Below are positions 1-37,905 of a DNA stretch of 37,905 nt, piece after piece (the stretch's first letter is position 1; every line of letters begins with the position of its first letter). Source of the stretch: Actinomycetota bacterium. GTDB lineage: Bacteria; Actinomycetota; Acidimicrobiia; Acidimicrobiales; CAIXPF01. Both the position numbers and the translations under genes were made by a program. Location of the stretch: contig VGBO01000019.1 in the NCBI GenBank assembly GCA_016870475.1, forward strand, positions 1 to 37,905, in the 5' to 3' direction. The notes under the pieces are model-generated. The model had not been told where the DNA came from. It ran no database searches and saw nothing but the letters and a program-made list of their open reading frames with translations.

Positions 1-1
1 G

Positions 2-1072
<1,071 letters not shown>

Positions 1073-1135
1073 GTGCTGTGTGTAACGGCGAGTGGTCGGC
1101 CTCCGGGTCGGCCACCCGCCGTTCGCCGTTTTCGG

Positions 1136-1141
1136 TAGCCT
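1136..1141 (+). promoter_or_regulatory. -10 box TAGCCT of the BspA-like gene
   Basis: TAGCCT lies 8 bases before the GTG at 1150. This spacing matches the leaderless promoters elsewhere in the window, so it fixes the start of the signal-peptide frame. Confidence 0.5.
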
Positions 1142-1149
1142 GCACCCCC

Positions 1150-1955
1150 GTGCGCAAGACGGTCGGTTCGTTCGTTTCGATGCTGCTCCTGGTGCTCGGC
1201 CTCGTGGTCGTCTCGGCGCCGTGGCGGTGTCGATGGTCGTCAGGGTCGTGATCCCCTCGGGTGAGGAGCCGGCGCTCGTCGAACTACCCTTCCGGCAGCT
1301 CGTCGGCACGATCGACTGGGACGACGCCAGCTCCGACACCTACAGAGGCGCGACGAACACGCAGGCACACACGTTCACGAGCGCAGGCTCGTTCGACATC
1401 GAGATCACCGGCACCGCGGAGCGCTACGGGAACGGCTGCGGTGGGGTGCTCGCCGGACGGGAGTACATCACCGCCGTGCTGTCGTGGGGCGACCTCGGGA
1501 CGGACTCGGGCTTCGTCTCGCTCTCCGGGGCGCTCTTCGAGAACGTGAACCTGACCTCGGTCCCGGCGACCTTGCCGATCGCGGTGACCGACCTCCAGTG
1601 CACCTTCCGTGGGGCGACGTCGTTCAACGGGGACATCAGCACCTGGGACACGTCGCACGTGACGGACATGAGCCGGATGTTCCTCCGGGCGACCTCGTTC
1701 GACCGTGACCTCGGCTCGTGGAACATCACCTCGTTGACCGCTGCGGAGCAGATGTTCACCCAGGGCGCGCTATCGCTCGGCAACTACGGGGCCCTGTTGC
1801 GAGGTTGGGCGGCGCAGGCCGTCCTCGCCGGCGTGTGGCTCCACGTTCCCCAGCTCTACGACAGCGCGTCGGCAGGAGCCCGGGCGACACTCGTCGCCGC
1901 AGGGTGGACCATCAACGATCTCGGCCCCGTGGTCGTCCCGACCTACACCGGCTGA
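1150..1955 (+). pseudogene. BspA-like (DUF285) surface protein, frameshifted after the signal peptide
   Basis: The GTG at 1150 opens a frame that encodes a classic export signal: basic VRKTVGSF, then a hydrophobic run rich in Leu and Val ending in VVVSAP. That frame stops at 1249-1251. The body lies in the frame shifted by -1, from about 1215 to the TGA at 1953-1955. It has a PKD-like strand region (TIDWDDASSDT, HTFTSAGSFDIEITG) and then BspA/DUF285 repeats (FRGATSFNGDISTWDTSHVTDMSRMF, given here as family hallmark words FNGDIS, WDTS, VTDM, MF). It ends in the usual GARATLVAAGWTI-type tail. A single missing base between about 1200 and 1235 would explain the split. Proteins of this family are secreted or surface-attached and are common in marine bacteria. 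It may be a real frameshift mutation, phase variation or a sequencing error. The only open start in the body frame lacks a signal peptide. Confidence 0.7.
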
Positions 1956-1968
1956 TCGGCGGTTCGCT

Positions 1969-2334
1969 GTGCCGACGGTGCACGACGGCGAGATCGTCGC
2001 CATGGTGACGGCGGTCGGTACGGTCGGGTACGGCGCAGCGGCGCGTCAGACGGTGCTGTCGTTGCTCGACCACACGGGGTTCCCGGTCGTGGTCGGTTGT
2101 GACGAGGTCACCGAAGCGCTCGTACCCCGTTCGCAGCGGGTGCGCATCGACGAGGTGCGGGCCGGCACCGGCGCCCGTGCCGAGCCGTTCCTCGCCAAGT
2201 TCGCGACCTGGCAGGCGGCGCTCGCGCACCCCGGGGCGAAGGTGTTCCTCCACCTCGACGCCGACGCCGTGCCGGCGACATCGCCCGTCGGATTCTGCGC
2301 CCTGTGCGGGGCACCTGAGCCGGGAAGTTCTCAG
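1969..2334 (+). pseudogene. Glycosyltransferase-like N-terminal fragment cut off at tRNA-Arg
   Basis: The frame from GTG 1969 (or ATG 2002) encodes roughly 110 plausible residues: MVTAVGTVGYGAAARQT, then ARAEPFLAKFATWQAAL and VFLHLDADAVPAT. The last segment resembles the DxD metal site of nucleotide-sugar transferases. After about 2280 the translation loses family character and runs antisense through the tRNA-Arg gene, ending at 2376 in a typical spurious tRNA-antisense tail (RRDSNPQPSDP). It therefore looks like the front part of a gene whose 3' part has been lost at the tRNA. The family assignment rests on the DxD-like motif only and is tentative. The gene starts 13 bases after the BspA-like stop and could have been in one transcription unit with it. 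Confidence 0.4.
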
Positions 2335-2408
2335 CGCGCTCGGAGGGACTCGAACCCCCAACCTTCTGATCCGTAGTCAGATGCTCTATCCAATTGAGCT
2401 ACGAGCGC
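2335..2408 (-). tRNA. tRNA-Arg(ACG)
   Basis: A 74-base cloverleaf on the minus strand. The 7-bp acceptor stem GCGCTCG/CGAGCGC is at 2402-2408 and 2336-2342, with discriminator G at 2335. The anticodon loop is CTACGGA, giving anticodon ACG, and the T-loop is GGTTCGAGTCC. CCA is not encoded. The 3' end faces left, toward the broken genes at 1150-2334. Confidence 0.95.
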
Positions 2409-2422
2409 CGGAAGGCCCCTGC

Positions 2423-2428
2423 ACTCTA
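2423..2428 (-). promoter_or_regulatory. -10 box TAGAGT of tRNA-Arg
   Basis: On the minus strand TAGAGT lies 14 bases before the mature 5' end of tRNA-Arg, a usual distance for a short tRNA leader. Confidence 0.4.
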
Positions 2429-2486
2429 GCGGGGCGCCCGGACCGACCCAAAGGGGATCGCCGTGACGCCGTTCCGGTCGTGGCAC

Positions 2487-2492
2487 TACGGT
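2487..2492 (+). promoter_or_regulatory. -10 box TACGGT of the SDR gene
   Basis: TACGGT is followed by a leader of about 43 bases that contains a GGGGGAGAG ribosome binding site before ATG 2542. Unlike most genes here, this one has a normal leader. Confidence 0.4.
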
Positions 2493-2541
2493 CGCCGTCA
2501 CGGGCTCCCGGGGGCGGGGCCCGACCACGGGGGAGAGTGAC

Positions 2542-3393
2542 ATGGGCCAGCTCGACGGGAAGATCGCGGTCATCACCGGCGGTGCATCCGGCATCGGTGC
2601 GGGCACCGCCCGCCGCTTCGTCGAGGAGGGCGCGCGTGTCGTCCTCGCCGACATCCAGGCCGAAGCCGCAGCCGACGTCGCCGCCACGTTCGGCAACGAC
2701 GTCGCCACCTCGGTCCGGTGCGACGTGTCGAAGGAAGCCGACGTGAAGGCGGCCATCGACCACGCTGTCGCCACGTGGGGGGCCGTCGACTGCCTCTACA
2801 ACAACGCAGGGTTCGTCGGTGCGACCGGACCGTTCGAGGACACCACGTCCGATGAGTACGACATCACCATGAACGTCCTGTTGCGCAGCGTCTTCTACGG
2901 GATCAAGCACGTCTCCCCGATCATGAAGGCGCAGCGCTCCGGTTCGATCCTGTCGACCGCGTCGGTGTGCGGGCTCGTGCCCGACATCGGCACCCACCTC
3001 TACAACGTCGCGAAGGCCGGCGTGATCATGATGACGAAGACCGCCGCGCTCGAGTTCGCCGAGTGGAACGTGCGGGTCAACGCCATCTGCCCGGGGTTCA
3101 TCGCCACCCAGCTCACGACGAACCGGCCAATCTCGGAGGTCTCCGCCGAGGAGAACGGCGAGCGCATGGACAAGGCCCGTGAGCGCATGAGCCGCGCCCA
3201 GCCGATGCACCGTATGGGCGAGACCGACGACATCGCGAACATGGCCGTATTCCTCGCCTCGGATGCGTCGAACTGGATCACCGGGCAGGCGCACGTCGTC
3301 GACGGCGGCGTGACGCTCGGCAAGCCGTGGCGCAAGCAGCCCGCAGCGATCACCGAGCACCGCGGCATCGGCATCTACAAGCCGGCCGACTGA
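2542..3393 (+). CDS. Short-chain dehydrogenase/reductase (SDR), NAD-type
   Basis: A 283-aa classical SDR oxidoreductase with a Rossmann fold. It shows the dinucleotide motif TGGASGIG (residues 12-19), Asp37 at the end of the second beta strand (which favours NAD(H) over NADP(H)), NNAG (87-90), catalytic Ser141, and YNVAK with Tyr154 and Lys158. The family ending WITGQAHVVDGG is followed by an extra C-terminal tail of about 25 residues. The start ATG 2542 has a strong ribosome binding site 6 bases upstream. The substrate cannot be told from sequence; alcohols, sterols or acyl intermediates are all possible. It converges on the FAD oxidoreductase with only 3 bases between the stops. Confidence 0.93.
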   Translation: MGQLDGKIAVITGGASGIGAGTARRFVEEGARVVLADIQAEAAADVAATFGNDVATSVRCDVSKEADVKAAIDHAVATWGAVDCLYNNAGFVGATGPFEDTTSDEYDITMNVLLRSVFYGIKHVSPIMKAQRSGSILSTASVCGLVPDIGTHLYNVAKAGVIMMTKTAALEFAEWNVRVNAICPGFIATQLTTNRPISEVSAEENGERMDKARERMSRAQPMHRMGETDDIANMAVFLASDASNWITGQAHVVDGGVTLGKPWRKQPAAITEHRGIGIYKPAD

Positions 3394-3396
3394 CCC

Positions 3397-4605
3397 TCAG
3401 CCGCGCCGGTCGAGGCGGGCCGTCGCCACCTCGGGGGGGACATCGCGGCCGAGCAGCAGGTCGGCGGCGAGCCACCCCGCCATCGGCCCACGGTTGAAGC
3501 CCGACGAACCGAGGCCGCCGGCAACCATCAGCCCGCGCACGCCCGGCACCGGGCCGATGAGCGGCAGGCCGTCACGGGCGAAGGGCATCACGCCCGCCCA
3601 GGTGCGGGCCGTTGGCGCCGACCCGAGCACGGGTGCGACCGCAGCCGCGTGGGCGCGGTTCACCGCGATGCCGTCGTCGCGCACGACCGGCACGGCACCG
3701 GGGTCGGTCGCTGCGTGGTCGGCGGGGGCGAGGCGGATGCGGTCGCCACCGAAGACGACTTCGCCGTTGCGGCGCTGGCGGCCGTACAGGTGGCGGGTGC
3801 GACGGACCCCGGCGGCGTCGTGGGTGAGGGGGAGGCCGTCGAGCGCTGCGCCGCCCTGCCAGGCGTGCGACGACTCGAGCCCGACGACCGTCGTGCGCAA
3901 CGTGCCGGCCGGCAGCGGGATGGTCGCCCACATCTGGCCGAACACGGGCACCGTCGGCACGTCGAGCGCCTCGTCGAGCAGTCGGGCCACCGGTGCGGCC
4001 CACGCGCCCGCGGCGAGGACGACCGCGCCGGCGTCGATGTGGTCGCCGTCCTGCAGGCCGAGCCGGGCGCCACCCTGCGGCCCTGGTTCGAACGACGTCA
4101 CCCGGGCCGTGGCGATGACGCGCACCCCGCACCGCTGTGCTGCTGCGGCGAGCGCCGCACACGCGGCGACCGGATCGGCGCACGCCGCGCCCGGGGTCCA
4201 CGTCCCTCCGACCACCGCCGGGCCGAGCGCCGGTTCGACCTCGCGCAGCGCATCGCCGTCGAGCAGGTGCACGCCGTCGTGCGCTGCTGCCTCGGCTGCG
4301 GCGAGCGCGAGCTCGTCGTCGGTGCACGCCGCTGCGACCCGCCCGCACCGGTCGAGTTCGATGTCGGCACCGTCGTCGGCGAGTCGCTCGTAGATCGCGA
4401 GGCTCCCCATCTTCAGCACGTCGTCGAGCGCCGGTCGGCGACCCCACCCCGGCGCGTCGATGAGCCCGGCGTTGCGCGAGCTCGCACCACCGCCTACACC
4501 GATCGCGTCGACCACCACGACCGCAACCCCGGCCTCGGCGAGGCGCCACGCCGCAGCGAGGCCGACCACCCCGGCGCCGATCACGACGACGTCCGCCCCA
4601 TGCAC
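3397..4605 (-). CDS. FAD-dependent amine oxidase of the DAO family (sarcosine oxidase / glycine oxidase-like)
   Basis: A 402-aa DAO-superfamily flavoenzyme that oxidises the C-N bond of a secondary amine or amino acid. The FAD Rossmann motif VVVIGAGVVGLAAAW (GxGxxG at 10-15) is followed by Asp33 at the end of strand two and by GGGASSRNAGLI, the usual DAO FAD-contact region. The C-terminal FAD-binding segment reads DGLPLIGP, then GLMVAGGLGSSGFNRGP. Length and motifs fit monomeric sarcosine, glycine or D-amino acid oxidases; which substrate is used is not visible. The GTG start at 4605 follows a TACCGT -10 box with 7 bases between, so the mRNA is probably leaderless. It is divergent from the deaminase-like gene across 50 bp. 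Together with that gene and the creatininase it suggests amine or lactam catabolism. Confidence 0.88.
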   Translation of the reverse strand: MHGADVVVIGAGVVGLAAAWRLAEAGVAVVVVDAIGVGGGASSRNAGLIDAPGWGRRPALDDVLKMGSLAIYERLADDGADIELDRCGRVAAACTDDELALAAAEAAAHDGVHLLDGDALREVEPALGPAVVGGTWTPGAACADPVAACAALAAAAQRCGVRVIATARVTSFEPGPQGGARLGLQDGDHIDAGAVVLAAGAWAAPVARLLDEALDVPTVPVFGQMWATIPLPAGTLRTTVVGLESSHAWQGGAALDGLPLTHDAAGVRRTRHLYGRQRRNGEVVFGGDRIRLAPADHAATDPGAVPVVRDDGIAVNRAHAAAVAPVLGSAPTARTWAGVMPFARDGLPLIGPVPGVRGLMVAGGLGSSGFNRGPMAGWLAADLLLGRDVPPEVATARLDRRG

Positions 4606-4612
4606 CCGGCCG

Positions 4613-4618
4613 ACGGTA
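4613..4618 (-). promoter_or_regulatory. -10 box TACCGT, leaderless start of the FAD oxidoreductase
   Basis: On the minus strand TACCGT is separated by 7 bases from the GTG start at 4605. Confidence 0.5.
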
Positions 4619-4643
4619 GTTCCGGTCCCCCGGCCCGTCGGGT

Positions 4644-4649
4644 CACACT
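4644..4649 (+). promoter_or_regulatory. Weak -10 box CACACT before the amidohydrolase
   Basis: CACACT keeps only the A at position 2 and the T at position 6 of TANNNT. It lies 6 bases before ATG 4656, the same leaderless geometry as its neighbours. Confidence 0.3.
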
Positions 4650-4655
4650 GGTCGC

Positions 4656-5870
4656 ATGCTCGTGCTGCGCAACGCCCAGCTCACCGACGGCAGGGTCGTC
4701 GACGTCACGGCGGCCGGCGGCCTCGTCGTCGCTGTCGCCGCCGCCGGTGGTGCCCCGGTAGCGGGCGCGGAGATCGTCGACCTCGAGGGTCGACTCCTGC
4801 TCGCCGCCCCCGCCGAGCCGCACGCGCATCTCGACAAGGCGCTCACCGCCGACATCGTCCCGAACCCCGCCGGCGACCTGCTCAGCGCGATCGAGGCGTG
4901 GGTGGCGCGCTACCCCGAGCGCACCGTGGAGGAGATCACCGAACGGGCGCGACGGGCGGCGTTGCGGAGCCTCGCCGCAGGGGTCACCGCGCTGCGCACC
5001 CACGTCGACGTCAACGAGGCGATCGGGCTGCGAGGCGTCGACGCGTTGCTAGCGCTCCGCTCCGAGCTCGCCCCGCGCCTCGACCTGCAGGTCGTCGCGC
5101 TCGTCGGTCGACCGCTCGACGGCGACGACGGTCGCGCCAATCGTCGACTCCTCGCCGAGGCACTCGAACGCGGCGTCGACGTGGGCGGCGGGTGCCCGCA
5201 CATCGACGTCGATCCGGCCCGCCACGTCGACCTCGCCCTCGAGGCGGCGGCCGCGGCCGGTCGCCCCGTCGACCTGCACGCGGACGAGAACCTCGACCCG
5301 GCTTCCGGTGACCTGCGGCGCCTCGCCGAACGGATCCTCGAGACCGGGTTCCCCCACGGCGCCGTGGCGAGCCACTGCGTGTCCCTCGGTATGTGCGACG
5401 AGGCGGAACAGGCGGAGGTCGCTGCGCTCGTCGCTGCGGCCGGCATCGCCGTCGTCACCCTCCCGCAGACGAACCTGTTCCTCCAGGCGCGGGGCGTGCG
5501 CACCGCCCCGGCCCGTGGACTCACCGCCGTCGCTGCACTGCTCGACGCCGGTGTGACGGTCGCCGCAGGTGCCGACAACCTGCAGGACCCGTTCAACACG
5601 GTCGGCCGTGCCGACCCCTTCGAGACCGCCGCGCTCCTCGTGATGGCTGCGCACCTCGACGTGGGGGCCGCCTACGACGCCGTGTCGAACGCGGCGCGTC
5701 GGGCGATGGGGCTGCCGGTTGCCGGGCCCGAGGTCGGCGCGGTCGCCGACCTGCTCGCCGTGGGCGCCCCGACGCTGCGGGCTGCGGTCGCCGATGCACC
5801 GGCCGACCGGATCGTGGTGCGGGCCGGGCGGGTCGTCGCGCGCACGACGTCGTCGACGACCTTCGTCTGA
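4656..5870 (+). CDS. Amidohydrolase of the cytosine/creatinine deaminase (CodA) family
   Basis: A 404-aa metal-dependent amidohydrolase that hydrolyses a ring or exocyclic C-N bond. All metal and catalytic residues of E. coli CodA are present with nearly constant spacing: His56 and His58 (PHAHLDK), His208 and Glu211 (LHADENLD), His240 (SHCVSLG) and Asp307 (GADNLQDPFN). The CodA counterparts are 61, 63, 214, 217, 246 and 313. The substrate-recognition loop after strand three reads ALVGRPLDG, and an Asn follows Asp307 where CodA has a second Asp. Cytosine itself is therefore not assured; creatinine, isoguanine, isopropylammelide or another cyclic amidine are alternatives. The start ATG 4656 is preceded by a weak CACACT box 6 bases away. 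The gene converges on the creatininase-family gene with 6 bases between stops. Confidence 0.9.
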   Translation: MLVLRNAQLTDGRVVDVTAAGGLVVAVAAAGGAPVAGAEIVDLEGRLLLAAPAEPHAHLDKALTADIVPNPAGDLLSAIEAWVARYPERTVEEITERARRAALRSLAAGVTALRTHVDVNEAIGLRGVDALLALRSELAPRLDLQVVALVGRPLDGDDGRANRRLLAEALERGVDVGGGCPHIDVDPARHVDLALEAAAAAGRPVDLHADENLDPASGDLRRLAERILETGFPHGAVASHCVSLGMCDEAEQAEVAALVAAAGIAVVTLPQTNLFLQARGVRTAPARGLTAVAALLDAGVTVAAGADNLQDPFNTVGRADPFETAALLVMAAHLDVGAAYDAVSNAARRAMGLPVAGPEVGAVADLLAVGAPTLRAAVADAPADRIVVRAGRVVARTTSSTTFV

Positions 5871-5876
5871 GGTCGC

Positions 5877-6656
5877 TCAGGACCGACCGAAGTCGAACGT
5901 GGCGATCTCGGCGAGCTGTTCGCCGAGCCGCACGATCGCCGCGTCGAACAGCTCGCCACCGAGCTCCGCCGACGCACCGGTCGGGTCGCCGATGTGGCCG
6001 TCGGGCCCGAAGTCGTCGGCGAGCCAGCCGAAGGGCACCGACCCGCCGAACCGCACGTGACGGTTCGCGGCGAGCCGTTCCGGCACGTTCCGACGGGCGA
6101 GACCGAGGTCGACGAGGTCGGGGCGGAGGTGCAGGACGAGGGAGGTCTCGTGCAGCCCGCCGTGCACGCCCATGCCGGCCTCGCCGGCGTCACTCACCCC
6201 GCCGGCATCCGGTGGGACGGCCGGGTGCAGGAGGAACGTGCGCAACCCGTGGGCGAGGCGGACCTCCCGCAACGCCACCTGCAGCAACGCCGTGTTGCCC
6301 CCGTGCCCGTTGAGGAACACGAGCGTTCCCGCGCCCGTCGTCGCCACGGCACGCGCCACGGCGTCGACCGTGGCGAGCAGGGTCTGCGGGTCGACCCAGA
6401 CCGACCCGGCGAACCGGGCGTGCTCGTTCGACTTCGTGTAGGCGAGCGGCTCGGCGAGCCACAGGTCGAACGTGTCACCGAACCGGCGAACGGTCTCGGT
6501 GGCGACGGCCTCGGCGATGAGCAGGTCGGTGACGAAGGGCAGGTGCGGCCCGTGCTGCTCGACCGCGCCGAGGGGGAGCACGACGATCGACCGCTCGGAG
6601 AGCAGCTCGGCGACCTGGGGATGGCGCAGTTCGGCGAGGCGTCGGGTGGCGGGCAC
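5877..6656 (-). CDS. Creatininase-family amidohydrolase
   Basis: A 259-aa member of the creatininase / creatinine amidohydrolase fold. Metal-site residues are visible: Glu33 and His35 in LPLGAVEQHGPHLP, Asp44 in VTDLL, His118 in LNGHGGN, and Glu170 in VHGGLHETS. Known members open creatinine to creatine, cleave formamides in flavin and F420 pathways, or act in mycofactocin maturation (MftE). The SNEHARFAG segment and the lack of mycofactocin genes nearby argue against MftE. The substrate is open; the adjacent deaminase-like and sarcosine oxidase-like genes make a lactam such as creatinine plausible (inference). GTG 6656 follows TAGCGT by 6 bases (leaderless). Confidence 0.9.
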   Translation of the reverse strand: MPATRRLAELRHPQVAELLSERSIVVLPLGAVEQHGPHLPFVTDLLIAEAVATETVRRFGDTFDLWLAEPLAYTKSNEHARFAGSVWVDPQTLLATVDAVARAVATTGAGTLVFLNGHGGNTALLQVALREVRLAHGLRTFLLHPAVPPDAGGVSDAGEAGMGVHGGLHETSLVLHLRPDLVDLGLARRNVPERLAANRHVRFGGSVPFGWLADDFGPDGHIGDPTGASAELGGELFDAAIVRLGEQLAEIATFDFGRS

Positions 6657-6662
6657 GGCGTC

Positions 6663-6668
6663 ACGCTA
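6663..6668 (-). promoter_or_regulatory. -10 box TAGCGT, leaderless start of the creatininase-family gene
   Basis: On the minus strand TAGCGT is separated by 6 bases from the GTG start at 6656. Confidence 0.5.
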
Positions 6669-6720
6669 GCGAGGCGCCGACCCCCCTTCGCGTGTCCCAC
6701 CTCCCTTGCAGAATGTGCCC

Positions 6721-7548
6721 ATGACCTCCCCCACCCCCGACCTCGATTTCGACCTCGACGACGTCATCCACGAGAGCCAGGTCGACGCCAACCGATGTGG
6801 CGTCGTGTGGTTGCTCGCCCGTGGCCTGCAGGCCGAACTCGCCGATCTCCGCGTCGACGACGCGGGGGCGCTGCGCCCTTGCCCCGACATCGCGCCGACC
6901 ATGGAGCTCCTCGCCGGCCTCACCGACGCGGCGGTCGCTGCGGCCGACACCGTGCGCGAGCTCGCCGGTGGTCCGATGACACCCGAGGACGAGCAGGAGA
7001 TCCGCACCGCGGGCATCGAGGCGATGACCTTCACGTCCTCGGCCGAGGCGGTGTTGCGGCGTCTGTTCCTCGCGATCGTCGGTGTCGCCGCCGGGTTCCC
7101 GGACTCGTCACGTGTCAGTCGGGTCGACCGTGCGGCAGTCGACCAGTGGGCGATCTCCGGTGCGTACCTCCGGTCCTTCCAGGAGGACGGGATCCACCTC
7201 ATGTCGGCCACCCTCGACGAGCTCGAGGCCGAGCTCGCCGGCATCGTCGCCAGGCTCATCCTCGACGGCGGGTCGCAGTTGCTCATCGACCTCGACACCG
7301 ACGACGACGACGCCGACACGATCGTCGTCCTGACCGCGGAGGACGGGTCGGTCGTTTACGCGACCTCCGAGGAGGGGTCCGAACCCGTGGCACATCCCGA
7401 CCCGGTCCACCCCGCCCACGTGGCCGCCCACCTCGTCGAGGCGATATGCGAGCTCGGTGGTGCGGGGATCGAGTCGCTCGAGCGTGTCGGCGTGTTCCTG
7501 ATCGACGCCGTCGACGACGATCTCGAGGAGTTCGACGACGAGGCGTGA
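6721..7548 (+). CDS. Acidic protein of unknown function
   Basis: A 275-aa protein not recognised as a known family. It is strongly acidic, with Asp/Glu clusters at the N-terminus (DLDFDLDDVIHES), in the middle (LIDLDTDDDDADT) and at the very end (AVDDDLEEFDDEA). The N-terminal half looks helical and contains one moderately hydrophobic stretch (LRRLFLAIVGVAAGF, around residues 116-130), too short and isolated to claim a membrane span. There is no signal peptide. ATG 6721 is chosen over TTG 6706 because CAGAAT sits 6 bases before the ATG, the leaderless spacing seen across the window; there is no ribosome binding site for either. It is divergent from the creatininase gene. Codon use looks native. 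It probably acts in the cytoplasm; the function is unknown. Confidence 0.8.
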   Translation: MTSPTPDLDFDLDDVIHESQVDANRCGVVWLLARGLQAELADLRVDDAGALRPCPDIAPTMELLAGLTDAAVAAADTVRELAGGPMTPEDEQEIRTAGIEAMTFTSSAEAVLRRLFLAIVGVAAGFPDSSRVSRVDRAAVDQWAISGAYLRSFQEDGIHLMSATLDELEAELAGIVARLILDGGSQLLIDLDTDDDDADTIVVLTAEDGSVVYATSEEGSEPVAHPDPVHPAHVAAHLVEAICELGGAGIESLERVGVFLIDAVDDDLEEFDDEA

Positions 7549-7601
7549 CGTCGTCGTCCGACGCAGCGGGCCCGGTGGGCTCGGCGTCGGCCGACGTACA
7601 G

Positions 7602-7689
7602 CGGAGAGGGTGGGATTTGAACCCACGGTCGGGTTGACCCCGACAACGCCTTAGCAGGGCGCCCCGTTCGGCCGCTCCGGCACCTCTCC
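7602..7689 (-). tRNA. tRNA-Ser(GCT)
   Basis: An 88-base class II tRNA on the minus strand. The acceptor stem GGAGAGG/CCTCTCC is at 7683-7689 and 7603-7609, with discriminator G at 7602. The anticodon loop is CTGCTAA, giving GCT, and there is a long GC-rich variable arm. CCA is not encoded. Confidence 0.95.
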
Positions 7690-7701
7690 ACGGGTGGCGT
7701 C

Positions 7702-7707
7702 ATCGTA
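7702..7707 (-). promoter_or_regulatory. -10 box TACGAT of tRNA-Ser(GCT)
   Basis: On the minus strand TACGAT lies 12 bases before the mature 5' end of the tRNA. Confidence 0.4.
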
Positions 7708-7842
7708 GCGGTCCGGTGCCGACCGCTCCCATCGGCCCCTGAGATCTCGGTCGTGAGGTCCCGGGCGCTCGGTGACCGCGTCGGTACGCTCGCAGGGCCC
7801 CCGGCCGACACGGTGTCGAGCCGTTCGGTTCCAGGAGGTCGT

Positions 7843-8895
7843 GTGCGTCGGTTCCGGTGGATTGCGCTCGTGGTGCTCGGACTGCTCGCTGCGGCGTGCG
7901 GCTCGGCGGGCGACGACGTCGGCGCACCGACCACGAGCCCCGCACCGACGACCACTATCGCCACCACGACCACCGCCGATCCCCGACCGATCTCCTTCCT
8001 CACCGGGCAACGCGTCGAGAACGACGTCGCGCAGCGCCCCTATCTGGTCGTCAAGATCGAGAACTCGCCGCAGGCACGCCCCCAGACGGCGCTGGACCTC
8101 GCCGACGTCGTCATCGAGGAGGAGGTCGAAGGCGGGGTGACCCGGTTCTTCGTCATCTTCCAGTCGACGATCCCCGACGACGCCGGACCGGTGCGTTCGG
8201 GCCGCTACGTCGACGTCGACCTCGTCACCGGGTTCGGCGAGGTCGGCATGGTCTTCTCCGGCGCCCGCGACGACGTGCTCTACGCGATCCAACGGACACC
8301 CGCGATCACGATCACCGAAGACGGCGCCGGGTTCTACCGGCAGTCGGGCCGGTACGCGCCCCACAACCTCTTCGTCGACGCGAAGGCGGCGCTCGCCGAG
8401 GTCGTCGGCCTCGGCGCCGAACCGGGCCGTGACCTCGGCTGGGCGTTCTCGACGACCGCTCCCGCTGGCGCGCTCTCCTGCCCGCCCGCCGCGACGACCT
8501 GTACCGACCCGGGCGCGTCGATGGTCGTGCAGATGACCGACGAGTGGAAGACCGGGTGGACCTACGACCCGGCCGCCGGGCTCTACCGGCGCGACCAGGA
8601 CGGCAAGGACTTCGAGGTGACCGGCGGCGGCAGGATCGGCGCAGCGAACGTCGTCGTCCTCGCCACGGGCCGCTACTACAGCGGCGGGTACCCCGAGAGC
8701 GAGGCCATCACCGGTCCCGAGGGCGCTCCGGCGGTGATCCTGCGCGACGGCAAGCGCTACGACGCCATCTGGGTGAAGACCACCCAGGAGGCACCGATCG
8801 CCCTCCGCACCACCGACGGTCAGCCGTTCCCGCTCAAGCCCGGCCCGACGTGGATCAACCTGCCGGCGGCCCGCAACATGCCCAAGGTCGGCTGA
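7843..8895 (+). CDS. DUF3048 (YerB-like) lipoprotein
   Basis: A 350-aa exported protein. The start GTG 7843 is chosen because AGGAGG at 7833-7838 lies 4 bases before it and because it begins a lipoprotein signal: VRRFRW, a hydrophobic core, then LLAAACGS with Cys at about residue 18 (a slightly variant lipobox). A Thr/Pro-rich linker follows, typical of surface lipoproteins. The mature domain matches the DUF3048 / YerB pattern: YLVVKIENSPQARPQ, DVVIEEEVEGGVTRF, FQSTIPDDAGPVRSGR, and a C-terminal part with GRYYSGGYPESE and PLKPGPTWINLP. The function of the family is unknown; a cell-envelope role is inferred from export. It converges on the exonuclease gene with 30 bases between. Confidence 0.9.
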   Translation: MRRFRWIALVVLGLLAAACGSAGDDVGAPTTSPAPTTTIATTTTADPRPISFLTGQRVENDVAQRPYLVVKIENSPQARPQTALDLADVVIEEEVEGGVTRFFVIFQSTIPDDAGPVRSGRYVDVDLVTGFGEVGMVFSGARDDVLYAIQRTPAITITEDGAGFYRQSGRYAPHNLFVDAKAALAEVVGLGAEPGRDLGWAFSTTAPAGALSCPPAATTCTDPGASMVVQMTDEWKTGWTYDPAAGLYRRDQDGKDFEVTGGGRIGAANVVVLATGRYYSGGYPESEAITGPEGAPAVILRDGKRYDAIWVKTTQEAPIALRTTDGQPFPLKPGPTWINLPAARNMPKVG

Positions 8896-8925
8896 GTCCG
8901 CGCGCTCGACCCCGGACCGCCACGA

Positions 8926-9606
8926 TCACGACCGGTCGACTGCGGCCCGGAACCACCCGGCGACGAGTCTCGACGGGTCGGCATCGACCGCGGTGCCGGA
9001 GCGCGTCCAGGACCGCGTGCGGTCGGCCGCGTCGACCGGCCCTTCGAGCGTGACCGGCTCGGGGGCGGTCTCGAACCGATCGAGGATCCGCAGCAGCAGA
9101 TCGGCCGTGGCGAGCGCGTCGTCGAGGGCGTGGTGGTTCGGTTGCAGCCGGACTCCTTCGGCGCGACAGGCCACGTGCAGCTTCGCCCTCGTGGGCACGA
9201 GCGTGTCGAGGCCCTTGCGGAGATCGCCGACGGGTACGTCGTAGCGGTCGAACTCCTGGCGGAGCATCCGGGCGTCGAAGGGGAGGTTGTGGGCGCTCAC
9301 CACCGCTCCGTGGAGCCGGGCGGCGATCTCGGGAGCGAGGGTGCCGAAGTCCGGTGCCCCCTGCAGCATCTCGCCGGTGATCCCGTGGACGTGCGTCGGG
9401 CCTGGGTCGCGGCCCGGGTCGAGCAGCGTCGCCCACCGGTCGACCACGCGCCCCCGCAGGTCGAGGGTGACCATCGCGATCTCCACGACCCGGTCCTGCG
9501 CACCGAAGCCGGTGGTCTCGGTGTCCATCACGACGATCCGGTCGGTGCGGTCGGTGAGGCGCTCGAGTGCTTCGGCCACGGGCGGGCTGATCGGTCGTCG
9601 TGGCAC
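8926..9606 (-). CDS. DEDDh 3'-5' exonuclease (DnaQ/PolC-epsilon fold)
   Basis: A 226-aa RNase T/DnaQ-fold exonuclease. ExoI is MDTETTGFG (Asp28, Glu30), ExoII is SAHNLPFDARML (Asp111), and ExoIII is HHALDDALATADLL (His158, Asp163), giving the DEDDh type with two metal ions. Family members proofread for DNA polymerase III, trim DNA ends or degrade small nucleic acids. The protein stands alone, without GIY-YIG or BRCT domains, and has a C-terminal extension of about 50 residues (WTRSGTAVDADPSRLVAGWFRAAV) that does not match the core fold. The start GTG 9606 has GGGGAGGAGG 4 bases upstream. It lies between a convergent lipoprotein and a co-directional tRNA-Ser. Calling it the replicative epsilon subunit would go beyond the evidence. 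Confidence 0.93.
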   Translation of the reverse strand: MPRRPISPPVAEALERLTDRTDRIVVMDTETTGFGAQDRVVEIAMVTLDLRGRVVDRWATLLDPGRDPGPTHVHGITGEMLQGAPDFGTLAPEIAARLHGAVVSAHNLPFDARMLRQEFDRYDVPVGDLRKGLDTLVPTRAKLHVACRAEGVRLQPNHHALDDALATADLLLRILDRFETAPEPVTLEGPVDAADRTRSWTRSGTAVDADPSRLVAGWFRAAVDRS

Positions 9607-9641
9607 CTCGCCTCCTCCCCTCGCTCACACGGTCGTGCTGG

Positions 9642-9726
9642 CGGAACGGGGGGGATTCGAACCCCCGGTGCCCGAAGACACGGCCGCTTTCAAGGCGGCT
9701 GCATTCGTCCGCTCTGCCACCGTTCC
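9642..9726 (-). tRNA. tRNA-Ser(TGA)
   Basis: An 85-base class II tRNA on the minus strand. The acceptor stem GGAACGG/CCGTTCC is at 9720-9726 and 9643-9649, with discriminator G at 9642. The anticodon loop is CTTGAAA, giving TGA. CCA is not encoded. Confidence 0.95.
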
Positions 9727-9790
9727 ACCGGAGAGTCAACCATGCGGGGGTGACAGCGCCGTGCCCGGCGCCCGTTGCCCCGATGATCCC

Positions 9791-9821
9791 TTGCCCCGCC
9801 CACAGGCTCCCGACCTAGGGT
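9791..9821 (+). promoter_or_regulatory. Promoter TTGCCC - 19 bp - TAGGGT of the dehydratase gene
   Basis: The -35-like TTGCCC (9791-9796) and -10 TAGGGT (9816-9821) lie before ATG 9828 with only 6 bases between the -10 and the start codon, so the mRNA is probably leaderless. Confidence 0.5.
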
Positions 9822-9827
9822 GCACCC

Positions 9828-10991
9828 ATGAGTACGTTCGGCGATTCCGATCCCCTCGAGGACCAGCGGCGCTACGCCGTGATCACCGACGACGCCGTCG
9901 ACGCGCTCCGTCGCCTGATCGGCGTCCCGATCACCGAGACGGTCGAACCGTGGTGCCACGAGGTCACCCGGGACAGCGTGCGCCACTATGCGCACGGCAT
10001 CGGTGACGACAACCCGCTGTGGTGCGACCCCGCCTATGCGGCGGCAGGCCCCCACGGTGGGATCGTCGCCCCGCCGTCGTTCATCTTCCCGCTGAACCGG
10101 GTGCTGTCGGGCTACGTGGGTGGGCTCCCCGGGATCCACGCCATGTGGGCGGGAGCCAACCTCACCTGGCACGACTGGTTCCGACGTGGCGACGAGATCA
10201 GCACCGTCGCCTACCTCAAGGACCTCATCCCCCACGACACCCGCTTCGCAGGCCGGGCGATCCAGCAGATCTACCACGCAGAGTTCCGCAATCAGGACGG
10301 TCGGCTCATCGCCGAGGGCGACAGCTGGTGCTTCCGCATCGAACGGGACACCGCCCGGGAGCTCGGCACCAAGTACGACTCGGTCAAGGACCGTGAACCC
10401 CGCATGTACACCGACGCGGAGCTCGAGCAGATCTGGGACCTCTACCGCAATGAGCAGGTCCGAGGAGCCGAGGCCCGCTACGTCGAGGACGTGCAGGTGG
10501 GCGACGAGCTCCCCCCGATCGTCAAGGGGCCGATGACCGCGACGGGCTTCATCGCCTACGCGCAGGGCTGGGGTGGGCTCTACATCCGAGCGAACAAGCT
10601 CGCATGGAAGCAGCTCGAGAAGCACCCGGGCCTCGGCCTCGCCAACGCCATGGGCATCCCCGACGTGCCCGAGCGAGTCCACTGGGAGAACGACCTCGCC
10701 ACCGATGTCGGCACGCCCGCCGCGTATGACTACGGGCCCGAACGCTGCAGCTGGCTAACCCACCACGTCACCAACTGGATGGGCGACGCCGGGTTCCTCG
10801 TCGAGCACCGCAGCGAGATCCGCCGCCACAACCCGGTCGGCGACTGGATGGTGGTGCGCGGCAAGGTCACGGCGATCACCAAGGGCGCCGACGGATCCCC
10901 GCTCGTGGAGATCGCCCAGCAGGCCCGTCAGCAGGACGACGAACTGTCGGCGACCGGTAGGGCGTTCGTGCGGCTCCCCAGCCGGGGCTGA
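9828..10991 (+). CDS. Double-hotdog MaoC-like acyl dehydratase
   Basis: A 387-aa protein with two tandem hotdog halves, as in FAS1-like/MaoC dehydratases that hydrate enoyl-CoA or dehydrate 3-hydroxyacyl-CoA. The N-terminal half (about residues 30-180) contains VTRDSVRHYAHGIGDDNPLWCDP and GGIVAPPSFIFP, the usual D-x4-H-type region of MaoC-N domains. The C-terminal half (about 220-385) starts EDVQVGDELPPIVKGPMT and contains WLTHHVTNWMGDAGFL. It most likely acts in acyl-CoA or sterol side-chain metabolism, in line with the acyl-CoA dehydrogenase pair at 31.6-33.9 kb, but no adjacent gene shows its pathway. The ATG at 9828 fits a leaderless mRNA. The downstream membrane gene converges with 3 bases between stops. 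Confidence 0.85.
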   Translation: MSTFGDSDPLEDQRRYAVITDDAVDALRRLIGVPITETVEPWCHEVTRDSVRHYAHGIGDDNPLWCDPAYAAAGPHGGIVAPPSFIFPLNRVLSGYVGGLPGIHAMWAGANLTWHDWFRRGDEISTVAYLKDLIPHDTRFAGRAIQQIYHAEFRNQDGRLIAEGDSWCFRIERDTARELGTKYDSVKDREPRMYTDAELEQIWDLYRNEQVRGAEARYVEDVQVGDELPPIVKGPMTATGFIAYAQGWGGLYIRANKLAWKQLEKHPGLGLANAMGIPDVPERVHWENDLATDVGTPAAYDYGPERCSWLTHHVTNWMGDAGFLVEHRSEIRRHNPVGDWMVVRGKVTAITKGADGSPLVEIAQQARQQDDELSATGRAFVRLPSRG

Positions 10992-10994
10992 ACC

Positions 10995-12500
10995 TCAGGC
11001 GTTCGCCGGTCGGCTCCGGCGGAGCTCGGTGCGGAACCGGTCGGAGCTGCGGGCGAGCAGCGCTGCGACCGCGACGATCAGCACGCCCGACACGGCGATG
11101 AGCAACGGCGCCCGGCCCTCGCCCGGGAAGAAGTGGCCGATCGCCCACGGCACGTTGATGAGCAGGCCGATGGAGCCGAACAGCGACAGGAGCACCCGGC
11201 CGGGTCGCGTGCCCGCTGCGACGAGTGCCACGGCGGTGACGAGGCCGGCGATCGGACCGAGCCCCGTGACCTGCGCTCCCGTCAACGCCGCGCCGCCGAC
11301 CGTCGCCACGGCGCCCGCCGCCTCGACGAGCGGGGCCCCCCGCACCCGCCCGGACGCTGCGACGACGATCAGCGCGACGCCGATCGACCAGGTGACCGCG
11401 CTGGTGGCGATCCCGCCCTGTTCGGCGTAGTAGACGAGCGTCGTCGGGACCCCGAACTGGAGGGCGACGACCGCCGGGGGCAGCGTCGCGATGCGGTCGC
11501 CGACACCGAGCTCCACGAAGGGGACGACCGACAGGCCGATCAGCGAGGCGGCCGTGAGGATCGTGAACGGTGGACCGAACGCCCGCAGGTCGTCGGAGAG
11601 CACGACCGCGCCGACGACGACGGCGATCGCACCGACGACCTCGGTCACCGGGGCGAGCGGCACCCGCCGACTGAGCCCGACGGCGAGGAACACGGCACCG
11701 ACCACCCATATGGTGGCGCCGACCCCCACCCGACTCGCCGGCCCGTCGACCAGCGCACCGGCAGCGGTCGCGAGCCCGGCGAAGAACGTGAGCTGTTGCA
11801 CCGGGCGTTCCTGCCACCAACGGGTCAGGACGCCGTGCGCGACCACGGCGACCGCACCGCCGAGCACGATCGAGGATCCGGCGTCGGAGCCGATGCCGTC
11901 GTGCACGATCACCCCGCCGGCGATCGCCGCGGCGGCCGACGCGACGAGCCAGAGGAACCAGCGCATGCGTGCGAACGCCGGATCGTCCGCCTCCGGAGCG
12001 GCGACGCCGGCGAGGTGCAGCACTCCGGCCCCACCGGCGCTGATCGCCAGGCGCCCACCGAGACCCAGGTCCGGCCAGTAGCGCGTCACGAGCAGCACGA
12101 TGCCGATGATCGCGAGCAGTCCGCCGAAGTAGCCGAGCGCCTCCGCGGTCGCAGGGATCCGGCGACCGGGTTCGAGCGCCCGGGGAAGCACCAGCGGGCG
12201 CGCAGGGGGTGGGGTCGGCGGAGGAGGTGGGAGCGCCCGGAGACGGTCCTGTTCGAAGGCGAGGACCGCTGCGACGGCGGTCTCGTCGAGCACCCCGGCG
12301 TCACGCCAACGTGCGAGGTCGGCCTCGAGGTGCGCGACCGGTGACCGTGCGGGCGTCGTTGGCGGGACCAGGCGCCGGGCGGGCGGATCGGTGTCCGGCG
12401 CCGCCGTAGTGCCGAGCCCGTTCGTCCGGCCGACCGAACGTGCCGAGACCACGACCACGACCACGACGAGCACGAGCAGTAGTGCGACCCCGATGATCAT
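10995..12500 (-). CDS. Polytopic membrane protein, DUF2157-like
   Basis: A 501-aa integral membrane protein. The start ATG 12500 is chosen because GGAGGAA lies 4 bases upstream (12505-12511). An N-terminal membrane anchor (IIGVALLLVLVVVVVVVSA) is followed by a soluble segment HLEADLARWRDAGVLDETAVAAVLAFEQ, which resembles the short helical N-terminal part of DUF2157 proteins. A Pro-rich hinge (LPPPPPTPPPARP) comes next, and then about a dozen hydrophobic segments to the C-terminus, which ends in a basic tail (RFRTELRRSRPANA). The function of this family is unknown. The gene is divergent from the CsoR-like regulator across 116 bp, and a clear -10 box for it was not found. Confidence 0.75.
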   Translation of the reverse strand: MIIGVALLLVLVVVVVVVSARSVGRTNGLGTTAAPDTDPPARRLVPPTTPARSPVAHLEADLARWRDAGVLDETAVAAVLAFEQDRLRALPPPPPTPPPARPLVLPRALEPGRRIPATAEALGYFGGLLAIIGIVLLVTRYWPDLGLGGRLAISAGGAGVLHLAGVAAPEADDPAFARMRWFLWLVASAAAAIAGGVIVHDGIGSDAGSSIVLGGAVAVVAHGVLTRWWQERPVQQLTFFAGLATAAGALVDGPASRVGVGATIWVVGAVFLAVGLSRRVPLAPVTEVVGAIAVVVGAVVLSDDLRAFGPPFTILTAASLIGLSVVPFVELGVGDRIATLPPAVVALQFGVPTTLVYYAEQGGIATSAVTWSIGVALIVVAASGRVRGAPLVEAAGAVATVGGAALTGAQVTGLGPIAGLVTAVALVAAGTRPGRVLLSLFGSIGLLINVPWAIGHFFPGEGRAPLLIAVSGVLIVAVAALLARSSDRFRTELRRSRPANA

Positions 12501-12576
12501 CGTGTTCCTCCGCTCCGGCCCGTACCCGGACAGTCTTCCCGTTCCGTGACGATCCATGCAGGGTCGATGGTCCTGC

Positions 12577-12594
12577 CCTCCGGTCGGCCGGAGG
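12577..12594. promoter_or_regulatory. Candidate operator: perfect inverted repeat CCTCCGG-TCGG-CCGGAGG
   Basis: Perfect 7-bp arms with a 4-bp spacer lie at the -35 position of the promoter whose -10 is TACGAT (12603-12608). Position and symmetry suit autorepression by the CsoR-like protein encoded right after it. GC-rich dyads of this size are known for CsoR/CstR-family operators; binding here is inferred. Confidence 0.5.
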
Positions 12595-12602
12595 TCGACT
12601 GG

Positions 12603-12608
12603 TACGAT
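12603..12608 (+). promoter_or_regulatory. -10 box TACGAT of the csoR-like-larB-larC operon
   Basis: TACGAT is followed by 8 bases and the GTG start at 12617, so the first gene is probably translated from a leaderless mRNA. Confidence 0.55.
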
Positions 12609-12616
12609 CGCCGATC

Positions 12617-12886
12617 GTGGAGATCGACGAGGCGACCCTCGAGGACCTGCAGCGTCGGCTCCGTCGTGCCGAAGGTCAGGTGCGCGGCGTGCAGCAGATG
12701 CTCGCCGAAGGCCGGGACTGCCGTGACGTGGTGACTCAGCTCACCGCCTCCATCAAGGCGCTCGAACAGGTCGGGTTCGGCCTCGTCGCCGCCGGCCTGA
12801 CCTGGTGCGTGAGCAATCCCGATGCGGCGAAGGCCGAGGGGTACGACCTCGCCGACGTGCAACGCCTGTTCCTGAAGCTGGCCTGA
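12617..12886 (+). CDS. CsoR/RcnR/CstR-family (DUF156) transcriptional repressor, Cys-pair type
   Basis: An 89-aa all-helical DNA-binding repressor. The family signature RRLRRAEGQVRGVQQMLAEGRDC covers residues 13-35 (key words RAEGQVRGV and GRDC). Cys35 and Cys64 are the conserved cysteine pair. The histidine that completes the Cu(I) site of CsoR (position 61 in M. tuberculosis) is missing; here the segment reads VAAGLTWCV. Loss of that His with both Cys kept is typical of persulfide-sensing CstR-like proteins, so sulfur or thiol sensing is at least as likely as metal sensing. It leads a tight operon: larB starts 11 bases after its stop. A dyad upstream is a candidate operator. Confidence 0.88.
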   Translation: MEIDEATLEDLQRRLRRAEGQVRGVQQMLAEGRDCRDVVTQLTASIKALEQVGFGLVAAGLTWCVSNPDAAKAEGYDLADVQRLFLKLA

Positions 12887-12897
12887 GCGGCGCCGAC

Positions 12898-13665
12898 GTG
12901 GACGATCGTTCGCTCACGCGCCTGCTGGACGGGGTCGCGGCGGGGACCGTGACCCCCGACGACGCGTTGCGGGAGCTGCGTCGCCTGCCCTTCGCCGACC
13001 TCGGGTACGCGCGGATCGACCACCACCGTCGGATCCGCCAGGGGATCGCCGAGGCGGTCTACGCCCCCGGCAAGACCGCGGAACAGTGCGCGGGCATCGT
13101 CGTCGAGCTCCTCGACTCGCCCGACGGCGCCACGCCTGTCGTGCTCACCCGGGCCCACGACACGCAGATCGCTGCAGCGCTCGCTGCCGCACCGGGCGGT
13201 CGGGTCGTCGGTTCGACGGTGGTGTGGCGGGCTGCGCCGACCCGTCCCGGGTCGGTGCTCGTCGCCACCGCCGGTACCGCCGACCTGTCGGCTGCGCAGG
13301 AGTGCATAGCGGTGCTCGCCGCGAACGGCGTGGCCGCGCGCACGCTCACCGACGTCGGCGTCGCGGGCCTGCACCGGTTGCTCGCGTCGCTCGACGCCCT
13401 CGAGGGGATCGACGTCGCCGTCGTCGTCGCCGGCATGGAGGGGGCGCTCGCCACGGTCGTCGGCGGCCTCGTCGAGGTCCCCGTCGTCGCCGTTCCCACG
13501 TCGGTGGGCTACGGCGCCGCCCTCGAGGGCGTCACGGCGCTGCTCGCGATGTTGTCGTCGTGTGCCGCCGGGGTGACCGTCGTCGGGATCGACAACGGCT
13601 TCGGTGCCGCGTGCGCGGCGCTGCGGGTGCTCCAGACCGTGCACCGGACCGGCCCGCCGTCGTGA
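12898..13665 (+). CDS. larB: LarB, pyridinium-3,5-biscarboxylate synthase of nickel-pincer cofactor synthesis
   Basis: A 255-aa protein of the AIR-carboxylase-like LarB family. In the nickel-pincer nucleotide (NPN) pathway LarB carboxylates nicotinic acid adenine dinucleotide and removes AMP (family knowledge). Visible family marks are the N-terminal LDGVAAGTVTPDDALRELRRLPF, FADLGYARIDHHRRIRQGIAE, and the C-terminal PurE-like part VVVAGMEGALATVVGGLV, PTSVGYGAALEG, IDNGFGAACAAL. Start GTG 12898 is 11 bases after the regulator gene; upstream in-frame starts would lie inside that gene. Its stop overlaps the larC start by 4 bases (GTGA), so the two are translationally coupled. Confidence 0.93.
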   Translation: MDDRSLTRLLDGVAAGTVTPDDALRELRRLPFADLGYARIDHHRRIRQGIAEAVYAPGKTAEQCAGIVVELLDSPDGATPVVLTRAHDTQIAAALAAAPGGRVVGSTVVWRAAPTRPGSVLVATAGTADLSAAQECIAVLAANGVAARTLTDVGVAGLHRLLASLDALEGIDVAVVVAGMEGALATVVGGLVEVPVVAVPTSVGYGAALEGVTALLAMLSSCAAGVTVVGIDNGFGAACAALRVLQTVHRTGPPS

Positions 13666-14912
13666 CCCGCGTCGCGTGGTTCCACCCGTTCTCCGGGGCA
13701 GCGGGCGACATGGCCCTCGCCGCGCTCCTCGACGCCGGTGCCGATGCGGCGGCGGTCGAGGCGGCCTGTCGTCGGGTGGTCCCGAACGGCTGGTCGTTGC
13801 GCACGAGCGACGTGCTGCGCAGTGGTCTGCGCGGCTGCCATGTGGAGGTCGTCGTCGACGAGGCCCACGAAGACCACGGCCACCACGGCCACCACGAGCA
13901 CGACCACCACGGCCACCACGAGCACCGGGACGCCGCCGGGATCATCGCCGCGATCACCGCCGCGGGCCTGCCGGACCGGGCGACGTCGCGTGCGGTCGCC
14001 GCCTTCGAACGGCTGGCCGTCGCCGAGGGACGCCTCCACGGCATCGACCCGGCGCACGTCACCTTCCACGAGGTCGGCGCCGTCGACTCGATCGTCGACG
14101 TCGTCGGCGTGTGCGTCGCCCTCGACCTCCTCGGGGTCGACGTCGTCGCGTCGGCGCCGCCCACGGTGGGCGTCGGCACGATCCGTTCGGCGCATGGCGT
14201 GCTCCCGAACCCGCCACCGGCCGTCGTCGAGGTGCTCGCCGGCGTTCCCGTCGTCGGCGTCGACGTCGGCGTGGAGCTCACCACTCCGACCGGCGCGGCG
14301 TTGCTCGCGACGCTCGCCGCCGGCCGGTTCGGCGCGATGCCGGCGATGACCGTGCAGACCCAGGGTTGGGGAGCGGGCACGAAGGACATCCCCGGTCGGG
14401 CGAACCTGCTGCAGGTCGTTCTCGGCGAGGCGGTCGACGTTCCCGTCGACGGTCGGCTCGAGACGGTCGTCGAGATGTCGACCACGCTCGACGACGTGCG
14501 CGGCGAGGTGGTCGGCCACGTCGTCGCCGAGGCGCTCGCCGCAGGCGCGCTCGACGCGTGGTCCGTCGCCACGACCATGAAGAAGGGGCGCCCCGGTGTG
14601 GTGTTGACCGTGCTCGCCGCACCGCCCGACGCCGACCGGCTCCGCCGCCTCGTCGCCGCGGAGACCGGCACGCTCGGGATCCGCACGACGACCGTGCAAC
14701 GGTGGGTCGCCGACCGCCGCGTCGTCGAGGTCGACGTCGACGGGATGCGGGTCCGCCTCAAGGTCGGCCCGTACCGGGCGAAGGTCGAGCACGACGACGC
14801 CGTCGCCGTCGCCCGGGAGACCGGACGTCCGTTGCAGGACGTCGTCGCGCTCGCCGAGCGCGCCTACGCCGTCGCTTCGGCCGACGCGAGCTTCCGCCAG
14901 AGCGACCGGTAG
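13662..14912 (+). CDS. larC: LarC, nickel-insertion protein of nickel-pincer cofactor synthesis
   Basis: A 416-aa LarC (DUF111). LarC inserts Ni(II) into the pincer nucleotide at the cost of CTP (family knowledge). The protein opens with VAWFHPFSGAAGDMALAALLDAG, has a His-rich insert at about residues 69-91 that should bind metal, FHEVGAVDSIVDVVG, the GVELTTPTGAALLATLA segment, and a C-terminal domain with TTMKKGRPGVVLTVL and RVRLKVGPYRAKVEHDD. Unlike the lactobacillus gene, which needs a ribosomal frameshift between larC1 and larC2, this is one continuous frame. The GTG start overlaps the larB stop. The 3' end overlaps the convergent desaturase gene by 49 bp. No larE or larA is in the window. 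Confidence 0.95.
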   Translation: MTRVAWFHPFSGAAGDMALAALLDAGADAAAVEAACRRVVPNGWSLRTSDVLRSGLRGCHVEVVVDEAHEDHGHHGHHEHDHHGHHEHRDAAGIIAAITAAGLPDRATSRAVAAFERLAVAEGRLHGIDPAHVTFHEVGAVDSIVDVVGVCVALDLLGVDVVASAPPTVGVGTIRSAHGVLPNPPPAVVEVLAGVPVVGVDVGVELTTPTGAALLATLAAGRFGAMPAMTVQTQGWGAGTKDIPGRANLLQVVLGEAVDVPVDGRLETVVEMSTTLDDVRGEVVGHVVAEALAAGALDAWSVATTMKKGRPGVVLTVLAAPPDADRLRRLVAAETGTLGIRTTTVQRWVADRRVVEVDVDGMRVRLKVGPYRAKVEHDDAVAVARETGRPLQDVVALAERAYAVASADASFRQSDR

Positions 14913-15856
14913 TTCGGGTACACGAGCACGTCGGGCACCCAGCCCGACGCCCGGAGCTCTCGATGCATCGCCGGCAGGTTCCAGCACGGGATCCCCATGT
15001 CGACGTGGTGCTCGATGTGGAGCCCGATGTTGTAGGGGACCATCAGGAACCGTGCGATCGGCGTCTGCCGCACCACGTGGGTGGTCGCCCGCCGGTCGCG
15101 GTTGCGTTCCATGCCCCCGTGCTCGGCGATCGCCCGGAGCCGGTTCGTCACCCGCCACTGCGTGAGGTACGGCACGATCCACAGCAGGTACAGCTCGGGG
15201 CGCCCGACCACGGTCGCGAGCGCGACGAGCACCACCTGCGTGCCGATGATCCGGGCGGCGGCCGGTCGGGTCCGTGCCCGTCGCAGCCCCCGGAACAGAC
15301 CGCGCAGCAACGTGAACCCGGTGATCCCGAGCGCGTCACGCATCAACTTGCGACGCAGCGACGCCGGGGTGATCGGATAGCGCGCGTACAACGGGACGTC
15401 CGGCTCCTCCGGCCCCATCTCGTCACGGTGGTGGGCGATGTGGCCCCGCCGGTACAGCTCGAAGGGGACGAACGCCGGGCAGGACAGCAGCCACTTGCCG
15501 ACGACGTCGTTCACCGTCCGGTTCGAGAACAGGGTCCGGTGCACGGCCTCGTGGGCGAGCGTGTTGCACTGCACGATCGTGCGACCGCAGAGCACGAACG
15601 CCACCGCGTACCCGAGCGGGTGGGCGACGGTGACCGCCCCGACGAGCACGACGGCGACCTGCAGGTACATCGACGCCACCGCCACCGCGGACCGCAGGTT
15701 GCGGACGCGACGCAACTCCTCACGGATCGGCGGGCGTGCCTTCGCGTTCTCGAAGAGCCGATCGGTGGGCAGCACGTCGGGCAGCAGCTCACCCGGGGGG
15801 ACCATCCCTCCGAGGTGCCGTCTCGGACGGGTCGGGGCCTGCGTGACGTGCAGCAC
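14864..15856 (-). CDS. Membrane fatty acid desaturase family protein
   Basis: A 330-aa di-iron membrane desaturase or hydroxylase. The three histidine boxes are HEAVH (102-106), HIAHH (139-143) and HIEHH (280-284), with an additional AEHGG (245-249). Hydrophobic pairs lie before box 1 (about 55-95) and between boxes 2 and 3 (about 175-235), so the His boxes would face the cytoplasm. It introduces double bonds or hydroxyl groups into lipids or carotenoid-like substrates; the exact substrate is not visible. The GTG start at 15856 is chosen because TACCAT lies 7 bases upstream (leaderless); the longer open frame upstream has no domain. The last 49 bases overlap the 3' end of larC on the other strand. 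Confidence 0.9.
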   Translation of the reverse strand: MLHVTQAPTRPRRHLGGMVPPGELLPDVLPTDRLFENAKARPPIREELRRVRNLRSAVAVASMYLQVAVVLVGAVTVAHPLGYAVAFVLCGRTIVQCNTLAHEAVHRTLFSNRTVNDVVGKWLLSCPAFVPFELYRRGHIAHHRDEMGPEEPDVPLYARYPITPASLRRKLMRDALGITGFTLLRGLFRGLRRARTRPAAARIIGTQVVLVALATVVGRPELYLLWIVPYLTQWRVTNRLRAIAEHGGMERNRDRRATTHVVRQTPIARFLMVPYNIGLHIEHHVDMGIPCWNLPAMHRELRASGWVPDVLVYPNYRSLWRKLASAEATA

Positions 15857-15863
15857 GTCGCCG

Positions 15864-15869
15864 ATGGTA
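15864..15869 (-). promoter_or_regulatory. -10 box TACCAT, leaderless start of the desaturase
   Basis: On the minus strand TACCAT is separated by 7 bases from GTG 15856. Confidence 0.5.
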
Positions 15870-15891
15870 CCGGCGCTCGGTCGGGTGCGAC

Positions 15892-16845
15892 TCAGCCGAG
15901 GAGACGGAGCGCGCCGGTGGTGTGGGTGAGCGCCGCCCGGAGCGCGGTGACGAACGCGACCGGCTGGTCGGCCATCAGGTGGTGGCGGGCCTCGGGGACC
16001 CACACCTCGAACGGCGGCTCCCGCAACGCGTCGCGGACCCGTTGCGCGATGTAGGCCGGCACCACCCGGCTCTTCTCCCCGTGGATCGCGGCGACGGGGA
16101 CGTCGATCTCGGCGAGGTAGTCGCCGAACCACCGGTCCCACGTGCGGGCGAACAGGCGCCAGTCGAACTTCCATGCCCACCCGGTGACGGCGCCGTCGTC
16201 CGGACGGGTCGGGTCGTCGGCGCCGCCCGGCCCGACCGGCCGCACCGACGTCTCTGCGATGTGGCGCACCATCCACGTGTTCTCGCACGCCTGGCGCGGG
16301 ATCAGCTTGAACCGCGACACCGCCTCCGCACGGGTCGCGTACGTGCGGCGGTTCTGGAAGTGCCGACCGCTGCGGCTGCGTTCGTCACGGGCGCGGACAC
16401 CGATGTCACACAGCACCGCCGCCCGCACGTCACGCCCGGCGAGCGCGGCGGCGGTCCCCACGACGGTCGCGCCGAGGCTGTGCCCGACGAGGACCGGTGG
16501 CGGCGTCCCCGCACCGGCGGCAGCCGCGGCGACGGCGAGCACCTCCGCTGCCCAGGTCTCGGTCCGGTACGCGTCCCGCCAGTCGGAATCACCGTGGCCG
16601 GTGAGCTCGGGGGCGATCACACACCACTCGTCGGTGAGGAACGGGGCGAGCGGCGCCCACCAGCGGGCGTGCGCGGCACCGCCGTGCACGAGCACCAGCG
16701 GCGGCCGGCCCGGGTCTCCCCAGCGCAACCAGTGCACCCGGGCACCCTCGACGGTGGTGTGCCCCTCGTCGGGGACGACGGCGAGGTGGTCGTGGAACCA
16801 GGCGGGTGCGTCGCCCGTGGCGCCGTGGTCGCCGTGCTCGGTCAC
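15892..16845 (-). CDS. Alpha/beta-fold hydrolase
   Basis: A 317-aa alpha/beta hydrolase. The oxyanion region is LVLVHGGAAHARWW (about 50-63), the nucleophile elbow is GHSLG with Ser123, and the catalytic His is His289 in PEARHHLMAD. A cap-like insert lies between about residues 155 and 245. It acts on an ester, epoxide or similar bond; the substrate is not visible. The GTG start at 16845 follows TACCGT by 6 bases; the longer frame to 16953 would overlap the promoter of the neighbour and has no family content. It is divergent from the oligopeptidase B gene across only 43 bp, and downstream of it the desaturase follows on the same strand after 35 bp. Confidence 0.88.
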   Translation of the reverse strand: MTEHGDHGATGDAPAWFHDHLAVVPDEGHTTVEGARVHWLRWGDPGRPPLVLVHGGAAHARWWAPLAPFLTDEWCVIAPELTGHGDSDWRDAYRTETWAAEVLAVAAAAAGAGTPPPVLVGHSLGATVVGTAAALAGRDVRAAVLCDIGVRARDERSRSGRHFQNRRTYATRAEAVSRFKLIPRQACENTWMVRHIAETSVRPVGPGGADDPTRPDDGAVTGWAWKFDWRLFARTWDRWFGDYLAEIDVPVAAIHGEKSRVVPAYIAQRVRDALREPPFEVWVPEARHHLMADQPVAFVTALRAALTHTTGALRLLG

Positions 16846-16851
16846 GGCGGC

Positions 16852-16857
16852 ACGGTA
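16852..16857 (-). promoter_or_regulatory. -10 box TACCGT of the alpha/beta hydrolase
   Basis: It lies 6 bases before GTG 16845 on the minus strand. It occupies exactly the -35 position of the divergent ptrB promoter. Confidence 0.5.
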
Positions 16858-16874
16858 GCCCCACCCGACCGCAA

Positions 16875-16880
16875 TAGGGT
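16875..16880 (+). promoter_or_regulatory. -10 box TAGGGT of ptrB
   Basis: TAGGGT is separated by 8 bases from GTG 16889 (leaderless). It is 17 bp from the opposing -10 box at 16852-16857. Confidence 0.5.
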
Positions 16881-16888
16881 GACCGCTC

Positions 16889-18973
16889 GTGCCCACGGAC
16901 GCCGCTGTCCCGACCCCTCCGGTGGCGAAGCGCGTGCCCGTCGCGGTGACCACTCACGGCCACACCCGCGTCGACCCCTACGCCTGGTTGCGTGACCGGG
17001 ACTCCGACCCGGACGTGCTCGCCCACCTCGAGGCGGAGAACGAGTACACCGCGGCCGCGACGGCGCATACCGCCGACCTGCAGGAGCGCCTGTTCGAGGA
17101 GATCCGCGCCCGCATCCAGGAGACCGATCTCTCGGTACCGGTGCGCAACGGCCCGTGGTGGTACTACGTGCGCACCGAGGAGGGCCGGCAGTACGCGATC
17201 TCGTGTCGGCGTGCCGCGGCGACGGACGGTTCGTGGGACGACGCCGCGCCGGAACAGGTGCTCCTCGACGAGAACGTCGAGGCCGAGGGGCACGACTACT
17301 TCGCCACCGGTGTCTTCGACGTGAGCCCGGACCACGCACACCTGGCGTTCGCGGTCGACTGCGACGGCGGCGAACGGTACGACCTCCGGTTCCGGGACCT
17401 CGCCACGGGTGCCGACCTGCCCGACCGCATCGACGGCGTCTACTACGGCTCGGCGTGGTCACGGGACGCCCGGTACTTCTTCTATGTGCGCCCTGACGTG
17501 GCGATGCGCCCCTTCGAGGTGTGGCGGCACGAGCTCGGCACGGACACCGATCGCGACGTGCTCGTGTTCCGTGAGGACGACGAACGGTTCTACGTGTCGG
17601 TCGGTCTCGGCCGGGACCACCGCTACCTCTACGTGAGCGCCGGGTCGAAGGTCACCGACGAGACCTGGTTCCTCGACGCCGGCGACCCGACGGGCACCTT
17701 CACCTTGGTCGAACCGCGCGAGCAGGGTGTCGAGTACGGCGTCGCCCACCACGACGGCCGGTTCTTCGTGCTCACCAACGCCGAGGGGGCGGTGAACTTC
17801 GAGCTGCGGGTCACCCCGGTCGACGCACCGGGTCGGGCGAACTGGCAGCCGGTGATCCCGCACCGCGACGACGTGAAGCTGTCGGGGGTGCTGCCGTTCC
17901 GGGACCACCTCGTCATCGAGGAGCGGGTCGGCGGGGTCACACAGCTCCGGGTGCGTCGCCTGCTCGACGACGTCGACCACGTCATCGAGCAACCGGAGTC
18001 GGTGTGCACCGTGCACAGCGGCGCGAACCCCGAGTTCGACACGACGACGTTCCGCTACGGCTACCAGTCGATGCGGACACCGTCGTCGGTGTTCTCCTAC
18101 GACCTCGAGGCACGAGAGCGCACGCTGCTCAAGCAGCAGCCGGTCCTCGGCGGCTTCGACCCGGCGGGCTACACGACCGAACGGCTGTGGGCGACCGCCG
18201 CCGACGGCGTGCGCGTCCCGATCAGCGTCGTGTACCGCAACGGCCTGGTGCGCGACGGTTCGGCCCCAGCGCTGCTCTACGGCTACGGGAGCTACGAGGC
18301 GTCGATGGACCCGGGCTTCAGCTCGATCCGACTGTCGCTGCTCGACCGCGGGTTCGTGTACGCCATCGCGCACGTGCGCGGCGGCGGCGAGATGGGCCGG
18401 CTCTGGTACGAGGACGGAAAGTTCCTCAACAAGCGCAACACCTTCACCGACTTCGTCGCCTGCGCCCGCCACCTCGTCGCCGAGGGGTGGACGTCGTCGG
18501 ACCGGCTCGCGATCCGGGGCGGCTCCGCGGGCGGTCTGCTCATGGGTGCGGTCGCGAACATGGCCCCCGACCTGTTCGGCTGTGTCGTCGCCGAGGTCCC
18601 CTTCGTCGACTGTCTGAACACGATCCTCGACCCGTCGCTTCCGCTCACCGTGCTCGAGTGGGAGGAATGGGGTAACCCGGTCGCCTCCGAGGAGTTCTAC
18701 GAGGAGATGGCGTCCTACGCCCCCTACGAGAACGTCGTCGCACAGGCGTACCCGCCGATGCTCGTCACGGCCGGCCTGAACGACCCCCGCGTGAGCTACT
18801 GGGAGCCGGCGAAGTGGGTCGCCCGCCTACGGGTGACCGCCACGAACTCGCCGCGCATCCTCCTCAAGACCGAGATGGGGGCCGGGCACGGTGGCCCGTC
18901 GGGCCGCTACGACGCGTGGCGCGACGAGGCGTTCGTGCTCTCGTTCGTGCTCGACACGTTCGGCCGCGGCTGA
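16889..18973 (+). CDS. ptrB: Oligopeptidase B (prolyl oligopeptidase family S9A)
   Basis: A 694-aa cytosolic serine peptidase that cuts short peptides after Arg or Lys. The N-terminal part (about 15-80) reads HGHTRVDPYAWLRD, the hallmark start of S9A enzymes. A seven-blade propeller covers about 80-410, and the C-terminal hydrolase domain holds Ser546 (RGGSAGG), Asp632 (GLNDPRV) and His667 (GAGHGG). The 86- and 35-residue spacings match E. coli oligopeptidase B (532, 617, 652). Glu-rich stretches such as EWEEWGNP and EEFYEEMASYAPYENV near the active site fit the acidic pocket for basic residues. The gene has a leaderless start at GTG 16889. The MBL-fold gene follows after 36 bases but has its own promoter. 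Confidence 0.96.
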   Translation: MPTDAAVPTPPVAKRVPVAVTTHGHTRVDPYAWLRDRDSDPDVLAHLEAENEYTAAATAHTADLQERLFEEIRARIQETDLSVPVRNGPWWYYVRTEEGRQYAISCRRAAATDGSWDDAAPEQVLLDENVEAEGHDYFATGVFDVSPDHAHLAFAVDCDGGERYDLRFRDLATGADLPDRIDGVYYGSAWSRDARYFFYVRPDVAMRPFEVWRHELGTDTDRDVLVFREDDERFYVSVGLGRDHRYLYVSAGSKVTDETWFLDAGDPTGTFTLVEPREQGVEYGVAHHDGRFFVLTNAEGAVNFELRVTPVDAPGRANWQPVIPHRDDVKLSGVLPFRDHLVIEERVGGVTQLRVRRLLDDVDHVIEQPESVCTVHSGANPEFDTTTFRYGYQSMRTPSSVFSYDLEARERTLLKQQPVLGGFDPAGYTTERLWATAADGVRVPISVVYRNGLVRDGSAPALLYGYGSYEASMDPGFSSIRLSLLDRGFVYAIAHVRGGGEMGRLWYEDGKFLNKRNTFTDFVACARHLVAEGWTSSDRLAIRGGSAGGLLMGAVANMAPDLFGCVVAEVPFVDCLNTILDPSLPLTVLEWEEWGNPVASEEFYEEMASYAPYENVVAQAYPPMLVTAGLNDPRVSYWEPAKWVARLRVTATNSPRILLKTEMGAGHGGPSGRYDAWRDEAFVLSFVLDTFGRG

Positions 18974-18996
18974 GGTGGTGGCCGCTGCGCCGCCTG

Positions 18997-19002
18997 TACG
19001 GT
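18997..19002 (+). promoter_or_regulatory. -10 box TACGGT of the MBL-fold gene
   Basis: TACGGT is separated by 7 bases from GTG 19010, which decides that start over the in-frame GTG at 19001 that overlaps the box itself. Confidence 0.5.
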
Positions 19003-19009
19003 GAACGGC

Positions 19010-19723
19010 GTGGATCAGCGTCTCTACTTCCGCCAGGTGCTCGCCGGTCGTGACACCGCCCGCACGCACGACGTCGCCCGTCAGATGGTGAACTTCCAGT
19101 ACCTGATCGGCGACCGGGAGACCGGCGACGCCCTCGTCGTCGACCCGGCCTACGACGTCGCCGGCCTGCTCGACCTGCTCGAGGCCGACGGGATGCGCCT
19201 CGGTGGCGTGCTCGTCACCCACTACCACCCCGACCACATCGGCGGATCGTTCTTCGGGCACACCGTCGAGGGGATCGCCGCCGTGCTCGAACGGGCTCCG
19301 GTGCCGATCCACGTGCAACGGCCCGAGGCCGACGGTGTCGTCAAGGTCACGGGCGTGTCGCACGACGACCTCGTGCTCCACGACTCCGGCGACATCGTCA
19401 CCGTCGGTGAGATCCCGATCGAGCTCATCCACACGCCCGGCCACACGCCGGGCAGCCAGTGCTTCCTCTGCGACGGACACCTCGTCGCCGGCGACACGTT
19501 GTTCCTCGAGGGCTGCGGCCGGGTCGACCTGCCGGGTGGCGACCCGGAGGAGATGTTCCGCTCGATCCACACCCGACTCGCCCGGATCCCCGACGACACG
19601 GTGCTCTTCCCGGGCCACCTCTACGCCCCGGAGCCGTCGGCGCCGATGGGCGAGGTGCGCGCGTCGAACTACGTGTACCGCTTCACCACGCTCGACCAGT
19701 GGCGGATGGTGATGGGCGGCTGA
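19010..19723 (+). CDS. Metallo-beta-lactamase-fold hydrolase (glyoxalase II-like)
   Basis: A 237-aa MBL-fold metal hydrolase. Metal ligands are His71, His73, Asp75 and His76 (THYHPDHIGGS), His145 (HTPGHTPGSQ), Asp162 (AGDTLFLEG) and His203 (FPGHLY), a full binuclear site. The order and the EGCGRVDLPGGDPEEMFRSI segment resemble glyoxalase II and persulfide dioxygenase-like proteins, so a thioester or persulfide substrate is likely but not proven. Start GTG 19010 is set by the TACGGT box. The stop codon sits in the loop of a 7-bp hairpin. It converges on the LLM oxidoreductase with 28 bases between. Confidence 0.9.
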   Translation: MDQRLYFRQVLAGRDTARTHDVARQMVNFQYLIGDRETGDALVVDPAYDVAGLLDLLEADGMRLGGVLVTHYHPDHIGGSFFGHTVEGIAAVLERAPVPIHVQRPEADGVVKVTGVSHDDLVLHDSGDIVTVGEIPIELIHTPGHTPGSQCFLCDGHLVAGDTLFLEGCGRVDLPGGDPEEMFRSIHTRLARIPDDTVLFPGHLYAPEPSAPMGEVRASNYVYRFTTLDQWRMVMGG

Positions 19724-19730
19724 GCCGCCC
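19714..19730. terminator. Hairpin GGGCGGC-TGA-GCCGCCC between convergent genes
   Basis: A perfect 7-bp GC stem has the stop codon of the MBL-fold gene as its 3-base loop. There is no U-run, as is common for actinobacterial terminators. It lies between two convergent genes and could act both ways. Confidence 0.45.
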
Positions 19731-19751
19731 GACGGAACGGCGCTCGCCGGT

Positions 19752-20657
19752 TCAGGCGAACGCGGCGAACAGCTCCTCGACCGCCTTCAACTGGCCACCA
19801 CTCGTCGAGGACGGGACGAGGATCGGGGTGCTGACCCCGGCGTCGAACCACGCCTCGACTCCTTCCCGGACCTCCGCCACCGAGCCGTAGAGGGTGCACG
19901 ACGACAGCCAGCGCTCCGACATGTAGGAGGTGACGTCGTCGCGGCGGCCCTCGGCGAGCGCCTGCTCGATGGCCGTCATCTCCTCCTCGTACCCGGCCTG
20001 CTTCCAGTAGTTGCGGTAGTTGGGCAGTGCCACGTAGCCGGTGAGGGTGGCCCGGTTCCGGTCCGCCGCGGCGGCCCGGTCGTCGTCGATGACCGTCGGG
20101 ATCATGTTGCCGACGAGGAACCCGGCGGCCTGCCGGTCGGCGGGGATGCGGGCGATCGACCGGGGCATGTCGTTGCGGGACGCGTTCGCCCACACCGCAC
20201 CCTCGGCGATCGCGACGGAGAGGTCGACCATCTTGTCGCGGAGGGTGGCGAGCACGATCGGGGGAAGCGGCCCCGAGCCCTTCTCGCCCTTGCGCAGCGC
20301 TGCGACGTAGTCGCGGGTGTCCGACAGCGGCTTGCCGACGGCTGCGCCGAGCCGTTCGTGGACGGGGCCGTGGCTGACACCGATGCCGAGCCGGAACCGG
20401 CCGCCGGAGATCTCCGAGATGTAGCTGGCCTGTGCCCCGAGCTGCGCGGGGTGCTGCAGGTAGATCGGCTGGATCGACGTGCCGAACTCGATCGTCGACG
20501 TCGTGTGGGCGATCGACAGGCACAGGCCCATCGCGTCGCCGAGACTCGGGCAGTAGATCCCGGTGAAGCCGCGCCGCTCCGACTCGACGGCGATGTCGAC
20601 GACCTGGCGGCGACGGCCGGGAACGGCGGCGAGGGAGAGGGCGGGCATGCGCGTCAT
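19752..20657 (-). CDS. LLM-class (luciferase-like, probably F420-dependent) oxidoreductase
   Basis: A 301-aa TIM-barrel protein of the bacterial luciferase-like superfamily. Visible family marks are the N-terminal strand and helix PALSLAAVPGRRRQVVDIAVESERRGF, GIYCPSLGDAM, IEFGTSIQPIYLQHPAQLGAQA, the conserved ISGGRFRLGIGVSHGP, and the C-terminal SSCTLYGSVAEVREGVEAWFDAG. Most actinobacterial members use F420 rather than FMN (family knowledge). The substrate is unknown. ATG 20657 follows TAACGT by 8 bases (leaderless); an internal ATG at 20648 is a possible alternative. It is divergent from the topoisomerase operon across 86 bp. Confidence 0.9.
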   Translation of the reverse strand: MTRMPALSLAAVPGRRRQVVDIAVESERRGFTGIYCPSLGDAMGLCLSIAHTTSTIEFGTSIQPIYLQHPAQLGAQASYISEISGGRFRLGIGVSHGPVHERLGAAVGKPLSDTRDYVAALRKGEKGSGPLPPIVLATLRDKMVDLSVAIAEGAVWANASRNDMPRSIARIPADRQAAGFLVGNMIPTVIDDDRAAAADRNRATLTGYVALPNYRNYWKQAGYEEEMTAIEQALAEGRRDDVTSYMSERWLSSCTLYGSVAEVREGVEAWFDAGVSTPILVPSSTSGGQLKAVEELFAAFA

Positions 20658-20665
20658 GAGCGGGC

Positions 20666-20671
20666 ACGTTA
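20666..20671 (-). promoter_or_regulatory. -10 box TAACGT of the LLM oxidoreductase
   Basis: On the minus strand TAACGT is separated by 8 bases from ATG 20657. Confidence 0.5.
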
Positions 20672-20711
20672 GACGGCCCCCTTCGCCGTCGTCGTCGGGG
20701 TGTCCACCGGA

Positions 20712-20727
20712 ACGAACATCCGTTCGG
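20712..20727. promoter_or_regulatory. LexA/SOS box ACGAACATCCGTTCGG
   Basis: The core CGAAC-N4-GTTCG (20713-20726) is a perfect inverted repeat and matches the actinobacterial LexA consensus TCGAAC-N4-GTTCGA except at the two outermost bases. It fills the spacer directly before the -10 box of the topoisomerase operon, where a bound repressor would block RNA polymerase. Confidence 0.75.
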
Positions 20728-20728
20728 A

Positions 20729-20734
20729 TAGAAT
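20729..20734 (+). promoter_or_regulatory. -10 box TAGAAT of the topoisomerase operon
   Basis: TAGAAT begins 2 bases after the SOS box and is separated by 9 bases from ATG 20744, so the leader is absent or only a few bases long. Confidence 0.6.
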
Positions 20735-20743
20735 CGACCCGCC

Positions 20744-23197
20744 ATGTCGCCGCCAGCGTCCACCGGCTCGCCCACGCTCCCCCCGGAGCGACGGCGGATC
20801 GCCGCCGAGATCCGTGACATCGCGGTCGCCGACGAGCTCGGGCAGTCGTTCCTGCCGTACTCGCTGTCGGTCATCACCGCCCGCGCCCTGCCCGACGTGC
20901 GCGACGGGCTCAAGCCCGTGCAACGACGGATCCTCGTCACGATGGACCAGCTCGGGTTCCGGCCGACCGCACCGCACCGCAAGTCGGCGAAGATCGTCGG
21001 CGAGACGATGGGCTCCTACCACCCCCACGGCGACTCGGCGATCTACGAGGCACTCGTCCGGCTCGGCCAGGACTTCTCGATGCGTGTCCCCCTCGTCGAC
21101 CCGCACGGCAACTTCGGCACCCTCGACAACGGCCCGGCCGCCTCCCGCTACACCGAGTGCCGCCTCGCCGCCGCCGCGATGACGATGCTCGCCGAGCTCG
21201 ACGAGGACACGGTCGCATGGCGGCCCACCTACGACGGCGAGGGCACCGAACCCGAGTACCTGCCGGCCCGACTCCCGAACCTGCTCGTCAACGGTGCGGC
21301 CGGCATCGCCGTCGGCATGGCGACGAACATGGCACCCCACAACCTCGGCGAGGTCGTCGAGGCGTTGCGGCTCGTGCTCCGTCGACCGCAGCGGCCACCG
21401 ACGGTCGACGAGCTGATGGCCCGCCTCCCCGGCCCCGACTTCCCCGGTGGCGGCGTCGTCGTCGACGACGGCGGCCTGCGCGAGGCGTACAGCACCGGCC
21501 GCGGGTCGGTCCGCATGCGGGCCGTCGCCGAGGTCGGCCAGGTGTCCGCCCGGCGCACCGGGATCGTCATCACCGAGCTCCCCTTCATGGTCGGACCCGA
21601 ACGGGTCGTCGGGCGCATCCGCGAGCTGGTGCGTTCGGGGAAGCTGCCGGCGATCACCGGGGTCGACGACTACTCCGACCGCCACAACGGTCTGCGCATC
21701 CAGATCGAGCTCCGTTCCGGTACGAACGGCCACGCCGTCCTCGCCGAGCTCTACCGGCTCACCCCCCTCGAGGAGACCTTCACGATCAACAACGTCGCCC
21801 TCGTCGACGGGGTGCCGACCACCCTCGGCCTGTACGAGCTGTGCCGGCACTTCCTCGAGCACCGGCTCGACGTCGTCGTCCGGCGGACGGCGTTCCGGCT
21901 CGCCAAGGCCCGCGACCGCGCCCACCTCGTCGAAGGGTTGCTCATCGCGCTCGACGCGATCGACCGGGTCGTCGCGATCATCCGCGGCTCGGCCGACGTC
22001 CCGACCGCCCGCACCGCCCTGCAGGACGAGCTCGGCCTCAGCGAGGTCCAGGCGAACGCGATCCTCGACATGCGGCTCCGTCGGCTCACCGCGCTCGAAC
22101 GGGGTGAGCTCGCCGACGAGCTCGCCACCCTGCGTGCCAGCATCGCCGAGTACGAGGAGATCCTCGGTTCGGAGGACCGCCGGCGCCGGGTCGTCGAGGA
22201 GGAGCTCGTCGAGCTCGGCCGGGAGCTCGGAACCCCCCGGCGGACGCGCATCGTCGGCACCGACGATGCGCCGCGGGTCACCGCCGGCGACGCCCCCACC
22301 GACTTCGAGGTGGGCGACGACCCGTGCGTGGTCACCCTCGCAACGTCCGGGGCGGTCGGTCGTGAGCCGGCCGGTTCGTCCCACAGCGGCCGCCTCGGCC
22401 GTCACGACGTGGTCCGCGCCGAGGTCGCCACGTCGAACCGTCAGCTCGTCCGGGTCGTCACTGATCGCGGACGGGTGCTCGGGGTGCCCGCCCACGACGT
22501 CCCCGAGGTCGCCGGTCGCAGCCGCGGTGCAGCGGTCGGCGAGCTCTTCTCCCTCGTGACCGGGGAGCGGGTCGTCGGCCTGTTCGCTCCCGCCGCCGAC
22601 GACGTCGACCCGATCGTGCTCGTGACCGCCGCCGGGGTCGCGAAGCGGGTCCCCCTCACCGAGCTCGAGGCGGCCCGCGACGGCGGCACGCTCCTGCAGC
22701 TCGCCGACGGCGACCGGCTCGTCGCCGCGTTCGTCGCCCCCGACGACGCCGACGTCGCACTCGTCACCGCGGAGGGCCGGGTACTCCGCACCGGCGTCGC
22801 CGGCGTGCCCGTGCAGAGTCGAGGCGCTCGAGGGGTCGCGGGCATGAGGCTGCGCGACGGCGACCGGGTCGTCGCCGCCGGCCGGGCGGACGACGACGGC
22901 GTGGTGCTCACCGTCACCGTCGGCGGCGGGGCCAAGCTCACCGGCCTCGCCGAGGTCCCCCGCCAGGGTCGGGCCACCGGCGGGGTCCGGCTCGTGAAGC
23001 TGCGGCCCGAGGACGTCGCCGTGCAGTACGCGCTCGTCGCCGGTCCCGAGCCGCTCACCGCCGTGATGGGGCAGCTCGACGCCCCCGACAAGCCCGACCC
23101 CGCACCGATCCCCCTGCCGCTCGACCCGACCCGCCGCGACGGCACGGCCATGCGCACCCTCCGCCCGGTGCTCGCCGCCGGCAAGGCGAGGTGGTGA
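20744..23197 (+). CDS. Type IIA DNA topoisomerase subunit A (ParC/GyrA paralogue)
   Basis: An 817-aa breakage-reunion subunit. The N-terminal winged-helix region has the quinolone-region segment HPHGDSAIYEALVRLGQ with Ser98 and Glu102 (equivalent to GyrA 83 and 87), PLVDPHGNFG, and the active-site Tyr136 in AASRYTE. ELPFMVGPE, the coiled coil and a C-terminal beta-pinwheel follow (about 500-790). A canonical GyrA box (QRRGGKG) is not present; the pinwheel has only loose matches such as VPVQSRGARG and GRSRGAAVG. This argues for a decatenase or relaxing enzyme (topo IV-like, or like the second type IIA enzyme of mycobacteria, TopoNM) rather than gyrase. Acidobacterial-type misreading is excluded by the intact motifs. 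It is followed by and coupled to the B subunit. A LexA box lies in its promoter. Confidence 0.93.
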   Translation: MSPPASTGSPTLPPERRRIAAEIRDIAVADELGQSFLPYSLSVITARALPDVRDGLKPVQRRILVTMDQLGFRPTAPHRKSAKIVGETMGSYHPHGDSAIYEALVRLGQDFSMRVPLVDPHGNFGTLDNGPAASRYTECRLAAAAMTMLAELDEDTVAWRPTYDGEGTEPEYLPARLPNLLVNGAAGIAVGMATNMAPHNLGEVVEALRLVLRRPQRPPTVDELMARLPGPDFPGGGVVVDDGGLREAYSTGRGSVRMRAVAEVGQVSARRTGIVITELPFMVGPERVVGRIRELVRSGKLPAITGVDDYSDRHNGLRIQIELRSGTNGHAVLAELYRLTPLEETFTINNVALVDGVPTTLGLYELCRHFLEHRLDVVVRRTAFRLAKARDRAHLVEGLLIALDAIDRVVAIIRGSADVPTARTALQDELGLSEVQANAILDMRLRRLTALERGELADELATLRASIAEYEEILGSEDRRRRVVEEELVELGRELGTPRRTRIVGTDDAPRVTAGDAPTDFEVGDDPCVVTLATSGAVGREPAGSSHSGRLGRHDVVRAEVATSNRQLVRVVTDRGRVLGVPAHDVPEVAGRSRGAAVGELFSLVTGERVVGLFAPAADDVDPIVLVTAAGVAKRVPLTELEAARDGGTLLQLADGDRLVAAFVAPDDADVALVTAEGRVLRTGVAGVPVQSRGARGVAGMRLRDGDRVVAAGRADDDGVVLTVTVGGGAKLTGLAEVPRQGRATGGVRLVKLRPEDVAVQYALVAGPEPLTAVMGQLDAPDKPDPAPIPLPLDPTRRDGTAMRTLRPVLAAGKARW

Positions 23198-25308
23198 CGC
23201 CGATGGCGCGCACGGGGAGCGCGTACGACGCGGGCGCCATCCAGATGCTCGAAGGGCTCGAGGCGGTCCGGAAGCGCCCGGGCATGTACATCGGCGGCAC
23301 CGGGTCCGAAGGGCTCTCCCACCTGCTGTGGGAGCTCATCGACAACGCCATCGACGAGGCCGCCGCGGGGCACGCCGCCCGGGTGACCGTGCTGTTCTGG
23401 CCGGACGGCTCCTACGAGGTGCGCGACGACGGCCGCGGCATCCCCATCGACCGGCACCCGAAGAAGAAGGTGTCGGCCCTCGAGGTCGTCTTCACCGAGC
23501 TCCACGCCGGCGGCAAGTTCGGCGGCGGCGCCTACACCGCGTCCGGTGGCCTGCACGGGGTCGGCGCATCGGTCGTGAACGCTCTCGCCCGGCAGGTCGT
23601 CGTCGAGGTCGACCGTGACGGGAAGACGCACCGCCTCGCGTTCGTCGACCGGGTCGCCGGCACGTTCGAGGACGGCAGGTTCCGTCGAGGCCACGACCTC
23701 GAGGTCGTCGGACGGGTGAAGCCCGGGGTCACGGGCACCCGCGTCCGGTTCTGGCCCGACACCGCCCTGTTCTCGCCCGACGCGACGATCTCCTACCCCG
23801 AGGTCCGGGAACGCGTCGCGCAGATGTGCTTCCTCGTGCCCGGCCTCGAGGTCACCCTCGTCGACCACCGCGAGGGTGCGTCGGGTGAACCGGAACGCTT
23901 CTCCTCCAAGCGCGGTCTCGTCGACTACGTGGAGCACCTCAGCGTCGGCGAGTCGATCACCGACGTGGTGACCATCACCGGAACGGGCACCTTCACCGAG
24001 AACGTGCCCGTCGACGGCCGGATGACCGAGGTCGAACGCACCTGCGGCGTCGAGCTCGCCCTCCGCTGGGTGAAGGGGTTCGAGACGAAGATCGTGAGCT
24101 TCGTGAACACGATCCCCACCACCGACGGCGGCACCCACGTCGCCGGGTTCGAACGGGCGATGACCTTCGCGCTGAACGCCGAGCTCCGCCTCGACGAGGC
24201 GAAGAAGCTGAAGCGGTTCAAGGACGAGGCCCGCGCTACCCGTGAGGACGTGCAGGAGGGCCTCGTCGCCGTCCTCAAGGTCGTCGTGCCCGAACCGCAG
24301 TTCCGCGGGCAGACCAAACGTGAGCTCGGCACACCGAAGGTGCAGTCGATCACCTACGACGTCGTGAAGTCCGGCGTCGTCGACTGGGTCACGACCTCGG
24401 GCCGGAAGTCCCACGTGAACGCGCTGCGCGACAAGGTGATCGGCGCGATCGAGGCCCGGCTCGTGTCGCGCCAGCAAAGGGAGCTCGTCCGCCGCGCCTC
24501 CTCGCTCGGGTCGACCGGCCTGCCCGACAAGCTCGCCGACTGCCGGTCGACCGCCGTCGCCGACACCGAACTCCTCATCGTCGAGGGCGACTCGGCCGCC
24601 GGACCGACCAAGAGCGGCCGTAACGCCGAGTTCCAGGCGGTGCTCCCGATCCGCGGCAAGATCCTCAACGCCGGCAAGGCGACCCTCAAGCAGGTGCTCG
24701 AGAACGCCGAGGCGGAAGCGCTCTTCACTGCACTCGGCGGCGGGTCGGGCGCCGAGTTCGACCCGGCTGCCTGCCGGTACGGGCGGGTGGTGATCCTCGC
24801 CGACGCCGACGTCGACGGGGCGCACATCCGCTGCCTGCTCCTCACCCTCTTCTACGGCTACCTGCGCCCTTTGCTCGAACAGGGCCGGGTGTTCGTCGCG
24901 ATGCCGCCGCTCTACACGATCACCGAACGACGGGCCGCTCGCACGGACGACGGGCCGGACACCGCCGCCGAGGGTCGGCGCTCGAAGCGCACGAAGGGCG
25001 AGAAGACGAAGCACTACGCCTACGACGACGCCGACCGGGACCGGATCTGCGCGGCGCTCGACGCGGCCGGGGTCGGCTATTCGATCGGCCGGAACAAGGG
25101 CCTCGGTGAGATGGACGTCGACGAGCTCGCCACCACGACCCTCGACCCGGAATCCCGTGTGCTGCGCCGTGTGACGTTGCGCGACGGGGCGGAAGCGGCC
25201 GAGGCGGCCCGCATGTTCGACGTGCTCATGGGCCGTGAGGTCGCCCCCCGCAAGGACTGGATCGTCGACCGTGCTGCGTTCCTCGATCGGGAATCGCTCG
25301 ACATCTGA
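23194..25308 (+). CDS. Type IIA DNA topoisomerase subunit B (ParE/GyrB paralogue)
   Basis: A 704-aa ATPase subunit. The GHKL domain shows EAVRKRPGMYIGGTG, the Bergerat residues LIDNAIDEA, VRDDGRGIPID, and SGGLHGVGASVVNAL. The transducer domain and then the Toprim domain follow, with Glu464 (EGDSAAG, canonical EGDSAGG altered at one Gly) and Asp537/Asp539/Asp541 (DADVDGAH). The C-terminus has GLGEMDVDELATTTLDPESR. Start candidates are GTG 23191, GTG 23194 and ATG 23203. GTG 23194 overlaps the stop of subunit A by 4 bases (GTGA) and has AAGGCGAG just upstream, so it is preferred. A basic insert (RRSKRTKGEKTKHYAY, around residue 600) is present before the Toprim tail. It forms one operon with subunit A and shares its SOS-box promoter. 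Confidence 0.94.
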   Translation: MTPMARTGSAYDAGAIQMLEGLEAVRKRPGMYIGGTGSEGLSHLLWELIDNAIDEAAAGHAARVTVLFWPDGSYEVRDDGRGIPIDRHPKKKVSALEVVFTELHAGGKFGGGAYTASGGLHGVGASVVNALARQVVVEVDRDGKTHRLAFVDRVAGTFEDGRFRRGHDLEVVGRVKPGVTGTRVRFWPDTALFSPDATISYPEVRERVAQMCFLVPGLEVTLVDHREGASGEPERFSSKRGLVDYVEHLSVGESITDVVTITGTGTFTENVPVDGRMTEVERTCGVELALRWVKGFETKIVSFVNTIPTTDGGTHVAGFERAMTFALNAELRLDEAKKLKRFKDEARATREDVQEGLVAVLKVVVPEPQFRGQTKRELGTPKVQSITYDVVKSGVVDWVTTSGRKSHVNALRDKVIGAIEARLVSRQQRELVRRASSLGSTGLPDKLADCRSTAVADTELLIVEGDSAAGPTKSGRNAEFQAVLPIRGKILNAGKATLKQVLENAEAEALFTALGGGSGAEFDPAACRYGRVVILADADVDGAHIRCLLLTLFYGYLRPLLEQGRVFVAMPPLYTITERRAARTDDGPDTAAEGRRSKRTKGEKTKHYAYDDADRDRICAALDAAGVGYSIGRNKGLGEMDVDELATTTLDPESRVLRRVTLRDGAEAAEAARMFDVLMGREVAPRKDWIVDRAAFLDRESLDI

Positions 25309-25349
25309 CATCTGTCGATTCGGTCTCGTCGCGAACCGGCTCCGGCCGA

Positions 25350-25355
25350 TAGGAT
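25350..25355 (+). promoter_or_regulatory. -10 box TAGGAT of the ferredoxin gene
   Basis: TAGGAT lies 79 bases before ATG 25435. This gives a normal leader of about 70 bases ending in AAGGA (25419-25423) as ribosome binding site, unlike the leaderless neighbours. Confidence 0.45.
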
Positions 25356-25434
25356 GCGCCGAGCCGGAATCCCGGCCATCGAGTCGCCGGGTCCGCAGCG
25401 GAGCGGGCCCGACCGAGCAAGGACGACCACCCCG

Positions 25435-25701
25435 ATGACCAAGGTTTGGATCGACCAGGACCTCTGCACCGGCGACGGCCTCTGCGCCGAGATCTGCCCG
25501 GACGTGTTCTTCGGCCAGGACGACGGCCTCTACTACGTGAAGGAAGAGGCGTCGCACTTCGGCTCGCAGACCCTCTACGACGGCAAGGCCAACTCGGCCG
25601 GCGCCGACGGTCAGGCCCGGATCCCCGACGGGATGCTCGACAGCGTGATCGAAGCCGCCGAGGAGTGCCCCGGGGAGTGCATCTTCATCGAGGTCGAGTG
25701 A
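25435..25701 (+). CDS. Single-cluster ferredoxin with CxxDxxC motif
   Basis: An 88-aa electron carrier. The cluster motif reads Cys11-x2-Asp14-x2-Cys17, then Cys21-Pro22, with Cys78-Pro79 as last ligand. Asp replaces the second Cys, as in Pyrococcus furiosus ferredoxin (Cys11, Asp14, Cys17, Cys56), so a [3Fe-4S] or Asp-ligated [4Fe-4S] cluster is expected. Residues 36-66 form an insert (KEEASHFGSQTLYDGKAN onwards) that makes it longer than the usual 60-65 residues. Cys21 and Cys82 are extra cysteines that could form a disulfide. Such ferredoxins often serve cytochromes P450 in actinobacteria, but no P450 is in the window. Start ATG 25435 is set by the family N-terminus MTKVWIDQDLC. Confidence 0.92.
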   Translation: MTKVWIDQDLCTGDGLCAEICPDVFFGQDDGLYYVKEEASHFGSQTLYDGKANSAGADGQARIPDGMLDSVIEAAEECPGECIFIEVE

Positions 25702-25705
25702 CCCG

Positions 25706-26410
25706 TTGAGGTACGACGACGCAGCGGCCCCCTCCGAGGAGGGGGCCGTCGCGCGTCTACGGGCACGAGGCACCGACGCTCGACGCCGCCTGGCGACCAT
25801 CGTCGAGCAGGCCCTCGACGCCGTGTTCGAGTCGAACTTCGACGTGCGCAGCGCGTGGGAGGCCCTCGAACTGCTCGACGCCCCCGAGACCCGGGTGAAG
25901 GAGAGCGTCGCCCGTCGAGCGACGGAGTGGGCTGCGACCCGGGCGGTCGTGCGGGTCGGCAGCCGGTTCGGCGCCCGTGTGGCCGGCCGTCTCGCCGTAC
26001 CGGTCGGGCTCGCGCTCGAGTTCGGGTTCGCCGCGCGGGACGGGGTGCGGGAGTTGCAGGTGCTCGCCGGGTTCCTCGTGCACCGGCTGCGGGCCGCCGG
26101 CCATCCGGTCGACCGGGAGTTGGTGCGACGTGCGACGCTCGCCGTCTACCTCGAGCCGGCGCGTCGCCCCGACCTGCGCACCCCGGTGGCCCGTCGTGCG
26201 TTGGCGGTCGCCCGGGTGTGGTCGGTCGACGCGATCCCGCTCACCGATCGTCGCCGCCAGCAGCGAACCCGTGCCCGGGTCGATTTCATCGCCCGGCTCG
26301 ACCTCGACGTGCTGCACCACGACTGGGTGCTGGCCAGCGCGGTCGACGTCGGTGACGTCCCGCACCGCCCGCACCCGCCGGGCGAGTTGCCGCCCGGTCG
26401 ACCGGACTGA
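25706..26410 (+). CDS. Protein of unknown function
   Basis: A 234-aa protein not recognised as a known family. The body from about residue 25 is rich in Ala, Arg, Val and Leu and looks helical: RRRLATIVEQALDAVFES, then ARRATEWAATRAVVRVGSRFGARVAGRLAVPVGLALEFGFAA (longest apolar part about residues 85-110, possibly amphipathic or membrane-associating). A His/Pro-rich C-terminus follows (DVPHRPHPPGELPPGRPD). The only start is TTG 25706, 4 bases after the ferredoxin stop, which suggests translational coupling to it. The first 20 codons contain a strong GC hairpin, so the start is not secure. It converges on the selenoprotein with 7 bases between stops. The function is unknown. Confidence 0.65.
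   Translation: MRYDDAAAPSEEGAVARLRARGTDARRRLATIVEQALDAVFESNFDVRSAWEALELLDAPETRVKESVARRATEWAATRAVVRVGSRFGARVAGRLAVPVGLALEFGFAARDGVRELQVLAGFLVHRLRAAGHPVDRELVRRATLAVYLEPARRPDLRTPVARRALAVARVWSVDAIPLTDRRRQQRTRARVDFIARLDLDVLHHDWVLASAVDVGDVPHRPHPPGELPPGRPD
25725..25748. terminator. GC hairpin just after the ferredoxin gene, inside the next reading frame
   Basis: The arms CGGCCCCCTC (25725-25734) and GAGGGGGCCG (25739-25748) pair perfectly over 10 bp around a 4-base loop. There is no U-run. It would suit a terminator or attenuator for the ferredoxin mRNA, but it also encodes residues 7-15 of the following frame. Confidence 0.45.
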
Positions 26411-26417
26411 TCGGGCC

Positions 26418-27359
26418 TCAGTCGTCGAAGCCGGCGCAGGCCCGGCAGGCGATCTCGCTGCCGTGGCGCTCCTCGGCGAGGAGCCGGTCGTCGTCGGTCT
26501 GGTACTGCGGGGTGTCGTGTCGTTCGGTGCGCGAGTCGCCCGTTCGGCCCGAGGCGCTGTTCCGCACCTTGGTGCGCATCGGGTCCGCCCGCCATGCGTC
26601 GTCGCCCCAGGAGGCGCCGAGGTCGACGATCGTCCCCGGTGTGGTGACGGTCTCGAGGCAGCGCAGGCCGGCCTCGACGAGTGCTCGCTGCCCGTCGGGG
26701 TCGTGCGGCTTCCCGGTCGTGTGACCGAGCGGGAAGTCGACGAACGCGCCACGCGGCACCGCCGCCGACGCCGTGATCGACCAGGCGGACGTCATCGAGA
26801 CCGTCGGGATCCCGGCTTCTTCGAGGGTTCGTGCGATCAGACCGACCGACTGGTGGCAGACCGGTCAAACCGGGACGAGGAGGACGACGTCGACCCCCTG
26901 GGCGACCATGCGGTCGCGGAGCGTCGGGGCGAGTTCCTCGCGCACGCGACGTGCCGAGTAGATCCCGCCCATGAACGTGTACGCCTCGGGAGCGAGACCG
27001 CCGATCACCCCCTGCTCGACGAGCCGGTGCAACGGTTCGAGCGGGAACACGACGTTGACGTCCTGCCGGGCGTCGGTGAGGTCGTAGGCGAAGTGGGTGA
27101 CCCGCAGGTCCTCCGCCGGGGTGTCGGTGCCGATCACCCGGTAGGAGTGGTCGTCCTTGAAGTGGAAGGCGATCTGGCCGGCCCGGTAGATCCCACCGGA
27201 GGCGATCAGGCCGACCGTGCAGTCGGCGAGCGGCTTCGTCATCGGGGCCCACGGCACCGGACCCTCGTTGTGCACCCACGCATACGGCGGGTACCCGAGC
27301 GTGTCGTAGGTGTCCCGGGTGACCTGGATGTAGTCGACGGCCTGCGGCGGGGCGTTCAT
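26418..27359 (-). CDS. Glycine/sarcosine/betaine reductase B-family selenoprotein, TGA at codon 165 read as Sec
   Basis: A 313-aa protein if the TGA at 26865-26867 is read as selenocysteine; otherwise the frame splits in two. Both halves are in one frame and both belong to the GrdB/PrdB-like family: DYIQVTRDTYDTLGYPPYAW, DLRVTHFAYD, DVNVVFPLEPLHRLVEQGVIGGLAPEAYTFMGGIY before the stop, and SMTSAWSITASAAVPRGAFVDFPLGHTTG after it (parts quoted only as landmarks). The junction reads VLLVPV-Sec-PVCHQSVGLIA, a UxxC redox motif with Sec165 and Cys168. The family's founding members reduce glycine, sarcosine or betaine; these shorter relatives have no proven reaction. A C-terminal CRAC pair (Cys305, Cys308) may recycle the active site. 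The start is ATG 27359, or GTG 27362 directly before it. Decoding needs selA, selB, selC and selD elsewhere. Confidence 0.85.
26841..26857 (-). promoter_or_regulatory. Candidate bacterial SECIS hairpin after the Sec codon
   Basis: On the minus strand, 7 bases after the TGA, GCCACC can pair with GGUCGGU (one bulged C) around a 4-base loop AGUC. The loop begins 13 bases after the UGA, a little closer than usual for bSECIS elements. This was found by eye; other pairings such as GACCG with CGGUC compete. Confidence 0.35.
26865..26867 (-). other. Selenocysteine (TGA) codon
   Basis: This is an in-frame TGA at codon 165. It is followed by Pro, Val and Cys codons, and the family sequence continues without a break. 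Confidence 0.8.
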
Positions 27360-27367
27360 CACGTCGG

Positions 27368-27373
27368 AGGCTA
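27368..27373 (-). promoter_or_regulatory. -10 box TAGCCT of the selenoprotein gene
   Basis: On the minus strand TAGCCT is 8 bases before ATG 27359 (5 before GTG 27362). It is 11 bp from the divergent -10 of the gcv leader. Confidence 0.5.
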
Positions 27374-27384
27374 GACGCCCGGGC

Positions 27385-27390
27385 TAGGGT
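27385..27390 (+). promoter_or_regulatory. -10 box TAGGGT of the gcvT leader
   Basis: TAGGGT would start transcription at about 27397, just before the first riboswitch helix. Confidence 0.5.
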
Positions 27391-27404
27391 CGGGCATCGC
27401 CACA

Positions 27405-27595
27405 ACGCGCTGTGGGAGAGCGTCCACCCCGCCAGGGTGGGCCGCCGAAGGAGCAACCGCCCCGGAATCTCTCAGGCAGAAGGACCGCAGTGTCGGGCGA
27501 CTCTGGAAAGCAGCGGCGGTCCCCGGACCGGCCGCTCACCGACGGGGGAAGCCGGGAGACCGGTGAAACTCTCAGGTACCGAGACAGAGGGGGCG
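27405..27595 (+). ncRNA. Tandem glycine riboswitch
   Basis: The leader carries the glycine aptamer hallmarks twice. First unit: GGGAGAG (27414-27420), GCCGAAGGAGCAA (27444-27456), ATCTCTCAGGCAGAAGGACCG (landmarks at about 27467-27486), then ACTCTGGAAAGCAG. Second unit: CACCGACGGGGGAAGCC, GAAACTCTCAGGTACCGAGACAGAGGGGG (from about 27563; landmarks CTCTCAGGTACC and GACAGAGGGGG). The layout is like the gcvT leaders of Streptomyces. Glycine binding normally turns on glycine cleavage genes, and gcvT follows directly. Confidence 0.93.
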
Positions 27596-27614
27596 TCGAC
27601 GAACCGACGCGCAA

Positions 27615-27627
27615 CGAGGAGCCCTCG
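27615..27627 (+). promoter_or_regulatory. Hairpin hiding the gcvT ribosome binding site
   Basis: CGAGG (27615-27619) and CCTCG (27623-27627) form a perfect 5-bp stem with loop AGC. It encloses the AGGAG ribosome binding site and ends on the first base of the GTG start. It could be the expression platform of the riboswitch. Confidence 0.45.
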
Positions 27628-28736
27628 TGTCCACCCCCCGCCGGACCTGCCTGTACGACCTGCACCTCGCCAACGGCGGGCGCATGGTCGACTTCGCCGG
27701 CTGGGAGATGCCCCTCCGCTACGGACCCGGCCCGGTCGCCGAACACGAGGCGTGCCGCAGCGGCGCCGCGCTCTTCGACGTCTCCCACATGGGGATCGTC
27801 GAGATCTCCGGCCCTGACGCCGCCCGCCGTCTCGAGGCGGTGCTGCCGGCGGCCGTGTCCGCACTGGCCCCGGGCACGCTCAAGTACAGCTTCCTGCTCG
27901 ACGCCGACGGCGGGGTCGTCGACGACGTGATCGTCACGGGTGGCCCTGGACCCGATGGGCCGGTGACGCTCGTCGTGAACGCGGGGAACACCGTCGAGGA
28001 CCTCGTCCACCTGCGACTTCACCTCGCCGACGACCTCACCATCAGCCATCGCGACGACCTCGCGCTCGTCGCCCTGCAGGGACCGACCGCGGCCGACGTG
28101 CTCGCCCGGTTCGACCCCGGCCCGTCGGCGCTCGGGTTCATGCAGGCCGGCGGGGCGACGATCGGCGGGATCGAGGTCGACGTGACCCGGTCCGGGTACA
28201 CGGGCGAGGACGGGTTCGAGCTCATGGTCGCCGTCGACGAGGCGGTCGAGCTGGTGGAGGGTCTGCTCGCCACCGGTGCCGTGACCCTCGCCGGCCTCGC
28301 CGCCCGGGACAGCCTCCGGCTCGAAGCCGGGTTGTGCCTGCACGGCCACGACCTCGACCGCACGACCACACCCGTCGAGGCGGGCCTCGTCTGGGCGATC
28401 CCGCCGGGGCGCCGTCGGGACGGCGGGTTCCTCGGCGCCGAGGTCGTGGCTCGCCGGCTCGCCGACGGTCCGCTGCGCCACCGGGTCGGCATCCGGCCGG
28501 TCGGTCGCAAGCCCGTGCGGGACGGTGCGGAGCTCCGCACGGCCACCGGCGAGGTCGTCGGCACGGTCACGAGCGGCGGGTTCGGGCCGACCCTCGGCGC
28601 ACCCGTGGCCATGGGCTACGTGACCGCCGGGCACCACGAGCCGGGCACCGAGCTCGTCGCGGATGTCCGCGGCACCGACGTGCCCGTCGCCGTGACGGCC
28701 CTCCCCTTCGTCCCCCACCGCTACTACCGCCCCTGA
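27627..28736 (+). CDS. gcvT: Glycine cleavage system T protein (aminomethyltransferase)
   Basis: A 369-aa tetrahydrofolate-dependent aminomethyltransferase that takes the methylene group from aminomethyl-lipoyl-GcvH and releases ammonia. Family marks are [24 protein letters not shown] at the start (quoted in part: [13 protein letters not shown]), [27 protein letters not shown], and [13 protein letters not shown] with [12 protein letters not shown]. The C-terminal barrel has [13 protein letters not shown] and ends in [11 protein letters not shown]. Start GTG 27627 has AGGAG 5 bases upstream, inside a small hairpin. It lies directly under the glycine riboswitch. gcvP follows after 16 bases, so the lipoyl carrier gene gcvH is missing from the usual T-H-P order. 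Confidence 0.97.
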
Positions 28737-28752
28737 CCGATTGGAGCCCCCC

Positions 28753-31578
28753 GTGGACCGCCCCACCCTCGTCGACCTCGAAGACCACGACGGATTCCTC
28801 AGCCGTCACCTCGGCTGCGACGCGGCCGACGTCGCCCGAATGCTCGACGTGCTCGGCGTGGCGTCGCTCGACGCCCTCCTCGACGAGGCGGTGCCCGAGG
28901 CGATCCGCCTGCGCGCCCCGCTCGCCCTGCCCGGGCCGCGCACCGAGGCCGACGCCACCGCCGCGCTCCGGGCGCTCGCCGACCGGAACACGGTCACGAC
29001 GTCACTCATCGGACGCGGGTACTCGGGCACGATCACCCCACCGGTGATCCTGCGGAACGTGTTCGAGAACCCGGCCTGGTACACCGCCTACACGCCGTAC
29101 CAGCCGGAGATCGCGCAGGGTCGCCTCGAGGTGCTCCTCGGCTTCCAGACGATGGTCGCCGACCTCACCGGCATGCCGATCGCGAACGCATCGATGCTCG
29201 ACGAGGGCACGGCCGCGGCCGAGGCGATGACCCTGTGTCATCGGGTCGGATCGTCGGGCTCCGACGTGTTCGTCGTCGATGCCGACTGCCATCCGCAGAC
29301 CCTCGACGTCATCCGCACCCGCGCCGAACCGCTCGGCATCGACGTGGTCGTCGCACCGGTGGAGGACATCGGCGGGATCGCGTGCTTCGGGGCACTCCTG
29401 CAGTACCCGGGGTCGAGCGGTGCGGTGCGTCCCCTCGTCGCCGTCGTCGACGCCGTGCACGCCGCCGGCGGGCTGGTCGTCGTCGCCGCCGACCTGTTGG
29501 CCCTCACCCTGCTCGAGGCGCCGGGTACCTGGGGGGCCGACGCCGTCGTCGGGTCGACGCAACGCTTCGGGGTGCCGATGGGGTTCGGCGGTCCGCACGC
29601 CGGGTTCCTCGCTGTGCGCGACGACCACAAGCGGTCCCTGCCCGGCCGTCTCGTCGGCATGTCGGTGGACACGGCCGGGCGTCCGGCGTTGCGGCTCGCG
29701 CTCCAGACCCGCGAGCAGCACATCCGGCGGGAGAAGGCCACGTCGAACATCTGCACGGCGCAGGTGCTGCTCGCGGTGATCGCCGCGCTGTACGCGGCGT
29801 GGCACGGTCCGGACGGGCTGCGCCGGATCGCCGAGCGGGTGCACCGGCTCACCGCCGTGCTCGCGGCAGGGTTGCGAGCCGGCGGGGTCGACGTGGTGAC
29901 CGGGGCGTTCTTCGACACGGTGACCGTGTCGGTGCCGGGGCGGGCCGACGCCGTGCTCGCCGCCGCCGCCGGGCGCGGCATCGACCTGCGGCTCGTCGAC
30001 GCCGACACGCTCGGCGTCGCACTCGATGAGACGACGACCCGAGCGGTCGTGGCCGACCTGTGGCAGGCGTTCGGGGTGACCGTCGGCGTCGACGACGTCG
30101 ACCGTTTCGACACCGAGGTCACGCCGGTGATCCCCGCGGAACTCGCCCGCACCACCCCGTTCCTCACCCACGAGTTCTTCGGCAGCTACCACACCGAGAC
30201 GGAGATGCTCCGCTACCTGCGTCGCCTCGCCGACCGGGACTTCGCGCTCGACCGGGGGATGATCCCGCTGGGGAGCTGCACGATGAAGCTGAACGCCACC
30301 GCCGAGATGCAGCCGGTCACCTGGCCGGAGTTCGCGACGCTGCATCCCTTCGGCCCGCCGGAACGGTCGGCCGGGTACCGCACGATGATCGCCGAGCTCG
30401 AAGCGGCCCTCGCCACCTGCACCGGCTACGACGCCGTGTCGGTGCAGCCGAACGCCGGGTCGCAGGGGGAGCTCGCGGGCCTGCTCGCGATCCGCGGCTA
30501 CCACCGTGACCGCGGCGACCTCGCCCGGACCGTCTGCCTGATCCCGTCGTCCGCGCACGGCACGAACGCGGCCTCGGCGGTGATGGCCGGGATGCGGGTC
30601 GTGGTCGTGAAGTGCGACGACGACGGCAACGTCGACCTCGGCGACCTCGAGGCCCGGGCCGCCGAACACGCCGCCGAACTCGCTGCGGTGATGATCACCT
30701 ACCCCTCCACGCACGGCGTGTACGAGGCGACCGTCGGCGAGATCTGCGAGCTCGTGCACCGCTACGGCGGGCAGGTGTACGTCGACGGTGCGAACTTGAA
30801 CGCGTTGGTGGGTGTTGCCCGGCCGGGTGCCTTCGGCGCCGACGTTTCGCACCTGAACCTGCACAAGACGTTCTGCATCCCCCACGGCGGCGGCGGGCCC
30901 GGGGTCGGCCCGGTCGCCGTGCGGGCGCACCTCGCGCCGTACCTGCCCGGTTCGACGGCGGTGCCAGCGATCAGCGCGGCGCCGTTCGGTTCGGCGTCGA
31001 TCCTGCCGATCAGCTGGATGTACGTGACGATGATGGGTGCGGAGGGCCTCACCCGGGCGACGACGGGGGCGATCCTCGCGGCGAACTACGTCGCCGCCCG
31101 GCTCGAGGCGCACTATCCGGTGCTCTACCGGGGCGAATCCGGCCGGGTCGCGCACGAGTGCATCCTCGACATCCGCCCGCTGAACGTGGCGACGGGGATC
31201 ACCGTGGACGACATCGCGAAGCGTCTCATCGACTTCGGCTTCCACGCGCCGACGGTGAGCTTCCCGGTGGGGGGCACGTTGATGGTCGAACCGACCGAGT
31301 CGGAGTCCCTCGCCGAGCTCGACCGGTTCTGCGACGCGATGATCGCGATCCGCCACGAGATCGACCGTGACCCGTCGATCCTCCGCAACGCCCCGCACAC
31401 CGCCGAGGACCTGCTCGTCGACGAATGGGACCGCAGCTACACGCGGGAGGCGGCGGCGTTCCCCGCCGACGGCCAGCGCCGGTCGAAGTACTGGCCGCCG
31501 GTGTCGCGCATCGACGGCGCCTACGGCGACCGTCACCTCGTGTGCAGCTGCCAGCCGATCGAGGCCTACGCCGACTGA
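28753..31578 (+). CDS. gcvP: Glycine dehydrogenase (decarboxylating), P protein
   Basis: A 941-aa PLP enzyme that decarboxylates glycine and passes the aminomethyl group to lipoyl-GcvH. It is the fused single-chain form: an N-terminal half with [43 protein letters not shown] and [14 protein letters not shown], and a C-terminal half with [26 protein letters not shown], and the PLP lysine Lys705 in [18 protein letters not shown]. Length is normal for the family. Start GTG 28753 is preferred, since TTGGAG at 28741-28746 acts as its ribosome binding site; a TTG at 28741 would start on that site itself. It is co-transcribed with gcvT under the riboswitch. GcvH and GcvL must be encoded elsewhere. 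Confidence 0.97.
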
Positions 31579-31600
31579 GCCGAGCCGGAAGGACCGGCGG

Positions 31601-31606
31601 TAGGGT
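31601..31606 (+). promoter_or_regulatory. -10 box TAGGGT of the acyl-CoA dehydrogenase operon
   Basis: TAGGGT lies 28 bases before GTG 31635; the short leader contains the GAGGGGG ribosome binding site (31621-31627). Confidence 0.45.
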
Positions 31607-31634
31607 GGCCGAGGTTCACCGAGGGGGTCGTGAC

Positions 31635-32807
31635 GTGGCCGGTTCGAGCTTCGAGTACACGGTGTTGACACCGTCCGAGGAGGCGTTGCGCGACGAGGTG
31701 CGGGAGTTCCTGCGCACCGAACTCCCGCCAGGTTCCTACGAACCCGACCTCGGCATGTCCGCGACGCACAGCCCCGAGTTCTCGAAGAAGATGGCCGCCC
31801 GTGGCTGGGTGGGCATGTCGGTGCCCCGGCGCTACGGCGGCCCGGAACGCACCGCCGTCGACCGGTTCATCGTCGTGGAGGAGATGCTCCGCTCGGGAGC
31901 CCCCGTCGGTGCGCACTGGGTCGCCGACCGTCAGACCGCGCCGACGATCATGAAGTTCGGCACGGACGCCCAGCGGGAGCGGTTCCTGCCGGCGATCGCC
32001 GCGGGCGAGTGCTACTTCTCCATCGGCATGTCCGAACCGGACGCCGGCTCCGACCTCGCGGCGGTGCGCACCACGGCGACCCGGGGCGACGGCGGTTGGT
32101 TCCTCAACGGCACGAAGATCTGGACGTCGGGCGCCCACCAGAACCACTGGTTCATCGTGCTGTGCCGCACGTCGGCGTCGGAGGGCGACAAGCACGAAGG
32201 GCTGTCGCAGCTCATCGTCGACCTGCACGCCCCCGGGATCGAGATCAACCCGATCCCCTTCCTCGACGGCACCCACCACTTCAACGAGGTGGTCATGACC
32301 GACGTGTTCGTCCCCGACGAGCTCGTCCTCGGTGAGATCGGTCGAGGCTGGCAGCAGGTGAACTCCGAACTCGCCTACGAGCGGGCCGGACCGGACCGGT
32401 GGCTGTCGGTGTACGCCTGCTTCGAACACCTGCTGCGGGAACGGGTGCACGGCACCCCCGGCGCCCGGACCGCCGAGGTGATCGGTGGGATCACCGCCCG
32501 GTTCTTCGCCCTGCGGAACCTGTCGTTGTCGGTGTCCCGGACCATCGACCGGGGCGGGGCGCCGGCGGTCGAGGCGGCGATCGTGAAGGATCTCGGCACC
32601 ATGTTCGAGCAGGACATGATCGCCGCGCTGCACGACCTGTGGGGCGCCGAACCGTCGCTCGACGCCCCGACGACCGGTGAGCGGATGCTCGCCCGGGCGG
32701 TGCTCACCGGTCCGAGCTTCACGCTGCGGGGCGGGACGAACGAGATCCTCCGCACGATCGCGTCGCGTGGGCTGCTCGGCTGGTACGGCCTGGCGGGTGC
32801 CCGATGA
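31635..32807 (+). CDS. Acyl-CoA dehydrogenase, catalytic-type subunit
   Basis: A 390-aa flavoprotein dehydrogenase that introduces a 2,3 double bond into an acyl-CoA. The N-terminal helical domain begins LTPSEEALRDEVREFLRTELP. The FAD and substrate segment CYFSIGMSEPDAGSDLAAVRTTA covers about residues 130-150 (key word SEPDAGSDL), WFLNGTKIWTSGA follows, and the C-terminal domain ends LRGGTNEILRTIASRGLLG. Start GTG 31635 has GAGGGGG 7 bases upstream. The gene overlaps the second dehydrogenase by 4 bases (ATGA). This suggests an alpha2beta2 hetero-tetramer of the FadE pair type known from actinobacterial sterol side-chain oxidation (family knowledge). The actual substrate is not visible. Confidence 0.92.
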   Translation: MAGSSFEYTVLTPSEEALRDEVREFLRTELPPGSYEPDLGMSATHSPEFSKKMAARGWVGMSVPRRYGGPERTAVDRFIVVEEMLRSGAPVGAHWVADRQTAPTIMKFGTDAQRERFLPAIAAGECYFSIGMSEPDAGSDLAAVRTTATRGDGGWFLNGTKIWTSGAHQNHWFIVLCRTSASEGDKHEGLSQLIVDLHAPGIEINPIPFLDGTHHFNEVVMTDVFVPDELVLGEIGRGWQQVNSELAYERAGPDRWLSVYACFEHLLRERVHGTPGARTAEVIGGITARFFALRNLSLSVSRTIDRGGAPAVEAAIVKDLGTMFEQDMIAALHDLWGAEPSLDAPTTGERMLARAVLTGPSFTLRGGTNEILRTIASRGLLGWYGLAGAR

Positions 32808-33874
32808 ACCCGGTGGCGCCGGTCGCCGCCGACCCGATCCTGCTCGACACGATCACCCGCCTGTTCGGTGACACCTGCTCCCACGAGGTTGTGCAGGCCG
32901 CCGAGTCCGAAGGGTGGGCGCCGACGGTCTGGGCGCCGTTCGCCGAGACGGGCGCACCGTGGATCGCCGTTCCCGAAGGCGCAGGGGGTTCGGGTGGCAC
33001 GCTCGCCGACGCCGTCGGTGTCCTGCGGCTCGTCGGTCGGTACGCCGCACCGGTCCCCGCTGCGGAGACGGGGCTGCTCGGCGGGTGGCTCGCTGCCGCC
33101 GCCGGCTTCGACCTGCCCGCCGGTCCGCTGACCGTCGTGCCGGGCCGGTCCGAGGACGACCTCGTCCTCGACGGGTCGAACCTGTCGGGGGCCGCGCACC
33201 GGGTGCCGTGGGCGGCCCGGGCCGACCTCGTGCTCGCGCTCGTCGACGGGCGCATCGTCGCGGTCGACCCGAACGGTCCCGGCGTCGAGATCGTGCCGGT
33301 GCGCAACGCAGCGGGGGAGCCACGGGAGACCGTCCTGTTCCGTGGCGCGTCCGCTCGGGTGGCGGACGCTCCCGCCGGCGTCGACGCATCGGCGTTGCGG
33401 CGCCGCGGTGCGCTCGCCCGTGGCGCGCTGATCGTCGGTGCGCTCGACCGGGTCGGCGAGGTCACGGTCGGGTACGCGAACGAACGGCAGCAGTTCGGCC
33501 AGCGGATCGCCCGGTTCCAGGCCGTCGCCCAGCATCTCGTCCGGCTCGTCTCGGAGATCCAGCTCGTGTCGATGGCGCTCGACGCGGCGACCGCGGCGGC
33601 GACCGTCGGCGATGCGGCGTTCGAGATCGCGTCGCTGAAGGTCCTCGCCGGTGACGCCGGTTCCGAGGTGGTCGCCCGTGCGCACCAGTCCCACGGTGCG
33701 ATCGGCATGACCCAGGAGTACGTGCTGCACCAGCTCACCCGCCGGGTGTTCGCGTGGCGGGAGGAGTTCGGGTCGACCGCCTTCTGGCGGGAGGAGCTCG
33801 GCCGTCTCGTCGGTGACGCCGGCGCCGACCGCCTCTACCCGCTGATCTCCCAGGGTTCGGCCGCACTGGCATGA
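32804..33874 (+). CDS. Acyl-CoA dehydrogenase, partner subunit
   Basis: A 356-aa acyl-CoA dehydrogenase-like protein, shorter and more divergent than its neighbour. The C-terminal domain is the best conserved part: VGYANERQQFGQRIARFQAVAQHLVRL and ARAHQSHGAIGMTQEYVLHQLTRRVFAWREEFG (key words RQQFGQRI, HGAIGMTQEY). The middle domain lacks the usual SEP-GSD-type FAD motif, which suits a subunit that shares the active site or FAD contact with the upstream protein. Start ATG 32804 overlaps the previous stop (ATGA), and the stop overlaps the YqgE start in the same way, so the three genes are a tightly coupled operon. Confidence 0.9.
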   Translation: MNPVAPVAADPILLDTITRLFGDTCSHEVVQAAESEGWAPTVWAPFAETGAPWIAVPEGAGGSGGTLADAVGVLRLVGRYAAPVPAAETGLLGGWLAAAAGFDLPAGPLTVVPGRSEDDLVLDGSNLSGAAHRVPWAARADLVLALVDGRIVAVDPNGPGVEIVPVRNAAGEPRETVLFRGASARVADAPAGVDASALRRRGALARGALIVGALDRVGEVTVGYANERQQFGQRIARFQAVAQHLVRLVSEIQLVSMALDAATAAATVGDAAFEIASLKVLAGDAGSEVVARAHQSHGAIGMTQEYVLHQLTRRVFAWREEFGSTAFWREELGRLVGDAGADRLYPLISQGSAALA

Positions 33875-34458
33875 CCGACGCCGCGTTGCGTCCGGCGGCG
33901 GGTCGACTGCTCGTCGCGACGCCGGTCATCGACGACCCGAACTTCGAGCGGACCGTGGTGCTGCTGTTCGAGCACGACGACGCGATCGGTTCGGCCGGGG
34001 TGGTGCTCAACCGGCCGACCGACGTACCGGTCATCGACGCGATCGACGGCTGGGGCGACTCGGCGGCCGCGCCCGGCGTCGTGTTCGTCGGCGGTCCGGT
34101 CGCCGACACGGCGGCGATCGGTGTGGCGCGTCGGGCCCGCACGACCGGCGAGGTCGCGCCCTGGGTGCGCGGCGCGATGCAGGACCTGTTCGACGACCTC
34201 GTCGTGGTCGATCTCGCCGTCGACGCCGCACCGGTGCTGCCCGCACTCGACGAGCTCCGCATCTGGACCGGCTACGCCGGGTGGGGTCCGGGTCAGCTGC
34301 GAGGCGAGCTCGAGGCCGGTGCCTGGTGGGTGGTCGACGCCGACCCGGCCGACGTGTTCTGCCGTGACCCGGCCGGCCTGTGGCGGGCGGTACTCACCCG
34401 GCAGGGTGGCCGGTTCCGGATGTGGGCGCACGCACCCGACGACCCACAGGTGAACTGA
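33871..34458 (+). CDS. YqgE/AlgH family protein
   Basis: A 195-aa member of the YqgE/AlgH (DUF179) family. Marks are GRLLVATPVIDDPNFERTVVLLFEH (quoted in part: ATPVIDDPNFERTVVLL), GSAGVVLNRPTD, VFVGGPVAD, and RIWTGYAGWGPGQLRGELEAGAWWVV with a final DVFCRDPAGLWRAVL. The biochemical role of the family is not settled; AlgH has been linked to regulation in Pseudomonas. ATG 33871 overlaps the stop of the upstream dehydrogenase by 4 bases, an unusual partner for this gene. The stop faces the photolyase stop across 4 bases inside a 12-bp palindrome. Confidence 0.95.
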   Translation: MTDAALRPAAGRLLVATPVIDDPNFERTVVLLFEHDDAIGSAGVVLNRPTDVPVIDAIDGWGDSAAAPGVVFVGGPVADTAAIGVARRARTTGEVAPWVRGAMQDLFDDLVVVDLAVDAAPVLPALDELRIWTGYAGWGPGQLRGELEAGAWWVVDADPADVFCRDPAGLWRAVLTRQGGRFRMWAHAPDDPQVN

Positions 34459-34462
34459 GCGC

Positions 34463-35848
34463 TCAGAGCGGGAGGCGCTGTTGTTCGCCCCCGCCGGTCC
34501 GCCGGGCGAGGAACGCGGCGGCGGCGACGTCGTGGTCGACGATGCGGTCCGGGTAGGCGGCAGGGCGGCCGGCCGGGTCGAGGGTCCAGGGCCGGTGCAC
34601 CGCCGGGGCGGGCACGGCGGCGAGCTCGGGCACCCAGCGGTGGACGTAGTCGCCGGCCGGGTCGAACCGTTCCGCCTGACGCAACGGGTTGAACACCCGG
34701 TTCGGTCGGGTGTCGTTGCCGGTGCCGGCGATCCACTGCCAGTTCGCCGAGTTCTGGGCGATGTCCCCGTCGGCGAGCCAGTAGGCGAAGTGGTCGGCCC
34801 CACGCCGCCAGTCGTGGTGGAGGTCCTTCACGAGGAACGACGCGGCGATCATCCGGGCCCGGTTGTGCATCCATCCGGTGGCGGCGAGCTGACGCATCGC
34901 CGCGTCGACGATGGGGTAGCCGGTGCGGCCCGTCGCCCACGCATCGAACGTCGCCGGGTCGTCGTCCCAGTGGTCGCCCCGGGGCCGGTAGTCGGTGCGG
35001 GCGATCGCGGGGAATGCAGCGGTGACCTGGTGGTGGAAATCGCGCCACGCGAGCTGACGGACGAACGGCTCGCCGCCCGGTCGGCCGTCGCAACGGGCGG
35101 CGACCTCGGTGGCGGACAGGCAACCGAAGTGCAGCGCCGGGCTGAGCGCCGAGGTGCCCTCGACGGCGCACAGGTCGCGCCGGGCGTCGTAGTCGGCGAG
35201 GCCGTCGCGCACCCAGCGCTCGAGTCGATCACGGGCGGCGACCTCCCCGCCCCGGGTGAGCTCGGGTGACGGCGCACCGGTGACGAGCGTGGCGGCGTCG
35301 GGGAGGTCACCCGGATCGACGCCGTCGGGCAGGCGGACCGCGGTCGGCGCATCGAGCACCGCCCGCCGGTGCCGCACCCGTTCCCACGCCCGCCAGTACG
35401 GGGTGAACACCTTGAAGTGGTCGCCGCCGGTGGGCAGCACGGTGCCCGGTGCGACGATCGGCGGGCCCGGGTGCGTGACGAGCTGCGCCCCGGCGCCGGC
35501 GACCGCGTGCTCGAGGCGTTCCGCCCGACGGCGGGCGTACCCGCTCACGTCGGCCGCGACGTGCACGCTCGTCGCGCCGGTTGCCGTGACGACCGCGGCG
35601 GTCTCCCGGGTGGGGTCGCCCCGGCGCACCACGAGATCGCCGCCCCGTGCCCGGAGCGACGCCCGCAGGTCGGCGAGCGCGTCGAGGAGGAGGTGCACCC
35701 GGTTCGGCGCGGCGTAACCGCCCCGGAGGATCGCGTCGTCGAGCACGAACAGGGGAACGACCCGGTCGGCGTCGGCGATCGCCGCGACGAGCGCAGGGTT
35801 GTCATGGACCCGCAGGTCCCGGGTGAAGAGCACGACGGCGATCGGCAC
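34463..35848 (-). CDS. phr: Deoxyribodipyrimidine photolyase, class I (CPD photolyase)
   Basis: A 461-aa light-driven DNA repair flavoprotein. The N-terminal antenna domain starts VPIAVVLFTRDLRVHDNPAL. The FAD-binding C-terminal part shows TSALSPALHFGCLS, LAWRDFHHQV, RTGYPIVDAAMRQLAATGWMHNRARMIAASFLVKDL (landmarks PIVDAAMRQL and NRARM), DGDIAQNSANWQWIAGTGND and FDPAGDYVHRWVPEL, all typical for class I CPD photolyases. (6-4) photolyase or cryptochrome function is less likely but not excluded. GTG 35848 is preferred over GTG 35857, because the latter overlaps the TAGCGT box and the former lies 7 bases after it (leaderless). It is divergent from the thioesterase gene across 71 bp. No SOS box was seen here. 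Confidence 0.93.
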   Translation of the reverse strand: MPIAVVLFTRDLRVHDNPALVAAIADADRVVPLFVLDDAILRGGYAAPNRVHLLLDALADLRASLRARGGDLVVRRGDPTRETAAVVTATGATSVHVAADVSGYARRRAERLEHAVAGAGAQLVTHPGPPIVAPGTVLPTGGDHFKVFTPYWRAWERVRHRRAVLDAPTAVRLPDGVDPGDLPDAATLVTGAPSPELTRGGEVAARDRLERWVRDGLADYDARRDLCAVEGTSALSPALHFGCLSATEVAARCDGRPGGEPFVRQLAWRDFHHQVTAAFPAIARTDYRPRGDHWDDDPATFDAWATGRTGYPIVDAAMRQLAATGWMHNRARMIAASFLVKDLHHDWRRGADHFAYWLADGDIAQNSANWQWIAGTGNDTRPNRVFNPLRQAERFDPAGDYVHRWVPELAAVPAPAVHRPWTLDPAGRPAAYPDRIVDHDVAAAAFLARRTGGGEQQRLPL

Positions 35849-35855
35849 GCCGGTC

Positions 35856-35861
35856 ACGCTA
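35856..35861 (-). promoter_or_regulatory. -10 box TAGCGT of the photolyase gene
   Basis: On the minus strand TAGCGT is separated by 7 bases from GTG 35848. Confidence 0.5.
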
Positions 35862-35905
35862 GGGACCGGGCGGGGGCAAGGCGCGTGCCGGTCCGGCGGT
35901 GCCGG

Positions 35906-35911
35906 TACGGT
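35906..35911 (+). promoter_or_regulatory. -10 box TACGGT of the thioesterase gene
   Basis: TACGGT is separated by 8 bases from ATG 35920 (leaderless). Confidence 0.5.
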
Positions 35912-35919
35912 GAGCGGCC

Positions 35920-36366
35920 ATGGCCGAGGAGTCCACGACGATCACCCATCCGGGCGCCGCGATGACCTGCGCCGAGGTCGACGAGTACATCGCCGTCGGG
36001 TTCCCGTCGAACCGGGCGAGCTGCATCGACATCGGCCCGCGGCACGCCGTCGCCCGGCTCGCGACCGACCCGGCGTTGTTGCGGCCCGGCGGGATCATCT
36101 CCGGTCCGACCGTCTTCGGCGCCTGCGACGTGTCGATGTACTTCGCCTGTTTCGGGGCGATCGGTCTCGAACCGATGACGTTGACGAGCGAGCTGTCGAT
36201 CCGGTTCATGCGCCCGGCTCGGGGTGCGGCGCTGTTGGCCCGCACCGACCTGCACCATGTGGGACGTCGGAGCATCATCGGGTCGATCGTCGCCTGGATC
36301 GACCGGTCGCCGGACGCACCGGTCGCCGTGGCGCAGGGCACCTACGTGCGCCCGACCGCCGGCTGA
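35920..36366 (+). CDS. PaaI-like hotdog thioesterase
   Basis: A 148-aa single hotdog domain. The central helix region reads LLRPGGIISGPTVFGACDVSMYFACFG, followed by strands LTSELSIRFMRPARGAALLARTDLHHVGRRSIIGSIVAW and VAVAQGTYVRP (landmarks GGIISGPTVF, IRFMRPA, VAQGTY). This is the pattern of PaaI/YbgC-type acyl-CoA thioesterases. Substrates are unknown; it may serve the acyl-CoA enzymes upstream. It has a leaderless start at ATG 35920. It converges on the alpha/beta hydrolase, with 7-bp inverted arms around the two stops (36362-36368 and 36389-36395). Confidence 0.88.
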   Translation: MAEESTTITHPGAAMTCAEVDEYIAVGFPSNRASCIDIGPRHAVARLATDPALLRPGGIISGPTVFGACDVSMYFACFGAIGLEPMTLTSELSIRFMRPARGAALLARTDLHHVGRRSIIGSIVAWIDRSPDAPVAVAQGTYVRPTAG

Positions 36367-36390
36367 GCCCGACCGCGACGACTCGCTCGC

Positions 36391-37113
36391 TCAGCGGGGC
36401 GTGTGCTCGGCGAGGAACCGCACCACCGCGTCACGGCCGACGGCGACGGAGTCGGCGTCCTTCCAATGCGGGACGAGCGTCGCGTTCGGGGCGACCCGGG
36501 CGATCGTCTCCGACGTGACGGCCGGGTGGTAGAGGTCGTCGCCGCGCAGCACGAGCAGCGGGGTGGTGCACGCGGCGACGTCGTCGGTCGTCACGGAGAA
36601 CACGAAGTCACTGCCGTACATGGCGTCGCGGAACGCGGTCCACGCCTCGGCCGGGGTGTCGGGGCGGACGGGGCGGAGGTCGTCGGCCCAGCCGTCGAAC
36701 ATGTCGAAGAACGCCGACCGGTTGTCGTCGAGTCCGATCGGCTGGAACAGCACGGCCGACGTGACCCGCTCCGGCACGGCGTGGGCGAGCGCGAGCCCGT
36801 ACGACCCGCCAATGCACATGCCCGCAACGTGGAACCGGTCGACACCGAGGTGGTCGAGCAGCGCGAGTTGGTCGTCGGTGTAGACGTGCCAGCTGTCGGT
36901 GGCGCGCACGGGCGCGGTCGACCGGCCGGCGTTGCGTTGGTCCATGGCGATCACCCGGTAGTGCGGTGCGAGGACCTCAATGGGGTTCCACGGTGCGCGC
37001 TCCCACAGCGCGAGCTCGCTTCGCATGCCCCCCGGGGCGATGAGGAGCACCGGAAATCCGGTCCCGTGCTCCTCGTAGTGCAGGTGGACGTCGCCGCGTG
37101 TGAAGGTCGCCAT
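36391..37113 (-). CDS. Alpha/beta hydrolase with a cysteine at the nucleophile position
   Basis: A 240-aa alpha/beta hydrolase. The start ATG 37113 gives the family N-terminus MATFTRGDVHLHYEEHGTGFPVLLIAPGG; the much longer open frame upstream lacks any domain and is rejected. The nucleophile elbow reads VAGMCIGGSYG with Cys100 in place of Ser, as in dienelactone hydrolase and in a group of hydrolases annotated only by fold. An Asp after strand seven (LVLRGDDLYHP) and a His near the end (LVPHWKD) could complete the triad. The substrate is unknown. The short distance to the Gly-rich gene (43 bases) suggests that both could share a transcript running leftward. Confidence 0.88.
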   Translation of the reverse strand: MATFTRGDVHLHYEEHGTGFPVLLIAPGGMRSELALWERAPWNPIEVLAPHYRVIAMDQRNAGRSTAPVRATDSWHVYTDDQLALLDHLGVDRFHVAGMCIGGSYGLALAHAVPERVTSAVLFQPIGLDDNRSAFFDMFDGWADDLRPVRPDTPAEAWTAFRDAMYGSDFVFSVTTDDVAACTTPLLVLRGDDLYHPAVTSETIARVAPNATLVPHWKDADSVAVGRDAVVRFLAEHTPR

Positions 37114-37156
37114 GGCGGCGAGTTCAGCACACGGGTGGCTCCGCGGGCCGAGGACG

Positions 37157-37905
37157 CTACGGCGTCGCGCCCGGGCTCCCCTGGACCGCCGACGAGCCCG
37201 CGGCGGGCGCCAGGGCACCACCGCCTTCACCACCGTCCCCGCTCGGTGTACCGAAGCCGCCGGCTCCGCCATCGCCGCCATTTGCCGTGGCATTCGTACC
37301 GGTGGCGAGGGCGTTGCCGCCGGTGCCGCCGTCGCCGCCGGGTGCCCCGGCGCCGCCAGTGCCGCCGGTGCCGCCATCACCAGCGGTGGCCGTGAGTCCG
37401 CTGCCGGTGGACGTCGCGTCGCCGCCGTTGCCACCGTCTCCGCCGGTGCCGCCGCCGGTGCCGCCTGCGCCGCCGTTCCCGCCGGCGCATCCGTTGGTGC
37501 TCACGCTGCCGATCGAACTGCCGCCGTCACCGCCGTCACCGCCGTTGCCGATCACCCCGCCGGCGCCGCCGGTTCCCCCGGCTCCACACGTGACGCTGCC
37601 GGACGTGTAGCCGTTCCCGCCGCCTCCGCCGTTCCCGTTCGGGGCGGTCACCTCGACGCCGGCGGAGCCGCCGGTGCCGGCGGTCCCGGCCGTGCCGGCA
37701 CCGGTGCCGGCCCCACCGCCGTTGCCGCCGTTGCCGCCGCTGCCGGGGTCGCCGCCGTTGCCGCCGTCGCCGCCGGCGGTGGTGTTGGCGTCGCCGTCGC
37801 CGTCGTCGCCGCCGTTGCCTGGGCTGCCTGCGGCGCCGCCGAGCCCACCGTTCCCACCGTCACCGTTGGTCGTGAACGAGCTCCCGCCGTTGCCGCCGAG
37901 CCCGC
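37157..37905 (-). CDS. Glycine-rich PGRS-like repeat protein (5' end outside window)
   Basis: The minus-strand frame is open from the window edge to the TGA at 37157-37159, about 248 codons. Almost the whole visible part is GGxGGxGG-type triplet repeats with Asn, Asp, Thr and Ala between the Gly pairs (for example GGAGGTGGGTGGDGGNGGDA and GNGGNGGGAGT), the pattern of the PGRS domain of mycobacterial PE_PGRS proteins. Two isolated Cys residues occur (SVTCGAGG, STNGCAGG). The C-terminus is a non-repeat tail (ALAPAAGSSAVQGSPGATP). The N-terminal domain is not visible, so whether there is a PE domain or a signal peptide cannot be told. Such proteins form polyglycine-II-like bundles and are usually exported (family knowledge). 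An internal GTG at 37651 is not a convincing start, as repeats continue upstream. Confidence 0.85.
   Translation of the reverse strand, partial: GLGGNGGSSFTTNGDGGNGGLGGAAGSPGNGGDDGDGDANTTAGGDGGNGGDPGSGGNGGNGGGAGTGAGTAGTAGTGGSAGVEVTAPNGNGGGGGNGYTSGSVTCGAGGTGGAGGVIGNGGDGGDGGSSIGSVSTNGCAGGNGGAGGTGGGTGGDGGNGGDATSTGSGLTATAGDGGTGGTGGAGAPGGDGGTGGNALATGTNATANGGDGGAGGFGTPSGDGGEGGGALAPAAGSSAVQGSPGATP

Follow-up and report, generated by a model that had tools for sequence, protein, structure and literature searches.

A PrdB-like selenoprotein gene from an actinobacterium that lacks the partner genes of proline and glycine reductase

The window, a stretch of 37,905 nucleotides from an actinobacterial genome assembly, carries on its minus strand a complete PrdB-like gene (26418..27359; ATG at 27359, stop TGA at 26420-26418) for a protein of 313 amino acids. 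A second, in-frame TGA (26865..26867, minus strand) is found at codon 165, and judged by its sequence context the gene almost certainly encodes a selenoprotein with Sec at this residue. The protein is closer to PrdB of D-proline reductase than to GrdB of glycine reductase, yet is neither by its sequence, and very probably it does not function as a D-proline or glycine reductase at all. Of the preliminary description of this gene, made from the DNA alone, the selenoprotein part held and the identification as GrdB did not.

Recoding of the in-frame TGA

Two minus-strand open reading frames (26865-27362 and 26418-26795) share one frame and meet at VLLVPV-TGA-PVCHQSVG. They had been proposed to form one protein that gene callers would report as truncated; coordinates, shared phase and joint were all exact, and standard gene calling does give two ORFs. 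Read through, the frame yields a UxxC active site, UPVC at residues 165-168, in which Cys168 (26856..26858, minus strand), the presumed resolving cysteine, is invariant among orthologs and replaced by Asp in paralogs with the motif UPLDHQ. Homology runs unbroken across the TGA. The part downstream of it evolves as coding sequence under purifying selection: dN of the window gene is 0.20-0.32 against a dS of 0.67-1.5 on both sides of the TGA and, for the 3′ part compared with four relatives, 0.20-0.27 against 0.67-1.15, much as upstream.

At the protein level the family was found in 17 of 41 genomes searched, and 11 of these 17, counting the window's own, have an ortholog of the window gene; all of these orthologs have the TGA, and the relatives' proteins are 49-70% identical to the window protein. 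In named genomes 483 relatives turned up, and the best 80 of them were retained; together with the window and its relatives they make up a set of 86 orthologs. The codon at the Sec position is TGA in 85 of these and TAG in one, so a Sec codon is present in 86 of 86 and the in-frame TGA is conserved far beyond chance. Carriers include Actinomycetota, Pseudomonadota, Myxococcota, Binatota, Chloroflexota, Acidobacteriota, Spirochaetota and Thermodesulfobacteriota. Cys stands in place of Sec in five paralogs and in homologs from Roseomonas and Haematobacter, and the expectation that residue 165 would be kept as Sec or Cys was thereby confirmed.

The window's genome (2.45 Mb, 98.7% complete) contains the entire Sec machinery. 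selA (C25, 374 bits), selB (C58, 261 bits, over the cut-off), a tRNA-Sec with anticodon TCA (UCA; C25, 66.7 bits) and selD (353 bits) were all found when these four genes were searched for. selD has a single in-frame TGA of its own (G000:C59:11095-12048, L055) and is itself, by its sequence, to be read as a selenoprotein gene. Together with the codon conservation, this machinery bears out the earlier reading of the UxxC motif as one with Sec.

The single TAG is found in the ortholog from Blastococcus tunisiensis DSM 46838 (L098, match 6001-6888). The same genome has a match to the tRNA-Sec model (69 bits; L176 1501-1596) with the anticodon CTA, a tRNA that ARAGORN labels as tRNA-Pyl. Members of the Geodermatophilaceae read UAG as Sec; the passage on this recoding names formate dehydrogenase, UGSC proteins and AhpC, but not the present protein (PMC5330540). 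A TAG codon matched by a CTA tRNA-Sec gives strong independent support for Sec at this residue, and for selenium incorporation the UAG-coded copy of this cultured Blastococcus is an unusually clean test case.

Folding of the 60 bases after the TGA had been proposed as a check for a bacterial SECIS. Across the clade a hairpin is predicted whose five-base apical loop begins 17 bases past the UGA and has a G in its first two positions. Averaged over the 86 sequences, the best hairpin energy is -16.0, compared with -13.4 in synonymous-codon shuffles (Wilcoxon p ~4e-8, the 86 sequences being treated without regard to relatedness). At offsets 18-26 the first base of the Ser/Thr171 codon pairs with a wobble base of a later codon. 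This pair is T-A in 60 orthologs and A-T in 10; most Sec paralogs have A-T and one has G-C, and the pair is broken in seven of seven Cys forms tested. Covariation and the shuffle test thus support a SECIS-like hairpin for the clade. The window's own copy (26833..26857, minus strand; loop GGTCG, 17 bases after the TGA, at 26843-26847) is weak: it forms seven of nine core pairs, with U-U and C-A mismatches in the stem, shares a T-T at pair 18-26 with its nearest relatives and, folded as a single sequence, is no better than shuffles (z-score 0.44).

Paralogs in the window's genome, at C49, C6 and C14, likewise have one TGA each, and the motifs met among paralogs are UPVCHQ, UPLDHQ and UPFCTR. UPLDHQ paralogs, in which Sec is kept and the resolving Cys is changed to Asp, occur in three genomes of two families (L067 8001-8759, L072 6905-7660 and L073 8001-8753, all on the minus strand). 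Four further paralogs (L069, L088, L090 and L091) are about 375 residues long and combine a U-P-x-C-T-R motif with a long C-terminal domain. The Cys paralogs L074, L081, L082, L083 and L084 are nested within a Sec clade of the same family, which by sequence is consistent with a change from Sec to Cys in genomes that retain the Sec machinery. On plasmid p546-2 of Roseomonas haemaphysalidis (L183 5001-7386) the Cys homolog ends five bases from a convergent selO, the gene of the protein adenylyltransferase SelO.

Family position and missing partners

The best curated model for the window protein is that of PrdB (TIGR04483), which matches residues 35-247 with 171.3 bits and so falls short of its cut-off of 300. 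Three annotated PrdBs, whose motif is UGTCH or CGTCH and whose genes adjoin prdA, score 407-453 bits on the same model. The GrdB models were both missed (TIGR01917, 48.2 bits against a cut-off of 602.2; TIGR01918, 47.7 against 65.45), and the earlier assignment to GrdB must give way to a position closer to PrdB, albeit below the PrdB cut-off. PF07355 (GRDB) was passed with 38.2 bits against a gathering cut-off of 22, in the C-terminal part of the profile only. The model of the UGSC family (NF041046) gave 12.9 bits against a cut-off of 125; likeness to this selenoprotein is very weak and confined to the surroundings of the Sec motif, and the motif differs. In the tree, whose root serves drawing only, the window protein falls into a clade of 35 rows with support 98/97; clostridial PrdB lies apart from it and groups with other paralogs.

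With PrdB the window protein shares a UxxCH active site with Sec or Cys, but the motif is UPVCHQ instead of UGTCHR. It has in addition an N-terminal block from Y10 to W28 (YIxxTRxxYxxLGYxPYxW; 27276..27332, minus strand), which precedes the first PrdB-aligned residue, and a C-terminal CxxC tail, and its genome has no prdA/prdC operon. To GrdB it is homologous in the Sec-bearing C-terminal half of the latter; it lacks, however, the UxxCxxC motif. The current family name is probably wrong.

PrdB acts together with PrdA in D-proline reductase. Matches to PrdA/GrdE (PF09338) and to GrdA (PF04723) were absent from the window's genome and from the ten other ortholog-bearing relatives. Both domains are present in four other genomes (G014, G026, G034 and G035), and all four are devoid of an ortholog of the window gene; among the relatives, true glycine reductase is cleanly separated from the window-type protein. 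The remark that short members of the family have no proven reaction is apt for the partnerless clade, but not for PrdB, which works with PrdA. The glycine reductase genes, GrdA with a TGA and GrdE, are those at G014:C77, G034:C53 and G035:C161 and in G026, all of them genomes of the same taxonomic order.

Predicted structure and C-terminal tail

The AlphaFold model has a mean pLDDT of 93 and is built of alternating strands and helices. In it, Sec165 directly follows a strand (158-162) and directly precedes a helix (166-181), a usual place for a catalytic redox residue. Towards the C terminus, the motif PQYQ (residues 284-287; 26499..26510, minus strand), present in 85 of 86 orthologs, starts a confidently modelled tail helix (289-299, pLDDT ~95). 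The protein ends with a CxxC (CRAC, residues 305-308; 26436..26447, minus strand) whose pLDDT of 58-68 is consistent with a mobile tail. This CxxC is found in the tails of 72 of the 86 orthologs and missing in the other 14, and is therefore not essential to the clade; a codon-by-codon check of the tails without it found no second Sec. A structure search of the PDB returned no match at E 0.001 or better (best Z 7.9, uninformative), and a sequence search against solved structures gave nothing credible.

Discussion

Starting from the observed recoding context, family position, missing partners and conserved Cys pairs, we regard a stand-alone, thiol-dependent selenoreductase with a Sec165/Cys168 pair, in most cases with a CxxC tail, as the best explanation as a whole and as rather more probable than its rivals taken together. 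SelB and tRNA-Sec would read UGA at codon 165 as Sec, aided by the hairpin just downstream, and the protein would act without a pyruvoyl partner (PrdA or GrdE). Sec165 may then serve as nucleophile on an activated substrate and Cys168 may resolve the product as a selenenylsulfide. It is tempting to speculate that the flexible C-terminal CxxC draws on thioredoxin or a low-molecular-weight thiol for electrons and so re-reduces the active site; for this tail-relay mechanism the arguments seem to us evenly balanced.

A different chemistry, less probable but deserving attention, would be the reductive cleavage of a C-N, C-S or C-halogen bond via a Se-alkyl intermediate, with a protein that activates its substrate by itself and a tail that is only structural. 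The homology to the Sec domain of GrdB and PrdB speaks for it, as do the UPLDHQ paralogs: they keep Sec without Cys168, an indication that the key first step can be carried out by Sec alone. A GrdB-like protein is also mentioned in a study on monofluoroacetate dehalorespiration in Synergistota (PMC10838667). Known members, however, need a pyruvoyl subunit for substrate activation, which is absent here, and there are no substrate-specific neighbour genes. That the protein serves as PrdB in a functional D-proline reductase, with a PrdA that is too divergent to be recognized or missing from the assembly, is highly improbable. PrdB is indeed its best curated model, and metagenomic proteins of this sort are filed under proline reductase in the literature, but 171 bits are far from the scores of real PrdBs, real prdB genes adjoin prdA, PF09338 is absent from a 98.7% complete genome as well as from ten ortholog-bearing relatives, and a cytochrome oxidase subunit I (512 bits) makes aerobic respiration likely in this organism. 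Finally, a true stop, a sequencing error, a pseudogene scar or another amino acid inserted by a changed code is virtually excluded, for although standard gene calling gives two ORFs and the window's own hairpin is weak, 85 TGA and one TAG, the latter matched by a CTA tRNA-Sec, are conserved over many assemblies, selection is purifying downstream of the TGA, the genome has a complete selA/B/C/D set, and no changed code table is needed since TGA also ends the gene normally.

Selenoproteins of this kind are already known from marine metagenomes, and the window gene adds a new member. In the Sargasso Sea data of 2005, a "proline reductase PrdB" with Sec in a UxxC motif ranked third in abundance among the selenoproteins with 42 sequences (PMC1088965), the Global Ocean Sampling of 2008 had "PrdB" in 235 Sec and 110 Cys forms (PMC2398784), and in a later marine survey it made up 6.4% of the selenoprotein genes (PMC9402790). 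Compared by description, the marine proteins of the first two studies agree with the window protein in the UxxC and in the occurrence of Sec beside Cys forms; they are abundant in surface seawater, and their name was given by homology (PMC1088965, PMC2398784). An aerobic actinobacterium had been considered an unexpected place for a classical glycine reductase; selenoproteins of the present kind are no surprise in aerobic settings, given their abundance in surface seawater reported in 2005 and 2008. New here are the absence of the partner genes, the comparison of scores with those of real PrdBs, the tail, the covarying pair seen in Sec forms only and the UAG-coded copy. In the literature searched, terms such as PrdB-like or GrdB homolog were not found in use.

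For twenty years, a family among the most abundant marine selenoproteins has borne the name of proline reductase by homology alone. Members of the clade lack the partners of proline and glycine reductase in the genomes searched, and the name would thus mislead models of amino-acid metabolism. Tentatively, and with less confidence than for the tail relay, we suggest that the clade may represent a widespread, unnamed class of stand-alone selenoenzymes of aerobic and mixed environments, in which the nucleophilic Sec chemistry of the GrdB/PrdB type would proceed without a pyruvoyl partner and be regenerated by the protein's own CxxC tail; much of the marine "proline reductase" could then be this enzyme. 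With its clear active-site motif and its confident structural model, such a stand-alone selenoprotein lends itself well to a search for the reaction.

Genomic neighbourhood

No conserved operon and no substrate-specific neighbours that would support a pathway were found at the ortholog loci. Of the 86 loci, 34 have an enoyl-CoA hydratase gene at a distance of up to about 6 kb, and eight of the first 36 loci (mostly paralogs) have a CoA-transferase III gene nearby. The window's genome alone has 48 copies of the former and at least 42 of the latter in its 2.45 Mb; both families are so common in such genomes, and their frequency at the loci so near to background, that a function guessed from these neighbours was dropped. 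Phage records gave no match.

A tandem glycine riboswitch (27403-27589, plus strand; 63 and 44 bits) starts 44 bases from the start codon of the selenoprotein gene, on the opposite strand, and lies ahead of gcvT (27627) and gcvP. A link to glycine metabolism via this adjoining riboswitch and gcvT/gcvP was rejected because other genes intervene in relatives and the adjacency is not conserved. On the other side of the selenoprotein gene, positions 25706-26410 of the plus strand encode a protein of 234 amino acids that has no Pfam match; in several genomes of the family it keeps its place, with a ferredoxin gene on one side and the selenoprotein gene on the other.
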